Assembly (NCBI GenBank): GCA_016124755.1
Contig: WGNA01000005.1
Coordinates: 242,684-306,683 of the forward strand
Length of the DNA stretch: 64,000 nucleotides
Reading direction: 5' to 3'
Origin: Bacteroidota bacterium
GTDB lineage: Bacteria > Bacteroidota > Bacteroidia > NS11-12g > UBA9320
Shown here: in pieces, positions 1-64,000 of the stretch
How the letters are laid out: each line of letters opens with the position of its first letter
How positions within the stretch are numbered: position 1 is the stretch's first letter
Notes under the pieces: model-generated
The model's input: the letters and a program-made list of their open reading frames with translations, nothing else
Databases searched by the model: none
What the model was told of the DNA's origin: nothing
Translations under genes and position numbers: made by a program

Positions 1-836
1 TTATCACCCGGTTTTGAATTAAATACGTAAGAAGAACAAATACCCGGATTTACGTCCATCCATTGGTTGTTCTTTCTGTCCCACGGTGGAGTTGCAATAC
101 GGATGTTCAACATCACGATATTTCCTTCAGCAGGGTGATTGGCCATAGAATACGCCCGGAAAACCGGTTCGTCGTTCTTCATTTTTAACGACCATAAATT
201 GTATTTGTCCCACTCCGATTTAAAGTCCATCGGATCACGCCCCTCGGCAACTAATTCCGGATGAGCCGTGATATCTATATTCTTAAAATCAACTGTAATG
301 GCAGGAACGTCAACCTGAATGTATCCACCTGCTTCGAAATGCAAAGTTTCTCCTTCCGGAAGTTTTACAACAAACTCCTTAATGAACGAAGCCACGTTAT
401 AGTTCGAAACCACTTCACACTCCCACTTTTTAATTCCAAAAATTTCTTCAGGAATTCCGATTTTCATATCGTTCTTCACTTTCACCTGACAAGCAAGACG
501 CCAGTGATCCTTCTGTTCCTTTCGCTTTATGTGGCCGGTTTCAGTCGGCAGAATATCTCCACCACCATCAAACACCTGGCATTTGCACATTGCGCAGGTT
601 CCACCACCACCACAGGCTGAAGGCAGAAAAATAGATTCATTCGACAACGTACTCAGCAGAGTCGTTCCCGCAGCCACTTCGATTTCCTTTTCTCCGTTAA
701 TATTGATCTTAACACTTCCCTGATTAACCAGTCTTTTGGCGGCAACCTGAAGCATAAGAACCAGCAACAAGATCACAATCGCCAGCATTACGGCGGATGT
801 GATTATGATCGCAGAATTAATTTCTAATATCATCAT
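1..836 (-). CDS. nqrF: Na+-translocating NADH:quinone reductase subunit F (3' end cut off by the window)
   Basis: Reading leftwards from an ATG at 834-836 the frame stays open to base 1, giving about 278 residues of a family normally near 410. It starts with one membrane helix, then a plant-type ferredoxin domain whose cysteines lie in the segment ACGGGGTCAMCKC, with the fourth in LACQ, binding a 2Fe-2S cluster. An FAD-binding reductase region follows, with RAYSMAN as the flavin motif; the NADH-binding part lies outside the window. NqrF takes electrons from NADH into the Nqr complex. Its start is two bases after the nqrE stop, so it is the last gene of the nqr operon. An ATG at 831-833 is an alternative start. 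Confidence 0.95.
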   Translation of the reverse strand, partial: MMILEINSAIIITSAVMLAIVILLLVLMLQVAAKRLVNQGSVKININGEKEIEVAAGTTLLSTLSNESIFLPSACGGGGTCAMCKCQVFDGGGDILPTETGHIKRKEQKDHWRLACQVKVKNDMKIGIPEEIFGIKKWECEVVSNYNVASFIKEFVVKLPEGETLHFEAGGYIQVDVPAITVDFKNIDITAHPELVAEGRDPMDFKSEWDKYNLWSLKMKNDEPVFRAYSMANHPAEGNIVMLNIRIATPPWDRKNNQWMDVNPGICSSYVFNSKPGD

Positions 837-838
837 AA

Positions 839-1489
839 TTAATTTCCAAATGGAAGTTTGAAACCACTAAAACTCAAGAAGGCAAATGCCATCAAACCTA
901 CCGTAATAAAGGTGATACCCAACCCACGTAAAGGCTTTGGAACGTCTGAGTAACTGAGTTTTTCCCGTACAGCAGCCAGCGCGACAACGGCTAAAAACCA
1001 TCCAAGACCAGAGCCAAGTCCGTAAACAGCACTTTCTCCAAATGTGAACTCTTTACCGGGGAGGAACAGAGCAGCACCCAGAATTGAACAGTTTACAGCA
1101 ATCAATGGAAGAAAGATTCCAAGAGCAGTGTAGAGTGCAGGAGAAAGTTTCTCAACCGCCATTTCAGTAAGCTGAACGAAAGCTGCAACAACAGCAATAA
1201 AGATGATGAACTTCAAAACCTCCAGATCCACTTTACTGAAATCGGCAAACTCCTTCGAAACTCCCAGGTTGTTCAACCATGTAAGTGCACCTTCTTTTAC
1301 AATGTAGTTGTAAGCCAACCAGTTCAGAGGCACTGTCATCAACAGTACGAAAGTCACAGCCATTCCCAATCCGATTGCCGTGGTGATCTTCTTGGAAACC
1401 GCCAGATATGAACACATTCCCAGGAAGTAGGCAAAAATCATATTGTCGATAAAGATCGACCGTACAAATATGTTTAACAGATTTTCCAT
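839..1489 (-). CDS. nqrE: Na+-translocating NADH:quinone reductase subunit E
   Basis: 216 residues, almost entirely hydrophobic with about six membrane helices, close to the usual NqrE length of about 200. The N-terminal segment around [20 protein letters not shown] and the later [10 protein letters not shown] segment are the two half-repeats that hold the conserved cysteines coordinating the intramembrane iron centre shared by NqrD and NqrE (family knowledge). A hydrophilic insertion around residues 60-90 is somewhat long. Lies 17 bp after nqrD and 2 bp before nqrF in the operon. Confidence 0.96.
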
Positions 1490-1506
1490 TGTTCGTTAGT
1501 TATTAA

Positions 1507-2169
1507 TTAAGCCTCTTCAGTGTATCCGTTTCTTGCACGCTGTGCCCAAATCAAAAGACCGAGAGCAATACAAGCACCTACCGGACTCATGAGAACACCG
1601 TTGCCAAGGTAATTTTCACCCAATACTTTATAACCGAAGAGCGAACCGCTTCCAAGTAATTCGCGGAAGAACGCTACGATAATCAGAATCATTGAATAAC
1701 CCAGACCGTTTCCAATTCCATCAAGAACTGAAGGCCAAGGTTTGTTTGCAAGTGCAAAGGCTTCGAGACGCCCCATTACAATACAATTTGTGATGATCAA
1801 CCCAACAAAAACTGAAAGTTGTTTTGAAACGTCATACGCATACGCCTGTAACATTTGGTCAACAACCGCCACCAAAGACGCAACAACCAGTAACTGAACG
1901 ATGATCCGGATTCGGGAAGGAATTACCTTCCGCATAAGAGAAATTAAAAGGTTTGATAATGCCACAACCAGTGTAACCGATATACACATATATAGTGTAG
2001 GAATCAGTTTCACCGTTACGGCAAGTGCTGAACACACACCAAGTACCTGAACGGTAATCGGGTTGTCGGCATCCAGCGGATTATTAATGAGTTTTCGGTT
2101 CTTCTTTGAGAATAAAGGCTCTGAAGCCGGTTTGGCTTTTTCTACTGTGCTAATTGCTTCTGCGCTCAT
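1507..2169 (-). CDS. nqrD: Na+-translocating NADH:quinone reductase subunit D
   Basis: 220 residues, about six membrane helices; paralogue of NqrE in the RnfA/NqrE/NqrD family. The N-terminal 30 residues are a hydrophilic extension ending in KKNRKLINNPLDADNPITV, after which the typical NqrD sequence begins (QVLGVCSALAVTVKL). The second half-repeat contains TNCIVMGRLEAFA, with the cysteine expected to ligate the shared iron centre. It begins 3 bp after the nqrC stop, so translation is probably coupled. Confidence 0.96.
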   Translation of the reverse strand: MSAEAISTVEKAKPASEPLFSKKNRKLINNPLDADNPITVQVLGVCSALAVTVKLIPTLYMCISVTLVVALSNLLISLMRKVIPSRIRIIVQLLVVASLVAVVDQMLQAYAYDVSKQLSVFVGLIITNCIVMGRLEAFALANKPWPSVLDGIGNGLGYSMILIIVAFFRELLGSGSLFGYKVLGENYLGNGVLMSPVGACIALGLLIWAQRARNGYTEEA

Positions 2170-2172
2170 GGT

Positions 2173-2940
2173 TTAATCCTTTTTCATTTTGCTTTCCATA
2201 TATGGCTGGTATAATTTCATGTAATTATCCAGCATGATATTAACACCTTTTCCGGTGAGTGTGGCACCAGACATTCCATCAACCGAGTGCGGATCTGATG
2301 CGTAATCATTTCCTTCTCCTTTTTGCATCACAACCGATACTAGGGAATGCGATTGATCAAAAATCTGTTTTCCCTTATATCTCGACTGAACTTTCTCTTC
2401 TGTAATTCGTGCGCCAAGACCCGGAGTTTCTCCTTTGTGATCGAATACTACACCTTCAACCGTGTTCAAATCACTCTTCAAGGCTATGTATCCCCAGATA
2501 TTATCCCAAAGTCCGAAGCCATACATCGGCATTACATAATATTCAACATCCCCGGATTGCTCGTTTTTCACTAAATAAATCGGAAGACTGATTTCGGTAC
2601 CTTTTGGCAATAAACCTGTTTTGTTATCGAGTTTCTTATACTCTTTTCTGAGATTTACTTCTGTTACCTTAACATCTGGATTCACTGAACCGTCACCGTT
2701 AAGAACTTTCTCCTCAACAATTTTGTCGTATAGTTCGCTGATCGCCAACTTATCCTTTCCGTCTATTGCGGTTCCCAGAGCAGATTTCAGAATAAATTTC
2801 TTTCTTTCTAATTCCCGTTCGGTTTTTTGTTTCTCGGAGAGAGCACCGGAAACTGCCGAAAGCAGAATTCCACAGAAGAGGATCACCAACAAGGCAAACC
2901 CGAAAATATATCCGTTTGAATTTTTATTAAGCTTTGACAC
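2173..2940 (-). CDS. nqrC: Na+-translocating NADH:quinone reductase subunit C (covalent FMN)
   Basis: 255 residues: one N-terminal membrane helix (about residues 10-32) followed by a periplasmic FMN-binding domain. The motif DGMSGATLTG near residue 227 holds the threonine to which FMN is attached through a phosphoester bond in this family. NqrC passes electrons between NqrD/E and NqrB. Its start lies inside the last codons of nqrB (14-bp overlap), which supports translational coupling. The flavin transferase ApbE needed to load FMN is not encoded in this window. Confidence 0.96.
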   Translation of the reverse strand: MSKLNKNSNGYIFGFALLVILFCGILLSAVSGALSEKQKTERELERKKFILKSALGTAIDGKDKLAISELYDKIVEEKVLNGDGSVNPDVKVTEVNLRKEYKKLDNKTGLLPKGTEISLPIYLVKNEQSGDVEYYVMPMYGFGLWDNIWGYIALKSDLNTVEGVVFDHKGETPGLGARITEEKVQSRYKGKQIFDQSHSLVSVVMQKGEGNDYASDPHSVDGMSGATLTGKGVNIMLDNYMKLYQPYMESKMKKD

Positions 2941-4078
2941 GACTCAATCTTCTGTTAATGTTAGACTTCACAACATAATAATCAACCAACGGAGCGAACA
3001 CATTCATCAGCAATATGGCGAACATGATTCCTTCCGGATACGCCGGATTGAATACCCTGATTAATACGGTTAAGATTCCAATCAATGCACCGTAAATCCA
3101 TTTCCCACGTGCGGTTTGCGCGGCAGAAACCGGATCTGTCGCCATAAAGATTGCACCGAATGCGAAACCACCGATTAATAAGTGATTGACTGCCGGGAAG
3201 TCGTAATAGACATTTCCACCCACAGCGTTCAGAATCATTCCCATTCCCAGCGCACCTAAAACAGTAGAGAGCATAATCTGCCAACTGCCGATGCCGGTTA
3301 TTATTAAAAAGATGCCTCCGATAAGACACATTAATGCTGAAGTTTCGCCCATTGAACCCGGAATCCACCCCATGAATGCGTCCCATGAGGATATAGTCAT
3401 TTCTTTTCCTACTGCCAAAAGTCCCAATGTTGTTGCCCCGGAATATCCATCCACGATTCCAACCCCTTCTTTTAATCCGGTAACCCAAACCAAATCACCC
3501 GACATTTCTCCCGGGTAAGCGATGTAAAGGAAAACACGAGCAGTAAGTGCCGGGTTTAAAACATTCATCCCCGTTCCACCAAAAATTTCTTTACCAACAA
3601 TAACTGCAAATGCCGTAGCGATGGCAACCATCCACAAAGGAATATCCGGCGGTAAACACAAAGGAATGAGCAGACCGGAAACCAAAAAGCCTTCATTAAT
3701 CGGGTGACCTTTCATCTGGCAGAACATGAATTCGAGACCGAGTCCTACACCGTAAGAAACTACGATGATTGGGAGCGATTGTAAAAATCCAAAAAGGAAA
3801 TTATCGAACAACGATGCTGTTTGCCCCATTGCCAAATGATATTGGTATCCTTCGTTCCACATACCGAAAAGTGTAGCCGGTATTAAAGCCAGAACCACCA
3901 TAAACATGGTTCGTTTCAGATCTATTCCATCCCGGATATGAGAACCGGTTTTAGTTGTATGATTCGGAACGAACATAAAAGTTTCCATTCCGTCGAATAC
4001 AGAATGAAGGAAACTCAGCTTGCCACCTTTTTCAAAATTAGGTTTGAGCTTGTCGAGCGTATTTCTTAAAAACTTCAT
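2927..4078 (-). CDS. nqrB: Na+-translocating NADH:quinone reductase subunit B (covalent FMN)
   Basis: 383 residues with about ten membrane helices, the core sodium-channel subunit of Nqr. The covalent flavin motif SGATT is at residues 213-217, with T216 the expected FMN attachment site. N-terminal residues 1-50 are cytoplasmic and include the conserved HTTKTGSHIRDGIDLKR stretch seen in NqrB. Located 14 bp after nqrA and overlapping nqrC. Confidence 0.96.
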   Translation of the reverse strand: MKFLRNTLDKLKPNFEKGGKLSFLHSVFDGMETFMFVPNHTTKTGSHIRDGIDLKRTMFMVVLALIPATLFGMWNEGYQYHLAMGQTASLFDNFLFGFLQSLPIIVVSYGVGLGLEFMFCQMKGHPINEGFLVSGLLIPLCLPPDIPLWMVAIATAFAVIVGKEIFGGTGMNVLNPALTARVFLYIAYPGEMSGDLVWVTGLKEGVGIVDGYSGATTLGLLAVGKEMTISSWDAFMGWIPGSMGETSALMCLIGGIFLIITGIGSWQIMLSTVLGALGMGMILNAVGGNVYYDFPAVNHLLIGGFAFGAIFMATDPVSAAQTARGKWIYGALIGILTVLIRVFNPAYPEGIMFAILLMNVFAPLVDYYVVKSNINRRLSRVKA

Positions 4079-4092
4079 TGTTGCTTTATCGA

Positions 4093-5430
4093 TTAACCCT
4101 CTTCTTCCATTAATGTGAGACCTTTTCTGAGTATCTGCTGAACTTCAATTTTCGATGTACAAACAAACTCACAGAGTGCGAGGTCTTCTTCTAGCACCTC
4201 ATAAATTCCAAGATTTTCCATGCGTTCCAAATCCTGAGCAAGAATCGCCTTCAGTAACTGAACCGGAAGAATATCCATTGGCAGTACTTTTTCGTACTGA
4301 CCCGTAACAACAAATGCCCGTTTTTCACCGTGCAAATTGGTGTTCACCTTAAACGACTTTTTAAGGTATTTGAAAATCGGGAATGAATTACTATTTGTTG
4401 GTCGGGCGTATGTCGGAAATAACCAACCCATGAATTCGTATTGATCTCCTTCTGGAATAATGGTGAGCAAATTATCGTAAAATCCGAGATAACCATCTGA
4501 CCCAACTTTATCGCCTGTTAGCACATTACCGCTGATCACGCGATTATTCCCGTTAGATGTTCTGCCATTAATCAAAGCAGAAATATTATTACCTGAAATC
4601 GTATTGATATATCCGGAATCACTTACTTCGGTACCGGCTAATGCTACTTTTTTTCGCATGTCTACATTACCGGTTAGGAAGAGTCTTCCAATAAAGATTA
4701 CAGATTGAACATTTAAAGTCCAAACAGTTTCTCCTTTATTAATCGGGTCTAAATGATGAATCTGAACTCCAACCAATCCGGATGGATGAGGCCCTTCAAA
4801 AACGTTGTGTTCAACACCGCTTAATCCAGAAAAAGCCGCAACTCCATTGGTCTTGGGAGAATGATTCAAATAAACTTTCGGAGCAAGTTTTCCGAGTATT
4901 TCAATTCCCTTTTTGAACGACGCTTCATCTCCTTCAAGCAGAAAAGCTGTGTCTGCAGCCAAAGGTGATGAATCAAAAGTCGAGATGTGGATAGACTTTG
5001 GCGAGTCGTCCGGATCTGCAATCACACCAAACGGTCGCTGAATTATACAAGGCCACAACCCTGAACTCAGCAACGTTTTTCGAATTGAATCGGCGTCATT
5101 TCCGGCATTCTGAAAATCCTTGTACTGGGTTTCGTGGTCTGCCTTTACCAAAATTGCCATTATGGCTCTGCGGTCACCCCGAACAATTTCTGTGACTGTT
5201 CCACTCACCGGAGAGGTGAATTTGATGTCGGGTCTTGTCTTGTCGTGAAACAATGGATCTCCGGCTTTAACAGTTGCTCCGGCCTGAACTTCAAGTTTAG
5301 GCTTAATGCCCGTGAAGTCTGTCGGTTTTACTGCCACGAGATCTCCAAACTGTTCACCTATCAATTTTCGGGAAGCTTCACCCTCTAACCGGATGTCTTT
5401 TCCCTTTTTGATTTTAAACACTTTACTCAT
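4093..5430 (-). CDS. nqrA: Na+-translocating NADH:quinone reductase subunit A
   Basis: 445 residues, soluble, first gene of the operon. It shows the NqrA/RnfC order: an N-terminal lipoyl-like barrel (PLFHDKTRPDIKFTSPVSG), a flavodoxin-like middle part and a C-terminal SLBB-like region (VLTGDKVGSDGYLG). NqrA lies on the cytoplasmic side and contributes to quinone binding. The ATG at 5428-5430 is preceded 26 bases upstream by the promoter octamer TAATTTTG, so nqrABCDEF is probably transcribed as one unit from there. Confidence 0.95.
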   Translation of the reverse strand: MSKVFKIKKGKDIRLEGEASRKLIGEQFGDLVAVKPTDFTGIKPKLEVQAGATVKAGDPLFHDKTRPDIKFTSPVSGTVTEIVRGDRRAIMAILVKADHETQYKDFQNAGNDADSIRKTLLSSGLWPCIIQRPFGVIADPDDSPKSIHISTFDSSPLAADTAFLLEGDEASFKKGIEILGKLAPKVYLNHSPKTNGVAAFSGLSGVEHNVFEGPHPSGLVGVQIHHLDPINKGETVWTLNVQSVIFIGRLFLTGNVDMRKKVALAGTEVSDSGYINTISGNNISALINGRTSNGNNRVISGNVLTGDKVGSDGYLGFYDNLLTIIPEGDQYEFMGWLFPTYARPTNSNSFPIFKYLKKSFKVNTNLHGEKRAFVVTGQYEKVLPMDILPVQLLKAILAQDLERMENLGIYEVLEEDLALCEFVCTSKIEVQQILRKGLTLMEEEG

Positions 5431-5456
5431 GAATGGCGTGCGATTGCAAACGGCTG

Positions 5457-5464
5457 CAAAATTA
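5457..5464 (-). promoter_or_regulatory. Putative -7 promoter element of the nqr operon
   Basis: On the minus strand the octamer reads TAATTTTG, a full match to the Bacteroidota -7 consensus TAnnTTTG, and is followed by CAGCC. The G lies 26 bases from the nqrA ATG. I see no TTG at the expected -33 distance. Confidence 0.55.
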
Positions 5465-5577
5465 GTGTTTAGATAATATCTGCTTCGGTTAAAGGGGCTT
5501 TTTTACATAGACTAAAAGCCGCCTGACACACTGATAACCAGTCAGTTTCAAGCCAATATTTACTATTTAGAATTATT

Positions 5578-6768
5578 CTAAGAAGACATTTTCCTCATTC
5601 GGTTGTTCCACGCCAGAAGTATGACAGATACCACAGATAGCACTAAAGGAAACAAAAAAGCAAGGGGTAGCCTCGAGTAGGTATTTTGATAGATCGCTGC
5701 CGGAATAACAGAGCCCAGAATAATTCCGAATTCCAGACAAATAAATAAAGTTGAAATCGCTCTTCCCATCGCTTTCGGATCACTTTTGTCAATAACCCAG
5801 GCAAAAATGGTTGGTGAATTAAGACCTGTCGCCATTCCAAATACGGCAGCTGACAAATAAAAAACGGTTGTGTTGTGGAAGAGTATCAGCATCAGATCCG
5901 CAACCAGCAATAGTATCAGTCCGATGCTCATTACATATTCCCTTCCCCGAATGTCGCTCCATCTGCCACCGGTAAAACGTATCATCAGAGATGTTCCCGT
6001 AAGCACAGAAAAAAATAATCCTCTTCGTTTAATACCCAGAGAATCACAGTAATCGGGTATCAGTGTTAGAACTGCACCGAAACTTGCAACACTAAGAACC
6101 ATCAGCGCCCCCTGCAAAGCAACCCTCGGTTCGAAAACGTCTGCCCATTTAAGCTTTAAAAATGACCATCTGAACCTGTGTGTAAACTTATGGGTTTCGG
6201 GTAAGCGTACTAAAGCAATTATGGTAACAAAAGAGAAAAAAGCTGCGGTACCAAACATATACGGATTACCTGCCTGTATCGCTACTTCCCCTCCAATCGC
6301 CGGCCCCAGACTCATCCCCAGATTGTTGGCCATGCCAAGTATACCCATTGCCTCTCCCCTTCTTTCAGGCGGGACAATGTCTGCAACATACGCTGTTGTT
6401 CCTGTCGGGGTACATCCTGCCGAAAATCCGTGCAAGAAGCGAAGAAAAAGAAACCCCGCCACACCTCCGATAAATGGGAAATACCCGGTAAAAGGATACA
6501 ACACACAAACAAATGTTGAGATGATCACTCCGGTTGTGATGAGGGGTTTTCTCCCTACCATTTCTATTAACTTACCACTAAATGGTCTGGTCGACATTGC
6601 TGAAAGAGCAAATAAACCAATGATAAGTCCTTTGAATTTTGCTCCCCCCAAGTCGGATAATATTTCGGGTAATTGGGGAATAATGAGATTGAAGCTCAGA
6701 AAATAAAAAAATGAACTAAGGCATAAAATCCAAAATCGCTGGTCGTAAGCTGAGATTACTGATTTCAT
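5578..6768 (-). CDS. MFS family transporter, substrate unknown
   Basis: 396 residues, 12 predicted membrane helices. The cytoplasmic loop after helix 2 contains FSGKLIEMVGRKP, a variant of the MFS motif A (G-x3-D-x2-G-R), and a second copy follows helix 8 (TGGRWSDIRGRE). Helices 4-5 carry GFSAGCTPTGTTAYVADIVP, typical of the drug:H+ antiporter or sugar-efflux branches, but the substrate cannot be told. The frame extends eight codons upstream, but those codons lie in the hairpin and T-tract of the preceding gene's terminator; the ATG at 6766-6768 followed by KSVISAYDQRF is the sensible start. It has no visible promoter between that terminator and the start codon. Confidence 0.88.
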   Translation of the reverse strand: MKSVISAYDQRFWILCLSSFFYFLSFNLIIPQLPEILSDLGGAKFKGLIIGLFALSAMSTRPFSGKLIEMVGRKPLITTGVIISTFVCVLYPFTGYFPFIGGVAGFLFLRFLHGFSAGCTPTGTTAYVADIVPPERRGEAMGILGMANNLGMSLGPAIGGEVAIQAGNPYMFGTAAFFSFVTIIALVRLPETHKFTHRFRWSFLKLKWADVFEPRVALQGALMVLSVASFGAVLTLIPDYCDSLGIKRRGLFFSVLTGTSLMIRFTGGRWSDIRGREYVMSIGLILLLVADLMLILFHNTTVFYLSAAVFGMATGLNSPTIFAWVIDKSDPKAMGRAISTLFICLEFGIILGSVIPAAIYQNTYSRLPLAFLFPLVLSVVSVILLAWNNRMRKMSS

Positions 6769-6771
6769 GAT

Positions 6772-6804
6772 AAAAAAAAAGAGAGTACACATCTGTACTC
6801 TCTT
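6772..6804 (-). terminator. Rho-independent terminator after the small gene at 6827-7060
   Basis: An 11-bp perfect stem (6779-6789 with 6794-6804, core GAGAGTACA/TGTACTCTC) closes a 4-base loop and is followed on the minus strand by a run of nine T (6772-6780). The run ends three bases before the MFS start codon at 6768. Confidence 0.9.
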
Positions 6805-6826
6805 CCTTATTTCTTGTTTTAAGGAA

Positions 6827-7060
6827 TCAATTCAGATTTACCTTCTCATACTGTTTTCCATTCCAGTAACCGAGGAATTCAACTTCCTGTCTGGAGTGTT
6901 TCAGAAATTGTTTGATTTCAGCTTTTGTATCGCGACTAATCAAAACATTACTTGAGGTGTTGTTCATTGTGTTAACCACCTTCACATTAACATAATAAGC
7001 CTTTCTCTTTTCTACAGGCTTGGTTGCTGGTCTACCTTGTCTTGCTTTCTTTTCTGCCAT
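6827..7060 (-). CDS. Small basic protein of unknown function, AT-hook-like N-terminus
   Basis: 77 residues from the ATG at 7058-7060; an in-frame ATG four codons upstream gives an 81-residue form, but MAEKKARQGRPATKP looks like a natural N-terminus. The N-terminal 20 residues are strongly basic and contain QGRPATKP, resembling the GRP core of an AT-hook. The rest (KAYYVNVKVVNTMNN, later EFLGYWNGKQYEKVN) alternates polar and aromatic residues and suggests a small beta-rich fold. I do not recognise the family. It has a well-formed promoter upstream (TTTG-N18-TATGTTTG) and a strong terminator downstream, so it is a true single-gene transcript. DNA binding is inference only. Confidence 0.8.
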   Translation of the reverse strand: MAEKKARQGRPATKPVEKRKAYYVNVKVVNTMNNTSSNVLISRDTKAEIKQFLKHSRQEVEFLGYWNGKQYEKVNLN

Positions 7061-7114
7061 AATTAGCATCAATAAAAGGCTCGCGCCCTATTCAAATCAA
7101 TTATACAAACAATG

Positions 7115-7144
7115 CAAACATAGATAAGTTTGCGATATTTCAAA
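7115..7144 (-). promoter_or_regulatory. Promoter of the small gene: -33 TTTG and -7 TATGTTTG
   Basis: On the minus strand TTTG (7144-7141) is followed after 18 bases by TATGTTTG (7122-7115), matching both halves of the Bacteroidota sigma-A-type consensus TTTG...TAnnTTTG. The -7 element ends 54 bases upstream of the ATG at 7060, leaving a leader of about 50 nt. Confidence 0.75.
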
Positions 7145-7174
7145 GCAATATGAAAAGCATGTCTTTATCAATTA

Positions 7175-7191
7175 ATTAACACTGTGTTAAT
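7175..7191. repeat. 17-bp perfect palindrome overlapping the rlmH stop codon
   Basis: ATTAACACTGTGTTAAT: two 8-bp arms around a central T. It overlaps the rlmH stop codon (7187-7189) and lies about 30 bp upstream of the -33 element at 7141-7144. There is no T-tract on the minus strand, so it is a poor terminator; it could be an operator or chance. Confidence 0.5.
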
Positions 7192-7657
7192 CATTGTGAT
7201 AAGGCTCGCCTCTTAGTATCGTAAACGCCCTGTACAACTGCTCTGCAAAGAGCACCCGAACGAGTTGATGCGAAAAGGTAAGGTTCGACAAAGAGAGCTT
7301 TTCATTCGCTCTGTTATACAGCTGATCAGAAAAACCAAAAGCACCTCCAACAACAAAAACCACATTGCTGTTCGACGTAATCCATGCATTGAGTTGTTCC
7401 GCAAATTCCCGACTGTTGAAGGATCTACCTTTTTCGTCGAGTAAGATCAAAAAATCACGTTCGTTGATGTTTTTTAAAATCTGATCTGCTTCAAGTTTTT
7501 TAAGTTCTTCAGTGTTTCGGAACTGGCGTGATTTTATTTCCGCCAATTCTTTCCATTCTATGTTACCATATTTTCTCAGCCTCTTTCTAAACTCATCAAT
7601 ACCATTTAAAACAAAAGACTGATTTGTTTCACCCAGACATAGAATTTTAATTCCCAT
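7187..7657 (-). CDS. rlmH: 23S rRNA pseudouridine(1915)-N3-methyltransferase RlmH
   Basis: 156 residues, the usual length for this SPOUT-class methyltransferase. The SAM-binding trefoil knot is visible: VVFVVGGAFGFSDQL (near residues 98-112), followed by LSLSNLTFSHQLVRVLFAEQLYRA and the C-terminal ILRGEPYH, all hallmark RlmH segments. It methylates pseudouridine 1915 in helix 69 of 23S rRNA on assembled ribosomes. Starts 15 bp after RNase G on the same strand. Confidence 0.96.
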   Translation of the reverse strand: MGIKILCLGETNQSFVLNGIDEFRKRLRKYGNIEWKELAEIKSRQFRNTEELKKLEADQILKNINERDFLILLDEKGRSFNSREFAEQLNAWITSNSNVVFVVGGAFGFSDQLYNRANEKLSLSNLTFSHQLVRVLFAEQLYRAFTILRGEPYHND

Positions 7658-7672
7658 GAACTAATATTCTAA

Positions 7673-9220
7673 TCAGATGATTATTTCTTCTTCACTCTCG
7701 TCGAAGAAATGATATTCGCCATAATGGTAATTCGGATCCGAAGAAATCTTAACTCTGGTTTTATGTTTCAACCACCATTTCCAAGGTTTGTTGAAAACGC
7801 CTTTTTTAAAAAAAGCTTCAACAAAAGGATGCGTAACCAGTTCGAGATGTTTGGGATGAGCCGTTTTAATTATCTGCAAGAGTTTGTGCTCTATTTCATC
7901 CGTAATTAAAATACTCGCCTCAATTTTTCCTTCCCCTTTGCACATCGGACAAACCTCCGTAGTTGTGATATTGGTTTCGGGTCGAACTCTTTGTCGGGTA
8001 ATCTGAACCAAGCCGAACTTACTCATTGGAAGAATTGTATGTTTGGCCCGGTCTGATGACATCGCCTTTTTCAATTCATCCAGTAATTGTTTCTTGTGAT
8101 TCGGATTTCGGAGATCAATAAAATCGATTACAATAATGCCGCCCATATCACGCAATCTCAGTTGGCGAGCAATTTCACGGGCTGCCTCCAGATTAACATT
8201 TAAAGCGTAGTCAGCGTTGTCTCCCTGCTTTTGTTTGTTACCACTGTTAACATCAATTACATGGAGGGCTTCGGTATGTTCAATAATCAGATATGGTCCT
8301 CCCTGAAGAGCTACTGATTTTCCGAAAAGCATCTTAATCTGTTTGTCGATACCAAACTGCGAAAAGATAGGCTCCTTCCCTTTGTAGTGTTTTAATACCT
8401 TTACAAGTTCAGGCGATAGTTTAGACAGATACTGTCGGAGTTCTTCATAAAAGTCTTTGTCGTTTGTAACGATGGCTGTAAACTCCTGACTAAGAAGATC
8501 TCTCAAAACCATTTGACTTCTGCGGTTCTCACCGAGAATCAAATCTCCAACATTCGCGTTTTTAAGATTGCGTATTACAGTATCCCACTTATCCTGCAAT
8601 TCCATCAGATCCCGATGAAGATCCTGTACCGTTTTTCCTTCGGCTGCGGTTCTGCAGATTAAACCGTAATTCGGTCCTTTGAGACTTAGGGTTAAGTTTT
8701 TAAGTCGGGTTCTTTCCTCCTGGCTTTCTATTTTTTTAGAAACAGTAACCGTGGAGATGAATGGCACCAAAATAAAATACTTGCCTGGGATGGATATCTC
8801 CATGCTAAGTTTCGGCCCCTTAGATGAGATCGGCTCTTTCGCGACCTGTACCAGAATTTTCTGACCCTTTTTCAGAGTCTCGGTGATTTTGCCGGTTTTG
8901 AGTGTTTCCTTTTCCAGCTTGAAACCCGAAAGATCTCCGGATTTCATACCACCTTGCAGGGCCATTCTGGTCAGCTTGTTCAGCGACCGTATATGAGGGC
9001 CCATGTCCTGATAGTGCAGGAATGCATCTCTTTGATGACCTACGTCAACAAAGGCTGCGTTTAGTTCCTGCTTAAATTTCTTTACAACACCCAGGTACAG
9101 ATCACCAACTGAGAATTTGGAAGAGAAATCTTCCTGATGAAGTTCTACTAGTTTTCTGTCCTGAACAAGAGCTATCTTCTCACCTGCAGAGCTGAAATCA
9201 ATTATCAACTCGTTTGCCAA
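7673..9220 (-). CDS. rng: Ribonuclease G (Rne/Rng family)
   Basis: 515 residues, RNase G-sized without the long C-terminal scaffold of RNase E. Domains in order: N-terminal S1-like region (DLYLGVVKKFKQELNAAFVDVGHQRDAFLH), then the DNase I-like catalytic domain with metal-binding aspartates in LHVIDVNSGN and GGIIVIDFIDLRN, then the zinc-link CPMC (near residue 425). It processes and degrades RNA in the cytoplasm, including 16S 5' end maturation in other bacteria. The start is TTG (9218-9220): an in-frame TGA lies two codons upstream and no ATG is available near the conserved N-terminus. It follows the 29-residue gene by 11 bp. Confidence 0.95.
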   Translation of the reverse strand: MANELIIDFSSAGEKIALVQDRKLVELHQEDFSSKFSVGDLYLGVVKKFKQELNAAFVDVGHQRDAFLHYQDMGPHIRSLNKLTRMALQGGMKSGDLSGFKLEKETLKTGKITETLKKGQKILVQVAKEPISSKGPKLSMEISIPGKYFILVPFISTVTVSKKIESQEERTRLKNLTLSLKGPNYGLICRTAAEGKTVQDLHRDLMELQDKWDTVIRNLKNANVGDLILGENRRSQMVLRDLLSQEFTAIVTNDKDFYEELRQYLSKLSPELVKVLKHYKGKEPIFSQFGIDKQIKMLFGKSVALQGGPYLIIEHTEALHVIDVNSGNKQKQGDNADYALNVNLEAAREIARQLRLRDMGGIIVIDFIDLRNPNHKKQLLDELKKAMSSDRAKHTILPMSKFGLVQITRQRVRPETNITTTEVCPMCKGEGKIEASILITDEIEHKLLQIIKTAHPKHLELVTHPFVEAFFKKGVFNKPWKWWLKHKTRVKISSDPNYHYGEYHFFDESEEEIII

Positions 9221-9231
9221 TGATCAGCTAA

Positions 9232-9321
9232 TTATTTCTTCTTGTGACGGTTTTTTCTCAGCCTTTTTTTACGCTTGTGAGTAGCGATCTTATGTCGCTT
9301 TCTTTTTTTTCCACTTGGCAT
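9232..9321 (-). CDS. 29-residue basic ribosomal-type protein (AURKAIP1/COX24, mS38/bS22-like)
   Basis: ATG at 9319-9321 to TAA at 9232-9234 encodes 29 residues beginning MPSGKKRKRHKIATHKRKKR, with 18 Lys/Arg residues in total. The pattern KRKRHK-(I/M)-xxHK-x-RK-x-RLRKNR is that of the AURKAIP1/COX24 C-terminal domain, found in mitochondrial ribosomal protein mS38 and in mycobacterial bS22. Short proteins of this type are widespread in Bacteroidota and usually left as hypothetical. Sits between the TPR gene and rng on the same strand. That it is a ribosomal subunit is inference from the family; the coding call itself is strong because the whole reading frame matches. Confidence 0.88.
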   Translation of the reverse strand: MPSGKKRKRHKIATHKRKKRLRKNRHKKK

Positions 9322-9337
9322 ATCGTGTAACTAATCT

Positions 9338-9865
9338 TTAATTATTGTCCGTCTGATCGCCCGTTCCTCCCGCAATTAAAGCCTTTACCTTCTCGGCGCG
9401 ATCTTTATATTCCCGATTTTGGGGCTGCAAAGATATCAATTTCTCGTACTTTTCAAGTGCTTTATCATATTGACCACTCATCACCGACATTTCTGCCAAC
9501 ATTTCAAGTGCACCAATGTGATCCGGATTGTTGGCTATTACACCTTTCAGGATCTGAACTCCCTGCATCGGTGGGCCTCCACCGGAAATAATTAACTCGG
9601 CATATTGTACCGATTGATCATCTGTGATCCAGTTACTGTCTGCCAGAGCTTTAAATGCAGCGATTCTCGTTTCGGTCGAAACTTCTGCATTTTCTAAAGT
9701 CTTGTTCAACTCTTCTTTGGTTCCGGAAACAGATTCCTGATCAGATGTTGCAACCTCCGTTTTTGAGTTAGGATCCAAGGTTTGTGAAACCGGCTCCCGG
9801 TTGAGATAAATGATAATTCCCAGCAGCAACAGAGCCGCCAGTAAAGCAAAATGTACGGGTTTCAA
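9338..9865 (-). CDS. Membrane-anchored TPR protein
   Basis: 175 residues. Residues 5-21 (HFALLAALLLLGIIIYL) form a single membrane anchor, then an acidic linker (residues 28-60) and two or three TPR-like helical pairs (DHIGALEMLAEMSVMSGQYDKALEKYEKLISLQPQ). The domain faces the periplasm. Precise function unknown; in Bacteroidota a gene of this kind often sits between HU and rng, as here. Lies 45 bp after the HU gene and 16 bp before the 29-residue gene. Confidence 0.85.
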   Translation of the reverse strand: MKPVHFALLAALLLLGIIIYLNREPVSQTLDPNSKTEVATSDQESVSGTKEELNKTLENAEVSTETRIAAFKALADSNWITDDQSVQYAELIISGGGPPMQGVQILKGVIANNPDHIGALEMLAEMSVMSGQYDKALEKYEKLISLQPQNREYKDRAEKVKALIAGGTGDQTDNN

Positions 9866-9910
9866 GATAAAATTTTAGGGCGGGAAATTACAAGAAGGAA
9901 GGGTTTTCTG

Positions 9911-10210
9911 TTACAGTAGTTTCTGAACTTCTTCGCTCTTCTTGATTTTCTCAACAAACGATTTTGCGGGTTTAAACTTGGGAATAAAGTGCTCAGGAAT
10001 TGTGATCTGAGTATTTTTAGAAATGTTTCTGGCAATTTTACGAGCCCGGCGTTTGAGCGTAAAACTCCCAAATCCGCGGAAGTAAACATTCTCACCTTTT
10101 GCCAGTGAGATCTTTACTACCTTAAAAAAGGTCTCAACAGTTTGTTGAACATCGTTCTTCTCAATGCCGGTTCGCTCGGCGATTTCATTGATAACTTCTG
10201 CTTTGGTCAT
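9911..10210 (-). CDS. HU/IHF family DNA-binding protein
   Basis: 99 residues from the ATG at 10208-10210 (MTKAEVINEIAERTGI). The HU fold is clear: N-terminal helix-turn-helix dimerisation part, the signature VYFRGFGSFTLKRRARKIARN, and an arm region ending in TIPEHFIPKFKPAKSF. It binds and bends DNA as a dimer. A 15-codon upstream extension is possible in frame but not family-like. Divergent from mutY with 96 bp between the two starts. Confidence 0.93.
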   Translation of the reverse strand: MTKAEVINEIAERTGIEKNDVQQTVETFFKVVKISLAKGENVYFRGFGSFTLKRRARKIARNISKNTQITIPEHFIPKFKPAKSFVEKIKKSEEVQKLL

Positions 10211-10306
10211 TGCCTTCCTGTTTTTTATCCAATATTTGCCCCTGCTGCAATGCAATTATAGATAAATATTTCACAATCAAGTCATAAATTCGGATAGATT
10301 TTAGAA

Positions 10307-11380
10307 TTGTCCCCTCATAACCAAATACATACACTCCTGCATGTGTGGTATCGTGAAAATCACCGTTTCCTTCCCTGGAGAGAAACCCGCGACCCGTATC
10401 GCATTTGGCTGAGTGAAATTATTCTTCAGCAAACTCGTGTCGCTCAGGGCTTGCCTTACTATTTAAAATTTATTGAAAGATTTCCAAGTGTTCTGCATTT
10501 CGCTAATGCAGAACCTGATGAGATCTTAAAAAACTGGCAGGGTCTGGGTTATTACTCCCGAGCCCGGAATATGATCAAATGTTCTAAAAAAATTGCTCAG
10601 GAATATTGCGGGATTTTCCCTACTAAATATTCTGATCTAATTCTACTTCCGGGAATCGGAAGTTATACTGCCGCGGCAATTGCATCATTCTGCACCAACG
10701 AACCGATTGCCGTACTCGATGGTAATGTTTTCAGGGTTTTATCAAGATATTTTGGAATTAGCAATCCCATCAATTCCCCAAAATCCAAATTAGTTTTTAC
10801 CGAGTTAGCGAATGAATTTTTAGATCAAAACAATCCCGGACTTCACAATCAGGCTATAATGGAACTCGGAGCATTGATTTGTAAACCGGCTAATCCCGAC
10901 TGTTCGGCCTGTCCTCTGAGCATTAGTTGTGAAGCAAGAATTAAAAATCTCACTTCCTCTCTTCCCGTAAAATTGGCAAGTGGGAAAAAGAAAAAAAGAT
11001 TCTTCAACTATTTCGTCCCTAATAATTTGGATACACTTTGGCTAAGAAAAAGGAAAGGAAAAGATATTTGGACAGAACTATATGAACCTCCTTTATGTGA
11101 AACTACAAGTGAGACAGAATTACCTCCTGTTCCGGATTTTTTTAAAGCCATCGAAAAGAACAATGTTCCTACCCTGCAGTTCGATTCGGAAGTTACACAC
11201 ATTTTAAGTCATCAGATTCTTCATATAAAATTCTGGAAGATTGATGCGTCAGTTTTAACACTTGATCCGAATTCAGATATTTTTGAAGTTGGAATTAATG
11301 AGGTTAAAGAAAGATATGCGGTTCCTGTTCCTGTAATGAATTACCTTAGCAAACTCTTAGCTACAAACGGTGTCTATTAA
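10307..11380 (+). CDS. mutY: A/G-specific adenine glycosylase MutY
   Basis: 357 residues. HhH-GPD fold with catalytic glutamate E37 in WLSEIILQQTRV and the aspartate D138 in VLDGNVFRV; helix-hairpin-helix LPGIGSYTAAAI around residue 115; 4Fe-4S cysteines C192, C199, C202 and C208 in the exact C-x6-C-x2-C-x5-C spacing. The C-terminal half (about 225-350) is the NUDIX-like 8-oxoG recognition domain. It removes A opposite 8-oxoG. The start must be TTG at 10307: an in-frame TAG lies four codons upstream and no ATG occurs before the catalytic region. Confidence 0.96.
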   Translation: MSPHNQIHTLLHVWYRENHRFLPWRETRDPYRIWLSEIILQQTRVAQGLPYYLKFIERFPSVLHFANAEPDEILKNWQGLGYYSRARNMIKCSKKIAQEYCGIFPTKYSDLILLPGIGSYTAAAIASFCTNEPIAVLDGNVFRVLSRYFGISNPINSPKSKLVFTELANEFLDQNNPGLHNQAIMELGALICKPANPDCSACPLSISCEARIKNLTSSLPVKLASGKKKKRFFNYFVPNNLDTLWLRKRKGKDIWTELYEPPLCETTSETELPPVPDFFKAIEKNNVPTLQFDSEVTHILSHQILHIKFWKIDASVLTLDPNSDIFEVGINEVKERYAVPVPVMNYLSKLLATNGVY

Positions 11381-11798
11381 TAAAGCTATTCTAATTGGCA
11401 ATCTAGGTTCTGATCCCGAAGTGAGATATCTGGATGGTGATCGAATGGTTGCTAATTTTTCGTTAGCAACCAATGAAACCTATACTGATAAGTCGGGAAA
11501 TAAAATTACACAGACTGAGTGGCATCGTATTGAAATGTGGGACGGCCTTGCAAAAGTTGCGGAGAAATATCTTCACAAAGGCAAACAGGTGTACATCGAA
11601 GGAAAAATTAAAACCGAAAACTGGAAAGACAAGGAAGGTATTGAAAGATATACCACCAAAATCAGAGCTAATACATTACAAATGCTTGGAAACATTGAAT
11701 CCGGCTCAAATCGTTCGGAAACCGGTCGGCAGGATCAAGATTCTTCAGAAATGCCACCAGTTGAACCTCCGGATGGATTTGATGATTTGCCATTTTAA
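11370..11798 (+). CDS. ssb: Single-stranded DNA-binding protein
   Basis: 142 residues: N-terminal OB fold (INKAILIGNLGSDPEVRYL through about residue 108), a short polar linker and the acidic tail GFDDLPF used to recruit partner proteins. The GTG at 11370 is the only start that keeps the conserved N-terminus; it lies inside mutY, overlapping it by 11 bp in another frame. The mutY-ssb-gldE-gldD order is the one known from Flavobacterium johnsoniae. Confidence 0.95.
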   Translation: MSINKAILIGNLGSDPEVRYLDGDRMVANFSLATNETYTDKSGNKITQTEWHRIEMWDGLAKVAEKYLHKGKQVYIEGKIKTENWKDKEGIERYTTKIRANTLQMLGNIESGSNRSETGRQDQDSSEMPPVEPPDGFDDLPF

Positions 11799-11809
11799 CC
11801 AACCAGAAT

Positions 11810-13186
11810 TTGGAAGGAGATCCTGAACAACCGATACGTTTTTTCCTGCTGATTTTACAGGAAGGAGGAACCTACTTTTCAGGTAGTGTTCTTTATAGCC
11901 TAATTGTAATTGTCATTCTTATTTTCTTATCCGGAATGATTTCCGGATCCGAAAATGCTTTTTTCAGTTTATCGGCATCTGACATAAATGATCTTGGAAA
12001 TGACGACAAACGGTCTTCTGTATTTGCATTAAAATTAATTAATGAACCAGACCGTTGGAAGGCAAGCCGAAAGCTGTTGGCGACTATTCTGATCCTGAAT
12101 AACTTCATCAACATTACCATCATTATTTTATCCTCGCTTTTAATGGATTCGGTCTGGTTGATGACAGATGTTGCTACATGGGTTCAATTCGCAGTTAATG
12201 TTATTCTGATTACTTTTCTGCTGGTGCTATTCGGAGAAGTAATTCCCAAAATATACGCCACACAAAATAATATCAAACTGGTGCAGCTCACCTCTGTACC
12301 CCTGTATTACTGCAACAAGATCCTTACACCTCTTTCCTGGTTACTCACTTCATCCACAAGTCTTATCGACCGGAGGATCAAAAAAAAGCCGGATAATGTT
12401 TCGCTTGAAGAGCTAAATCAGGCGATAGAGATTGCTTCGGAAGACGACAATATAGAAGAGAAAAACATCCTTAAAGGAATTGTCAACTTCGGGAATATTT
12501 CGGTTAAACAAATAATGCGATCCAGAGTAGATGTATGTGCTCTCGATATTGAAATCTCAGATCAAGAACTATTCAAACAGATCAGAGAATGGGGTTATTC
12601 ACGAATTCCGATTTACAGGGACAACTTCGACAACATCACCGGGATTTTGTATATAAAGGATTTGCTTCCAAAGATTACCAATAAGACCAATGATCCGTGG
12701 CAAGATCTGGTTCGACAGCCTTTCTTTGTGCCTTCCAATAAAAAGATCGACGATCTGTTGGAAGAATTTCAGGAGAAAAGAATTCACATGGCAATTGTGG
12801 TTGATGAATATGGAGGTTCCCTCGGTATTGTTACCATGGAAGACATTCTGGAAGAAATTTTCGGTGACCTCAAGGATGAGTTTGATGAAGACGAGATTTA
12901 CTACTCCAAGCTCGATGAACACACGTACATTTTTGAAGGTAAGATTTTGCTAACGGATATGTGTCGCACGTTCGAAGTGAAAACAGATTATTTTTCTGAT
13001 GTTAAAGGTGAAGCCGATACACTTGGCGGTATGTTGATGGAAGTATTTAAAGGCATCCCTAAAAGAGGAGACCATATTCAATTAGATGAATTCAGTTTTA
13101 AAGTTGAAAGCGCTGATTTACGCCGTATCAAAAGAGTTAAGGTTGTTTTTAATCCGGAACACGAAAAGGAAGTTACCGAAGATTGA
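11810..13186 (+). CDS. gldE: Gliding motility-associated protein GldE (CNNM/CorC-type membrane protein)
   Basis: 458 residues. N-terminal CNNM-type membrane domain with helices near residues 22-45, 95-112 and 122-145, containing FLSGMISGSENAFFSLS; a CBS-domain pair at about 215-340 (MRSRVDVCALD, IPIYRDNFDNITGILYIKDLL, MAIVVDEYGGSLGIVTMEDILEEIFGD); and a C-terminal CorC/HlyC domain. GldE and the neighbouring lipoprotein GldD are linked functionally in Flavobacterium gliding and T9SS. Start is TTG at 11810, 11 bp after ssb; no ATG precedes the membrane domain. Confidence 0.94.
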   Translation: MEGDPEQPIRFFLLILQEGGTYFSGSVLYSLIVIVILIFLSGMISGSENAFFSLSASDINDLGNDDKRSSVFALKLINEPDRWKASRKLLATILILNNFINITIIILSSLLMDSVWLMTDVATWVQFAVNVILITFLLVLFGEVIPKIYATQNNIKLVQLTSVPLYYCNKILTPLSWLLTSSTSLIDRRIKKKPDNVSLEELNQAIEIASEDDNIEEKNILKGIVNFGNISVKQIMRSRVDVCALDIEISDQELFKQIREWGYSRIPIYRDNFDNITGILYIKDLLPKITNKTNDPWQDLVRQPFFVPSNKKIDDLLEEFQEKRIHMAIVVDEYGGSLGIVTMEDILEEIFGDLKDEFDEDEIYYSKLDEHTYIFEGKILLTDMCRTFEVKTDYFSDVKGEADTLGGMLMEVFKGIPKRGDHIQLDEFSFKVESADLRRIKRVKVVFNPEHEKEVTED

Positions 13187-13187
13187 T

Positions 13188-13784
13188 ATGATGAAATTTT
13201 CTTTCAAACACATTTATTCAGCATTGGTTGCAGGAACTTTATTGTTGAGTGCCTGTACTTCCGGTACACCTCGTCCTCACGGATATCCGAGAATAATCTT
13301 TCCGGAAAGAGGTTACCGAACTTTCGATCAGGGTTGTCCTTATACTTTCGAAATTCCTACTTACGCATTAATGGAAGCCGACACACACGAGTTATCTGAA
13401 CCTTGTTGGTTTAATCTAAAATTCCCGGGTTTCGATGCAACGCTTTATCTCAGTTATAAAAGTGTTAAAAACCAGGGGCATTTAGATACGCTTTCCGAGG
13501 AAGCCTATAAACTCGCGATGAAAAATAACATCAAAGCAGATGTAATTAATGAGACGGAAATTGTTGATACCAGCAACGGAAACTTCGGTGTGCTGTACGA
13601 CCTTTATGGTGAATCAGCAACACCTTTCAATTTCTACATCACCGACAAAAAGAATCATTATATCAGAGGGGCTTTTTATTTTGATCAGTACACCAAAACA
13701 GATTCTGTTGCCCCTGTTTACGATTTTATCCGCACCGATATTATGCACATGATTAACACCATCGAGTGGCGTGATCAATATTAA
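13188..13784 (+). CDS. gldD: Gliding motility lipoprotein GldD
   Basis: 198 residues from tandem ATGs at 13188 and 13191. Signal peptide followed by a lipobox LLLSACTS, then the GldD hallmark TPRPHGYPRI. The rest is a globular periplasmic domain with no recognisable motif. Begins one base after the gldE stop, so it is co-translated with gldE. Required for gliding and T9SS function in F. johnsoniae; molecular role not established. Confidence 0.94.
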   Translation: MMKFSFKHIYSALVAGTLLLSACTSGTPRPHGYPRIIFPERGYRTFDQGCPYTFEIPTYALMEADTHELSEPCWFNLKFPGFDATLYLSYKSVKNQGHLDTLSEEAYKLAMKNNIKADVINETEIVDTSNGNFGVLYDLYGESATPFNFYITDKKNHYIRGAFYFDQYTKTDSVAPVYDFIRTDIMHMINTIEWRDQY

Positions 13785-13808
13785 TTAATGAGATTGGAGG
13801 AAAAGCAG

Positions 13809-14711
13809 TTAACGAATTCTGAGTCGTTGACCAATTCGCAAAGTTGAATTTCTACTAATTCCGTTTAACCGGCAAATTCTGTCCACTGTAGTTCCGTATC
13901 TTCTGCTGATAGACCACAGAGTATCACCGGATTTAACCTTGTAATACGAAACGCTGCTGCGTGTTGTTGAAGAAGGTGGCGGAGTAACGGCTTTAAAATC
14001 CTGAACAGTTAAGGATAAGGTATCCAGTTTTAAAGATTGTGAATCGAAAGCAATAATCCGATTCGGATCTATGGGAAGCCCTTTGTACCTGGTTTCAAAA
14101 TGTAAGTGCGGTCCGGTTGATCTTCCAGTGCTGCCACCAAGTCCGATCACCTCTCCCGCTCTTACCGTTTGATTAGGTTGAACGAGTCGAACCGACAAAT
14201 GCCCATATAAAGTTTCCAAACCATTATAATGTCTGATTAAAACATAGTTGCCGAAACCACCATAGTTGTATTTGGCAATCCGAACAACACCATCAAAAGC
14301 TGCAAAAACAGAATCGCCGGTTTCAAGATCGATATCTACTCCTTTGTGCATTCGATATTTTCGCCAACCGTAGTCACTGTTAATATCACCCGGACAAGGG
14401 TGGAAATAGCCGCAATCACTTTCAACCAGACTCAGACAAATTCCATCAGAACTGTCTTTTGCATCTAATCTGGGCAAATCAACATTTAATGAATCCCAAC
14501 TGAAATGATACAGATCGGCGCATGGAATTAATTGGTGATCGAAGTCTACAAATGAAACAAAGCCCGACTCCTCAATCTGAAGCGAATCAATTTCAGCTTC
14601 CTCTTCTTCCTCATCATCATCGTGACCATCGTAAAATGCTAAGACCTGGGCATTGGTAACTGCCAGATGAATCATGGTCAGGACGGTGATTGTCAGGAGC
14701 TTTCTGATCAT
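13809..14711 (-). CDS. Secreted M23 metallopeptidase with C-terminal LysM domain
   Basis: 300 residues. Signal peptide (1-21), an acidic run at about 29-40 rich in Asp/Glu, the M23 lysostaphin-type domain with zinc ligands H122 and D126 in MHKGVDID and the HLHFE motif (202-206), and a LysM module from about 255 to the end (YKVKSGDTLWSISRRYG). Predicted to bind and cut peptidoglycan cross-links in the periplasm; all ligand residues are present, so it is probably catalytic. Its ATG overlaps the ribF stop by four bases. Confidence 0.93.
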   Translation of the reverse strand: MIRKLLTITVLTMIHLAVTNAQVLAFYDGHDDDEEEEEAEIDSLQIEESGFVSFVDFDHQLIPCADLYHFSWDSLNVDLPRLDAKDSSDGICLSLVESDCGYFHPCPGDINSDYGWRKYRMHKGVDIDLETGDSVFAAFDGVVRIAKYNYGGFGNYVLIRHYNGLETLYGHLSVRLVQPNQTVRAGEVIGLGGSTGRSTGPHLHFETRYKGLPIDPNRIIAFDSQSLKLDTLSLTVQDFKAVTPPPSSTTRSSVSYYKVKSGDTLWSISRRYGTTVDRICRLNGISRNSTLRIGQRLRIR

Positions 14712-15643
14712 AATGTTTCCAAAACTTTTCTGGCAGCTTCCCCGTCGAGATGTAACTGCGATATCAGGGATTCTGCGTCGGCGAATTTAATTTCTTCCCG
14801 CAATCTTGCAACGAAGTGCACAACTATTTCTTGCCCATATATCCTATCGGTGAAGTTAAAAATGTTCACTTCCAAAGACAAAGCACCATCGTTGAAGGTT
14901 GGATTAAAACCAATATTCATCATTCCTCCGAACAATTCACTTCTCCCCTTCAATTCAACTTTTACTGCATAAACTCCAGAACCGGGTATTAATTTAAATG
15001 AATCATTTATCTGAATATTGGCAGTCGGAAAACCCAGATTTTTTCCCCGTCCTTTACCGTGAACCACAGTACCTGTGAGACAGAAAAACCTCCCCATATA
15101 ATCTCGAGCCAATGAAACATTTCCATCCAGAAGTGCTCTTCGTATCTTGGAACTACTGACAATACAGTCATCAACTTCTTTTTGCGAAATTTCCTCTACT
15201 TCATACCCAAACAATTCTGAGAACTCCTCAATTTCCTGAATTGAACCTTCCCTGTTTCTGCCAAACCGGTGGTCGTAACCAATAACAAATTTTCGAACTA
15301 AAAGATGATCACAAATCTTCCTTAGAAATTCCAAAGGTGTTAAACGGCTGAATTCTTTTGTAAATGGAAGTACGATTAAATAATCAATGCCGTGTTTTGC
15401 TAACCACTGTTCCTTTTCCCTGAGTGTTGTCAATAATTTGAGCTCGTTATCTTCGGGATAGAGAACAAGTCTGGGGTGCGGATAAAACGTGAGCAATACT
15501 GATTTGCCTTTAACTTCTTCTGCCAGTCTTGTGATTCTGTTTAGTATTTTCTGATGACCCAGATGCACACCATCGAAAGTACCTTGTGTTAAAACAACCG
15601 GTCCTGAAAAATCAAATTCCTCCAGACTGTGTATGGTTTTCAT
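14708..15643 (-). CDS. ribF: Bifunctional riboflavin kinase / FMN adenylyltransferase
   Basis: 311 residues, the normal length. N-terminal nucleotidyltransferase domain with TQGTFDGVHLGHQKIL (HxGH motif) and a YDHRFGRNREG segment; C-terminal flavokinase domain with GKGRGKNLGFPTANI. Makes FMN and FAD from riboflavin, which feeds the flavin-rich Nqr complex elsewhere in this window. Overlaps both truB and the M23 gene by four bases (ATGA). Confidence 0.96.
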   Translation of the reverse strand: MKTIHSLEEFDFSGPVVLTQGTFDGVHLGHQKILNRITRLAEEVKGKSVLLTFYPHPRLVLYPEDNELKLLTTLREKEQWLAKHGIDYLIVLPFTKEFSRLTPLEFLRKICDHLLVRKFVIGYDHRFGRNREGSIQEIEEFSELFGYEVEEISQKEVDDCIVSSSKIRRALLDGNVSLARDYMGRFFCLTGTVVHGKGRGKNLGFPTANIQINDSFKLIPGSGVYAVKVELKGRSELFGGMMNIGFNPTFNDGALSLEVNIFNFTDRIYGQEIVVHFVARLREEIKFADAESLISQLHLDGEAARKVLETL

Positions 15644-16362
15644 GCTTCTGAAACTCCGGGCGAATATAAGTCTGGTGAATTACCTAATAATTGATTCAAA
15701 GTTTCCGGAGTATAAGCCTCGGAAACCCGGAAGTCTCCGATCGACTCTCTTCTCAAATTAGTCAAATGCGCACCGCATCCAAGTTTTTCTCCGAGGTCTC
15801 TCGCAATAGATCGTATGTAGGTGCCTTTAGAACATTTAATTAAAAAGTGGATGTCCGAGCCATTTATACCGGTGATTTCAAAATGATAAATAAAGATTTT
15901 CTTCGGTTCCAGAACGGGAGCATCACCTTGTCGGGCTTTTTTATACGCTCTTACCCCGTCAATTTTAACAGCCGAAAATACCGGTGGCGTTTGCATTTGT
16001 TCTCCGGTTAATGAATCCACAGCGCTCATTATTTGATCAGCACTTATTGATTTCCAGTCTCCGGAGGAGGTAACTTCAGTTTCCAGATCAAAAGACGGAG
16101 TTATTTCACCAATCCTAAATGATCCGGAATACACTTTAGGCATATCCTGAAATTCTGAAATTCGTTTGGTAAATTTTCCGGTACAAATTATTAACAGACC
16201 TGTTGCCAATGGATCTAACGTTCCGGCATGACCGACTTTTTTGGCTTTCGTGAGTCTTCTCACCAATTTAACCGCACGAAATGAAGTCCAGCCATAGGGC
16301 TTATCTACAAGCATAACCTGCCCTTCATTAAAATCAGTTGTTTTTGAAATTTCTTTTTGCAA
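15640..16362 (-). CDS. truB: tRNA pseudouridine(55) synthase TruB
   Basis: 240 residues. VMLVDKPYGWTSF is the conserved N-terminal motif and GHAGTLDPLATG carries the catalytic aspartate D50; the RNA-binding segment KCSKGTYIRSIARDLG is intact. Lacks most of the C-terminal PUA domain, as in many Bacteroidota. The start is assigned to TTG at 16360-16362; the next in-frame ATG (16314) would cut into the conserved N-terminus. The -7 element at 16367-16374 ends only four bases from this TTG. Confidence 0.93.
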   Translation of the reverse strand: MQKEISKTTDFNEGQVMLVDKPYGWTSFRAVKLVRRLTKAKKVGHAGTLDPLATGLLIICTGKFTKRISEFQDMPKVYSGSFRIGEITPSFDLETEVTSSGDWKSISADQIMSAVDSLTGEQMQTPPVFSAVKIDGVRAYKKARQGDAPVLEPKKIFIYHFEITGINGSDIHFLIKCSKGTYIRSIARDLGEKLGCGAHLTNLRRESIGDFRVSEAYTPETLNQLLGNSPDLYSPGVSEA

Positions 16363-16366
16363 GCCG

Positions 16367-16374
16367 CAAAAATA
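16367..16374 (-). promoter_or_regulatory. Putative -7 promoter element of truB-ribF-M23
   Basis: Minus-strand TATTTTTG followed by CGGC and then the TTG start of truB. Full match to TAnnTTTG. If used, transcription would begin at or next to the start codon. Confidence 0.5.
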
Positions 16375-16478
16375 ATTAGGTGCAATTCAAAAAACCGGCA
16401 TTGGAATAAACCCGATTGCGCCTTCTTTGTTTAATAAGTCTGATTGAATACCTACCGAAAACTATCTTTGAAGCCCAT

Positions 16479-17480
16479 TTGAAAACCGAAGCAACATCTC
16501 AAAGAAAGACAGATCACATTGATCTCGCCTTCCGTTCTCAGGTTACAGAAAACGACCAACGTTTCTATTATGAACCATTGTTGAGTTCACACCCGAACGA
16601 ATGGGAGCCTTCAATTCCTTTTCTCAAAAAACACCTGAAAGCACCTCTTTGGGTTTCGAGCATGACCGGTGGATCTGAAAAAGCAGGTTTAATTAATGAG
16701 CGTCTTGCCAGAATGTGCGGAAATCTGGGACTGGGAATGGGTCTCGGTTCATGTCGGATAATTCTTGAAGACAATACTTTCCTGAAGGATTTTCAATTGC
16801 GAAAACATCTTGGAGACGAGGTGCCCTTTTTTGCGAATCTTGGAATTGCTCAGGTAGAAGAGCTTCTAAGTCGTAAAAAGATTTCTCTTATTCTGGACCT
16901 GATCGACAAGACCGAAACCGATGGTCTCATTGTGCATGTTAATCCGCTACAGGAGTGGCTTCAGCCCGAAGGAGATAAAATCAGAATAGCTCCGTTACAA
17001 ACGATTATCAGCTTGCTAGACAAAATCGACCTGCCGGTAATTGTTAAGGAAGTCGGTCAGGGAATGGGACCTGAAAGTCTTGAGGAATTGCTAAAATTGC
17101 CTCTGGCTGCAATTGATTTTGGTGCATTTGGAGGCACTAATTTCTCCCGGCTTGAAATGCTGAGGAATGAAAATAAGGATCAGAATGTTTTTGAATCTCT
17201 TGCATTTGTAGGTCACACCGCAGATCAAATGGTTGAATATTGTAATGTCTTGATTGATTCCAATCCGGCATACATCAACAAGGAATTTATTATATCCGGA
17301 GGAGTTCGCGATTTTCTTGATGGATATTATCTAAGTCAAAAACTAAAGGCCACTTCCATTTATGCCCATGCGTCTTTGTTTCTTAAATATGCCGAAAAAG
17401 GACAAGATGAATTAATGGAATTTGCAGAAGCACAAATTCGAGGATACCGGTTGGCATCCCGCTTTTTAAAAGTTGTTTAA
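16479..17480 (+). CDS. fni: Type 2 isopentenyl-diphosphate delta-isomerase (FMN-dependent)
   Basis: About 333 residues from TTG at 16479 (then KTEATSQRKTDHIDLAF); the frame is open a further 21 codons upstream but those residues are not family-like. FMN-enzyme TIM barrel: SSMTGGSEKAG phosphate/FMN-binding segment, ANLGIAQ, HVNPLQEWLQPEGD with the conserved His-Asn-Gln set, KEVGQGMG, GAFGGTNFS and ISGGVRD. Interconverts IPP and DMAPP. It is followed after two bases by HMG-CoA reductase, indicating the mevalonate route. Confidence 0.94.
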   Translation: MKTEATSQRKTDHIDLAFRSQVTENDQRFYYEPLLSSHPNEWEPSIPFLKKHLKAPLWVSSMTGGSEKAGLINERLARMCGNLGLGMGLGSCRIILEDNTFLKDFQLRKHLGDEVPFFANLGIAQVEELLSRKKISLILDLIDKTETDGLIVHVNPLQEWLQPEGDKIRIAPLQTIISLLDKIDLPVIVKEVGQGMGPESLEELLKLPLAAIDFGAFGGTNFSRLEMLRNENKDQNVFESLAFVGHTADQMVEYCNVLIDSNPAYINKEFIISGGVRDFLDGYYLSQKLKATSIYAHASLFLKYAEKGQDELMEFAEAQIRGYRLASRFLKVV

Positions 17481-17482
17481 TT

Positions 17483-18820
17483 ATGAAAGTTAATCCGGTA
17501 CAGGGATTTAGTAAATTGTCTAAAGAGGCAAAGACAGAGTGGCTGATCACCAATTATTTCAGCAATCCCGATGAGGCTCTTACCACATTAAAAAGTTATT
17601 GGCACACAGATGCAGATATTCAACGACTCCACGACGAGTTCATTGAAAACACGGTTACCAACTTTTATCTTCCATTTGGCATTGCGCCGAACTTTTTAAT
17701 TAATGGTAAGATGTATTGCCTACCCATGGCAATTGAAGAAAGTTCTGTTGTCGCCGCGATGGCAAAGTCAGGCAATTTCTGGTTGGATAAAGGTGGATTT
17801 AAAGCAGAGGTAATTTCGACGAAGAAAGTCGGGCACGTTCACTTCGTATGGAGAGGAACCAATCATGAAGTTCTTTTTAAATTCTTTGAAAGTATCAAAT
17901 CCAAATTCATTAGTGAAACAGAGAAAATTACTGCCAATATGCGAAAGCGAGGTGGTGGAATTCTCGAAGTTGAACTGATTGACCGGTCGGATTTGGAACC
18001 CAATTATTACCAGATTAAAGGCACTTTCGAAACTTGTGATTCGATGGGTGCTAATTTCATTAACACAATTCTGGAAGACTGGTCGGTAATCTTACAGAAT
18101 GAGATCAGCAAGACTTCTCTTCTTTCTGATGAGGATAAATACATTGAGATTATTATGTGCATTCTCAGCAATTACACACCAGAATGTCTGGTTCGTTCCG
18201 AAGTTTCCTGTCGAATTGATCAGTTGGTGGAAGGCAGTGGATTAGATGGAAAAGAGTTCGCCGAAAAGTTTGAACGCGCTGTGCATGTCGCGCAAATAGA
18301 GCCCTATCGCGCTGTTACACACAACAAAGGAATTATGAACGGAATTGACTCAGTTGTTATCGCAACCGGAAATGATTTCAGAGCAATCGAAGCCTGTGCT
18401 CATGCTTATGCTTCGAGATCCGGAAAATATTCGAGTCTTACAAAAGTTGAAATTGAGAATAATCGGTTCCGGTTTTACATTGAAATTCCGTTATCTCTCG
18501 GAACGGTTGGCGGTATCACATCACTTCATCCAATGGTTAAATTTTCAAACGAGTTGTTAGGTAAACCGGGAGCAACCGAGCTGATGAAGATTATTGCTTC
18601 GGCAGGTTTAGCACAGAATTTTTCAGCTCTCCGGTCATTAACTACCACTGGCATTCAGAAGGGCCACATGAAGATGCACTTGCTAAACATTCTCAACCAA
18701 TTAGAAGCCACAGAAAAAGAAAAAGCAGTTATTATAGATTATTTCCGTCATGATGTACCACATCATAATAAAGTGGTAGAGGTTTTCAAAAAAGTGAGAG
18801 GCGGAGAAGTGCTCAACTAA
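17483..18820 (+). CDS. mvaA: Hydroxymethylglutaryl-CoA reductase, class II
   Basis: 445 residues. Class II features: NFYLPFGIAPNF near residue 60, the catalytic glutamate region PMAIEESSVVAA (residues 81-92), HNKGIMNGIDSVVIATGNDFRA carrying the catalytic lysine, and a C-terminal histidine segment GIQKGHMKMH. Produces mevalonate from HMG-CoA. Forms a two-gene unit with fni. Its stop codon overlaps the stop codon of the convergent GT-C-like gene. Confidence 0.95.
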   Translation: MKVNPVQGFSKLSKEAKTEWLITNYFSNPDEALTTLKSYWHTDADIQRLHDEFIENTVTNFYLPFGIAPNFLINGKMYCLPMAIEESSVVAAMAKSGNFWLDKGGFKAEVISTKKVGHVHFVWRGTNHEVLFKFFESIKSKFISETEKITANMRKRGGGILEVELIDRSDLEPNYYQIKGTFETCDSMGANFINTILEDWSVILQNEISKTSLLSDEDKYIEIIMCILSNYTPECLVRSEVSCRIDQLVEGSGLDGKEFAEKFERAVHVAQIEPYRAVTHNKGIMNGIDSVVIATGNDFRAIEACAHAYASRSGKYSSLTKVEIENNRFRFYIEIPLSLGTVGGITSLHPMVKFSNELLGKPGATELMKIIASAGLAQNFSALRSLTTTGIQKGHMKMHLLNILNQLEATEKEKAVIIDYFRHDVPHHNKVVEVFKKVRGGEVLN

Positions 18821-20193
18821 TTCGGAGATTCTATTTGATAGACCCTCACAGTGTATTTGCCATCGGAAGTCGATTGAATATCGGTAGGGATGAGCCCAAC
18901 CTCCTTCTCCAGATAATCACTGCTCACCTCATGATTTGTTACCGCGAAGTAGGAATCCCAAATAATGGTTGCAGGCCTGTTTATCTTTTCCGTTTTAAGA
19001 TGATTGAGTTCTACAGTTTGAGGATCGTCAATGTCTCTGTTTAAGGCCATCGGCACAAAATGATTTCCATAATAAAGAGTACTATTAACCTCGATTGAAT
19101 CCAAGACTTTCTCTATAAGTTTTTGTTCTTCCGACAGACTAATATCTCTTTTAGAAATGGCGGCTTTATTAGAACTGAATAGCATAGAGGTCGTCGCAAT
19201 AATCAAAACGGGAGCGATCAGACGCTGCCTTGAGATTTCGATTAACCACCTGATAGTAAACCCGGCAAAAACGGATAAAACTGGAATAATAATAATCAGC
19301 ACTCTTGACATTCCCATACTGTGAAACCACCCCTGCCACCAGAATATCGAGTGTGAAACCAGAATACTCATGGCCGAAAAAAATAAAAGAGCATTCTGTA
19401 AAAACGTATCTCTTCCTTTCGTATAAAACCATGAAATGATTATCCCAGCCAAAGCAAGAACAAATGGGATTAACCCCATGAAAAAATACAGTTGATTGAT
19501 AAAATGATTCAGGTCTCCGGAACCGTATTTCTTCTCAACTCCCTGATATGGGTTGCTATGAAAAAACCACAAAAAATCTTTGAGAACCAACCATCCGATC
19601 AAACAGTAAATTATTGTTACTGATGCCAACGTGAGGATATGAATCCAGCGTTTATTCAGAACAATGTACAGGGCGAAGACAGGTATGATGAGCCAACCTT
19701 CTGTTCTAACAAACGGAAGCGCAGAAATTAGAAAACATGAAAGAGAAACTCTGCTTTCTTTCATGGCAACCAAAGCCCAAATGAGAATTGTGGAGAAGAG
19801 AGGCTCAGTTAATCCGGAAGATTGTGCCAACAAGTATTTAGGCGAGAGTAAACAAAGCAGGGCTGCTGATATTGCAATCAACTTTTTCTCACGCAGATAT
19901 GTGTACACACCTAAAGATCCGGTTAGAATGCAAATCGAATTAAACAACTTCATTCCATTCCAACTGAATATAGATGTGAATCCCGAAGACAGTAAAATGA
20001 AAACAGGTTTAGCCCAATGATCCAGTAAATAATGAGGATGTTTAAAAGCTGCCGCTGATTGTAAATAATGCACAACACTGTCTCCGGAATCGAAAGTACT
20101 GTTAACGAATCCGAAGATGAAGATCAGATCAAGAACTGCGATAGTTCCGAAAAGAATATTCAAATAGTTACGGGAAATATAACCCGGTCGCAT
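18817..20193 (-). CDS. Polytopic membrane protein, GT-C glycosyltransferase-like
   Basis: 458 residues with roughly ten hydrophobic helices and a soluble C-terminal tail of about 100 residues. The first large extracytoplasmic loop contains STFDSGDSVVHYLQSA, where GT-C enzymes carry their acidic catalytic site, and ALPFVRTEGWL resembles the mannosyltransferase-type loops. These points suggest a lipid-linked sugar transferase, but family membership is not certain and no substrate can be named. Convergent with mvaA with overlapping stop codons; upstream neighbour ftcD ends 10 bp away. Confidence 0.7.
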   Translation of the reverse strand: MRPGYISRNYLNILFGTIAVLDLIFIFGFVNSTFDSGDSVVHYLQSAAAFKHPHYLLDHWAKPVFILLSSGFTSIFSWNGMKLFNSICILTGSLGVYTYLREKKLIAISAALLCLLSPKYLLAQSSGLTEPLFSTILIWALVAMKESRVSLSCFLISALPFVRTEGWLIIPVFALYIVLNKRWIHILTLASVTIIYCLIGWLVLKDFLWFFHSNPYQGVEKKYGSGDLNHFINQLYFFMGLIPFVLALAGIIISWFYTKGRDTFLQNALLFFSAMSILVSHSIFWWQGWFHSMGMSRVLIIIIPVLSVFAGFTIRWLIEISRQRLIAPVLIIATTSMLFSSNKAAISKRDISLSEEQKLIEKVLDSIEVNSTLYYGNHFVPMALNRDIDDPQTVELNHLKTEKINRPATIIWDSYFAVTNHEVSSDYLEKEVGLIPTDIQSTSDGKYTVRVYQIESPN

Positions 20194-20203
20194 TGGAACA
20201 AAA

Positions 20204-21889
20204 CTATCGTATATGCTTCATTACAATCTGACGAATTTCATCACATGAAGATCTCGCTTCGGATAAAATTGAATCGGCTTGCTGTTTAAGTTCTTCTGCT
20301 TTCTGTTTATCGTCTAAATCTTTTGTGTTAACTAATACATTCATCCCGGCACCTTCAATAGCTGTGAGTACACATAGCGCCCCGACTCCGGCGTCTGTTA
20401 TTGAATTGGGATTTCCATTTTGAACCATGTATTTGATAGACTCAAAAGCTGAATTAGCAGTTTTCATTACGCGTAAAGGCACTTCTGCAGCATAAACAGA
20501 TGCACTGGCAATCGCCTCTCTTCTTATTCTGATTTCTTCGTCGTTGTCTTTCGGCATCCGAATAGCTTCGATAATGGCATTAAACGATCGCGTATCTTCA
20601 TCAACCAGAAACAGCAACTCGTCTTTGATATTTTGAGCCTGAACTGCCCATTCTGAAAATTCAGAAGTTCTACTTTCCCATCCTTTTTTATTTGCACTCA
20701 GATTTGCAACCATTGCGGATAGGGAAGCGCCCAATGCACCGGTATAAGCGGAAATAGATCCTCCTCCGGGAGCCATACTTTCAGATGCTGTTTCATCCGC
20801 AAAATCAGAACAAGTCATGGATACTAACTTTCGTTCCTCTGAAGAAGCAATAGCATATTCAATTATTTTCTTTTGAGGATCAAACGGAGCGAGTTCATCA
20901 AGTCCTAAAGACTTTACCGCAATAAAGATCAATTCCGCCTCAGAAACTCCGAGGGACCGATCTTGCTTTTTGAGGAAATGTCTTCCGGCATCAAGCATCA
21001 CTTTTAGAGGGATTAATCCGATTAATTCACTACCTGTTACTCTTACACCTCTTTCGGATGCACTGCTCACAACTTCCTCAAAAAATGTATGAACTGATGT
21101 GATTTTATAATCAGTAAGATTCGCTGAAATCTGTGCAATTCCATATTCTTCAATGTACCAACCAACTGCTTTTACTGATTTGCATTTCCCCGGTTCCCTG
21201 AGAGCATCTCCATTCGAATCCCGCTTAATCGTACCCGTGAAAGGATTTCCATCCCTTATTACTCGTCCAGCTTCCCGAACGTCAAATGCAATTCGATTGG
21301 CAATTCGGGTGGATTTTGTATTGAGGTTGACATTATAAGCAATGAGAAAATCTCTGGCTCCAATTACAGTTGCACCTGCAGTTGGATTCATTTCAGATTT
21401 TCCGAAATCCGGTTTCCACTCATCTAATTTTATTTTTTGAAAGAAACCCTCATACTCACCCGCACGAATGATGGAAAGATCTTTTCGATATTCCCTATCC
21501 TGCGCTGCTCCGTATAAAAAGACTGGGATGTCGGTATCTTCACCTATTCTTTGAGCTAGTTTTCTGGCATACAATGCTGTTTCCTCTAATGTGATATTAC
21601 GCACTGGAATCAATGGACAAACATCGGTTGCCCCCATTCGGGCGTGCTCTCCTTTATGGTTTCGCATATCAATGTATTCCGCAGCAACTCTTATGGCTCT
21701 GTAAGCTGCCTCAACGACATGATCAGGTTCACCAACGAATGTTACAACTGTTCGGTTTGTAGCCTTTCCGGGATCAACATCCAACAATGTCACACCTTCA
21801 ACATCCGCAATAGCATTTGTAATATGTCTGATTATTTCCGGATTTCGCCCTTCGCTAAAATTAGGTACACACTCAATAAGTCTTTTCAT
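20204..21889 (-). CDS. ftcD: Bifunctional glutamate formimidoyltransferase / formimidoyl-THF cyclodeaminase
   Basis: 561 residues, matching the fused enzyme. Formiminotransferase part: residues 1-325 (CVPNFSEGRN, LLDVDPGKATNRTVVTFVG, MRNHKGEHARMGATDVCPLIP). Cyclodeaminase part: about 365-561, with SESMAPGGGSISAYTGALGASL. Transfers the formimino group of histidine breakdown to tetrahydrofolate and releases ammonia. No other hut genes are present here. It lies downstream of the gldN terminator and should have its own promoter; the nearest candidate on the minus strand is TACTTTCG, one mismatch from consensus. Confidence 0.94.
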   Translation of the reverse strand: MKRLIECVPNFSEGRNPEIIRHITNAIADVEGVTLLDVDPGKATNRTVVTFVGEPDHVVEAAYRAIRVAAEYIDMRNHKGEHARMGATDVCPLIPVRNITLEETALYARKLAQRIGEDTDIPVFLYGAAQDREYRKDLSIIRAGEYEGFFQKIKLDEWKPDFGKSEMNPTAGATVIGARDFLIAYNVNLNTKSTRIANRIAFDVREAGRVIRDGNPFTGTIKRDSNGDALREPGKCKSVKAVGWYIEEYGIAQISANLTDYKITSVHTFFEEVVSSASERGVRVTGSELIGLIPLKVMLDAGRHFLKKQDRSLGVSEAELIFIAVKSLGLDELAPFDPQKKIIEYAIASSEERKLVSMTCSDFADETASESMAPGGGSISAYTGALGASLSAMVANLSANKKGWESRTSEFSEWAVQAQNIKDELLFLVDEDTRSFNAIIEAIRMPKDNDEEIRIRREAIASASVYAAEVPLRVMKTANSAFESIKYMVQNGNPNSITDAGVGALCVLTAIEGAGMNVLVNTKDLDDKQKAEELKQQADSILSEARSSCDEIRQIVMKHIR

Positions 21890-21958
21890 ACTCTCAGAAT
21901 CTTTTGCGAAAGTATTAAGACCTCGGGAATCTATCGGAAGAGTTGAAATTTATTAGGC

Positions 21959-21990
21959 AAAAAAAATCCCGGCCTTTTGAGCCGGGATTT
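21959..21990 (-). terminator. Strong intrinsic terminator of the gldKLMN operon
   Basis: Ten-bp perfect stem AAATCCCGGC (21964-21973) with GCCGGGATTT (21981-21990), 7-base loop, followed on the minus strand by eight T (21959-21966). Lies 25 bp after the gldN stop and 70 bp before ftcD. Confidence 0.93.
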
Positions 21991-22014
21991 GTGACTATTT
22001 TAAGCATTCATGAA

Positions 22015-22872
22015 TTAATATTCCCACACATCGTGTTCGAATATAAATAAGTCATTCTTAATTTCTTCGGATTTAAGAAGTGCCGCGAAACCATCATCTC
22101 TGAATTCCTCCAGTTCTTTAATATCTGCATCCCAAACATTAGATTCTTTAACAATGTAGCTCGAGAACATACGCATCTCAAACCAATCATCAAATGAAAG
22201 TCTTGCAGCATCATTAAAGGGATTGAACACTTCTTCATTCACAAGTATTGGACGAAGTTCTTCCATCCTCACCCAAAACAAAGGTACCTCACCCAAGTCA
22301 ACACCACTTACAATCAGTGGGTACAGAGGAGCAATTGCTTTAATAATCGGACGGAAATCTGAGTAGTTATAATCAAATACCCAATCCTCCATAATTCTGT
22401 ACTTTTTGATTTGCTTAGGTTCAAATTGAACCGTAATTGTGGTATCTACGAGATTGTATATATCATCCGGATTGTTTGGATCAGCAGGCACCTGAGTAAT
22501 AAATTCAGTTGTACCCTTTGCCTTTACCTCTTCCGGAGTGAGTATACCTCCCATGATAAGCGAATCACTTGAATATGGGGTAACATATCCCTCGGAACCC
22601 GGCTGTTTAATACCCGCTTCATAAATGATATTATAAAACGGATTTTTCGGCCAGTGCATTGGGAGATTTTGCTTTTCACGGGTGTCAATAACCCTATGAA
22701 TTCGCTTGTGATACTTTATGTTCCCCTCTCTTGTGTACCTGTGTGGGATTACCTTCCTTTCCTTCACTCCGCTTTTTTCATATGGCCAATCTTCCAATGA
22801 ACTCTGTGCAGAGGCTGAAAAAAAACTCGCCATAATCAAAAGTGATACAGTTAAAACTCTAGCTTTCAACAT
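22015..22872 (-). CDS. gldN: T9SS ring protein GldN (PorN)
   Basis: About 285 residues from the ATG at 22870-22872 (MLKARVLTVSLLIMASFF), which gives a clean signal peptide ending at SASAQ; an ATG eight codons upstream is less likely. Recognised by ERKVIPHRYTREGNIKYHKRIHRVIDTREKQN-type sequence (conserved parts HRYTREGN and RVIDTREKQN), PMHWPKNPF and YRIMEDWVFD. GldN binds the lipoprotein GldK to make the periplasmic ring of the type IX secretion system. Last gene of the gldKLMN array. Confidence 0.96.
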   Translation of the reverse strand: MLKARVLTVSLLIMASFFSASAQSSLEDWPYEKSGVKERKVIPHRYTREGNIKYHKRIHRVIDTREKQNLPMHWPKNPFYNIIYEAGIKQPGSEGYVTPYSSDSLIMGGILTPEEVKAKGTTEFITQVPADPNNPDDIYNLVDTTITVQFEPKQIKKYRIMEDWVFDYNYSDFRPIIKAIAPLYPLIVSGVDLGEVPLFWVRMEELRPILVNEEVFNPFNDAARLSFDDWFEMRMFSSYIVKESNVWDADIKELEEFRDDGFAALLKSEEIKNDLFIFEHDVWEY

Positions 22873-22916
22873 ACCATATTTATTACAAGTGAACAACGCG
22901 AAGGTAATGAATTATA

Positions 22917-24545
22917 TTATTGAACAACAATTGCAATTGGACTTAATGGTCTAACACCGTCTGGACCGGCAGCACGAATCATATCAACAATAATCCGATC
23001 ACCTTTCTGAGCTTTCATCACAATACCTTTTACCTGCTGATCGATTACTGGACCTGAACACTTCTTAACAAATGGTTGTCCCATTCGAGGGGCAAATACA
23101 AATTGGTATTCAGTTACACGGTAGTTAATTCCCTCGAAGGCAAAACCGGCGCCCATTGATGCTATTATCTGAGATTGTGCTACTAACGCTTGCTTAGGCA
23201 CAGGTAATCCATTATTCTCAATTGCTCCCCATTGTGCCTCAGGCTTTGGTAGTCTTCGAACTTTATAGACCGATTGACCCATTTGACGGGTTGATCCGTT
23301 TCCTAATTTAGCAGAAACAGAAATTGTTGCAGTTCCCGGTTGAGAAACTTTTGCTACGTATGAGTTACCGGAACCTTTAGCCAATGTTCCTCCACCACCA
23401 GAAATAGATGGGTGAACATCAGCCGGATTGACTCCGGGAACGGCAATAGAAATTGGATTATCAACTCCGATATAAAGCACATTCATCGCATCGGCAGAGA
23501 TAGCCGCTTGACCTTGAAATACCTGATATTCCGCGGTGAATGGATATTCCTTATCTCCAGACTTAGACTTCACCTTAATTACACCTCCAAAAGAATGTGT
23601 ACCTTGACTTGAAGCACGAGCAACATATTTTCCAACACCATTGGATTTCTCCAATGTACCACCTCCTTGAAGAATAAACTCGTTATTTTCAGAACCTGCA
23701 GTTCTGGCAGCTAAGAAAACTTCGGCTTCATAATCTTCTCCGACCAAGACTGCACTGGATTTTGTTTTAACAACTGGAATCAACTCTTCAATTACGATGT
23801 CATCCGCTTTCCCTTTGGATAATTCATCGATGATAAGACCTTCCATTGTTCTTGCATCACTCTGCATTTTTGTTAGCAAGGTTACCACAGCAGCTAAAGG
23901 GCTATGTTCAAGATATTTTGCAGACCAAGTGCCGTAATGCCGCTTTTCTTCTTCCGTTAATTCTGCACGAAGACCAGAGGATTCTTCCAATTGCTTCATT
24001 GCGGTAGGTTTGATGTCAATGCGCGGAGTGTCCGGAGTTAAAAGTTTAGCAAGTGCAATCCGGGTATTGTTAATTTTATCCTCCAATTCCTTCCCTCGAT
24101 ACCCTTTTTCTTTCTTGCCATCCGCATTGTCAACAAGGAAATAATTTGCATGCTTTTCCATGTTATCGGCCTGCTTTAGCTCGGTTTCATAACGTTTTTC
24201 AACCTTATGACCATCCTCAGGGTCCTTTCTACCATCTGTTTCGTCTTCGAGTTCTTTAATAATACCGTCAATGTACGAAACAAACTCATCAGCAATTTTC
24301 TTGGCGTCCTGAGCTCTGTTAAAGTAAGGAAGCATAACCGGTTGGTTTGCGCTTTCCTTCTGAAGAGCCTTAAGCTGAAGATTGATTTTAGATGAAAGGT
24401 TCTCCTTCGCTTTGTTGAAACTCACCTCAAAAAGGTGAAAAGATTTTAGAATTTCATTTGATACGTTTAACGCCAGAAGTGCCATCAACACGAGATACAT
24501 CATGTTGATCATCTTCTGCCGTGGACTTAATTTACCACCTGCCAT
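22917..24545 (-). CDS. gldM: T9SS motor protein GldM (PorM)
   Basis: 542 residues. Short cytoplasmic N-terminus (MAGGKLSPRQKMINMMYLV), one membrane helix at about 14-32, then a long periplasmic shaft: a helical D1 domain (to about 220) and three Ig-like beta domains. Segments such as LSPRQKMINMMYLVLMALLA are nearly invariant in GldM. Pairs with GldL as the proton-driven motor that energises T9SS and gliding, reaching to the GldK/GldN ring. Confidence 0.97.
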   Translation of the reverse strand: MAGGKLSPRQKMINMMYLVLMALLALNVSNEILKSFHLFEVSFNKAKENLSSKINLQLKALQKESANQPVMLPYFNRAQDAKKIADEFVSYIDGIIKELEDETDGRKDPEDGHKVEKRYETELKQADNMEKHANYFLVDNADGKKEKGYRGKELEDKINNTRIALAKLLTPDTPRIDIKPTAMKQLEESSGLRAELTEEEKRHYGTWSAKYLEHSPLAAVVTLLTKMQSDARTMEGLIIDELSKGKADDIVIEELIPVVKTKSSAVLVGEDYEAEVFLAARTAGSENNEFILQGGGTLEKSNGVGKYVARASSQGTHSFGGVIKVKSKSGDKEYPFTAEYQVFQGQAAISADAMNVLYIGVDNPISIAVPGVNPADVHPSISGGGGTLAKGSGNSYVAKVSQPGTATISVSAKLGNGSTRQMGQSVYKVRRLPKPEAQWGAIENNGLPVPKQALVAQSQIIASMGAGFAFEGINYRVTEYQFVFAPRMGQPFVKKCSGPVIDQQVKGIVMKAQKGDRIIVDMIRAAGPDGVRPLSPIAIVVQ

Positions 24546-24594
24546 AATTCATTAATTTTTTTTAAGATTAGAAATATATAGAAGGGTAAATTGA

Positions 24595-25239
24595 TTATTT
24601 GGGTCGCATTGCGTTCAACATACCTCCGTAGATGGTGTTGAGATTTTCAAGATTACGATCCAATTCAGCAAGATTGTTATTCACATTAGCTATTGCAGAA
24701 CTTGAAGATCTGAATGCTTCTGTGGTATCAGCTAAAGAGTCTAATGCTTCCACCGCTCGGTTGTAAGAGTTACTCATTGAGCTTAATGCAGTACTTGCCT
24801 TAGAAATATTGTCCGCGTATTCCTTGGTTGCAACTGTTGCCCCTGAGAGATCCGCCATATTACCAATGTTTTCGCTTAACGAGCGAAGTCCTGTGCCCAA
24901 ACCTTCAATTAATTCAGGGCCAACTTTCGCTTCAGCAAGCATTTTGTCCAGTTGCTGAGAAACAGATTCAGTTGATGAATTCACAGAATTACTGTCACCT
25001 TCCATTCCGGCCAACTCCGGATAAACCAAAGTCCAATCAAGTTCTTCATGAATTGGTTCGAAAGCGGAAAGGAAGAAAATAACAGCTTCGGTAGACATAC
25101 CGATGATCAACCACAAATCCGCACCTTTGATGTGAAGAATTTTAAACAGAGCTCCGATGATTACGATTGCTGCACCCCATCCGTAAGCATAGGCCATAAC
25201 TTTCTTCCATCTTCTACTTTCAAATACACTTTTACTCAT
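24595..25239 (-). CDS. gldL: T9SS motor protein GldL (PorL)
   Basis: 214 residues: two membrane helices (about 17-35 and 42-60) followed by a long helical cytoplasmic domain rich in Ser/Ala/Asn coiled-coil-like sequence. The membrane residues K33 (GALFKILHIKG) and E51 (STEAVIFFLSAFEP) correspond to the conserved Lys/Glu pair implicated in proton flow in GldL. Lies between gldK and gldM. Confidence 0.97.
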   Translation of the reverse strand: MSKSVFESRRWKKVMAYAYGWGAAIVIIGALFKILHIKGADLWLIIGMSTEAVIFFLSAFEPIHEELDWTLVYPELAGMEGDSNSVNSSTESVSQQLDKMLAEAKVGPELIEGLGTGLRSLSENIGNMADLSGATVATKEYADNISKASTALSSMSNSYNRAVEALDSLADTTEAFRSSSSAIANVNNNLAELDRNLENLNTIYGGMLNAMRPK

Positions 25240-25333
25240 TGTACTACTTTTAAATAATTGTTTTGAATTTAATGTTTAACTATAAATAATATTAATCAGC
25301 ATAAAGCCAATTAAGGTCTTAAGAACTTAGGAA

Positions 25334-26623
25334 TTATTTGGTATCCAAAGCTGATCTACCAATATAGGTTTGAACACATCTGAACCCAATGTAAGACTTA
25401 CACGTATCCTGATATTCATAACTTCTGGAGCCATTCTGGATAAAGTATGCAATGTCTTTCCAGGAACCTCCTCGAATAACCTTTCTTGAAAGTGTAAGAT
25501 AATCATCACCATCTTTCATAGGGTCTGCATCATATCGATAATCAGGGTTCAAATCATGTGAAAATTGCATTGTTGACTCAGCATATGCATTTGATGTCCA
25601 TTCAGAAACATTACCGGCCATGTTGTACAGTCCATAATCATTAGGAAAATAAGAATCGGCACGAACAGGGTACAGACCTCCGTCATCCATATAATTTCCG
25701 CGATTTGGCTTGAAGTTAGCTAAAAAACATCCTTTGCTGTTTCTTGTGTAAGGGCCACCCCAAGGATACATGTTATTATCTCTACCTCCTCTTGCCGCAT
25801 ATTCCCACTCAAATTCTGTTGGAAGTCTCCAGTATTCAGTTAAAGGCATTTCTTCTGCATCCCAGTGATGTTGCATTATTCTAGTTCTCCAATCGCAGAA
25901 TGCGTTCGCCTGATGCCAATTCACTCCTACAACAGGATAATCATCATACTTAGGATGATAGAAATACACACGTACCATAGGGTCATTGAAGGAGTAAGCA
26001 AAATCTCTGATCCAAACCAATGTATCTGGATAAATCTTAACTTTCTTTTTCTTTATGTATGCGCTTCTGTCAAATCGTTCATTGTAATAATTGGCCACGT
26101 CACTAGCTGCTGCCTGATAATCTATCCACTGATATTCATAAACCAGTTTTCTTATATCTATTTCTCTTCTGTGATTGTATCTCTGCTTTGCTGCATAATA
26201 CATGTCGCTGAGATCTTCCGCAGATTCTTCATAATCCAACTCGTTCCCTTCATAGTCATTTACCTCGTAAGTTTCTTCAGGATTTTCAATTTCCTTAATA
26301 TACTCGAGTTTTCGGAAGGCGATGGAGTCTACCACATAATACACAAACTGGCGATATTCATTGTTTGTGATTTCGGTCTCATCCATCCACATTGAGTGAA
26401 TACTTACCTGTTTATTCGGAGCGATATAACTTCTGAAAATATCCTGATCGCTTTGTCCCGAATGGTAAGTTCCTGTTGGAATATAAACTGTTCCATAGGG
26501 TTGTGGATGAAACCATGGGCGTCTCCCCTCAACACCTGTTAATTCCCAAGTTGAATCGGTTCCACAACTGGTGATTCCAACTACAAGAACTAAATAAAAC
26601 AACACGTTTAATACGTTTCTCAT
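25334..26623 (-). CDS. gldK: T9SS ring lipoprotein GldK (PorK)
   Basis: 429 residues. Lipoprotein signal peptide with lipobox GITSCGTD near residue 19. The body is an FGE-sulfatase (SUMF1-like) fold: IPTGTYHSGQSDQ, MDETEITNNEYRQF, YWRLPTEFEWEYAARGG, MAGNVSEWT and RKVIRGGSW. In GldK this fold is structural. A roughly 100-residue insertion (about 105-205) separates the first two motifs, as in other GldK. The minus-strand sequence upstream has a near-consensus TAAATTCG. Confidence 0.96.
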   Translation of the reverse strand: MRNVLNVLFYLVLVVGITSCGTDSTWELTGVEGRRPWFHPQPYGTVYIPTGTYHSGQSDQDIFRSYIAPNKQVSIHSMWMDETEITNNEYRQFVYYVVDSIAFRKLEYIKEIENPEETYEVNDYEGNELDYEESAEDLSDMYYAAKQRYNHRREIDIRKLVYEYQWIDYQAAASDVANYYNERFDRSAYIKKKKVKIYPDTLVWIRDFAYSFNDPMVRVYFYHPKYDDYPVVGVNWHQANAFCDWRTRIMQHHWDAEEMPLTEYWRLPTEFEWEYAARGGRDNNMYPWGGPYTRNSKGCFLANFKPNRGNYMDDGGLYPVRADSYFPNDYGLYNMAGNVSEWTSNAYAESTMQFSHDLNPDYRYDADPMKDGDDYLTLSRKVIRGGSWKDIAYFIQNGSRSYEYQDTCKSYIGFRCVQTYIGRSALDTK

Positions 26624-26748
26624 ACCGCTTGATTTGAACGAATTTACAATAATAGAGACTTCTTAAAAATAAACAACATTAGTTTTTAGAAATCAGATTG
26701 ATAACGGTGGTAGTAAATTGAATATTGTTAGTCGATAATTTTTGATTT

Positions 26749-27822
26749 TTACAACCATCTGGTACTTCTGTAGTACGGTCTTGGAGGTTGCGGTGGAGCT
26801 TTTAGCTGGAAGCAATAACCCACATAAACTTCGTGAGTACCATTACTTACAGTTCTTATTCTTGAAAGCGTAATATCATATGAATAGCCAACCTGAAGCT
26901 GATTCTTAATGTAGCCAAGCATTACTGTCAAAGCATCGGTTGTTGCCCATTGTCTATACCCTAAACCACCTCTGATGGTTTGGTTATACTTCACTGTACA
27001 ATTAAGATCGATCTGTAGTTTACTATTGTACTTAACCAGAACAGCAGGTTCAAGTTCAAATGCCGGGTTTTGTAAAGGGATATCAGCACCGGTAACAAAA
27101 TAAAGATGCTGAGCCAAAAAGTAATCTGTTAAACCGGATGTTGCACCATTGCCCCAAACCAATGAGTATTTCGACCCATTCAAATGACTCAACGAAGCTC
27201 CCGCATAAAAATTAGTTATACGCGTACCCAGTCTTTTTTGAGTGTAGTAGGCACCAAACCCAAGATCAAATTTGGATTCATTTACCGATTGGTTCGGTAT
27301 CCGCGGATCGTTTGGCTCTCTCCACCTGAATTTAGGATCAACAAAACCAAATTGAGTCATTCCCAAATCAACACCGAGTGAAAGGCGTGCAAAATTTCCT
27401 TGAATAGGTATAAAAAAGGCCCCCTGAAATTTAAAACTGGTGGTCTTCATAAATCCGAGTCGGTCATCAAACGCACTGAGTCCAACTCCTCCCCAAAGTT
27501 TTTGTCCTTTGTTTGATCTGATCTGTCCGTTCACATTAAAGTTTACCGTTACCGGAGCAACATTCTCCTCAATCTTACCATCGGCTATAGGCTGACCTGT
27601 ATTTCGATCTACCCAAGTTCGGTCGTCAAATCCTAACCATTGGTTATGACCAATCGCACTTAAACAGATGTATTCATCCTTCTCCCCAACTGCACCTGCA
27701 TTGTAGGCCTGTCTGTTGAATTTGAAATGTGAATAATAAGGATCTTGTTGAGCCATCAATGATGACAACCCACACAAAACGCCAAAAACTAATAATGAAA
27801 TTCTCTGAGTAAAATTGGTCAT
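26749..27822 (-). CDS. PorP/SprF family T9SS outer-membrane protein (copy 1)
   Basis: 357 residues: signal peptide ending at LMAQ, then QQDPYYSHFKFNRQAYNAGAVG, the family's N-terminal signature, and an outer-membrane beta-barrel (repeated aromatic beta strands, LGYIKNQLQVGYSYDITLSRI near the end). PorP/SprF proteins help anchor or secrete T9SS cargo; PorP lies next to porKLMN in Porphyromonas gingivalis and the same place is taken here. Shares the motif SYD(I/V)TLSxIxTVSxGTHE with the next upstream gene, so the pair arose by duplication. Confidence 0.93.
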   Translation of the reverse strand: MTNFTQRISLLVFGVLCGLSSLMAQQDPYYSHFKFNRQAYNAGAVGEKDEYICLSAIGHNQWLGFDDRTWVDRNTGQPIADGKIEENVAPVTVNFNVNGQIRSNKGQKLWGGVGLSAFDDRLGFMKTTSFKFQGAFFIPIQGNFARLSLGVDLGMTQFGFVDPKFRWREPNDPRIPNQSVNESKFDLGFGAYYTQKRLGTRITNFYAGASLSHLNGSKYSLVWGNGATSGLTDYFLAQHLYFVTGADIPLQNPAFELEPAVLVKYNSKLQIDLNCTVKYNQTIRGGLGYRQWATTDALTVMLGYIKNQLQVGYSYDITLSRIRTVSNGTHEVYVGYCFQLKAPPQPPRPYYRSTRWL

Positions 27823-27920
27823 ATAGCTATGCTAACCGTACAAATTAAATCGAAAGTTATTGATAATTCAAAATGATGACGGAGGATGTTCGAAAATGGT
27901 TGGTATGTTTTCCACCATGT

Positions 27921-28973
27921 TCATAATGACCGTGTTCCTCTTTTCCATTTTGGTGTGCATGGATTGGCTCTAAAGGGCTGAAAAGTTCTCGATAATAGAA
28001 TTTCATGCGTACCGGAGCTTACCGTTGATATCTTGCTCAAAGTAACATCGTAGCTGTAACCAATGTATGTTTGCCCAAGCTTAAACCCGGCCATCGTAAT
28101 CAGGGCATCTGAGTTCTTCCAGACTCTGAAACCGGTTCCTAAACTAAAGCCACTTCTCAATTGAACTATTTCAGTTACTTCAAACTGCGCAATTACTCCG
28201 TATCGAAACTGAACTGTGTGAAGAAGCTTACTCTGATTCATTTTAACGGTTATACCTTGATTAACAAAAAAATGCGGAACCAGCACAAATCCCTGCGACG
28301 TAATATTAAAATCAGGTTGATTTAGGTGTGAACCAGATATTCCAAGATAAAAATCCTCCAGATTTGATCTCACTTTGCATTGGTGGTAAAGAAACCCAAA
28401 TCCAAAATCTGATTTAGTTGATGCCTGAAACCTAATAGGGATTCTTGGATCAAATGGATCCTTATACCGGAAATACTTAGGTTCAAGACCTACATTGGTT
28501 AGCCCGGCATTAAGACCAAAAGTTAACTTCGAATTTAACCTTCGAGATAATGAAACGTCTAAGGATAACTGAACCAAAGCTGAAACTCTTTTCATAAATC
28601 CCAGTTTATCGCTCAGCATACTGAAACCGATTCCACCAACAGGAGGACACTTACCCTTTATATACAAAGGTTGTGTAATATTAAAGAGGCTTGTAACAGG
28701 ATCTACCTCTTTGATCAGCCCCACACTTCCTGCAATCGGTACTCCTGTTTCCGGTTGAAGCCAGGTTTCATCATTATAATTTCGCCATTGCCGGTGATGA
28801 ACTAAACTAATTCTCCCATCCTCCTGATCTCCACCAGTGAATGCCGGGTTTTGAAACGAAGGAATAAAACCGTAATGGGAGAAATATGGATCCTGCTGAG
28901 CTTCGGAACGATTTGTTATCCAAATTAACAAACAGAAAATGATTGGATGAATTAATTTCTTAGGTCTGAACAT
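27921..28973 (-). CDS. PorP/SprF family T9SS outer-membrane protein (copy 2)
   Basis: About 350 residues from ATG at 28971-28973 (MFRPKKLIHPIIFCLLIWI), which gives a normal signal peptide ending EAQ; an ATG nine codons upstream only adds polar residues. After cleavage the protein starts QQDPYFSHYGFIPSFQNPAFTGG, the PorP/SprF signature. The C-terminal strands (YIGYSYDVTLSKISTVSSGTHE) match the downstream paralogue. Sits 98 bp upstream of copy 1 and 18 bp after the TonB-dependent receptor. Confidence 0.92.
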   Translation of the reverse strand: MFRPKKLIHPIIFCLLIWITNRSEAQQDPYFSHYGFIPSFQNPAFTGGDQEDGRISLVHHRQWRNYNDETWLQPETGVPIAGSVGLIKEVDPVTSLFNITQPLYIKGKCPPVGGIGFSMLSDKLGFMKRVSALVQLSLDVSLSRRLNSKLTFGLNAGLTNVGLEPKYFRYKDPFDPRIPIRFQASTKSDFGFGFLYHQCKVRSNLEDFYLGISGSHLNQPDFNITSQGFVLVPHFFVNQGITVKMNQSKLLHTVQFRYGVIAQFEVTEIVQLRSGFSLGTGFRVWKNSDALITMAGFKLGQTYIGYSYDVTLSKISTVSSGTHEILLSRTFQPFRANPCTPKWKRGTRSL

Positions 28974-29018
28974 AGCGAATGGTTTATGTTCTGACGACAT
29001 CGAAGAATGGTGGGTTGG

Positions 29019-31598
29019 TTAAAATTTGCCCACAATTTTCAGATTTAATCTACGACCTGTAAGATAGTTGGGTACCCCATAAAGATTGTTGTTCAAGTCC
29101 TCAATCCAAATATAGGAGGCTGTATTATTCACCTGCAACAGATTGAATACTTCAAGACTTAACCACAGTGAATTCAATCTGGACAACAGGAGGTTATCCG
29201 GATTTTTGGCCTTTAGAATTTCTTTTGAAAAACCAATATCAACACGCCGGTAAGCAGGCAATTTAAAATGTTCCTCGTATCTGTATGGTCCATTAAAATA
29301 ATAGGGCAGACTTGATCCTATGATTAAACTCAGATTCATTTTGAATGAAGGATCACTTGGCAACTGATCCTGAAATAATACTGAAAACATCACCCGCTGA
29401 TCGGTAGGTCTTCTTATAAATCCACTTTGTTTAACTCCTTCATCATCTGTAAAAGTTATGTTTTCCTTGGTGGAAAGGAATGACAAGTTTACCCATGATT
29501 CCAGCCCCTTTATAAATTCTCCGTTAACCCGAAAATCCGCTCCGCCTGCGTAACCGTATGAAGAATTTACAGCATCATATCTCAGCCTCACGTTATTGAT
29601 TACGTACGGAACCAGATCATTAAGTTTTTTAAAATATGCTTCCCCGATAAAACGGAAATTTCTTCGCCAGGCTTTAAACAAAACATCGGTTCCAAAAACA
29701 AAGTGAATGGATCTTTGAGCTCGTAAGTCGAGGTTCAAAGCTCCCTGAAGATTTCTCAACTCCCGGTAAAAAGGCGGTTGATAATAGTACCCGGAAGCAA
29801 ATCGGAAGGTGATGTTCTTTTTTAAGTTATTCTCGGCAATCGTATCGAGGTCTCCGTAGATTTTCCGCAAACTATCCTTCGCATTAATGCTGGTAAATGA
29901 ATCATACATCATCAGGCAGGCCCGATAGATAGTGTCGTTGTATTTCTTGTTGGGTTGAAATGAAAAATTTCCCCTGGGAGATATTACGTTCTGGCCATTT
30001 AAACTCCAGTAATGTGTTCTGAGGCCAAGGTTAAGACTAAAAGCATTCTCCGGATTAATCATTATCCGATCCTGCACAAATGCCATTAGACGATAGCTGT
30101 GGAGATTAGCTCTGGAAGATACATAATCATCCAAAACAATCTCTCTCGGATCATGACTAAGACTTGTGGTGTTGTATCCCGCTGAATCATTGTAGTTCCA
30201 CTCATGTAACTTGTCATGGATATTCTCAAACTGAACTTTAGAACCCCATTCAAAGTGATGCGAGTAAAGTCCTTTATCAAAGTAATGATTACCTACTAAA
30301 CTGTGTGAAGAAACATCGTACTGAAGTTTGTTTCTCGCATAGTTAATAAAGTAACCATAACCCAGAAGCGCTTTCGCCTGAGCGAAGTTTGCCGATCCAA
30401 GATTGTTTTCCAGTTCTTCTAATCTATAGGCTCCTTCGATTGTATTATACTCCCTCTCATTACTATTAAAATTTGTAGAAATCCACTTCACCGAATTCGT
30501 CTTCCATTTATTTTTATATTCAAGAGTAAAGGCATTTAAGAAAGTGTTGTACTGCATGAGTTCAGATCCGTCGAAGCCAACAAATAATCGAATGGCATTT
30601 TGCAAGGTTCCGAAACTTGTTGACCGGCTTTCGGGAACAACCAGATATTGGTTCTTTGCATAGGTTGTGAAATAATGAGCACTGAATCGGGTATTGATTC
30701 GATAATTAAACATCCCCTGAACATCAACGAACAAGGGTTTGTAATCTCCTGCCACATCAAGTGATTTCAGTACGTACTGAAGTGTTCGGTACCGTACACC
30801 CACCAGATATGAAAATCGTCCGCCTTTAAATGGCTGATCTTCCAGATGAAGACTTGCTCCAAGAATACTAAGGCTTGCGGTTCCTGCAAACTTTGTTGGC
30901 TGACGGTATTGCACATCCAACACAGAAGAAAGCTTGTCACCATACTTAGCCTCAAAACCACCCGCCGAGAAAGTCACTTTTTCGGTAAGGTCTGGATTTA
31001 CGAAACTCAATCCTTCCTGTTGTCCACTTCTCGCCAAAAACGGCCGGTACACCTGAATGCCATTAACATAAATCAGATTCTCATCAAAATTCCCACCTCT
31101 CACATTGTAAGATGATGAGAGTTCATTTGTTCTCGAAATCCCGATAAACTGTTTGGTCAACAAATCTTCGAACTGCAAACTAGGAGTTAGATAGACTTCA
31201 TCTTTTGGGTGAACAACGATCTGAGGTATTTCTGTCCTGATTCTTTCAATGTTTACCTCTTTAGTTGTTTGAACATCCAAGTCAAAAATGAAATCCCGTT
31301 TGAGCCGCTCGCCTGAGTGTTCAATGAGTACCGTCTTTTTAGAAACCTGACTAAAGAAGGTTGCTTTAACAATTGTTTCTTTATTAACAGCGATTTTAAT
31401 TTCAAAGGCTCCGTCTTCTTTGGTTGCCATGGCAAAACTGTCGTTAACATAAATCGCAACCCCTGCTAAAGGAATCATGTCCTGATCCTTTACATGCCCG
31501 TAAACGATGCCCTGACCGTTAGCTCTTGAATGAAAAATTAGAATAATAAATACCGGAAGTGACCAAATCTGCCACGATTGGAGACGGTAGCTCTGCAT
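29019..31598 (-). CDS. TonB-dependent receptor with carboxypeptidase-regulatory-like domain
   Basis: 859 residues. Signal peptide to about 28; CarboxypepD_reg-like Ig domain at about 30-115 (GIVYGHVKDQDMIPLAGVAIYVND); plug domain (SSYNVRGGNFDENLIYVNGIQVYRP); then a 22-strand-type barrel ending in LKIVGKF. No substrate can be read from it and no SusD partner is adjacent, which argues against classic glycan uptake. Its position directly upstream of two PorP/SprF genes and gldKLMN suggests a link to T9SS or the cell surface. Three bases after the rpe stop. Confidence 0.92.
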   Translation of the reverse strand: MQSYRLQSWQIWSLPVFIILIFHSRANGQGIVYGHVKDQDMIPLAGVAIYVNDSFAMATKEDGAFEIKIAVNKETIVKATFFSQVSKKTVLIEHSGERLKRDFIFDLDVQTTKEVNIERIRTEIPQIVVHPKDEVYLTPSLQFEDLLTKQFIGISRTNELSSSYNVRGGNFDENLIYVNGIQVYRPFLARSGQQEGLSFVNPDLTEKVTFSAGGFEAKYGDKLSSVLDVQYRQPTKFAGTASLSILGASLHLEDQPFKGGRFSYLVGVRYRTLQYVLKSLDVAGDYKPLFVDVQGMFNYRINTRFSAHYFTTYAKNQYLVVPESRSTSFGTLQNAIRLFVGFDGSELMQYNTFLNAFTLEYKNKWKTNSVKWISTNFNSNEREYNTIEGAYRLEELENNLGSANFAQAKALLGYGYFINYARNKLQYDVSSHSLVGNHYFDKGLYSHHFEWGSKVQFENIHDKLHEWNYNDSAGYNTTSLSHDPREIVLDDYVSSRANLHSYRLMAFVQDRIMINPENAFSLNLGLRTHYWSLNGQNVISPRGNFSFQPNKKYNDTIYRACLMMYDSFTSINAKDSLRKIYGDLDTIAENNLKKNITFRFASGYYYQPPFYRELRNLQGALNLDLRAQRSIHFVFGTDVLFKAWRRNFRFIGEAYFKKLNDLVPYVINNVRLRYDAVNSSYGYAGGADFRVNGEFIKGLESWVNLSFLSTKENITFTDDEGVKQSGFIRRPTDQRVMFSVLFQDQLPSDPSFKMNLSLIIGSSLPYYFNGPYRYEEHFKLPAYRRVDIGFSKEILKAKNPDNLLLSRLNSLWLSLEVFNLLQVNNTASYIWIEDLNNNLYGVPNYLTGRRLNLKIVGKF

Positions 31599-31600
31599 GC

Positions 31601-32257
31601 TCAGGAAAACGGTGTCTTCAATTTCGCAATTGTTTCCACCGGATCATTTGACGCAAAAACCGTATTTCCTGCTACCAGAACATTTGCCCCGGCATTCAAC
31701 AGTTTCTGATAATTTTCAAGTGTTACTCCACCGTCGATTTCAATATAACAGCTTGTCTCATGTCGATTAATAAGCGTAGATAAGTCCGCAATCTTTTTAT
31801 AGGTATGCTGAATAAACCTCTGTCCGCCAAATCCCGGATTAACACTCATCATACAAACCAACTCTATGTCGGAAATAATATCGTCGAGCAGATGAACCGA
31901 AGTATGCGGATTTATAGCGACTCCGGCTTTCATTCCGGCAGCATGAATCTCCTGAACCGTTCGGTGCAAGTGCGTGCTCGCTTCTAAATGAACTGTGAGA
32001 ATATCTGCTCCTGCATCTCTAAACTGTGTGATATACCGTTCTGGTTGAACAACCATGAGATGAACATCCAATGGTTTTATTGCCAGTTTCTTTATTGCTT
32101 TAATCACCGGAAAACCGAATGAAATATTCGGGACAAAAACACCATCCATCACATCAACATGAAACCAATCAGCTTCACTTTTATTAATCATCTCTACATC
32201 TCGCCCAAGGTTATTAAAATCAGCAGACAAAACCGAAGGTGCAACAAGGTGTTTCAT
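31601..32257 (-). CDS. rpe: Ribulose-phosphate 3-epimerase
   Basis: 218 residues, standard length. TIM-barrel with SVLSADFNNLG, HVDVMDGVFVPNISFG, DVHLMVVQPE, MSVNPGFGGQRF and IDGGVTLEN; metal-binding His and Asp residues are all present. Interconverts ribulose 5-phosphate and xylulose 5-phosphate in the pentose phosphate pathway. Shares one base with the DUF721 gene upstream and is followed at once by the TonB-dependent receptor. Confidence 0.97.
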   Translation of the reverse strand: MKHLVAPSVLSADFNNLGRDVEMINKSEADWFHVDVMDGVFVPNISFGFPVIKAIKKLAIKPLDVHLMVVQPERYITQFRDAGADILTVHLEASTHLHRTVQEIHAAGMKAGVAINPHTSVHLLDDIISDIELVCMMSVNPGFGGQRFIQHTYKKIADLSTLINRHETSCYIEIDGGVTLENYQKLLNAGANVLVAGNTVFASNDPVETIAKLKTPFS

Positions 32258-32541
32258 TAGTGGATTTTTACAGATTGTATTAAGGTTCGCCCTGCAAATT
32301 GATTCACCTTTTCAATAATGATTGCCTCATGATAGATGAGATCGTTTTTTAAAGCCGGGGAATCAATGCTCAAATGCAAAACACCAGAGCGAATCCAAAT
32401 TTTTCGGGTGTAACGCGCAATCGTTCTGCCCATTAATTCTTCCCAGTTTGCAAGAAGATTTGTCTCCAGGAGCTTGTCTGACATGTGGTAATTGTCAAAC
32501 ATTTTTTCAAGTAAATCCCGAATCGATCTTTCCTCTTGCAT
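32257..32541 (-). CDS. DUF721 (DciA-like) small protein
   Basis: 94 residues. LLANWEELMGRTIARYTRKIWIRSGVL is the DUF721 core (W-x-x-x-x-G-x-x-I-A-x-x-T), followed by LHLSIDSPALKNDLIY. The family includes DciA, the replicative-helicase operator of bacteria lacking DnaC/DnaI, and the usual neighbourhood next to recF is seen here. Two bases after recF. Assignment as DciA orthologue is inference. Confidence 0.88.
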   Translation of the reverse strand: MQEERSIRDLLEKMFDNYHMSDKLLETNLLANWEELMGRTIARYTRKIWIRSGVLHLSIDSPALKNDLIYHEAIIIEKVNQFAGRTLIQSVKIH

Positions 32542-32543
32542 TG

Positions 32544-33662
32544 TCAGTTTTGAACTCTTTTCTTCCGGCCTTTTGTAGGGCGTTCAATATTAAAGAATTT
32601 TTTGTCTGGGCTCATTCCCTCTAATCGGGATCTTAATCGGGCTTCGCTGGTATCGGTTATAAAAATCTGCCCGAAAGAATTGCCCGAGATGAGCTTCATT
32701 AAACGGTCTGCACGATGGTCATCAATTTTTTCATAAATATCGTCAAGCAACAAAATGGGAGTTTTTCCACAATGAATTTCAAGAAATCTGAATACCGCAA
32801 GTTGAATAGCAACTGCCATAGATTTCACTTGACCTTGTGAACCATATTTACGGATATCCATTGAATCAAGTGCAATCATCAAATCATCCTTATGCAAACC
32901 GGAAGTAGTGCGTTGAGCCAGAATATCCGTTCTGAGATTGCGCTCAAAAATAGCTGATAACGAATCCGAATGACACTCTGATTCGTATTCGATTCCACAA
33001 CTTTCAACCGCGTCTGAAATTTCAAGGTAGTAGGTTTCGATTTGTTGAGAAAGTTCGGAAATGAATCCCTTTCTCGCTTTATAAATAACTGCTGCTTCGG
33101 GAAATATCTGACGGTCGATAGATTCTAAAGCCACTGTATCCTGCTTACCGGAAACCGAAAACCGCTTGAGCATTTCGTTTCGGAAAGCAATTAACTTTTG
33201 ATAGCGCTGAAGAGACCTTAAATAACCCGAATCTGTTAAAGAAATCGTTCTGTCGATCAACTTTCTGCGTACCTCACTATGACCATTGATTATACCGATA
33301 TCCGATGGAGTGATCATTACCATTGGAAAGTAGGTAATAAGATCTGCCAATCTTGAAACCTGACTTCCATTACGATGGATGATTTTTGTACCACTTTGTT
33401 CTAATCGTATTGCGTGAATATCCGAATGTTCCCCGTTCAAAAATTCGCCATCCCAGTAAGCTTCTTCATTTTCAAAGGGAATGCTGTGCAAATCCTGCCG
33501 ACTGAAGTAACTCCTCCCGTTTCCTAAAAAATAAATTGCATCCAATATGTTGGTTTTCCCAACTCCGTTGGAACCGAAAATTCCATTAAAGCCATTTACA
33601 AACTCCAGATCAAGGTCTGAGTGATTTTTAAAATTCCGGATCTTCAATTTGCGGATGTGCAC
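32544..33662 (-). CDS. recF: DNA replication/repair protein RecF
   Basis: About 372 residues from GTG at 33660-33662 (then HIRKLKIRNFKNH), the normal RecF N-terminus. A longer frame reaches 33719 but its first 19 residues are not conserved and it would overlap the divergent pdhA start. Walker A GSNGVGKTN, LSGG-like segment in the C-terminal half (RTTSGLHKDDL, YGSQGQVKSMAVAIQLA), and Walker B ILLLDDIYEKID. SMC-like ATPase that loads RecA at gaps. First gene of a long same-strand array with rpe and T9SS genes. Confidence 0.94.
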   Translation of the reverse strand: MHIRKLKIRNFKNHSDLDLEFVNGFNGIFGSNGVGKTNILDAIYFLGNGRSYFSRQDLHSIPFENEEAYWDGEFLNGEHSDIHAIRLEQSGTKIIHRNGSQVSRLADLITYFPMVMITPSDIGIINGHSEVRRKLIDRTISLTDSGYLRSLQRYQKLIAFRNEMLKRFSVSGKQDTVALESIDRQIFPEAAVIYKARKGFISELSQQIETYYLEISDAVESCGIEYESECHSDSLSAIFERNLRTDILAQRTTSGLHKDDLMIALDSMDIRKYGSQGQVKSMAVAIQLAVFRFLEIHCGKTPILLLDDIYEKIDDHRADRLMKLISGNSFGQIFITDTSEARLRSRLEGMSPDKKFFNIERPTKGRKKRVQN

Positions 33663-33685
33663 TCTGATAAAACTATGGGAAGGAC

Positions 33686-33693
33686 TATTTTTG
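33686..33693 (+). promoter_or_regulatory. Putative -7 promoter element of pdhA
   Basis: TATTTTTG followed by CGACC, 19 bases upstream of the pdhA ATG, in the 50-bp divergent gap with recF. Full match to TAnnTTTG; no clear -33. Confidence 0.5.
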
Positions 33694-33712
33694 CGACCTT
33701 GTTTTAAACGTG

Positions 33713-34705
33713 ATGGCAAAGTTAAATTTTACAGGCGAGACATATCTTCAATGGTATGAGCAAATGCTGTTGATCAGGAGGTTTGAGGAAAAAGCTGCGC
33801 AGTTGTACGGCCAACAGAAGATCAGAGGATTTTGTCATTTGTACATCGGGCAGGAAGCAGTAATTGCCGGAGCCATGTCTGCCATTAAAAAAGATGATAA
33901 ACTGATTACAGCATACAGAGATCACGGCCACGCTCTGGCTGCCGGTATCAGTGCTAATGCTGTAATGGCAGAATTGTTCGGGAAGGTTACCGGTTGTACT
34001 AAAGGAAAAGGCGGAAGTATGCACATGTTTAGTAAAGAGCATAACTTCTACGGTGGTCACGGAATCGTAGGCGGCCAGATTCCTTTAGGTGCAGGTATCG
34101 CATTCGCAGAACAATATAACGGTACTGAAAATATCTGTCTTTGTTTTATGGGTGATGGTGCAGTTCGGCAAGGTGCTCTTCACGAAACTTTTAACATGGC
34201 AATGCTTTGGAAACTGCCAGTAATCTTCATTGTGGAAAACAACGAATATGCAATGGGTACTTCTGTTGAGCGCACGACCAACGTTACCGACATTTATAAA
34301 ATCGGAAGTGCCTATGAAATGCCCAGTTTTCAGATAGATGGCATGCAATGCGAAACCGTTCATGAAGCAATTTCCGCAGCCGCAGATCATGCCCGAAAAG
34401 GTGACGGACCAACTCTCTTAGAAATTAAAACATACCGTTACCGTGGGCATTCGATGTCAGACCCGGCGAAGTATCGTTCGAAGGAAGAGGTGGAAGAATA
34501 CAAGCTCAAGGATCCGATTGAAATCGTTCACAAGGTTATTATCGAAAACAAATTCGCTACAACCGAAGATCTGGAAGCTATTGAAAAAAGAATTGAATCG
34601 GTGGTTGACGAAAGCGTCGAATTTTCAGAGAATTCTGAATACCCGTCTCCGGACGAACTCTACACCGATGTTTATGTTGAGGACTATCCATTCATCATAG
34701 AATAA
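33713..34705 (+). CDS. pdhA: Pyruvate dehydrogenase E1 component, alpha subunit
   Basis: 330 residues from ATG at 33713. Typical E1-alpha: RRFEEKAAQLYGQQKIRGFCHLYIGQEAV, YRDHGHALAAG, GGSMHMFS, the thiamine-diphosphate motif GDGAVRQGALHETFNMA...VENNEYAMGT, and the phosphorylation-loop-like YRYRGHSMSDPAKYR. Decarboxylates pyruvate as an alpha2beta2 E1 with PdhB. Neither pdhB nor an E2 gene is next to it; in many Flavobacteria pdhA is followed by the E2 gene, so the locus has been split here. Confidence 0.95.
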   Translation: MAKLNFTGETYLQWYEQMLLIRRFEEKAAQLYGQQKIRGFCHLYIGQEAVIAGAMSAIKKDDKLITAYRDHGHALAAGISANAVMAELFGKVTGCTKGKGGSMHMFSKEHNFYGGHGIVGGQIPLGAGIAFAEQYNGTENICLCFMGDGAVRQGALHETFNMAMLWKLPVIFIVENNEYAMGTSVERTTNVTDIYKIGSAYEMPSFQIDGMQCETVHEAISAAADHARKGDGPTLLEIKTYRYRGHSMSDPAKYRSKEEVEEYKLKDPIEIVHKVIIENKFATTEDLEAIEKRIESVVDESVEFSENSEYPSPDELYTDVYVEDYPFIIE

Positions 34706-34768
34706 TCATCACCAAGAGTCCCGATTTAATTTGTTTGATAAACAACTATTATTGCAAAAATTTTTAAG

Positions 34769-35455
34769 ATGAGTCAGGAAGAGATTGAATCCTCAAAAAG
34801 TACCGGAAAGAAATTTTCGATTGATCAGTTTGTAAACGACAATCAGAGAAATCTGATCATCGCCGGTGCAGCGCTGATTGTGATAGCTGCGGGTATTTGG
34901 TTTTATAAATTCAAGTATGTTCCACAACAGGAAGCCAAGGCAAACGATGCCGTATTTATGGCGGAAAGATATTTTGGACAAGATTCATCTAACCTGGCAT
35001 TAAACGGAGACGGCAATTATTCCGGTTTGCTGGATGTAATGGAAGAATATTCCGGAACCAAGGCTGCCCAAAGAGCGGAGTATATGGCTGGAAGCATCAT
35101 GATGAGAGAAGGCAAATTCGAGGAAGCAATCGACTATCTAAAGAAAGTTAATTTTCACGATGAGATGGTTGGTCCTTTATGCAAATGTCTCATTGGTGAC
35201 TGCTATGTTCAGCTTGACAAGTATGACGAAGCTGCCGATTACTTCATGAAAGGTGCTAAAGCAGCTAATAATGATTTCACAACTCCGTATGCCTTACAAA
35301 AAGCTGCGTTGGTTTACCACAAACTTGGTGAATACGACAAAGAAATTGAAGCTTATCAACGCATTAAAGACGAATTTAGTGAAACCCGGTTCTCTGAAGG
35401 AGTTGATAAGTATATCGCAAGAGCTGAAGCTTCTGCTGAGTTTAGCGGTAAATAA
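34769..35455 (+). CDS. Membrane-anchored TPR protein (YfgM-like)
   Basis: 228 residues: cytoplasmic N-terminus, one membrane helix (NLIIAGAALIVIAAGIWFYKF, about 30-50), then a periplasmic TPR region (KAAQRAEYMAGSIMMREGKFEEAIDYLKKV; CLIGDCYVQLDKYDEAADYF; AALVYHKLGEYDKEIEAYQRI). The layout resembles YfgM-type ancillary SecYEG/periplasmic chaperone-related proteins, which is only a fold-level guess. Six bases before ribH. Upstream TATTATTG is one mismatch from the -7 consensus. Confidence 0.88.
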   Translation: MSQEEIESSKSTGKKFSIDQFVNDNQRNLIIAGAALIVIAAGIWFYKFKYVPQQEAKANDAVFMAERYFGQDSSNLALNGDGNYSGLLDVMEEYSGTKAAQRAEYMAGSIMMREGKFEEAIDYLKKVNFHDEMVGPLCKCLIGDCYVQLDKYDEAADYFMKGAKAANNDFTTPYALQKAALVYHKLGEYDKEIEAYQRIKDEFSETRFSEGVDKYIARAEASAEFSGK

Positions 35456-35460
35456 TCCGG

Positions 35461-35940
35461 ATGTCTTCTTCCGATAAAAGTCTTTCTGCTTTTGCAAGAG
35501 AGCTCCCTTCTCTTCCGGATGCAAAAATTTCAATCATTGTTTCTGAGTGGAACGAGGCTGTTACTAAAAGTCTTGCTGAAGGTGCAAAACGCATTCTGTA
35601 TCAAGCCGGTTTGCATGAAAAAAATGTTGTTTTAAACTGGGTTCCCGGAAGCTACGAACTAATTCTCGGTGCTCAAAAAATGGCGGCAAACACATCTATT
35701 GATGCGGTAATCGTCCTCGGCTGTGTTATTCAGGGTGAAACCCGACATTTCGATTTTATATGTGATGCCGTTGCCCATGGCATAGCACAGGTATCTTTAA
35801 AATTCGACAAACCTGTAATCTTCGGCGTACTCACAACGGATAATCAGGAGCAGGCAATGGAAAGGGCCGGAGGAAAACACGGCAATAAGGGTGAAGAAGC
35901 TGCTTATACTGCTTTACGCATGCTTCAGGAATTCCATTAA
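35461..35940 (+). CDS. ribH: 6,7-dimethyl-8-ribityllumazine synthase
   Basis: 159 residues. Conserved segments: ISIIVSEWNEAVTKSL, WVPGSYELILGAQKMA, VIVLGCVIQGETRHFDFICDAVAHG (catalytic histidine in RHFDF) and PVIFGVLTTDNQEQAMERAGG. Forms the lumazine from ribulose-derived butanone phosphate and the pyrimidine, the penultimate riboflavin step. Other rib synthesis genes are not in the window except ribF. Confidence 0.97.
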   Translation: MSSSDKSLSAFARELPSLPDAKISIIVSEWNEAVTKSLAEGAKRILYQAGLHEKNVVLNWVPGSYELILGAQKMAANTSIDAVIVLGCVIQGETRHFDFICDAVAHGIAQVSLKFDKPVIFGVLTTDNQEQAMERAGGKHGNKGEEAAYTALRMLQEFH

Positions 35941-35958
35941 AATAAAAGACAAAACGGG

Positions 35959-36573
35959 TTAAAACAATCCGTGAACTTCTGCATCTATTTTACTCACGAT
36001 AGAGCCAAGATCCTCCGCACTTGATTCAAAATCCAAATCATCCACTTCGATAATCAATAGCTTGCCGTCGTTGTAAGTAGATATCCAGGCTTCGTATCTT
36101 TCATTGAGTCGTTTGAGATAATCAAGACGGATGGAATCCTCATAGTCTCGACCTCTTTTTTGAATTCGGTTTACCAGTGCAGGAATACTTGCCCGAAGGT
36201 ATATCATCAGATCCGGTGGTTCAAGCATAGATCGGATACTGGAAAAGATGGCCTGATACGTATCGAAATCCCGGGTACTCATCAAACCCATGGCGTGCAG
36301 GTTTGGGGCAAAGATGTAAGCATCTTCATAAATCGTCCGGTCCTGTATCACCGTTTGGCCGCGCTTACGAAGATTACGAACATTATTGAAACGACTATTG
36401 AGGAAGTAAACCTGAAGATTAAAGGACCATCGTTGCATATCTTCATAGAAGTCCGTGATGTAAGGATTGTTCTCCAGAGATTCGTATTGAGGCTCCCAGT
36501 TGTAATGTTTGGCGAGAAGTCCGGTTAAAGTTGTTTTTCCGGCTCCGATATTTCCAGCAACGGCGATGTGCAT
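35959..36573 (-). CDS. Deoxynucleoside kinase (dAK/dGK-like)
   Basis: 204 residues. P-loop GNIGAGKTTLTG at residues 7-18; QDRTIYEDAYIFA with the DRS/DRT-like motif; LRASIPALVNRIQKRGRDYEDSIRLDYLKRLNERYEAW containing the lid arginines. Salvages deoxynucleosides to dNMP. Exact base preference cannot be decided from sequence. Promoter TTG-N21-TAGTTTTG lies upstream, its -33 part inside the end of trpS. Confidence 0.9.
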   Translation of the reverse strand: MHIAVAGNIGAGKTTLTGLLAKHYNWEPQYESLENNPYITDFYEDMQRWSFNLQVYFLNSRFNNVRNLRKRGQTVIQDRTIYEDAYIFAPNLHAMGLMSTRDFDTYQAIFSSIRSMLEPPDLMIYLRASIPALVNRIQKRGRDYEDSIRLDYLKRLNERYEAWISTYNDGKLLIIEVDDLDFESSAEDLGSIVSKIDAEVHGLF

Positions 36574-36607
36574 TTCAGTTTAGTGTTCGATTACGTTGAA
36601 GATCGTT

Positions 36608-36639
36608 CAAAACTATTTAATAAAACCGTTTAAACCCAA
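36608..36639 (-). promoter_or_regulatory. Putative promoter of the deoxynucleoside kinase gene
   Basis: Minus-strand TTG (36639-36637), 21 bases, then TAGTTTTG (36615-36608) followed by AACG. The -7 element ends 34 bases from the ATG at 36573. Confidence 0.5.
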
Positions 36640-37615
36640 TTAATTCTCTAACCTCTCTCAGCGTTTTCTCAGCACTGTCAATGGCTTTTTCTGCACCGGT
36701 TTTCGCAGCTTTTCCTAAAAAAGTATCATCAGACTTTATGCTCTGAATTTTCTCCCTGATGGGACGAACAAAACTCAATACATCCTCGGCAAGTTGCTTT
36801 TTAAAATCACCGTATCGGATTTCACAGGTGTTGTAAAGCGAATCAAAATGCTCAATTGTGTCTTTAGTTGACACAAGTTTCATTATATCAAAAAGGTTTT
36901 GAATGGCTTCCGGTTTTATTTGATTCAATTCAGTTGGACCAGAATCCGTAACCGCACGCATTATTTTCTTTCGGGTGACTTCCTCTTCATCGTCAAAAAA
37001 TATTGCATCACCTTCTCCCCCACTCTTGCTCATTTTACCCTGATTGGTGAGACCGGGTACCTTTATTAGTTCTCCGGTTGTGCTAAAAGCTTTCGGTTCC
37101 GGGAAACATTCTACCCCGTACATATTATTAAACCGGCGGCCAAACGTCCGGGTCATCTCTAAGTGTTGTTCCTGATCTTTTCCTACCGGAACATAATCGG
37201 CTTTGTGAATCAAAATGTCTACTGCCATAAGCACCGGATACGTCAACAGTCCTGCATTCACATTATCCGGATGTGCTCTCACCTTATCCTTAAATGAAGC
37301 AGATCTTTCCAGCTCTCCCAAATAAGCATTCATATTCATGTAGGTATAGAGCTCGGAGATCTGAGGAACATCACTTTGAATAAACAAAGCACATTTATCC
37401 GGATCTAAACCCATTGCCAGATACTCCGCCAAAACCTGACGGACATTTCCCTGCAAATCTGCCGGAGTCGGATGGGTTGTAAGAGAATGAATATCGGCAA
37501 TGAAAAAATACGTCTGATAGTTTTCCTGCATTTGAAGAAAACTCTTAACCGCACCAAAATAATTTCCAAGATGTAATTTCCCCGTTGGCCTTATACCGCT
37601 TACAACAATTTCCAT
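36617..37615 (-). CDS. trpS: Tryptophan-tRNA ligase
   Basis: 332 residues from ATG at 37613-37615 (MEIVVSGIRPTGKLHLGNYFGA). Class I synthetase: HLGN as the HIGH motif, YPVLMAVDILIHKADYVPVGKDQEQH, and GKMSKSGGEGD as the KMSKS loop. Length 332 matches the bacterial enzyme. A TTG six codons upstream is in frame but inside the promoter region. Promoter TATTTTTG ends 15 bases before the ATG. Confidence 0.96.
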   Translation of the reverse strand: MEIVVSGIRPTGKLHLGNYFGAVKSFLQMQENYQTYFFIADIHSLTTHPTPADLQGNVRQVLAEYLAMGLDPDKCALFIQSDVPQISELYTYMNMNAYLGELERSASFKDKVRAHPDNVNAGLLTYPVLMAVDILIHKADYVPVGKDQEQHLEMTRTFGRRFNNMYGVECFPEPKAFSTTGELIKVPGLTNQGKMSKSGGEGDAIFFDDEEEVTRKKIMRAVTDSGPTELNQIKPEAIQNLFDIMKLVSTKDTIEHFDSLYNTCEIRYGDFKKQLAEDVLSFVRPIREKIQSIKSDDTFLGKAAKTGAEKAIDSAEKTLREVRELIGFKRFY

Positions 37616-37630
37616 TGACAAGATTTGCGG

Positions 37631-37638
37631 CAAAAATA
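37631..37638 (-). promoter_or_regulatory. Putative -7 promoter element of trpS
   Basis: Minus-strand TATTTTTG followed by CCGCAAA, 15 bases from the ATG. The 16-mer TTATTTTTGCCGCAAA is identical in sequence and in distance to the ATG to the element upstream of sucC. Confidence 0.6.
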
Positions 37639-37662
37639 AGATTTGAGGTGTCTTGAGCCGAC

Positions 37663-38520
37663 TTAATTACTTCCGCTCATTAACTCTTCCCGAATGGCAT
37701 TTATCATAGGTTGGAACTCTGTGTATTCAGATAATGCCCCGGTAATTTCCCATAAATCCTGAAGTCGGTTTTGTGATAAAAGCAATCCCAGATATTCGGG
37801 TAGAAAGGATGAGTCGCTTTTTAACTTCACCAATTCAACTTTTTCACGTTCGCGAAATACCTTCGATGAATCTTTATCAGAGAGATAGAACTTCTGAACC
37901 AAGCCATCACCAAATTGAGCATCTGAAATGAACCATGAATATTCAGCATCCTTAGGCAAGCTCATAAATTCGTGATATAAAGTAAAACAGGTATCAGGGG
38001 TTGAAATCTTGAAAACTGTATTACCTCTTTCATCCAGCAGATTAAAGTAATAGTGTTGGAGACCGGGCTGTGAGTACCAGCAAAAGTGAATCGAATCGAA
38101 GATAAGTTGAGTTCTGTTAATCGGGAAAATACCTTTCAGGAATTCTTCGCCTCTGGATACACCACCGAAAGAATGCTGAGCATCTTCTTCGTGATGACTC
38201 ATCTTTTTCAGCACATATTTAAAGTAAGTAGAACTCATTCCAACTTCCTCTTCAAACTTCTGATCCACCAATTTCTTGGTTAGTTTAATCGGCCCTTTGA
38301 TCACAATAATTTTCCCCTCAGAATTTTTTTGCAAATACAAAGTTGCAGCAGCTGGTAAAGTAACCGGATACTTTAAATTTTGATTAGTCTTAAGTTGACT
38401 CGTTCCGGATTTTTGGGCGTAGTATACAACTTTGTGATCTGAGGTTTGAGCTGATACATGATAAGTCGTGAAGAATAAAAACGATAGTATGGGGAGTATG
38501 ATTCGAAGTGACTTTTTCAT
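37663..38520 (-). CDS. Secreted protein of unknown function, partner of the CHASE2 protein
   Basis: 285 residues with a signal peptide ending HVSAQ (about 1-25). The N-terminal part (LKTNQNLKYPVTLPAAATLYLQ, then KIIVIKGPIKLTKK) looks like the FecR/sensor-type beta domains; the middle (SIHFCWYSQPGLQHYYFNLLDERGNTVF, later DAEYSWFISDAQFGDG) reads like the beta-sandwich of DUF928-type periplasmic proteins that accompany CHASE2 genes in cyanobacteria. The C-terminus is helical. Family not firmly recognised. 14 bp downstream of the CHASE2 gene, so co-transcribed with it. Confidence 0.75.
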   Translation of the reverse strand: MKKSLRIILPILSFLFFTTYHVSAQTSDHKVVYYAQKSGTSQLKTNQNLKYPVTLPAAATLYLQKNSEGKIIVIKGPIKLTKKLVDQKFEEEVGMSSTYFKYVLKKMSHHEEDAQHSFGGVSRGEEFLKGIFPINRTQLIFDSIHFCWYSQPGLQHYYFNLLDERGNTVFKISTPDTCFTLYHEFMSLPKDAEYSWFISDAQFGDGLVQKFYLSDKDSSKVFREREKVELVKLKSDSSFLPEYLGLLLSQNRLQDLWEITGALSEYTEFQPMINAIREELMSGSN

Positions 38521-38534
38521 TTCAATTGTTCAGG

Positions 38535-39701
38535 TTAATGCTTAAGTATTTCACTGTGATGAAGTCCCTTCCTGTGTAACCATTTGGCAATCGGGTCATA
38601 GAAGTAAACCAGATCCGCGCACAGCACAATGGCTAAAAATAAGAAGGTGAAGTTGATCACAACATTTTGTACATGCATTATCCAGATTGAAATGAAAAGG
38701 AAAACGACGCCAAAAAATAACTGAACGATTTTAGCCATTAAATGAAACCACTTCGGTCTGTGAACATAATAGTGAATGATCAGCATTGAAATCAAATACG
38801 TAATAACAAAAGTTAATAACCACTCAATCCATTTGGGGCAGTTTGTTATTAGCGAACCATCTAACATAGATTGAAGAATACTCGCGTGAATAAAAATGCC
38901 TTTCATGTCTGGCAACGACTTACCGGCAAGTTTAACATTCATCGGTGTGAAGTGTTGATCTTCAATTTCCAAAGGCTGATTTGCAACTCCGGCAAAACCC
39001 ATTAAAACAATTTTGTCTTTAAATATGGAAGTATTAAAATCAGGTCCAAATATTTCCTCCGGTTGTATGCAAATAAAAGATTCTGGTGCTCTGTAATTAA
39101 TCCGGTATTTGCCTTCATTTAAGTATTTCTTCTTGAGTTGATCACCCACTACTGATTTATATATGGCAGTTGTGAACGCATCATGCTTTACCTCATTCAC
39201 AGAGTTTGTCGGTGAAAAATAGCGGATCACTTTGGTTGGAGTTGAATCGCCATAAAAATTCCCATACCCCTTGGAGCTGAATGAAAACTGAGGTGCAGAA
39301 GTTACCGATTCAGAGTTCTTTAGATTAAATATCCCGGTGATATTACCCTGAGCGATCTGATCGATTAATAAAGAATCTTCTTGCGGAGATTTTGGCTCTA
39401 CAAACAGGGCATCAAGGCCAATATGTCTGGGGTGTCCCGAACGGATAATTTCAAGTTCGGCAGCAATTTCCGGTCGAGTGAGATTACCAATATTTACAAT
39501 TACAATGTCTTCGCTAACCTCGGGTTCATGTTTAAGTTTACTGAAATAGAAATCTGTGTAATCAAAATCTGAAAAGGCATCTTTTATAGGGTGAAACACT
39601 TTTAGTTTTATTGGAAACAGCAAGCTCACCACCAACATAAAAAGAAAGACAAAAATGCTTAAGAACAGGGAATCCCAATAGATCGGACGTTTACTACGCA
39701 T
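38535..39701 (-). CDS. CHASE2 domain membrane protein without an output domain
   Basis: 388 residues. One N-terminal membrane helix (about 12-32), an extracytoplasmic CHASE2 domain (about 50-280; markers IVIVNIGNLTRPEIAAELEI, HIGLDALFVEPKSPQED, FKDKIVLMGFAG, MKGIFIHASILQSMLDGSLI), then three or four membrane helices (about 290-370) and a short cytoplasmic tail. In most bacteria CHASE2 feeds a kinase, cyclase or CHAT-linked output; here nothing follows the helices. Probably senses a periplasmic signal together with the downstream secreted protein. Confidence 0.87.
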   Translation of the reverse strand: MRSKRPIYWDSLFLSIFVFLFMLVVSLLFPIKLKVFHPIKDAFSDFDYTDFYFSKLKHEPEVSEDIVIVNIGNLTRPEIAAELEIIRSGHPRHIGLDALFVEPKSPQEDSLLIDQIAQGNITGIFNLKNSESVTSAPQFSFSSKGYGNFYGDSTPTKVIRYFSPTNSVNEVKHDAFTTAIYKSVVGDQLKKKYLNEGKYRINYRAPESFICIQPEEIFGPDFNTSIFKDKIVLMGFAGVANQPLEIEDQHFTPMNVKLAGKSLPDMKGIFIHASILQSMLDGSLITNCPKWIEWLLTFVITYLISMLIIHYYVHRPKWFHLMAKIVQLFFGVVFLFISIWIMHVQNVVINFTFLFLAIVLCADLVYFYDPIAKWLHRKGLHHSEILKH

Positions 39702-39836
39702 AGTGGCAATAATAAGGAAGGCAGATAAAGAATCAACCCATAAAACTACACAAGGTTACCGAATGGTTGCACTAATGTTTTATGAAAATCAGTCCTGATG
39801 GATGTTTTAAAGAAGGGCAGCCGGATTTATTCTAAC

Positions 39837-40868
39837 CTAATGAACAGTAAATCGTAAAGATGTTTGAAAGCCAGACTCTCGATCCAATACCGTCACTAAA
39901 TAAATATCAGATGGCAAGTTTATGGGAATTTTTGTTGTTCCATTAAAATTGTCGAATTGAAAATTTTGAACCACAAGACCCGCCAGATTCCAAATTGTAA
40001 CATCTAAATTTTGCCCGATCATCTGGTTAGGTGTTTCTAGGATTATAGATTCTGTTGCTGGATTAGGATAAATTCTAAAACTGATTGATTCAATCTTTCT
40101 TAACCCTGTTTTTTTATCTGAAAGATTATAGAGTATCAAGACTTCATTGGAATCAAGAGGGCGATTATAGATTAAGAGATCATCAAAATACCCAGTGAAA
40201 TAACGAGCCCCATTATTGTTTTCTCCTGTGAAAGCCTGCGAATTTGCACCAACGGTCCAATGCTCCTTATCATTAAAACTCACGCTGTCATTTTGATCAA
40301 ATGCTTGTGAGCTGGCAAAATTTATATTTCCGGATTTTACACCATCTATATACACTGTTCCGGAGTTATTCAACTTATTATAAACGCCCGTTACCATATG
40401 CCACTTATCATCATTCAAAGATTTATGAGTTTTGTGTCCAACCCTCTTATTATTTAGTCCGGAAGCCCAATCAATCTGCCATCCATCTGTAAGACCATAC
40501 CACATGCTTATGCCCCATTCACCATTTATGCTGCTAAAATTACTGAGTACAGTTTGAGATTGAGTTGTATCTGTGAACCTCATCCAAAAATTAAAAGAAT
40601 TCGAACTACCTAAAAGACTTTTATCACGTCCTAAATCCATAAAGTCTGAGTCTCCGTCTAAGTAATACGCGGAATTAGGGTGACCAAATCTATCAAATGT
40701 CAAAGATGCATTATAGATTGTGGCGTGATTTCCATAACCTGATGAATCATTCCCATTGCCATCAAATGGCCAGTATCCTACCAAACCATTCTTTGGTATT
40801 TGAGCGCTTAAAGTTGTAGCCGAAATCAAAAGAAAAATAGTTACCAAATTGCGAGAATATCTTATCAT
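39837..40868 (-). CDS. Secreted LamG-domain protein with T9SS sorting domain (copy 1)
   Basis: 343 residues. Signal peptide ending TLSAQ (about 22), LamG/concanavalin-like domain (GLVGYWPFDGNGNDSSGYGNHA to DDLLIYNRPLDSNEV, about 30-250) and a C-terminal T9SS type A sorting domain starting IYPNPATESIILE and ending with beta strands to the last residue. The LamG fold usually binds sugars or proteins. Exported across the outer membrane by the T9SS encoded in this window (inference). Tandem paralogue of the next upstream gene. Confidence 0.9.
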   Translation of the reverse strand: MIRYSRNLVTIFLLISATTLSAQIPKNGLVGYWPFDGNGNDSSGYGNHATIYNASLTFDRFGHPNSAYYLDGDSDFMDLGRDKSLLGSSNSFNFWMRFTDTTQSQTVLSNFSSINGEWGISMWYGLTDGWQIDWASGLNNKRVGHKTHKSLNDDKWHMVTGVYNKLNNSGTVYIDGVKSGNINFASSQAFDQNDSVSFNDKEHWTVGANSQAFTGENNNGARYFTGYFDDLLIYNRPLDSNEVLILYNLSDKKTGLRKIESISFRIYPNPATESIILETPNQMIGQNLDVTIWNLAGLVVQNFQFDNFNGTTKIPINLPSDIYLVTVLDRESGFQTSLRFTVH

Positions 40869-40889
40869 CTTAACATTATTAAAACATCA

Positions 40890-41942
40890 TTAGAACAATA
40901 TTACCTTTTTAGTCGCAAGTATTGTTTTTTCATCTTGTCTGAAAACAAAAAGGTACATTCCAGACGCACATAAAGATTTCAAATCCAATGTGGTTTTTGA
41001 AGAATTAATATTCTCTTCATAAATAAGTTGCCCGATTGAATTGTAGATCTGAAAAACTTTACCCAATTGGGTTATTCTGCTTCCAAATTCAATTGTGATG
41101 ACAGAATGAGTTGGTACCGGGTAAATTTTTAATGCTGATTCAACTTTAATAAATTTCTCACAAGAATCACTGGGTAAATAGAGAATCATTACCTCCGAAT
41201 CATTTAATACCTTGTTGTAAAATGATACCTCATCCAAATCCCCGATATAATATTTCGGACCATTGTTATTTAAATCAGAAATGAACTGAGAATGTGCTCC
41301 GAATACCCATGGCTGATTTTGAAAGTACCGAATACTATCATTGCTTTCGAACCCACCGCTGCTACCACTAATATTTGTCGTTCCAGATAATCTAGCATCT
41401 ATATAAACTAACATTGCGTTGTTTTCGGAGTTGTAGGTGAAGGTTATCATGTGCCAACATGTATCATTCAACCACTGGCCAGTTCTGTGTCCCTGAATTC
41501 GATTATTTTCCCCAGAGCCACCAGCCATGTACCAACCAAGTGATTTGTGAGACATACATGAAACGCCCCATTCTCCGTCGATCGAATTGAAACAATTTAT
41601 AACACACATATCTTTCTTCTCAATTGATGTACGAATCCAGAAATTAATACTGATGGTACTTCGATAATTTGTGGAGGGATACTTAAGATATATGTAGTCG
41701 TTTCCATCAAAATGATAAGCAGAATTTTCATTTCCGAAGCGATCATAAGTCAATGTTGCACCTTGAACCGCCCCATGATTTTTCAATTCGGATGAGTCCA
41801 AGGCATTACCACTAAAGCTCCAATAACCTTCCAACCCTTCACTTAGTATTTGGCTAAAAACCAGAATATTGGAACTGATGCAAAACAATACTAAGATGGC
41901 TAGTTTCAGGTAAGAATTATTGGTTATGAATTCAAAAGACAT
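40890..41942 (-). CDS. Secreted LamG-domain protein with T9SS sorting domain (copy 2)
   Basis: About 350 residues from ATG at 41940-41942; an ATG ten codons upstream (41972) is also possible. Signal peptide through VFSQ, LamG domain (GLEGYWSFSGNALDSSELKNH to DEVSFYNKVLNDSEVMILY) and sorting domain beginning KIYPVPTHSVITIEFG and ending KKVILF. Parallel motifs with copy 1 (YDRFGxxNSAYHFDG against FDRFGHPNSAYYLDG) show a tandem duplication with moderate divergence. Only 21 bp separate the two genes. Confidence 0.88.
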   Translation of the reverse strand: MSFEFITNNSYLKLAILVLFCISSNILVFSQILSEGLEGYWSFSGNALDSSELKNHGAVQGATLTYDRFGNENSAYHFDGNDYIYLKYPSTNYRSTISINFWIRTSIEKKDMCVINCFNSIDGEWGVSCMSHKSLGWYMAGGSGENNRIQGHRTGQWLNDTCWHMITFTYNSENNAMLVYIDARLSGTTNISGSSGGFESNDSIRYFQNQPWVFGAHSQFISDLNNNGPKYYIGDLDEVSFYNKVLNDSEVMILYLPSDSCEKFIKVESALKIYPVPTHSVITIEFGSRITQLGKVFQIYNSIGQLIYEENINSSKTTLDLKSLCASGMYLFVFRQDEKTILATKKVILF

Positions 41943-41999
41943 ATAGGTTAAGTGGTCTTCCGAATTTACCATTAATTAATCATCCCACAAGGACGTCGC

Positions 42000-43760
42000 T
42001 CAAACCTCCACAAACTGCTGTTTCTGCAACAACTCGTAGTAAGCTCCCTGAAGTTCTATCAATTGTTGATGACTGCCTCGTTCCACTATTTTACCTTTAT
42101 CCAAAACCAGAATTTCATCTGCATTGCGTATAGTGCTCAACCGGTGGGCAATTACGATCGATGTTCTTCCCTTCATTAATTTACCAATAGCATCCTGAAT
42201 CAGAATTTCGGTTTCGGAATCTACCGATGATGTGGCTTCATCTAATATCAAAATTCTCGGATTGTAAACCAATGCCCGCACGAAAGAAATCAGCTGACGT
42301 TGACCAACCGAAAGTGCTCCTCCCCGCTCCATAACGGGATAATCGTATTCACCTTCAAGTCGGGAAATAAAATTCGCAGCGCCTATGTATTCCGCCGCTT
42401 CCATCATCTCTTCATCCGAAATCGATTCGTTCATCAGCTTGATATTCTCCTTAACCGATCCGGAAAAAAGAAAAACATCCTGCAACACAAATGCGATCTG
42501 CGAACGAAGACTTTTCAGATTCCAATCATTAATATTCTTACCATCGATCAGAATCTCTCCTTTATTAATTTGATAAAAATGGGTGAGCAGATTCACAATG
42601 GTTGATTTGCCGGATCCGGTTGCTCCAACAATCGCCAGTGTTTTTCCAGCCGGCACATCAAAGGAAATCCCCTTAATAATTTCTTCGCCTTCGGTGTATG
42701 AAAAATGCACATCACGGAATTCAACATTACCATTCAGATTACCCGAATGATTTCCATCTGTTTCTATAAAATCCTTTTCATCTATCAGGTCAAAAATTCG
42801 TTCTGAGGCAACCATTCCCATTTGCATAGTATTAAACCGGTCGGCAATCATTCGAATTGGCCGGAAGAACATATTGAGATAGAGTATAAAGGCAACAATT
42901 TCACCGGGTGACGTTAATCCTTGTAATGAGTTTTTTGCGCCGTACCAAACCAACAATCCTATGGAAGTTGCGGTAATAATCTCCACAATCGGAAAGAAGA
43001 TCGCATAATGATAAACCGACTTAATATTGGCATCCCGGTGAAGTTTGTTGATTTCCACAAACTTTTCGTACTCGCGGTTTTCCCGGTTAAAAATCTGAAC
43101 CACCCTCATCCCGGTTATATGTTCCTGAACAAAAGCATTCAACTTCGCAACCGCGGTTCTCACTTGTTGAAAAGCGACCTTAACTCCTTTTCTAAAATTG
43201 TTTGAAGCCCAAAAGAGAAATGGCAAAACTGAAAGGCAAATCAGACTTAATTTCCAGTCAGTATAGAACATCAGAAAAGAGATCACAAAAATCTGGAGGA
43301 AGTCTCCGGTGATAGTAATCACTCCCTGAGAGAAAATATTGGCAACGGTTTCAATATCCGAAACACTTCTGGTTACCAAAGTTCCAATCGGTGTTTTATC
43401 GTAATACTTCACCTTCAGCGACATGAGATGCTTGTAAACCTTCATGCGCAGAGAATGAATAACCTCCTGCCCCAACCAATTTGTTACATACGTATTAAGA
43501 AACATCACAACGGTTTGAAGCAATAGCAAACCGATCAGCAATAAAAGCATATCACCCAACCCTTTTAGGTCACCGGAAGCAACCTGAACATCCAGAGTTC
43601 TTTGAATTAAAATGGGTTGTAAAGGTGAAATAACCGCAAGGGCAATAGTTGTAACAACCGCGAAAATTGCGTGCTTTCTGAAAGGTGCAGCCAATTTCAC
43701 AATTCGGCCGAGCAACTTCAAATCCAGCACATCACCTGTTTTATTCTTCTTTTCGCTCAA
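42000..43760 (-). CDS. ABC exporter, fused permease and ATPase (MsbA/multidrug type)
   Basis: 586 residues: six membrane helices in the first 320 residues, then one ABC ATPase with Walker A GATGSGKST, Q-loop VLQDVFLFSG, signature LSVGQRQLISFVRAL and Walker B ILILDEATSSVD followed by HRLSTIRNADEILVLDKG. Homodimeric exporter of lipids or drugs; substrate not readable. Five bp after truA, in a thiolase-truA-ABC unit. Confidence 0.94.
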   Translation of the reverse strand: MSEKKNKTGDVLDLKLLGRIVKLAAPFRKHAIFAVVTTIALAVISPLQPILIQRTLDVQVASGDLKGLGDMLLLLIGLLLLQTVVMFLNTYVTNWLGQEVIHSLRMKVYKHLMSLKVKYYDKTPIGTLVTRSVSDIETVANIFSQGVITITGDFLQIFVISFLMFYTDWKLSLICLSVLPFLFWASNNFRKGVKVAFQQVRTAVAKLNAFVQEHITGMRVVQIFNRENREYEKFVEINKLHRDANIKSVYHYAIFFPIVEIITATSIGLLVWYGAKNSLQGLTSPGEIVAFILYLNMFFRPIRMIADRFNTMQMGMVASERIFDLIDEKDFIETDGNHSGNLNGNVEFRDVHFSYTEGEEIIKGISFDVPAGKTLAIVGATGSGKSTIVNLLTHFYQINKGEILIDGKNINDWNLKSLRSQIAFVLQDVFLFSGSVKENIKLMNESISDEEMMEAAEYIGAANFISRLEGEYDYPVMERGGALSVGQRQLISFVRALVYNPRILILDEATSSVDSETEILIQDAIGKLMKGRTSIVIAHRLSTIRNADEILVLDKGKIVERGSHQQLIELQGAYYELLQKQQFVEV

Positions 43761-43765
43761 TCTTT

Positions 43766-44518
43766 TTAGTCTAAAATTTCAACCCAATCCGATTCATCAT
43801 AATCCACTTTATCGAGCCGGAGTCCCTGAGCCGGAACCGATCTGCCGGCTTCACTTCGCTGCCCATTTTTAAGAACCGTTTCGAATTCATCTAATCTCAT
43901 TCGCTCCAAACCAATCTCCAACATAGTTCCCACCATCGCTCTTACCATATTTCTGAGAAACCGGTCTGCGGTTACCCGAAACTCCATCCCGTTTTCTGTT
44001 TGAACCCAATATGCTGAAGTTACTCTGCAAATTGTGGTTTTGTTCTGCGAATGATGTTTGCAAAATGCACCGAATTCACGGGTATTCAACACCAGATTGC
44101 AGCTTTCGTTCATTAAGTCAACATTATATTTTCGGCTGTCCCAAAGAACGAAACGTTGATCCAAAGCCGACTTACCATGTGCAATCCGATAAACATACGT
44201 TCTGGATCTTGCATCAAATCTTGCATTAAAATCTGCCCCGACTTCATAAAGGTTTGAAATCGAAATGTCGGCAGGCAACATTTTATTCAGTTTGAATTTC
44301 AGATTTACACCGACTGAACCTGTATCAAAATGAGCAATAAAATTTTTAGCGTGAACACCGGTATCCGTTCTTCCGCACCCGGTGATTGAGATTTCTTCCT
44401 GAAGAATTTTCGAAAGATTTTTTTGAATCAGATCCTGAACTGTTCTTTGACCCGGTTGAACCTGCCAGCCAAAATATTCTGTGCCGTCGTAATCTAAACG
44501 GATTGCAAAACGCGCCAC
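43766..44518 (-). CDS. truA: tRNA pseudouridine(38-40) synthase TruA
   Basis: 250 residues. Catalytic motif GCGRTDTGVHA with D52; LDYDGTEYFGWQVQPGQRTVQ at the N-terminus and DRFLRNMVRAMVGTMLEIG near the C-terminus are family hallmarks. Modifies uridines in the tRNA anticodon stem. Six bp after the thiolase gene and five before the ABC exporter. Confidence 0.96.
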   Translation of the reverse strand: MARFAIRLDYDGTEYFGWQVQPGQRTVQDLIQKNLSKILQEEISITGCGRTDTGVHAKNFIAHFDTGSVGVNLKFKLNKMLPADISISNLYEVGADFNARFDARSRTYVYRIAHGKSALDQRFVLWDSRKYNVDLMNESCNLVLNTREFGAFCKHHSQNKTTICRVTSAYWVQTENGMEFRVTADRFLRNMVRAMVGTMLEIGLERMRLDEFETVLKNGQRSEAGRSVPAQGLRLDKVDYDESDWVEILD

Positions 44519-44524
44519 TTCAGA

Positions 44525-45727
44525 TCAGCACAATTCAAATATCACTGCTTTCCCCTGCCCCACGCCAATACACATCGTTGCCAAACCATACCGAACATTT
44601 CTCTTCTTCATTTCGTGCAGCAAGGTTGTAGCGATGCGGGTTCCACTGGCACCGAGCGGATGACCGATGGCAATCGAACCACCGTTCACATTTACGATTG
44701 ACGGATCCAGTTCCATCATTCTCATACAAGCCAACGCCTGTGCAGCAAAGGCTTCATTTAATTCGACCAAACCCAGATCACTCATTTTTAAGCCGGCTCT
44801 TTTTAGGGCTTTCTCAGATGCACTCACGGGCCCGATTCCCATTATGTCTGGGTGAACGCCACTCGCTGCGGAGGAAACAACTCTCGCCATTGGTTTCAGG
44901 TTCATTGATTTTACAGCGGATTCTCCGGCCATAATCGTAACCGCTGCACCATCATTAATTCCGGAACTGTTGCCCGCTGTAACGGTTCCTCCTTTTCTGA
45001 AAGCGGGTTTTAATTCGGCTAATTTTTCAACCGAACTCAATCGCGGATGTTCGTCTTTGTCGAATATTAGAGGTACTCCCTTTCTCTGTGGAATTGTCAC
45101 CGGAGCCAGTTCTTCATTAAACCTGCCTGCTTCGTGAGCAGCCTGATATTTTTGTTGTGTTTCGTGTGAAAATACATCCTGATCTTCCCGACTTACGTTA
45201 AATCGCTCTGCAACATTTTCAGCGGTTTCTCCCATTGCAAAAGGGTAATAAGCTTCCGCAAGTTTTGGATTGGTAAATCTCCAGCCAATGGAAGTATCAT
45301 AAATTTCGGTGCTTCGCTGCCATGCAGATTCGGCCTTAGCCATCACAAACGGCGCGCGCGTCATGCTTTCAACTCCGCCTGCTAAAAAAACTTCGCCGTC
45401 TCCAAGCATCAGTGACTTTGCTGCATCTGAAATGGATTGAAGTCCGCTGGCACATAATCGATTTACGGTTACGCCGGGAACGGTTACCGGCAAACCAGCC
45501 ATTAGCAAGGCCATTCTTGCGACATTCCGGTTATCTTCCCCTGCCTGATTCGCCGCGCCGAATATCACATCTTCGATTCGCTCGGGATCAAGATTCGAAT
45601 TCCTTTTCAGAATTTCCTGAATCACGTGAGCGGCCAAATCATCTGGACGAACGGTTGACAGACTTCCTCCGAATTTGCCGACAGGAGTTCGCACGGCATC
45701 AATTATATAAGCTTGTTCGCGGGACAT
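44525..45727 (-). CDS. Acetyl-CoA C-acyltransferase (3-oxoadipyl-CoA thiolase-like)
   Basis: 400 residues. Nucleophile C92 in VNRLCASGLQS, GHPLGASGTR with the catalytic histidine and CIGVGQGKAVIFE with the second cysteine. The segment SAWQRSTEIYDTSIGWRFTNP is typical of the PcaF/PaaJ subgroup, so beta-ketoadipyl or related acyl-CoA cleavage is more likely than a generic acetoacetyl-CoA thiolase; a FadA-like role is also possible. No other aromatic-degradation gene is adjacent. ATG at 45725-45727, promoter TACCTTTG 25 bases upstream. Confidence 0.92.
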   Translation of the reverse strand: MSREQAYIIDAVRTPVGKFGGSLSTVRPDDLAAHVIQEILKRNSNLDPERIEDVIFGAANQAGEDNRNVARMALLMAGLPVTVPGVTVNRLCASGLQSISDAAKSLMLGDGEVFLAGGVESMTRAPFVMAKAESAWQRSTEIYDTSIGWRFTNPKLAEAYYPFAMGETAENVAERFNVSREDQDVFSHETQQKYQAAHEAGRFNEELAPVTIPQRKGVPLIFDKDEHPRLSSVEKLAELKPAFRKGGTVTAGNSSGINDGAAVTIMAGESAVKSMNLKPMARVVSSAASGVHPDIMGIGPVSASEKALKRAGLKMSDLGLVELNEAFAAQALACMRMMELDPSIVNVNGGSIAIGHPLGASGTRIATTLLHEMKKRNVRYGLATMCIGVGQGKAVIFELC

Positions 45728-45752
45728 ATTTTCTGGTTTGGTAAAAGCGTGG

Positions 45753-45760
45753 CAAAGGTA
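45753..45760 (-). promoter_or_regulatory. Putative -7 promoter element of thiolase-truA-ABC
   Basis: Minus-strand TACCTTTG followed by CCACG; full match to TAnnTTTG, 25 bases from the ATG. One half of a divergent pair with the element at 45804. Confidence 0.55.
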
Positions 45761-45803
45761 TTCAAATTCAAAATCCGGAAAGGATTCACACAGCAGGATG
45801 ATT

Positions 45804-45811
45804 TAATTTTG
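45804..45811 (+). promoter_or_regulatory. Putative -7 promoter element of the DUF4293 gene
   Basis: TAATTTTG followed by CCTC and then the ATG at 45816. A start four or five bases after the G would make the transcript leaderless. Confidence 0.6.
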
Positions 45812-45815
45812 CCTC

Positions 45816-46274
45816 ATGATCCAGCGCATCCAATCTGCTTACCTCTTAGTGGTGTTAATCGGAAGTTTGTTCCTCGTATTTACCGATACCGTTTATTTTG
45901 AAAGTGGCGACGAACCTGCTTCCCATGTAACCGTTGATTTTAATTCAACCGACAACAGTCAGGAACACTTTGAAAATACCCGGTTAATGTATTGGTTGTA
46001 CGCAATTGCCGCCGTCGCATTGATTTCCATTTTCATGTTCCGAAATCGCGGATTTCAGACGAAACTGGTGATGGCAATTATTGCGTTGTGGGTTGTGGTT
46101 TACGTATTTATGTATTCGTATTCCTTGGGGAAAGGATATTTTGATCACGAACAATCCGAGCATTTTACATTCAATGCTCTGATACCTCTGGCACTGTTAA
46201 TTCTCTCCGTTTTGGCGCTCAGAAATATCCGGAAGGATGAAGCTTTGGTTCGTTCAGTGGATCGGTTTCGTTGA
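45816..46274 (+). CDS. DUF4293 membrane protein
   Basis: 152 residues with four membrane helices (about 5-25, 52-72, 78-98, 118-140). The N-terminus MIQRIQSAYLL is the hallmark of this Bacteroidota-specific family. Function unknown. The stop codon overlaps the start of the following ABC ATPase (TGATG), so the two are translationally coupled, which may or may not mean a shared role. Confidence 0.88.
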   Translation: MIQRIQSAYLLVVLIGSLFLVFTDTVYFESGDEPASHVTVDFNSTDNSQEHFENTRLMYWLYAIAAVALISIFMFRNRGFQTKLVMAIIALWVVVYVFMYSYSLGKGYFDHEQSEHFTFNALIPLALLILSVLALRNIRKDEALVRSVDRFR

Positions 46275-47932
46275 TGCGATCCTTATTAAAAGTTGAAAAT
46301 CTTTCGGTTTCCTTTCAACAGGGAAATAAATTAAATACCGTTGTTCAAAATTTTTCAATCGACCTGAAACCGGGTGAGATTTGCGGCATCGTTGGTGAAT
46401 CCGGTTCTGGTAAAAGTGTGAGTTGTATGAGTCTCACACATCTTATTAAAAACGCAATCACTAAAGCAGATAAAATTCTGTTTTCACCTGATTCGGATTC
46501 CGAATACAATCTTTTAAACACGGAGGAAGAAAGGCTCAGAGCTATCCGGGGAAATCAGATCAGTTATGTTTTTCAGGAACCCATGACTGCGCTCCATCCA
46601 CTCTTTACATGCGGTGAACAGTTGATGGAAGGAATTCTGATTCATCAAAAAATTTCTAAAGTTGAAGCCCGTAAAAAGGTGATTGAACTCTTTGGAGAAA
46701 TGTCTTTACCCGATCCGGAAATAGCATTCGGATCCTATCCTCACGAACTTTCCGGCGGACAAAGACAACGGGTGATGATTGCCATGGCGTTGTCCAATAA
46801 TCCAAACCTTATAATTGCCGATGAACCCACAACGGCGTTAGACAGTATTCTTCAAAATGAGCTTACACGGAAAATGGTTGGTAGTTGCAAAAGCCGCAAC
46901 GCAGGACTTATTCTGATTTCGCACGACATCAACCTCATTCGCGAATTCACTTCCAACATTATGGTAATGTATAAAGGTCGGATTATGGAAAGCGGGGAGT
47001 CTGTTGATGTGGTTACCAAACCCAAAAGTCCGTACACGAAAAGTCTGTTGTTGTGTCAGCCAACTTTTAGTCGTAAAAATCACAAACTGCCAACCTTACC
47101 TGACCTCACGGAAAACAGAGATGGTGAATTGGTCGAAAAGCTATATACCGATTCAGAATTTGAAACCGTTCAGATCGACTACTCCTCTTCCATTTTAGCA
47201 GTAAGAAACCTCACGAAAACTTTTATACGAGGAAATACTGCGAGAAAGGTAGTTGATGATGTGAGTTTTGAGATGTTTAAAGGGGAAACTCTTGGATTGG
47301 TTGGAGAATCGGGTTGCGGAAAAAGCACGGTTTCCAAAATCATTATGAAGATGTTGAAACAGGACTCCGGCGAAATCATCTATCCAAAAAACGAATCCAA
47401 TTCTACCGCAGGTTTTGCCCGACAGGTGCAAATGATTTTTCAGGATCCATACTCTTCATTGAATCCGGTTTTAAAAGCAGGCGAAATGCTGGAGGAAGTT
47501 TTAGCCGTTCACAATTTAATTAACACCAAATCCGGTCGCAGAGAAAAAGTGAATAGTCTTCTACATGAAGTTGGCTTGAGTGATTTGGATGCTACTAAAT
47601 ATCCGCATCAGTTTTCGGGCGGACAAAGACAAAGGTTGAGTATCGCAAGAGCTTTGGCAGTTGACCCGGAAATAATTATTTGTGATGAATCGGTTTCGGC
47701 TTTGGATATTTCCGTTCAGGCGCAAATCCTGAATTTATTCAACACTTTAAAAATTAAACGCGGCCTCACCTACCTGTTTATTTCACACGATATGAATGTT
47801 GTCACCTATTTGTGCGATCGGATAATGGTAATGCGAAACGGAAAAATAATTGAGCAGAACAAGACGGGGCATTTAGTTCATTCTCCGGAATCAAGTTATA
47901 CAAAAACCCTGATGGCTGCCATGAACGATTAA
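46274..47932 (+). CDS. Double ABC ATPase of a dipeptide/oligopeptide-type transporter
   Basis: 552 residues from ATG at 46274, with two complete ABC domains. Domain 1: Walker A GESGSGKS, FQEPMTALHPLFTCGEQ, LSGGQRQRVMIAMALS, IIADEPTTALD. Domain 2: GESGCGKS, MIFQDPYSSLNPVLKAGE, FSGGQRQRLSIARALA, IICDESVSALDISVQ. This is the fused DppD-DppF (YejF-like) arrangement of peptide or nickel importers; permeases and binding protein are not in the window. Overlaps DUF4293 by one base. Confidence 0.93.
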   Translation: MRSLLKVENLSVSFQQGNKLNTVVQNFSIDLKPGEICGIVGESGSGKSVSCMSLTHLIKNAITKADKILFSPDSDSEYNLLNTEEERLRAIRGNQISYVFQEPMTALHPLFTCGEQLMEGILIHQKISKVEARKKVIELFGEMSLPDPEIAFGSYPHELSGGQRQRVMIAMALSNNPNLIIADEPTTALDSILQNELTRKMVGSCKSRNAGLILISHDINLIREFTSNIMVMYKGRIMESGESVDVVTKPKSPYTKSLLLCQPTFSRKNHKLPTLPDLTENRDGELVEKLYTDSEFETVQIDYSSSILAVRNLTKTFIRGNTARKVVDDVSFEMFKGETLGLVGESGCGKSTVSKIIMKMLKQDSGEIIYPKNESNSTAGFARQVQMIFQDPYSSLNPVLKAGEMLEEVLAVHNLINTKSGRREKVNSLLHEVGLSDLDATKYPHQFSGGQRQRLSIARALAVDPEIIICDESVSALDISVQAQILNLFNTLKIKRGLTYLFISHDMNVVTYLCDRIMVMRNGKIIEQNKTGHLVHSPESSYTKTLMAAMND

Positions 47933-48082
47933 AAGCAGTCATTTCATTTTTTGGCAAGCCTATCAATTCTAAAAGTGATATCCTCCCATCCTTTTCACGT
48001 GTCTTCAATAAAAAAAACAAACACGCCTTTCACTATCACACCAAAGTTGTATTTTAGCCAACCTTTTTATCTATAAAAACAA

Positions 48083-48204
48083 CCAGAAGATACCGGACGT
48101 AGATCGTAAACCAACGTCCGGTCTTCTGGAAGCAATCAACTGAAAACGCTTTGCCAAAAGGCAGGATAGTAGTTTACGGGGTCCGATTTCTTTAAATCGA
48201 AATC
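48083..48204 (+). ncRNA. Candidate structured RNA with a loop pseudoknot
   Basis: Stem 1a pairs CCAGAAGA (48083-48090) with TCTTCTGG (48122-48129); after a TA bulge, stem 1b pairs CCGGACGT (48093-48100) with ACGTCCGG (48114-48121): 16 bp in total, all Watson-Crick. The 13-base loop holds CGTAAAC (48105-48111), exactly complementary to GTTTACG at 48172-48178. Between them is a small hairpin TGCC-AAAA-GGCA (48152-48163), and after the pseudoknot a hairpin GATTTC/GAAATC (48185-48204). This architecture is far beyond chance for unselected sequence, but I cannot match it to a known riboswitch, ribozyme or 6S/tmRNA. Strand is assigned from the weak promoter upstream; free-standing RNA or rnr leader are both possible. 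Confidence 0.6.
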
Positions 48205-48437
48205 ATAAACTCTCATCCTTTTTATTATTCCCTATTTACCTTCAAACCGGGAAATATGGATTCTAAAGGATTAGCCGGATTATTCCTTAACGGGTTACTA
48301 TTATATTCCGGTCAATTTACAGAAGGCCATTTATCCTGCTCAACTATCAATGGTTCAAAGTTGATTTAATGTTCAACGGGTGAAAATGACAACACGAACT
48401 TTATGAACTGATATTCGTCAATCCATCTCTTCATTCA

Positions 48438-48445
48438 TACCTTTG
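48438..48445 (+). promoter_or_regulatory. Putative -7 promoter element of rnr
   Basis: TACCTTTG, full match to TAnnTTTG, 13 bases before the rnr ATG; leader would be under 10 nt. If used, the RNA at 48083-48204 is not part of this transcript. Confidence 0.55.
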
Positions 48446-48458
48446 AACGAACTCTCAG

Positions 48459-50609
48459 ATGCCGCACAAAAAGTCAAGAAGTCCGAAAAAGAATAAAGTC
48501 GGGAAAAAGCAGCAGCTTCCATATCAATATCGTGAGGTGCTCGAATTTTTCAGAGGACACCCGCGAAAGACTTTCAACTACAAACAAATCTGCCATCAGC
48601 TGGATATCCGATCAACTGAAGTTAAAACTGAAGTGATCCGAATCCTCAATATGATGGAGAAGGAAGAAATTATCGAGGCAGTTGCTCCGGGTAAATTCAG
48701 GTACCTGCCGGATTTCAGCATCATGACCGGCAGAGTGGAAATTACATCGCGCGGTGCAGCTTTCGTAATCGTTGATGAACTGGAGGAAGATGTTCATGTA
48801 AGTCCGTCATTGACCGGACAGGCATTTAACGGCGACATTGTTTCAGTTGAATTGCTTCATCAGAAAAAAGGCCGACGTCCGGAGGGAAGAATTATTGAGG
48901 TTTTGGAGCGGGCTAAAACGCAGTTCGTCGGCACCATTCAGATGATGCGAAAATTTGCCTTTCTGGTACCGGATAACAGTCGCATTCACGTTGATTTCTT
49001 TATTGACAGAAAATCTCTAAAAGGTTGTAAAGACGGCGATAAAGCTCTGGTTGAATTTATCGACTGGCCTCCCGGATCTCCGAACCCGAATGCTTTTGTT
49101 GTTGAAGTGCTCGGGCAGGCAGGTGAGCACAATACGGAAATGCACGCCATCATTGCGGAGTTTGGTTTTAAAACTTCTTTTGAGCGGGAAGTTGAAGAAG
49201 AAGCCGAAGCATTTTCCGGCGTTATCTCTCAAGATGAAACAAAGAAGCGTCGTGATTTCCGGGATATTTTCACCATCACGATTGACCCGGAAGATGCCAA
49301 AGATTTTGACGACGCAATTTCATATCAGATCCTTCCGAATAACCATTTGGAAATAGGAGTTCACATTGCCGATGTTTCCCATTATGTAACAGAGGGAAGT
49401 CTGCTCGATCATGAAGCGTACGAACGAGGAACCTCGGTTTATTTAGTTGACCGAACCGTTCCGATGTTACCCGAAAGACTTTCAAATGATCTCTGTTCAT
49501 TGCGACCACACGAAGACCGGTTGGCGTATTCGGTAATTTTTGAGATGGGATCAGGTGGTAAAATTTTCGATTACTGGATCGGTAAAACGGTTATTCATTC
49601 GAATCACAGATTCTCTTACGAAGAGGCACAGGAAGTTATTGAAGGTAACAGTGAATTACACGCGAAAGAAATCCGCGACCTGAACCGAATTGCGACCATA
49701 CTCAGGAAAAAGCGATTTGCAAACGGTTCGATTGCTTTCGAATCGGATGAGTTTCGTTTCAAGCTCGATGCGGAAGGTCGGCCTTTAGAAGTGATAAAAA
49801 AGATCCGCAAAGAAGCACATCTCATGATCGAAGATTTCATGTTGTTGGCAAATAAAACCGTGGCTAAACATGTGTCCGATCATTATAAAGATCAGGTAAT
49901 TCCATACCGCGTACACGATGCCCCGAACCCCGAAAAAATGGAAAACTTCATTTCGACCGCCAAAAAATTCGGGTACATTATTAATACGCAAAGTCACAAG
50001 ACCATTAGCGACACGATTAATAAAATGGTTGAGGAAACTGAAGGCAAAATAGAAGCGAACATTCTTCATCCATTAGCGATCCGAAGCATGGAAAAAGCTT
50101 TTTACACGACTAAAGAAACATCACACTTCGGCCTGGCTTTCGATTATTACACGCACTTCACCAGCCCCATCAGACGGTATCCCGATTTATTAGTTCACCG
50201 ATTATTATTCTTATATCAATCGGGAAGAAAATACGGTCGTAAAGATCAGATCGAGAAAGCCTGCGCCCATAGTTCTAAAATGGAAGTTCAGGCGAGTTTG
50301 GCTGAACGGGCATCGGTAAAATACAAGCAAATCGAATTTCTCAGTGAACACGTTGGCGAAGAATTCAACGGTATTATTTCCGGTGTTACCGAATGGGGAA
50401 TATACGTAGAACTTGACGACAACCACTGTGAAGGCATGATTCGTATTGCCGACCTCAAGGATGATTTTTACGAATTCTACGAAAAGGAAATGGCGGTTGT
50501 TGGAAGGAAAAACAAAAGAAGATTCACCTTTGGAGACCCCGTTACAATTCAAGTTAAAAAAGCAAATCTGAATAAGAGAATTATTGATTTTTCAATGGTT
50601 TATGAGTGA
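48459..50609 (+). CDS. rnr: Ribonuclease R
   Basis: 716 residues. Lys-rich N-terminus (residues 1-18), winged-helix-like region, two cold-shock/OB domains (about 80-230), RNB catalytic domain with FTITIDPEDAKDFDDAI holding the metal-binding aspartates, HIADVSHYVTEGSLLD and HFTSPIRRYPDLLVHRLL, and a C-terminal S1 domain (FNGIISGVTEWGIYVELDD). A 3'-5' exoribonuclease that degrades structured RNA. Stop overlaps the start of the next gene. Confidence 0.96.
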   Translation: MPHKKSRSPKKNKVGKKQQLPYQYREVLEFFRGHPRKTFNYKQICHQLDIRSTEVKTEVIRILNMMEKEEIIEAVAPGKFRYLPDFSIMTGRVEITSRGAAFVIVDELEEDVHVSPSLTGQAFNGDIVSVELLHQKKGRRPEGRIIEVLERAKTQFVGTIQMMRKFAFLVPDNSRIHVDFFIDRKSLKGCKDGDKALVEFIDWPPGSPNPNAFVVEVLGQAGEHNTEMHAIIAEFGFKTSFEREVEEEAEAFSGVISQDETKKRRDFRDIFTITIDPEDAKDFDDAISYQILPNNHLEIGVHIADVSHYVTEGSLLDHEAYERGTSVYLVDRTVPMLPERLSNDLCSLRPHEDRLAYSVIFEMGSGGKIFDYWIGKTVIHSNHRFSYEEAQEVIEGNSELHAKEIRDLNRIATILRKKRFANGSIAFESDEFRFKLDAEGRPLEVIKKIRKEAHLMIEDFMLLANKTVAKHVSDHYKDQVIPYRVHDAPNPEKMENFISTAKKFGYIINTQSHKTISDTINKMVEETEGKIEANILHPLAIRSMEKAFYTTKETSHFGLAFDYYTHFTSPIRRYPDLLVHRLLFLYQSGRKYGRKDQIEKACAHSSKMEVQASLAERASVKYKQIEFLSEHVGEEFNGIISGVTEWGIYVELDDNHCEGMIRIADLKDDFYEFYEKEMAVVGRKNKRRFTFGDPVTIQVKKANLNKRIIDFSMVYE

Positions 50610-51579
50610 GAATAAAACTGGAGAATTCCTAAAAAAATATCTCGATTATCAAAATCAAAACCTGCCTGTGGGAAATCCCGACTCCCTATATGAGCCGGCG
50701 CGATATATTTTAAATCTGGGTGGAAAAAAAATCAGACCTCTTTTGTGTATTCTCGGTTATGATTTATTCTCGGAAGATACGGAAACAGCTTTTCCGCTCG
50801 CGTTGGCATCGGAGGTATTTCATAATTTCACGTTAGTTCACGACGATATTATGGATAATGCCTCGCTGCGGAGAGGGGAAAAAACCGTTCATGTAAAATG
50901 GGATGTCAATCAGGCAATACTCACCGGAGACACGATGCTTGTTGATGCTGTGAATCGTTTGATAAAACTGAATACGACTCCGGATCTTCGGATTAATATT
51001 TTGTATGAGTTTACGACGATGGCGGATGAAGTTTGTCGTGGTCAGCAATTGGATGTGGAATTCGCTCAGAAGAAGGTTGTGAGTGAAGAAGAATATTTAG
51101 AAATGATTCGGTTAAAGACCTCAGTTCTTTTGGGTTTTTGTTTAAAATCCGGTGCACTTTTGGGCGGAGCTTCCGAAACCGATGCTCAGATTTTATACGA
51201 AGCGGGAATTCAACAAGGAATTGCTTTTCAGATCATGGATGATTTGCTGGATGTTTTTGGTGAATCAGAATTCGGAAAAGTTCGCGGTGGTGATATTCTG
51301 GAAAATAAAAAAACCCTCCTGATGCTTCATCTTCTCAATCATGCAGACCGCAACGATGTCCAGGAAATTTATAAATGGTTTGAACTCAGAGAACCGGAAC
51401 ATGAGAAAATTCGCTTTTTCACCGAGCTGTTCCGCAAATACGATTCGGATGCTTATGTGCGAAATGTGATGATGGAAAAATTTAACGAAGCCGATTTGTT
51501 GCTGAACGATCTTCGAAAATCCAGAGACTTTACAGCGTTAGACGGATTATTTACTTCTCTAAAATCACGTCAGATTTGA
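50602..51579 (+). CDS. Polyprenyl (geranylgeranyl/farnesyl-type) diphosphate synthase
   Basis: 325 residues from ATG at 50602, overlapping rnr by 8 bp. Trans-prenyltransferase motifs: GGKKIRPLLC, first aspartate-rich motif LVHDDIMDNASLRRG (DDxxD), second QIMDDLLDVFG (DDxxD). Condenses IPP with allylic diphosphates; chain length cannot be fixed from the sequence. Uses the IPP/DMAPP provided by the mevalonate-type genes at 16479-18820. Confidence 0.92.
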   Translation: MSENKTGEFLKKYLDYQNQNLPVGNPDSLYEPARYILNLGGKKIRPLLCILGYDLFSEDTETAFPLALASEVFHNFTLVHDDIMDNASLRRGEKTVHVKWDVNQAILTGDTMLVDAVNRLIKLNTTPDLRINILYEFTTMADEVCRGQQLDVEFAQKKVVSEEEYLEMIRLKTSVLLGFCLKSGALLGGASETDAQILYEAGIQQGIAFQIMDDLLDVFGESEFGKVRGGDILENKKTLLMLHLLNHADRNDVQEIYKWFELREPEHEKIRFFTELFRKYDSDAYVRNVMMEKFNEADLLLNDLRKSRDFTALDGLFTSLKSRQI

Positions 51580-52490
51580 CCCGAATCTATCTCTCCGATT
51601 CTTCCGATACCTATTTTAACCTGGCAACCGAAGAATACCTTCTACAGAATAAAGAGGAAGACTACATTTTTATTTACGAAAACCACGACTCCGTTGTAAT
51701 CGGCAAACATCAGAACGTATGGAAAGAATGCCGCATCAACCGTTGTACAGAAAAAAATGTTGCCATTGCCAGAAGGTTAAGCGGTGGCGGAACGGTTTTT
51801 CACGGATCGGGAAATGTTAATTTTAGTTTTATTAAAAATCTTGCGCCCGAAGAACCACTGATTGATTTTAAAAAACATCTTGAACCGGTTATACAATTTT
51901 TGAGAAGTCTGGAACTACCGGCCGAGTTCAGTGGCAGAAATGATATTTTAATTAATGGTTTAAAAGTTTCGGGAAATGCCGAGCATGTATTTCAGAAAAA
52001 GCGCAGACTCATTCATCACGGAACACTGCTGTTTAATGCAGATATACAAAAACTGAAATCCGTAACCGAAAAGAAAACCCAAGTGGATTTTAAAACCCAT
52101 GCGGTAGATTCGGTAAGAAGCAATGTTGCCAATATTCAGGATCTGATGGCGGATCCGATAACAAAGGAAAAATTTGTTTCGCGTCTGTTTGAATTTTTCC
52201 AGAACACCTTTAATGCTGAGAATTGGAATCCTGAACCGGAGGAAATTCAGCACATCCAAAAGTTGCAATCAGCAAAATATGAAACCAAAGAATGGATTAT
52301 TCATTACTCTCCCGGACACACTTTAACAACTCCCGACGGATGGAAAATCGAAGTAAAAAAAGGAATGATTATTAATGCCTCCTTTGGGTCAACACCAATT
52401 GAAGAACTTCTACAAAAAACTTTTGAACCAGAAAGTTTTAAAAATATTCAGCACCGTAATTTAAGGATAGAAACTGACGAATGGTTTTAA
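51576..52490 (+). CDS. lplA: Lipoate-protein ligase A
   Basis: 304 residues. LplA motif ARRLSGGGTVFHGSGNVNFS at about residues 67-86, with NLATEEYLLQ and VIGKHQNVWKECR before it and GRNDILINGLKVSGNAE after it; a C-terminal accessory domain is present. Attaches lipoate to E2 and GcvH domains of enzymes such as pyruvate dehydrogenase. The start is TTG at 51576 within the stop codon region of the preceding gene. Confidence 0.93.
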   Translation: MTRIYLSDSSDTYFNLATEEYLLQNKEEDYIFIYENHDSVVIGKHQNVWKECRINRCTEKNVAIARRLSGGGTVFHGSGNVNFSFIKNLAPEEPLIDFKKHLEPVIQFLRSLELPAEFSGRNDILINGLKVSGNAEHVFQKKRRLIHHGTLLFNADIQKLKSVTEKKTQVDFKTHAVDSVRSNVANIQDLMADPITKEKFVSRLFEFFQNTFNAENWNPEPEEIQHIQKLQSAKYETKEWIIHYSPGHTLTTPDGWKIEVKKGMIINASFGSTPIEELLQKTFEPESFKNIQHRNLRIETDEWF

Positions 52491-52701
52491 ATGGAAGTTA
52501 TTTTAAACCGAGAATATGCATTGGAATTTCGCAGTGAGTACTGACGACCTGCTGTGTCAGCATAAAATTGTGCAAAGCCTGATACCACGCGACATTTCGC
52601 GACTGAGCGATAGCATCGTTATCGTGAAGAAGAGAAAAGGCGTTCATACACGTGGTGAAAGGATTTGCATTCGTAATAGCAATTCCATTAAATATTCCGG
52701 G

Positions 52702-53529
52702 TTAAAACCGACTGATAATTTTTACCTCTCCACCGGTATAACCAAATGAATTCAGACCACACCGGTTGAAAGTAAGTTGCTTTCCAACAACCGCGGAAGC
52801 TCCCAGAAATACTGACCGATGTTCGTATAGCCTATATTCCATTCCCGGTTTAAAGTAGCTGTTTAACGCCATATACATTGGCATGGAAACAAAGGTTCGT
52901 TCAACCTGATCACTCGGAAAAAATTGTTCTTCACTTATTGCATTGTTGTTTGCATACTGTCGCTCAACCTTGCCTTTTGCTTCCATTATTTCGAAGCCCG
53001 CTTTCACCGGTACGCCGATTCCGAGTCCTCCTTCCGATTTCAAATTCCACCTTCTGTTGAGATGTATCTTCCAGACTAAGGAAGGTTTAACAAAAATTAC
53101 ATCATTGAACTCCGTGATATTTATGAGTTCACTATCGAAGTTTCTGCTTTTAAAAACGGAGTCGATAACTTGTTCTTCAACCAATGTTTCCTTTTTGCCT
53201 GAGAAAATATGGTGATGTCGGAACTGGGCCGAAATGTCCAGACTAAAAATCCATTCCTTTTGAAGCGAACCGCTGTTTTTGATTAACTGAGAACAACCGA
53301 CCATATATTCCCGAATAATGGTTGGTTTTGAATTCCAGAATATTTTGGAAAAGGTTTCCGGTTTAATATTTCTGTGCGTTGCAGCCGACAACATTGAAGC
53401 ATCATAACTCAACGTGTTGCGATTCGAAAGTAAATTCAAACCAATTGATACCTCAAACGGATGACGATAGTTCTGCGAACTTGCTGATAAAGTTGTAAGA
53501 AAAAGAACCAGAACCAGCAATTTCCGCAT
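52702..53529 (-). CDS. Secreted protein of unknown function, probable outer-membrane beta-barrel
   Basis: 275 residues from ATG at 53527-53529 (MRKLLVLVLFLTTLSASSQ signal peptide). Alternating aromatic/polar strands (HPFEVSIGLNLLSN, FSLDISAQFRHHH, NLKSEGGLGIGVPVKAG) and a final strand GGEVKIISRF ending in Phe, the usual C-terminal residue of outer-membrane barrels. No motif identifies a family. Divergent from nth, 63 bp apart. Confidence 0.72.
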   Translation of the reverse strand: MRKLLVLVLFLTTLSASSQNYRHPFEVSIGLNLLSNRNTLSYDASMLSAATHRNIKPETFSKIFWNSKPTIIREYMVGCSQLIKNSGSLQKEWIFSLDISAQFRHHHIFSGKKETLVEEQVIDSVFKSRNFDSELINITEFNDVIFVKPSLVWKIHLNRRWNLKSEGGLGIGVPVKAGFEIMEAKGKVERQYANNNAISEEQFFPSDQVERTFVSMPMYMALNSYFKPGMEYRLYEHRSVFLGASAVVGKQLTFNRCGLNSFGYTGGEVKIISRF

Positions 53530-53592
53530 GGAGAACATTTAGATAATTTTGAAACGGAAATTATTAAAAATTCTTACCACGAACAACCACAG

Positions 53593-54225
53593 TTGAAAAA
53601 AGCAGATAAAGTTGCATTTATAATGGCCGAGCTCAATCGGCTGTATCCGGATCCGCCGATTCCCCTTGAGCACAAAGACGCGTACACGTTGCTTGTTTCT
53701 GTTGTGCTCTCGGCTCAGTGTACAGATGAACGCGTTAATAAAATTACCCCTCTCCTTTTTGCCAAAGCGGATAATCCTGCGGATATGGCAACCTTATCGG
53801 TTGATGAAATCGCAGACATCATAAGACCCTGCGGTTTGAGTCCGATGAAGTCGAAAGGCATTTACGGATTGAGTAAAATTATTACCGAAGAGTATCATGG
53901 TGAGGTTCCCGATAAAATTGAGTTGTTAGAAAAATTACCGGGAGTAGGGCACAAAACTGCATCCGTTGTGATGGCTCAGGCATTCGGAGTTCCGTCATTT
54001 CCCGTTGACACACACATTCATCGGCTGGCAACCCGATGGGGATTAACCAATGGCAAAAATGTGGTTCAGACAGAAAGAGATTTGAAAAAGTGCTTTCCGG
54101 AAGCAAGTTGGAACAAGCTCCATTTGCAAATCATTTATTTCGGAAGAGAGTATTGCCCGGCCAGAGGTCACATCATCGAAAAATGCCCGATTTGCAATGT
54201 AATCGGATGCAAAGAAATTCGGTAA
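53593..54225 (+). CDS. nth: Endonuclease III (with non-standard 4Fe-4S cysteine spacing)
   Basis: 210 residues from TTG at 53593. HhH motif LPGVGHKTA with catalytic K121 and D139 in PVDTHIHRL; SAQCTDERVN near residue 40. The C-terminal cysteines are C188, C198, C201 and C206, spacing x9-x2-x4 rather than the standard x6-x2-x5 seen in the MutY of the same window. Excises oxidised pyrimidines and cuts AP sites. A TAATTTTG element lies 41 bases upstream (53544-53551). Confidence 0.93.
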   Translation: MKKADKVAFIMAELNRLYPDPPIPLEHKDAYTLLVSVVLSAQCTDERVNKITPLLFAKADNPADMATLSVDEIADIIRPCGLSPMKSKGIYGLSKIITEEYHGEVPDKIELLEKLPGVGHKTASVVMAQAFGVPSFPVDTHIHRLATRWGLTNGKNVVQTERDLKKCFPEASWNKLHLQIIYFGREYCPARGHIIEKCPICNVIGCKEIR

Positions 54226-54241
54226 GTGTAATTGGATATTC

Positions 54242-54249
54242 TAACTTTG
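54242..54249 (+). promoter_or_regulatory. Putative -7 promoter element of the YceI gene
   Basis: TAACTTTG followed by ACCCGCT and the ATG at 54257; full TAnnTTTG match with only seven bases to the start codon. Confidence 0.55.
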
Positions 54250-54256
54250 ACCCGCT

Positions 54257-54922
54257 ATGAAACGATCAACTACACTCATCTTAATATCGCTTGCCATTGC
54301 TGGATGGCAAGGTTGTAAATCTTCAAATAATTCTGAGAACACAGAAGAAGGTCAAACCGAAACTGCAGAAGATTCCGCGTCCGGATACTCCGTTCAGGAA
54401 GCCTATACAAATGTGGAATGGACTGCCTATAAAACAACGGCAAGAGTTCCGGTAAAAGGTTCCTTTAAAGAGTTTCACATTTCGGCTCCGGAAAATGCGG
54501 AAAGCATTACTTCGGTTTTAACCGGACTCACGTTTGAAATAATTACTTCTTCAAGCTTTTCTAATGAAGCCAGTCGCGATGCTAAAATTGCCCAGTTCTT
54601 TTACGGGACCTTAGCTTCCTCCGATAAAATTACCGGTAAGATTGAATCCGTGAACGGAACTGATACCGGTGGTGTTGCCATGGTTGCCATAACGCTCAAT
54701 GATTCCACAAATATTATTGAAGCTCCTTATTCGATAAAGGATAATCAGGTAATGTTAAATGCGCACATCGAACTGGAAAAATGGAACGCCGTTAAAGGAA
54801 TCGATGCATTAAACAAAGTATGCGAAATGCTTCACACCGGTGCCGATGGCAAAAGCAAGTTGTGGAGTGATGTAGATGTTACGGTTACCTCTACATTAAA
54901 AGGTAATTCTCCCGCATCTTAA
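54257..54922 (+). CDS. YceI-like lipocalin-fold lipoprotein
   Basis: 221 residues. Lipobox GWQGCKSS near residue 20, an acidic linker (NSENTEEGQTETAEDSAS), then a YceI-like beta-barrel: VEWTAYKTTARVPVKGSFKEF, SASRDAKIAQFF-like helix (EASRDAKIAQFFYG) and the final strand SDVDVTVTSTL. The family binds polyprenoids or similar lipids in the periplasm. Nearly leaderless behind TAACTTTG. Confidence 0.88.
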   Translation: MKRSTTLILISLAIAGWQGCKSSNNSENTEEGQTETAEDSASGYSVQEAYTNVEWTAYKTTARVPVKGSFKEFHISAPENAESITSVLTGLTFEIITSSSFSNEASRDAKIAQFFYGTLASSDKITGKIESVNGTDTGGVAMVAITLNDSTNIIEAPYSIKDNQVMLNAHIELEKWNAVKGIDALNKVCEMLHTGADGKSKLWSDVDVTVTSTLKGNSPAS

Positions 54923-54930
54923 TTCAGATA

Positions 54931-55554
54931 TCAGAGTAACTCTGCTCTCAGGCCTTCGCGGATTAACACCGGTTCATCGCCGGTGCAATCTATTACCGTA
55001 CTCGGGATATTGCTTCCCGCCCCTCCATCGATAATAAAGTCGACCTTGTGTTGCCACACTTCATATATTTCCTCAGGCTCGGTAAGATAATCCTGGATTT
55101 CATCTTCCGAATGGATTGAACTCGACACCAACGGTGATTCTATTGCATTCAGAATCGACTGCACGATATCACTGTCGGGTACCCGGATTCCCACCGTCTT
55201 TTTGTTGGATTGAAAGAGTTTGGATATCGAATTATTCGCAGTAAGAATGAAAGTAAAGGGCCCCGGAAGCACATGCTTCATTAGTTTAAATACGGCATTC
55301 GGAATTTGACGACAATAGTTCGAAACTTCCGACATATCCCGACAAAGTAAAGAGAGATCTGCCTTTCCGGGTTTCTTACCCAGCAACCGGCAAATCCGAT
55401 CCATACCATTCTTATTATTTAAATGACAAACAAGCGCATATACCGAATCTGTGGGAATGATTAAAACATCTCCTTCGATCAAAGATTTCGCAAGTTCCTG
55501 TATCCGGCGTTTGTCCGGATGATGAGTGTGTAATTGAATAAACTCAGCAGGCAT
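54931..55554 (-). CDS. L-threonylcarbamoyladenylate synthase family protein (YciO/Sua5 type)
   Basis: 207 residues. IPTDSVYALVCHLNNK, GKKPGKADLSLLCRDMSEVSNY, KHVLPGPFTFILTAN, VGIRVPDS and SPLVSSSIH are the YrdC-fold motifs for ATP/tRNA-intermediate binding. The lack of the extended Sua5 C-terminal domain and the pattern KKPGK fit the YciO/YrdC subgroup. Whether it is the t6A synthase or a YciO paralogue is undecided. Its ATG overlaps the sucC stop by one base. Confidence 0.88.
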   Translation of the reverse strand: MPAEFIQLHTHHPDKRRIQELAKSLIEGDVLIIPTDSVYALVCHLNNKNGMDRICRLLGKKPGKADLSLLCRDMSEVSNYCRQIPNAVFKLMKHVLPGPFTFILTANNSISKLFQSNKKTVGIRVPDSDIVQSILNAIESPLVSSSIHSEDEIQDYLTEPEEIYEVWQHKVDFIIDGGAGSNIPSTVIDCTGDEPVLIREGLRAELL

Positions 55555-56744
55555 CAGGAAAGAACTGCCTTCACGGCGTCGGCTGCTTCCTGTAACAGGA
55601 TCGCAGAGTGAACTTCGAGTCCACTATCATCAATTATTTTTTTGGCTTCTTCTGCATTGGTTCCCTGCAATCTCACAATGATCGGAACCCGAACGTCGCC
55701 AATATTTTTATAGGCATCCACAACTCCCTGAGCAACCCTGTCGCATCGAACGATACCACCAAATATGTTAATGAGTATGGCTTTTACATTCGGGTCCTGA
55801 AGTATTATCCGGAATCCCGCTTCCACCGTTTCAGCATTAGCTGTTCCTCCGACATCCAGAAAGTTGGCAGGGTCTCCACCGCTGAGTTTGATAATATCCA
55901 TCGTCGCCATTGCCAAACCGGCTCCATTCACCATACAACCCACGTTGCCGTCAAGCTTCACATAATTAAGATTGTGCTTCTTCGCTTCTACTTCCGTCGG
56001 ATCCTCTTCGGATTCATCCCGCAACTCAGCCAGATTCTTGTGTCTGTACAAAGCATTATCATCCAGATTTACTTTCGCGTCGACCGCAATTATTTTATCA
56101 TCAGATGTTTTTAAAACCGGATTAATCTCAAAGAGTGAAGAATCGGTATTCTCGTATGCCTTATATAATGCGGTAACAAACGAAACCATTTCTTTCATCG
56201 CCTGACCCGACAGTCCCAAATTGAAAGCAATTTTTCTTGCCTGAAATGGCTGTAATCCGGTTGCCGGATCAATCCACTCTTTGTGAATTTTTTCAGGATG
56301 CATTTCGGCCACCTCTTCGATATCCATCCCACCTTCGGTCGTGTAGATGATCACATTTTTCCCCAAACCTCGATCGAGAAGAACACTCATATAATATTCC
56401 TTCGGCTCTGAATTACCGGGGTAATAAACATCCTGAGCAATCAGAACTTTATTCACTTTTTTACCTTCCGGTCCGGTTTGCGGCGTGATCAACTGCATTC
56501 CTAAAATGTCGTTTACACGCTGCTTTGCTTCATCCATTGATTTCGCCAGCTTCACTCCTCCTCCTTTTCCTCTTCCGCCTGCATGTATCTGCGCTTTTAC
56601 CACCACCCAGTCTGTTCCGGTTTTTTGCTGAAGTGCCTTCACCGCTTCTTCGGTTTTGGAGTTGTCGTCTACAACAACACCTTCCTGAATCGAAACACCA
56701 TATGATTTAAGGATATCTTTCGCCTGATACTCGTGAATGTTCAT
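55554..56744 (-). CDS. sucC: Succinate-CoA ligase (ADP-forming) subunit beta
   Basis: 396 residues from ATG at 56742-56744 (MNIHEYQAKDILKSYG). ATP-grasp fold: VVKAQIHAGGRGKGGGVKLA nucleotide-binding part, FEINPVLKTSD and DAKVNLDDNAL, and the ligase domain GNVGCMVNGAGLAMATMDIIKLSGG and NIFGGIVRCD. Pairs with SucD (not here) in the TCA cycle. Promoter TTG-N17-TATTTTTG lies 15 bases upstream of the ATG. Confidence 0.96.
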   Translation of the reverse strand: MNIHEYQAKDILKSYGVSIQEGVVVDDNSKTEEAVKALQQKTGTDWVVVKAQIHAGGRGKGGGVKLAKSMDEAKQRVNDILGMQLITPQTGPEGKKVNKVLIAQDVYYPGNSEPKEYYMSVLLDRGLGKNVIIYTTEGGMDIEEVAEMHPEKIHKEWIDPATGLQPFQARKIAFNLGLSGQAMKEMVSFVTALYKAYENTDSSLFEINPVLKTSDDKIIAVDAKVNLDDNALYRHKNLAELRDESEEDPTEVEAKKHNLNYVKLDGNVGCMVNGAGLAMATMDIIKLSGGDPANFLDVGGTANAETVEAGFRIILQDPNVKAILINIFGGIVRCDRVAQGVVDAYKNIGDVRVPIIVRLQGTNAEEAKKIIDDSGLEVHSAILLQEAADAVKAVLS

Positions 56745-56759
56745 AGTAAAATTTTGCGG

Positions 56760-56787
56760 CAAAAATAACCCCTTCCCAATAATACAA
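56760..56787 (-). promoter_or_regulatory. Promoter of sucC: -33 TTG and -7 TATTTTTG
   Basis: Minus strand TTG (56787-56785), 17 bases, TATTTTTG (56767-56760), then CCGCAAA. Both halves match the Bacteroidota consensus. Confidence 0.68.
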
Positions 56788-56881
56788 CCGACGAAATTGA
56801 ATGAACAAATTCTGATTTCTAATTACCGGCACTAAACCTCATGGAAATTTATTTTTCCAAATATTAGAGCAATTAGTCCAA

Positions 56882-56908
56882 TTGTTAGAAATATTACATT
56901 TACATTTG
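56882..56908 (+). promoter_or_regulatory. Promoter of the beta-helix cargo gene: TTG and TACATTTG
   Basis: TTG (56882-56884), 16 bases, TACATTTG (56901-56908). The ATG at 56914 follows after five bases, so a transcript starting at the normal distance would be leaderless. Confidence 0.62.
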
Positions 56909-56913
56909 TGTGG

Positions 56914-58968
56914 ATGAAAATTACTACTACTTGTGCTGCGATGCTCTTGCTATGTACATTTTTAGCAAAAGGCCAAACCTCACAATTTACGGATTCCATT
57001 TTCACAAATGTTTTTCAAGCCGAACAATTAGAACAACCCGGATATGCCATTATTAATGTGGTGAACGAGGGAGTTGATGCATCGGGAGCAACAGACGTCG
57101 ATCAACTTATTTCAGACTTACTGAATCAAAAGGCTTCTGAGGGTTTGATTTTGTACTTCCCGGCAGGTGTTTACCAATTTAATTCAACTATAAAAATTCC
57201 ATCTAACGTCTGGTTGATTGGTGATGGATCCGGTAAAACATTTCTAAAACTGAACTGTGGTGAAAACGAAGATGGAATTTCCATGTGCGGAAAAACAAAA
57301 GGCAAATGGACAGAACTGACGAATGAAAATCTAACAGGTTCAGACAAAATCGTTTGTTCACCTGAAAATTTAAATCCGGGTGATCTCATCAGAATTAAAA
57401 TTCAAGACGAAAATTTAATTACTTCAGATTGGGCATCCGGTTGTGTTGGTCAGATTGTTAAAATCAAAGAAGTACTATCTGATGGAGTTCGTTTGGAAAA
57501 ACCATTGCGCATAAATGCCGGCCCTTCTAATGGGGCCAGTTTCATTCATATTAATAAAGTATCGAACTCAGGACTTTTCAACATGAGTATCGAAAGAACC
57601 GTTGAGACACAAAGCCAGACAAGTAACATACTTTTAAAGTACACCGACAATTGTTTTGTGTACGGAGTTGAATCTCTCAATTCAAATTATGCTCACATCA
57701 ATATGTGTTTCTCGTATGGAAACGTCGTTTACGGAAATTTTCTGAAAGACGCATTTGCTTATGGTGATGGCGGGCAAGGATATGGAGTTGTGTTTTCTCA
57801 TACGTCCTCTGATTGTATTGCCGAAAACAATGTATTTGATCATTTGAGACATTCCATTCTCTTTCAGGCCGGACCGAACGGAAACATCGCTTCCTATAAT
57901 TATTCTACTAATCCTTACTGGACGTCTGCATACTTCCCGGATAATTTTTCGGGAGATATCGTTTTTCACGGAAATTACCCTTTTGGCAACCTTGTGGAAG
58001 GCAATGTTTGCCAAAATATAGTGATCGACAATAGCCATGGCATTAATGGCCCCAACAATATTTTTCTTCGGAACAGAGCTGAAACTGCCGGCATCTTTAT
58101 GAATGATGAACCCGCGAGTAATGGTCAGGTGTTTTGGGCTAATGAAGTAACCGGCAACGGAAATATTCACAAAAGCTACTTCACCTACCCGTTGGGAAAT
58201 TATGTTCTGGCCGGAACCGGACATGATGAAAAGGGAAATTTAATTAAAGGAGTAATTACGCCATCCGGAACTTCGGTCGATGTTATTAGTCTTTATTTAA
58301 AGGAAAAACCCGGCTTTATGTCAGGATTCAACTTTCCTGCTGTTGGAAATGAACAGGAGTTTAACCGAAACACCATTCCCTCTCAACACAGATTCGGCAG
58401 TACGCACAAAACAATTGATTTCCCTTTCAAAAACCCGTACTCGGTGCGGATAATTAATTTCAACCTTAATCAAAAGGAGGAATCTGTTCAACTTAACTGG
58501 CAGGTGAGCAACCCCGAAGTTTGCCGAAATTTTGAGATATACCGCTCTGTGAATGGCAGTATTCCTTCATTTATTTCATCGATTAATTGTAACTCAAACA
58601 CCCCCAATTTATATCAGTATGAAGACCTTAATTCTTTAAATTCAATTTCACAAGTTAAAACAATCGCCTACCACATTATTATGAAAATTGAAGATGAATC
58701 CGTCAGTAGTGATACCATTACGCTGGAAATTGAAAAAATCACGACTAGTGTTTATATGAACAACGAGAGACAACTACAGGTTTTAGGATCTCCTGCTCAG
58801 GTAAACCTTTACGACCAAACCGGCCATTTATGTCAATCTCTGATGAACCCAACCGGTTCTGATTACACGGTTTCCCCTAATCTTCTGGATGGCATTTATT
58901 ACGTGCAGGTTCTGGATGAAAAAGGAAATGGTGGATTTCACAAATTGCTCATCACAAGTAGAAAATAG
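56914..58968 (+). CDS. Secreted parallel beta-helix protein with T9SS sorting domain
   Basis: 684 residues from ATG at 56914. Signal peptide ending AKGQ, then a pectate-lyase-3/glycosyl-hydrolase-28-like beta-helix start (DASGATDVDQLISDLL, ILYFPAGVYQFNSTIKIPSNVWLIGDGSG) with repeated N- and V-rich coils to about residue 420, a fibronectin-III-like domain (about 525-620, SVQLNWQVSNPEV) and a C-terminal sorting domain (VLGSPAQVNLYDQTG, DGIYYVQVLDEKG). No catalytic residues can be assigned; binding or cutting an extracellular polysaccharide is a guess. Own promoter and terminator make it a single-gene transcript. Confidence 0.88.
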   Translation: MKITTTCAAMLLLCTFLAKGQTSQFTDSIFTNVFQAEQLEQPGYAIINVVNEGVDASGATDVDQLISDLLNQKASEGLILYFPAGVYQFNSTIKIPSNVWLIGDGSGKTFLKLNCGENEDGISMCGKTKGKWTELTNENLTGSDKIVCSPENLNPGDLIRIKIQDENLITSDWASGCVGQIVKIKEVLSDGVRLEKPLRINAGPSNGASFIHINKVSNSGLFNMSIERTVETQSQTSNILLKYTDNCFVYGVESLNSNYAHINMCFSYGNVVYGNFLKDAFAYGDGGQGYGVVFSHTSSDCIAENNVFDHLRHSILFQAGPNGNIASYNYSTNPYWTSAYFPDNFSGDIVFHGNYPFGNLVEGNVCQNIVIDNSHGINGPNNIFLRNRAETAGIFMNDEPASNGQVFWANEVTGNGNIHKSYFTYPLGNYVLAGTGHDEKGNLIKGVITPSGTSVDVISLYLKEKPGFMSGFNFPAVGNEQEFNRNTIPSQHRFGSTHKTIDFPFKNPYSVRIINFNLNQKEESVQLNWQVSNPEVCRNFEIYRSVNGSIPSFISSINCNSNTPNLYQYEDLNSLNSISQVKTIAYHIIMKIEDESVSSDTITLEIEKITTSVYMNNERQLQVLGSPAQVNLYDQTGHLCQSLMNPTGSDYTVSPNLLDGIYYVQVLDEKGNGGFHKLLITSRK

Positions 58969-59010
58969 ATCGTCTGAAGTGGTGGACCTATGGTCTGTTA
59001 CTTACACGCC

Positions 59011-59052
59011 AGGGTTGGACAAGGACTAAAGTCTGCGTTCAGCCCTTTTTTT
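59011..59052 (+). terminator. Rho-independent terminator of the beta-helix gene
   Basis: AGGGTTGGAC (59011-59020) pairs with GTTCAGCCCT (59037-59046) over 10 bp with two G-U pairs, a nested GACT/AGTC hairpin sits in the loop, and seven T follow (59046-59052). It overlaps the stop codon of the convergent lptF/G-like gene. Confidence 0.85.
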
Positions 59053-60133
59053 ATTTCTGGGTATTTCTGTAAAGCAGATAAGCGACTCCGGAAAACATAA
59101 TATTAGGAATCCAGACTGCTACTGCCGGATGCATAGTTCCGGAGGTGCCGAATGAGGTGAAGAATTGAATGATAAAGAGGTAAGCAAAGCTGATTAGTAC
59201 TCCTCTTGCTAAACTCCAGCCAACACCTTGTCTCGATTTTATAGAAGATACGCAAACCCCGATAAATGTGAGAACCAACATAGAAAACGGACTCGCATAT
59301 CGTCGTTGCTTTTCTGTCTGGTAAAAAAATAAATCGGTAGTTCCCCGCATTTTTTCGAGTTCGATATATCGGTTCAATTCATTCATATTAAAGGATTGAA
59401 CGTCTTCTTGCTTTCTGAAAAAATCTTCCGGATCAAATTCAACCATCGTGTCGAGTGCAACTCCACGGGTTAATTTCTCCGTTCCATCCGGAAGAAATTC
59501 CCGAATGCGATAATTAGAAATTCTCCAGGAATTTGTTTCGTGATTCCAGTCGAGTTTGTCGCCGAACAATCTGGATTTTAATGCGCCATCCTCAAATTGT
59601 TCGAGTTCAATCCTGTAACCGAAACTGTCGAGATAATTGTAATTCTGAAGTGTCATCACCACTCCGGGTTTTATCTGACGCTTGATATTTCTCTTATGGT
59701 TTAAAGATAAATCGCGTGTGTATTTATTTTCAAATTCTACCCGCTTTTTATCTGCTCTGGGAATAATCCAGGCGTTAAGACTAAAACTAAAAATAGCAAT
59801 TACAAAAGCCGCAATCATGTATGGGCGCAGCAACCTGAGATAAGAAACTCCACCCGACAGAATTGCAACAATCTCCGATTTCGACGCCAGTTTGGAAGTA
59901 AAGAAAATAACGGAAATGAAAACGAAAATCGGGCTGAACAGATTGAGCAGAAAGGGAACAAAATTCAAATAGTAATCGCGCAATACTTCAATGAAGGGAG
60001 CTTCCTTCTCAACAAAATCATCGATCTTTTCGCCAATATCAAAAACCACGATGATGATCGTGAACAGACCTAAAGTCATGGCAAAACTGCCAAGAAATTT
60101 CTTAATGATGTAGAGGTCGAGTTTCTTCAGCAC
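59051..60133 (-). CDS. LptF/LptG family permease (LPS export)
   Basis: About 360 residues from GTG at 60131-60133 (then LKKLDLYIIKKFLGSF), a normal start for this family; another GTG at 60157 lies inside the preceding gene. Six membrane helices in two groups of three (about 15-100 and 275-355) around a periplasmic jellyroll (DWNHETNSWRISNYRIREF). Component of the LptBFG ABC extractor that moves lipopolysaccharide to the outer membrane; F or G cannot be told. One base after the four-helix-bundle gene stop. Confidence 0.92.
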   Translation of the reverse strand: MLKKLDLYIIKKFLGSFAMTLGLFTIIIVVFDIGEKIDDFVEKEAPFIEVLRDYYLNFVPFLLNLFSPIFVFISVIFFTSKLASKSEIVAILSGGVSYLRLLRPYMIAAFVIAIFSFSLNAWIIPRADKKRVEFENKYTRDLSLNHKRNIKRQIKPGVVMTLQNYNYLDSFGYRIELEQFEDGALKSRLFGDKLDWNHETNSWRISNYRIREFLPDGTEKLTRGVALDTMVEFDPEDFFRKQEDVQSFNMNELNRYIELEKMRGTTDLFFYQTEKQRRYASPFSMLVLTFIGVCVSSIKSRQGVGWSLARGVLISFAYLFIIQFFTSFGTSGTMHPAVAVWIPNIMFSGVAYLLYRNTQK

Positions 60134-60134
60134 C

Positions 60135-60494
60135 TTATTCCATCTTACTTTTAGCACTTCTCATTGCGGCCATGAAAAAAGCACTCATCTGTTCCGATTC
60201 CTGAATCAAAGGCTTAATGATAGTTGCATCCAGTATTTTTTCACGAACAATTAATTCGAGCCAGTAAGAACATCCGAAGCAGGCATCCGCAGCTCTGTTG
60301 AGACGTTCAACAAAAATGCCGGAGAGTTGTCCGCCGGCTAGGCCTTTCGACTGAATTGCCAAATCAGAAGCATGGCGTATTAATTCTGCACGGCAAAAAA
60401 CAAGTATCGGAGTTGTTGCCTGCATAACGGCTGCAACCTTAACACATGCATTACTCAAGGTGTGGGATCTTTCCCCGATTTCTTCTGGTCTCAT
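60135..60494 (-). CDS. Four-helix-bundle protein (S23/IVP-like)
   Basis: 119 residues, all helical. The pattern of hydrophobic heptads, LIRHASDLAIQSKGLAGGQLSGIFVERLNRAADACFGCSYWLELIV, matches the family first found as proteins encoded in 23S rRNA intervening sequences, now called four helix bundle proteins. They form pentamers of unknown role. Here it is a normal chromosomal gene between tgt and lptF/G, two bases from each, so it is part of that operon. ATG start. Confidence 0.78.
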   Translation of the reverse strand: MRPEEIGERSHTLSNACVKVAAVMQATTPILVFCRAELIRHASDLAIQSKGLAGGQLSGIFVERLNRAADACFGCSYWLELIVREKILDATIIKPLIQESEQMSAFFMAAMRSAKSKME

Positions 60495-60496
60495 TA

Positions 60497-61615
60497 TTAA
60501 AGTTTATTAGAAACTATGGGAAGAATCCTGTTCTTCCATTCCGCAAATTCTCCTGAAATAATCTTGGATCTGGCTTCGCGAACCAGCCACAAATAAAACA
60601 TGAGGTTTTGCCTGCTTGCAATCTGTGCTGATAAATACTCGCCTGAAATTGTTAAATGTCTCAGATACGCTTTAGAATAATCGGGTGTTAAAACCGGGTC
60701 AACCGGATCAAAGTCTTGTTCCCACTGTTTATTACGCATATTCATGATTCCCTGCGTGGTAAAAATTTGCCCATTACGAGCATTACGGGTTGGCATCACA
60801 CAGTCGAACATATCGATTCCGAGCGCAATGCATTCAAGAATATTTGCCGGAGTACCCACTCCCATCAAATATCTCGGTTTGTCTTTAGGAAGAATACTGC
60901 AAACCAGATCAGTCATGGAATACATATCTTCGTGGGGTTCACCGACGCTCAATCCTCCGATTGCATAACCGTCTGTTTCGTGTTTCAAAACATATTCAGC
61001 ACTTCGTTTTCGTAACTCGGGATACACCGAACCCTGCACAATCGGAAAAAGACTTTGCTGATGATCATAACGTGGTTCGGTTTCATTCATGCGATTCACA
61101 CACCGGTCGAGCCAGCGATGGGTCATTTCCATCGATTTGGTTGCGTATTCCTTTTCACAAGGGTAAGGCGTGCATTCGTCAAACGCCATTATAATGTCTG
61201 CGCCAATTGTTCGCTGAACATCGATAACATTTTCAGGAGTAAATAAATGTTTGCTTCCGTCAATGTGACTTCTAAACAGCACGCCTTCTTCATTTATCTT
61301 TCTCTGATCGGAAATGGAATAGACCTGATAACCTCCGCTATCGGTTAAAAGTGCCCGGTCCCAGTTCATAAATTTATGAAGCCCACCTGCTTTCTGAAGA
61401 GTGTCGGTTCCGGGTCTGAGAAAAAGATGATAGGTATTTCCCAGAATGATGGGTGCATCTATTTCATCTTTAAGAATTTTCTGATCTACGGCTTTAACGG
61501 ATCCCAAAGTGCCAACCGGCATAAAAATCGGGGTCTCAATAATTCCATGATCCGTAGATAGCTGTCCGGCTCTGGCTGACGACCTGCTGTCTTTTGCGAC
61601 AAGTTCAAATTTCAT
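60497..61615 (-). CDS. tgt: tRNA-guanine transglycosylase (without zinc-site cysteines)
   Basis: 372 residues. TIM barrel with LLTDSGGYQVYS (general acid Asp), GGLSVGEPHEDM and MFDCVMPTRNARNGQIFT (nucleophile Asp). The C-terminal zinc site of most bacterial enzymes (CxCxxC ... H before RNYSRAYLRHL) is missing: the sequence runs DPVDPVLTPDYSKAYLRHL with no cysteine. The catalytic residues are intact, so an active Bacteroidota-type variant is expected. Inserts preQ1 at tRNA position 34. Five bases after the PorT-like gene. Confidence 0.94.
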   Translation of the reverse strand: MKFELVAKDSRSSARAGQLSTDHGIIETPIFMPVGTLGSVKAVDQKILKDEIDAPIILGNTYHLFLRPGTDTLQKAGGLHKFMNWDRALLTDSGGYQVYSISDQRKINEEGVLFRSHIDGSKHLFTPENVIDVQRTIGADIIMAFDECTPYPCEKEYATKSMEMTHRWLDRCVNRMNETEPRYDHQQSLFPIVQGSVYPELRKRSAEYVLKHETDGYAIGGLSVGEPHEDMYSMTDLVCSILPKDKPRYLMGVGTPANILECIALGIDMFDCVMPTRNARNGQIFTTQGIMNMRNKQWEQDFDPVDPVLTPDYSKAYLRHLTISGEYLSAQIASRQNLMFYLWLVREARSKIISGEFAEWKNRILPIVSNKL

Positions 61616-61620
61616 TGATT

Positions 61621-62328
61621 TTAGCCTTCGAAATGAAGGAAGAACTGAATCAGTTTTGGCGACATTCTCGACAAAGAACTCGCATAAAAATAGGGATCCT
61701 TCACTAATGAATTTCCGATTCCATTACTAATTCTGATTTCGGGTGAGAACTTAAAATACGGATAATAGAAATCGAAACCGGCTCCGACATCGTAACTGAA
61801 AGTTGCCGGTTGAAGAGCAACAATTGGTTTTGTATTACTGCGGTCTGTATTGATATCAGATGCAAAATCATAACGGTAAGTTGCACCTCCAACCCAATAG
61901 AATCGAGTGTTCCTGTTTCGTTTTGATTTGTATTTGATAAGGAGAGGAATTTCCATGTAAGTCGAATTCATCTTGGCAACTTTCACATCACCGCCTTTAA
62001 ACCGATACTCGAGGTGTCGCTCCACAAACTGAATATTCACCATAGTTCTGAAATCGAAATAATCAGAAATTCGGACATTCATGATTCCTCCAACCCCAAA
62101 TCCCGGAAAGCTCTGCGTATTAATCTGCTGAATGGTGTCGAAATCCATGAAGTTGGGAGCAGTTGTATATTTAAGTTTCCCCCAGTTCCCGATTATTGAA
62201 AACCCGAAATGAACTTTCTGGATGTCGTAAAGTGGATTGATTTCCTGTGCCGGCAGGATTTTGAAAAGACCTGTAATCATTAATAAGGAAAACAGGATTT
62301 TTTTCGATTTTGCCTTGAACTGTTTCAT
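61621..62328 (-). CDS. porT: PorT-like T9SS outer-membrane protein
   Basis: About 235 residues from ATG at 62326-62328, overlapping the ubiE stop by four bases; upstream in-frame ATGs lie inside ubiE. Signal peptide ending ILPAQ, then an eight-strand beta-barrel (VHFGFSIIGNWGKLKY, GFGVGGIMNVRISDYFDF, MEIPLLIKYKSKRNRN, FSPEIRISNGIGNSL). The ubiE-porT order is the one known for porT/sprT in Bacteroidota. PorT/SprT is needed for T9SS function. Confidence 0.87.
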   Translation of the reverse strand: MKQFKAKSKKILFSLLMITGLFKILPAQEINPLYDIQKVHFGFSIIGNWGKLKYTTAPNFMDFDTIQQINTQSFPGFGVGGIMNVRISDYFDFRTMVNIQFVERHLEYRFKGGDVKVAKMNSTYMEIPLLIKYKSKRNRNTRFYWVGGATYRYDFASDINTDRSNTKPIVALQPATFSYDVGAGFDFYYPYFKFSPEIRISNGIGNSLVKDPYFYASSLSRMSPKLIQFFLHFEG

Positions 62329-63071
62329 TTTGTAGCTACGTAGATTGAGCTGATTCCAAAGGTCAAACGTCTGCATTTTACGTCGGAGTATCCACACTTC
62401 TTCAGTATCTCAAGCAACTCGTTCCCTTCCGGAAAATGTTGCACAGACTCAGGCAAATATCGGTAGGCATCGGCATTACCGGAAAAAAGTTTCCCCCACA
62501 TCGGCAAGAGATATCGCGAATAGAAACCATACAGTTGTTTCATTGGAAAGGTGGAAGGTTTCGAAAATTCGAGAATTACAAGCCTTCCTCCACTCCTCAA
62601 AACCCTCAACATTTCTTTTAGTCCTTTCTCCAAATCTTCAAAATTCCTGACTCCGTAGGCAACTGTAACTGCATCATAAGAGTTGTCGGCATATTTGAGA
62701 TTCATGCTGTCGCCCTTCTCCAGTTCAATGTTTTTAATCCCAGAATCCCAGATTTTTTTTCTTCCGACTTCCAACATATTGGCTGATAAATCGACTCCGG
62801 TAATATGGTCCGGTTTCAGATCCAGACAAGCAATCGCCAAATCTCCGGTTCCGGTTGCAACATCCAGAATTTTTTTAGGTTGAAGATTCCTTAGTTCTTT
62901 CACAACTGCGGTTCTCCATTTCTTGTCGATACCAAAAGATAGAAAGTGATTTAAAAAATCATATCGATGTGAGATGCTGTCGAACATGGCCTCGATCTGG
63001 GCACTTTTCGATTCTTCCGAAGTATACGGTTTTACTTCCTTTCTCACAGATTCTGCAGTGGTGTGCGGCAT
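62325..63071 (-). CDS. ubiE: Demethylmenaquinone methyltransferase (UbiE/MenG)
   Basis: 248 residues from ATG at 63069-63071 (MPHTTAESVRKEVKPY). Class I SAM methyltransferase: MFDSISHRYDFLNHFLSFGIDKKWR, ILDVATGTGDLAIA (motif I), VTVAYGVRNFEDLEKGL, VILEFSKPS and FYSRYLLPMWGKLFSGNADAYRYLPES. Last step of menaquinone synthesis, supplying quinone for Nqr. The frame runs eight codons further upstream, where it would meet the engB promoter. Confidence 0.95.
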   Translation of the reverse strand: MPHTTAESVRKEVKPYTSEESKSAQIEAMFDSISHRYDFLNHFLSFGIDKKWRTAVVKELRNLQPKKILDVATGTGDLAIACLDLKPDHITGVDLSANMLEVGRKKIWDSGIKNIELEKGDSMNLKYADNSYDAVTVAYGVRNFEDLEKGLKEMLRVLRSGGRLVILEFSKPSTFPMKQLYGFYSRYLLPMWGKLFSGNADAYRYLPESVQHFPEGNELLEILKKCGYSDVKCRRLTFGISSIYVATK

Positions 63072-63077
63072 AAGATT

Positions 63078-63085
63078 TAAGTTTG
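63078..63085 (+). promoter_or_regulatory. Putative -7 promoter element of engB
   Basis: TAAGTTTG followed by CAAAT, 12 bases before the ATG at 63098, in the 26-bp divergent gap with ubiE. Confidence 0.5.
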
Positions 63086-63097
63086 CAAATATCACTG

Positions 63098-63700
63098 ATG
63101 ACCATTAAAACAGCAAAGTTTGAGTCTTCATTTGGAGATGTCAGCCAAATGGGGGAAAATAAAATACCTGAATTTGCCTTTATCGGCCGATCGAATGTGG
63201 GTAAGTCGAGTCTGATTAACATGCTGACCGGTCAGAAAGCACTAGCCAAAACTAGCTCAACTCCGGGGAAAACGCAGTCTATAAATCGGTTTTTAATAAA
63301 TGAATCCTGGTATCTGGTTGACCTACCGGGTTACGGATATGCAAAAGTTTCCAAGAAAAGCCGCGAGAAATTTGGCGACATGATTATGCGATATATGCTT
63401 GAACGCAAGCAATTGATCACAGCTTTTGTGCTGGTTGACATCCGCATAGATCCTCAGAAAATTGATTTAGAATTTATGGAATGGTGTGGTCTGGAGAGTA
63501 TTCCGTTTCAGATAATTTTCACGAAAGCCGATAAGATTAAAGCCAGTCAGGTTGAAATGAAACTTGAGATTTACCGGGCAACACTTCATGCAAATGGTTG
63601 GCAGGATTTCCCGGCTTTTTTTATCAGCAGTAGCAATACACAACAAGGGAAGGATGAAATTTCGGCTTATCTCGACTCACTTATTCCGCTTGAAATGTGA
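63098..63700 (+). CDS. engB: Ribosome biogenesis GTPase YsxC/EngB
   Basis: 200 residues from ATG at 63098 (MTIKTAKFESSFGD); a TTG five codons upstream overlaps the -7 element. G1 GRSNVGKSSLIN, G2/switch region SSTPGKTQSINRF, G3 DLPGYGYA, G4 FTKADK, all intact. Needed for late assembly of the 50S subunit. Divergent from ubiE. Confidence 0.95.
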   Translation: MTIKTAKFESSFGDVSQMGENKIPEFAFIGRSNVGKSSLINMLTGQKALAKTSSTPGKTQSINRFLINESWYLVDLPGYGYAKVSKKSREKFGDMIMRYMLERKQLITAFVLVDIRIDPQKIDLEFMEWCGLESIPFQIIFTKADKIKASQVEMKLEIYRATLHANGWQDFPAFFISSSNTQQGKDEISAYLDSLIPLEM

Positions 63701-63764
63701 ACAAAATGTTTCACCAGAACACAACGATTTCTATCAATTTTGTCCCCGATAAGCCACCATTGCT

Positions 63765-64000
63765 TTGACACTCAGTTTTATTCTGTTTCTCCTCTTCTGC
63801 CTGTTCGCCCTTATTCACATTGTGTTCTACCTGATGATGCTCACAGGTGTGTTCACCGATCGTCGATTACCGGCAGCCAGAAAAGACGGCGTATCTGTGA
63901 TCATCTGTGCCCGAAATAATCGCGAAGGGTTAGAAGAAAATCTGGATTCAATTCTTCGTCAGGATTATCATGATTTCGAAGTAATCGTTGTAAATGATGG
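63765..64000 (+). CDS. Family 2 glycosyltransferase (3' end cut off by the window)
   Basis: The frame is open from a TAA at 63750-63752 to the end of the window. The only reasonable start is TTG at 63765. An N-terminal membrane helix (SFILFLLFCLFALIHIVFYLMMLTG) is followed by VSVIICARNNREGLEENLDSIL and DFEVIVVNDG, the beginning of a GT-A fold. About 78 residues are visible; the acceptor and product cannot be read. Confidence 0.85.
   Translation, partial: MTLSFILFLLFCLFALIHIVFYLMMLTGVFTDRRLPAARKDGVSVIICARNNREGLEENLDSILRQDYHDFEVIVVND

Follow-up and report, generated by a model that had tools for sequence, protein, structure and literature searches.

The 64,000-nucleotide stretch of Bacteroidota DNA analysed here (the window) contains a long intergenic region between a gene for a fused peptide ABC transporter ATPase and rnr, the gene for RNase R, which is followed by genes for a polyprenyl synthetase and a lipoate ligase (Table 1). 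The RNase R relatives that we found on GTDB contigs are all at most 50% identical to the protein encoded here in their best segment. Together with the promoter type, the relatives of this RNase R place the genome in the Bacteroidota. The pairing of a peptide-ABC ATPase gene with rnr (46271-50609 of the window) is widely conserved in Bacteroidota, and we conclude that this gene pair is old and widespread. The gap between the two genes is usually about 10-200 nt in relatives, compared with 526 nt here; in the closest genus that we read it spans 75-206 nt or, in one case (L030), holds an inserted transposase. When we ranked sampled long intergenic regions by folding strength, the ABC-rnr region came fourth of 76. 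Elsewhere in the window, positions 29019-31598 of the minus strand hold an 859-aa open reading frame with no Pfam match at E<=1e-10.

Table 1. Genes, hairpins and sequence motifs at the ABC-rnr locus (window coordinates).
Feature	Position	Strand	Remarks
ABC gene	46271..47932	+	fused peptide ABC transporter ATPase (two ABC_tran domains, oligo_HPY); domain matches
Intergenic region	47933-48458		526 bp, ABC transporter ATPase gene to rnr; contains hp1 and hp2
U-tract UUGUUUUUA	48074..48082	-	directly 3' of hp1; 7 U in 9
Hairpin 1 (hp1)	48083..48129	-	intrinsic-terminator-like stem-loop; -27.3 kcal/mol on the minus strand, -24.1 on the plus strand
CGTAAAC	48105..48111	+	proposed pseudoknot strand in the hp1 loop; chance of such a match about 3%
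Small hairpin TTGCC-AAAA-GGCAG	48151..48164	+	z -1.2, within chance
Hairpin 2 (hp2), AGGATAGTAGTTTA...TAAACTCTCATCCT with internal loops	48163..48219	+	terminator-like on the plus strand
GTTTACG	48172..48178	+	complement of the hp1 loop motif, also within the hp2 5' arm
U-tract UUUUAUUAUUC	48220..48230	+	after hp2
-7 box TACCTTTG	48438..48445	+	perfect TAnnTTTG; putative rnr promoter, 21 nt before the start codon
rnr	48459..50609	+	RNase R (RNB, cold-shock, S1 domains); domain matches

Hairpin hp1 combines two sets of eight Watson-Crick pairs (8+8) with a bulge of 2 nt (TA) on its 5' arm and a loop of 13 nt, AGATCGTAAACCA. When it is read on the minus strand, apical pairs that include G-U add to these 16. 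We compared its stability with that of shuffled sequences and found none as stable among 200 shuffles (z -5.5 on the plus strand, -6.9 on the minus strand), confirming the 16-pair hairpin that a sequence-only reading of this DNA had reported. In 464 kb of the same genome we counted five hairpins with at least 16 pairs, hp1 among them. The plus-strand side of hp1 carries no U-tract; on the minus strand, UUGUUUUUA follows the stem directly. At least seven T are found in 0.8% of the nine-mers in the genome sample, compared with about 2% in the ABC-rnr intergenic region (2.5% on its minus strand). A simple terminator scan did not list hp1: the scan accepts loops of 3-8 nt and an unbroken stem, compared with the 13-nt loop and bulge of hp1, and these limits are a convention of the tool rather than a defining feature. 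What characterizes an intrinsic terminator, a stable hairpin with a U-rich tract directly 3' of its stem, is present in hp1. Among the other strong intergenic hairpins in the genome sample, five of six carry terminator-type A-runs and T-runs. Strong hairpins with A-runs and T-runs (21, 17 and 13 pairs) also occur clustered in a single 790-nt intergenic region of another locus (L155:8481-9051; G000:C31), where two of them have the same arm, GCCTCTGA.

The second hairpin, hp2, begins 231 nt past the ABC stop codon and is more stable when read on the minus strand (-19.6, z -5.0) than on the plus strand (-14.0, z -2.5). In the plus-strand reading UUUUAUUAU comes after it, so that the U-tract expected of an intrinsic terminator is found here as well. 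The hairpin previously described at this place exists, but it is only the tip of the larger hp2. The AAAA-loop hairpin described between the two proposed pseudoknot strands is likewise present, at about 48151-48164, but its stability does not exceed chance. From their anatomy, hp1 would be predicted to terminate minus-strand transcription, and hp2, as a poorer candidate, plus-strand transcription.

Taken as a whole, the 149-nt element folds strongly on its minus strand (-57.0, z -6.2, with none of 200 shuffles as stable) and also on its plus strand (-46.4, z -5.1). Much of the difference between the strands reflects the higher G and U content of the minus strand; after correction for composition it is small (z -5.9 on the minus strand versus -5.1 on the plus strand). 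The strong intergenic structure noted earlier is thus supported, but that description viewed one strand and missed the U-tracts. The best promoter boxes on either strand are no better than those in random stretches, and upstream of the element we found no minus-strand promoter above chance and no minus-strand gene of ordinary size that hp1 could terminate. Within the element the minus strand also contains a reading frame of 26 aa, MRVYDFDLKKSDPVNYYPAFWQSVFS; we found no convincing homologue for it and set it aside as a chance frame.

The sequence-only reading had paired the loop motif CGTAAAC of hp1 with GTTTACG downstream to form a pseudoknot. The two motifs are exactly complementary. Loop matches of 7 nt or more, however, are present in 3.0% of shuffled downstream sequences and, within the window, in 22 of 634 real 100-nt stretches; neither figure is corrected for the reader having been free to choose between motifs. 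Because GTTTACG lies in the 5' arm of hp2, the pseudoknot and hp2 are mutually exclusive. Leaving both pseudoknot strands unpaired lowers the stability of the plus strand to -41.3, compared with -46.4 for the nested fold. The 7-bp helix would contribute -5.8, for a total of -47.1 that does not yet include a penalty for the pseudoknot loops, and the pseudoknot therefore brings no net energy gain. The corresponding minus-strand values are -57.0 for the nested fold and -43.7 with the pseudoknot strands free. As the proposed pseudoknot is expected about 3% of the time by chance, is not energetically favoured and competes with hp2, we consider it unsupported and take the loop complementarity as probably incidental. 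The GTCCG at 48181-48185, suggested to replace one side of stem 1b, repeats five letters of the arm of that stem, which does not amount to evidence for a switch.

We next consider the position of the element relative to the start of rnr. TAnnTTTG is the -7 consensus of Bacteroidota (PMC7366714, PMC9723704), and the perfect copy before rnr lies 219 nt downstream of the hp1/hp2 element. A TAnnTTTG box stands 7-15 nt before a candidate rnr start codon in 14 of the 29 relatives that we read. Where the ABC gene of a relative stops no more than about 50 nt short of rnr, the box is missing from this position, which is what an operon would predict; where the two genes lie apart, rnr usually has the box, again 7-15 nt ahead of the start codon. 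Since the putative rnr promoter lies downstream of the element, the element would not be part of the rnr leader. The cis-regulatory role for rnr that had been proposed is thus unsupported: the element sits upstream of an apparent promoter box that recurs in relatives. The useful result is in this respect a negative one, namely that the element is not an rnr leader and that its pseudoknot is unsupported.

Searches for related sequences returned no homologue in the collections covered, in which all genomes other than the element's own belong to other genera. A search of both strands against Rfam, at the gathering score and at E<=10, gave no family and only weak chance matches, in agreement with the earlier statement that the structure has no recognised family. 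No tRNA or tmRNA was detected, and 6S RNA (RF00013) had no match in the window or the genome. A repeat search showed the element to be unique in its own genome, with hp1 in single copy. BLAST against 58 relatives gave only short chance matches, as did searches of phages and plasmids; viral contigs shared no exact 21-mer with the element. We then built a covariance model from a single sequence, the minus strand of the element, and found no homologue in its own genome, 147 relatives and 395 genomes of the class. The model matched the element itself and, weakly, its own opposite-strand palindrome, and four further matches at E 0.2-0.5 are at the level of chance for 147 genomes. The same model found nothing at the rnr loci of relatives, where the sequence-only reading had proposed looking for the same arrangement. 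As a control, a model of the same kind built from the genome's SRP RNA found SRP in 54 of 58 relatives, indicating that the approach is sound, with the reservation that SRP is conserved to an exceptional degree. Conservation in related species is common for Bacteroidota intergenic sRNAs but not obligatory; we did not observe it for this element in the genomes searched.

Of the readings considered, the likeliest, which we put forward tentatively, is that hp1 is a minus-strand Rho-independent terminator whose most probable role is to end an intergenic RNA, about 150 nt long and specific to this lineage. The candidate RNA would run from about 48222 down to 48074, with hp2 at its 5' side and a weakly structured linker in between, and would close with the 16-bp hairpin as terminator and a U-tail. 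The sequence itself shows the anatomy of a terminator; transcription, start site and any target of the RNA we infer. Several observations point to a minus-strand terminator: hp1 is followed directly by UUGUUUUUA and has no U-tract on its plus-strand side, hp1 and hp2 are each more stable in the minus-strand reading (-27.3 versus -24.1 for hp1, -19.6 versus -14.0 for hp2), and A-runs and T-runs accompany all but one of the six other strong intergenic hairpins in the sample. That the terminator would end an sRNA is suggested by the strong minus-strand fold of the 149-nt element, by the lack of an ordinary-size minus-strand gene upstream of hp1, and by the order of hairpin, linker and terminal terminator within about 150 nt, as in GibS-type sRNAs. 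Against an sRNA we count the absence of a minus-strand promoter above chance, the small corrected strand advantage, and the lack of a homologue in the searched collections.

Nearly as likely is that the two hairpins form an outward-facing pair of terminators that insulates the transcription units, with no discrete sRNA. In such an arrangement hp2 and its U-tract would stop plus-strand read-through from the ABC-transporter operon, and hp1 and its U-tract would stop antisense transcription from the rnr side. The U-tracts do face outward on both hairpins, strong hairpins elsewhere in the genome are mostly terminator-like, and no promoter was found for a separate RNA; with the ABC gene on the plus strand and rnr equipped with its own promoter box, a barrier between them would also be sensible. 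On the other hand, a start 231 nt past the ABC stop is far for a simple operon terminator, the plus-strand stability of hp2 is only moderate, and no client is known that a minus-strand terminator could serve. We think it unlikely that the element instead encodes a plus-strand sRNA of about 160 nt, transcribed from a weak box, TATTTTAG (48050), starting near 48063 and ending at hp2 and its U-tract. That box matches the -7 consensus at 5/6 and is correctly positioned, the plus strand of the element as a whole forms a stable fold and a U-tract follows hp2, but a promoter score of at least 7 is reached in most random stretches of equal length, and hp2 is the poorer hairpin on this strand.

Two further kinds of explanation appear less plausible. 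We regard it as quite improbable that a mobile element carrying palindromes (REP/RAYT, IS200-type or MITE) entered the ABC-rnr gap and that the present sequence is its relic or a non-coding version of it. The unusually long gap would fit an insertion, and so would the ABC-rnr gap of L030 (G017:C5:453689-458809), in which an IS200-like Y1 (RAYT-type) transposase gene lies between two nearly identical long perfect palindromes, GACACTGTCCGTAGTCTGAGACTACGGACAGTGTC upstream of the gene and a shorter copy downstream. However, hp1 is present once in its genome, the three Y1 transposase loci of that genome lack such hairpins, and neither L030 palindrome resembles hp1. The original proposal of a pseudoknotted cis-regulatory RNA (a riboswitch, switch or ribozyme) controlling rnr now seems very unlikely to be correct. 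An exact 7-nt match that is exclusive with hp2 makes a two-state fold of the plus strand formally possible, but the chance frequency of such a match, the missing energy gain, the location of the element upstream of both a U-tract and rnr's own recurrent promoter box, and its absence from every relative searched all count against it. We would give equally little credence to a genus-restricted structured RNA in which hp2 and the loop-downstream pairing alternate, and so switch a plus-strand terminator and with it read-through of the ABC operon towards rnr.

Compared with known systems, hp1 on the minus strand and hp2 on the plus strand share with intrinsic terminators a strong hairpin and an immediate U-rich tract. 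As a predicted terminator, hp1 differs from them in its 13-nt nominal loop, part of which is taken up by additional pairing in the minus-strand reading, in its 2-nt bulge, and in having no client gene on the minus strand. With REP/RAYT or IS200-type palindromes, hp1 shares the form of a long intergenic palindrome with a bulge, and a relative has a RAYT-like locus in the ABC-rnr gap; unlike them, hp1 has no linked transposase and is in single copy. GibS is an intergenic sRNA of Bacteroidota of roughly 145 nt (PMC7366714). The candidate RNA differs from sRNAs of the GibS and Rfp18 type in lacking a recognisable promoter and conservation, homology having been compared via Rfam only. It resembles GibS of B. 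thetaiotaomicron and Rfp18 of F. psychrophilum in its length of about 150 nt, its hairpin or hairpins with a 3' terminator, and its intergenic location. If an sRNA does end at hp1, it would represent no new class, but would add one more lineage-specific sRNA to those of Bacteroidota, in this case beside the gene for an RNA-degrading enzyme.
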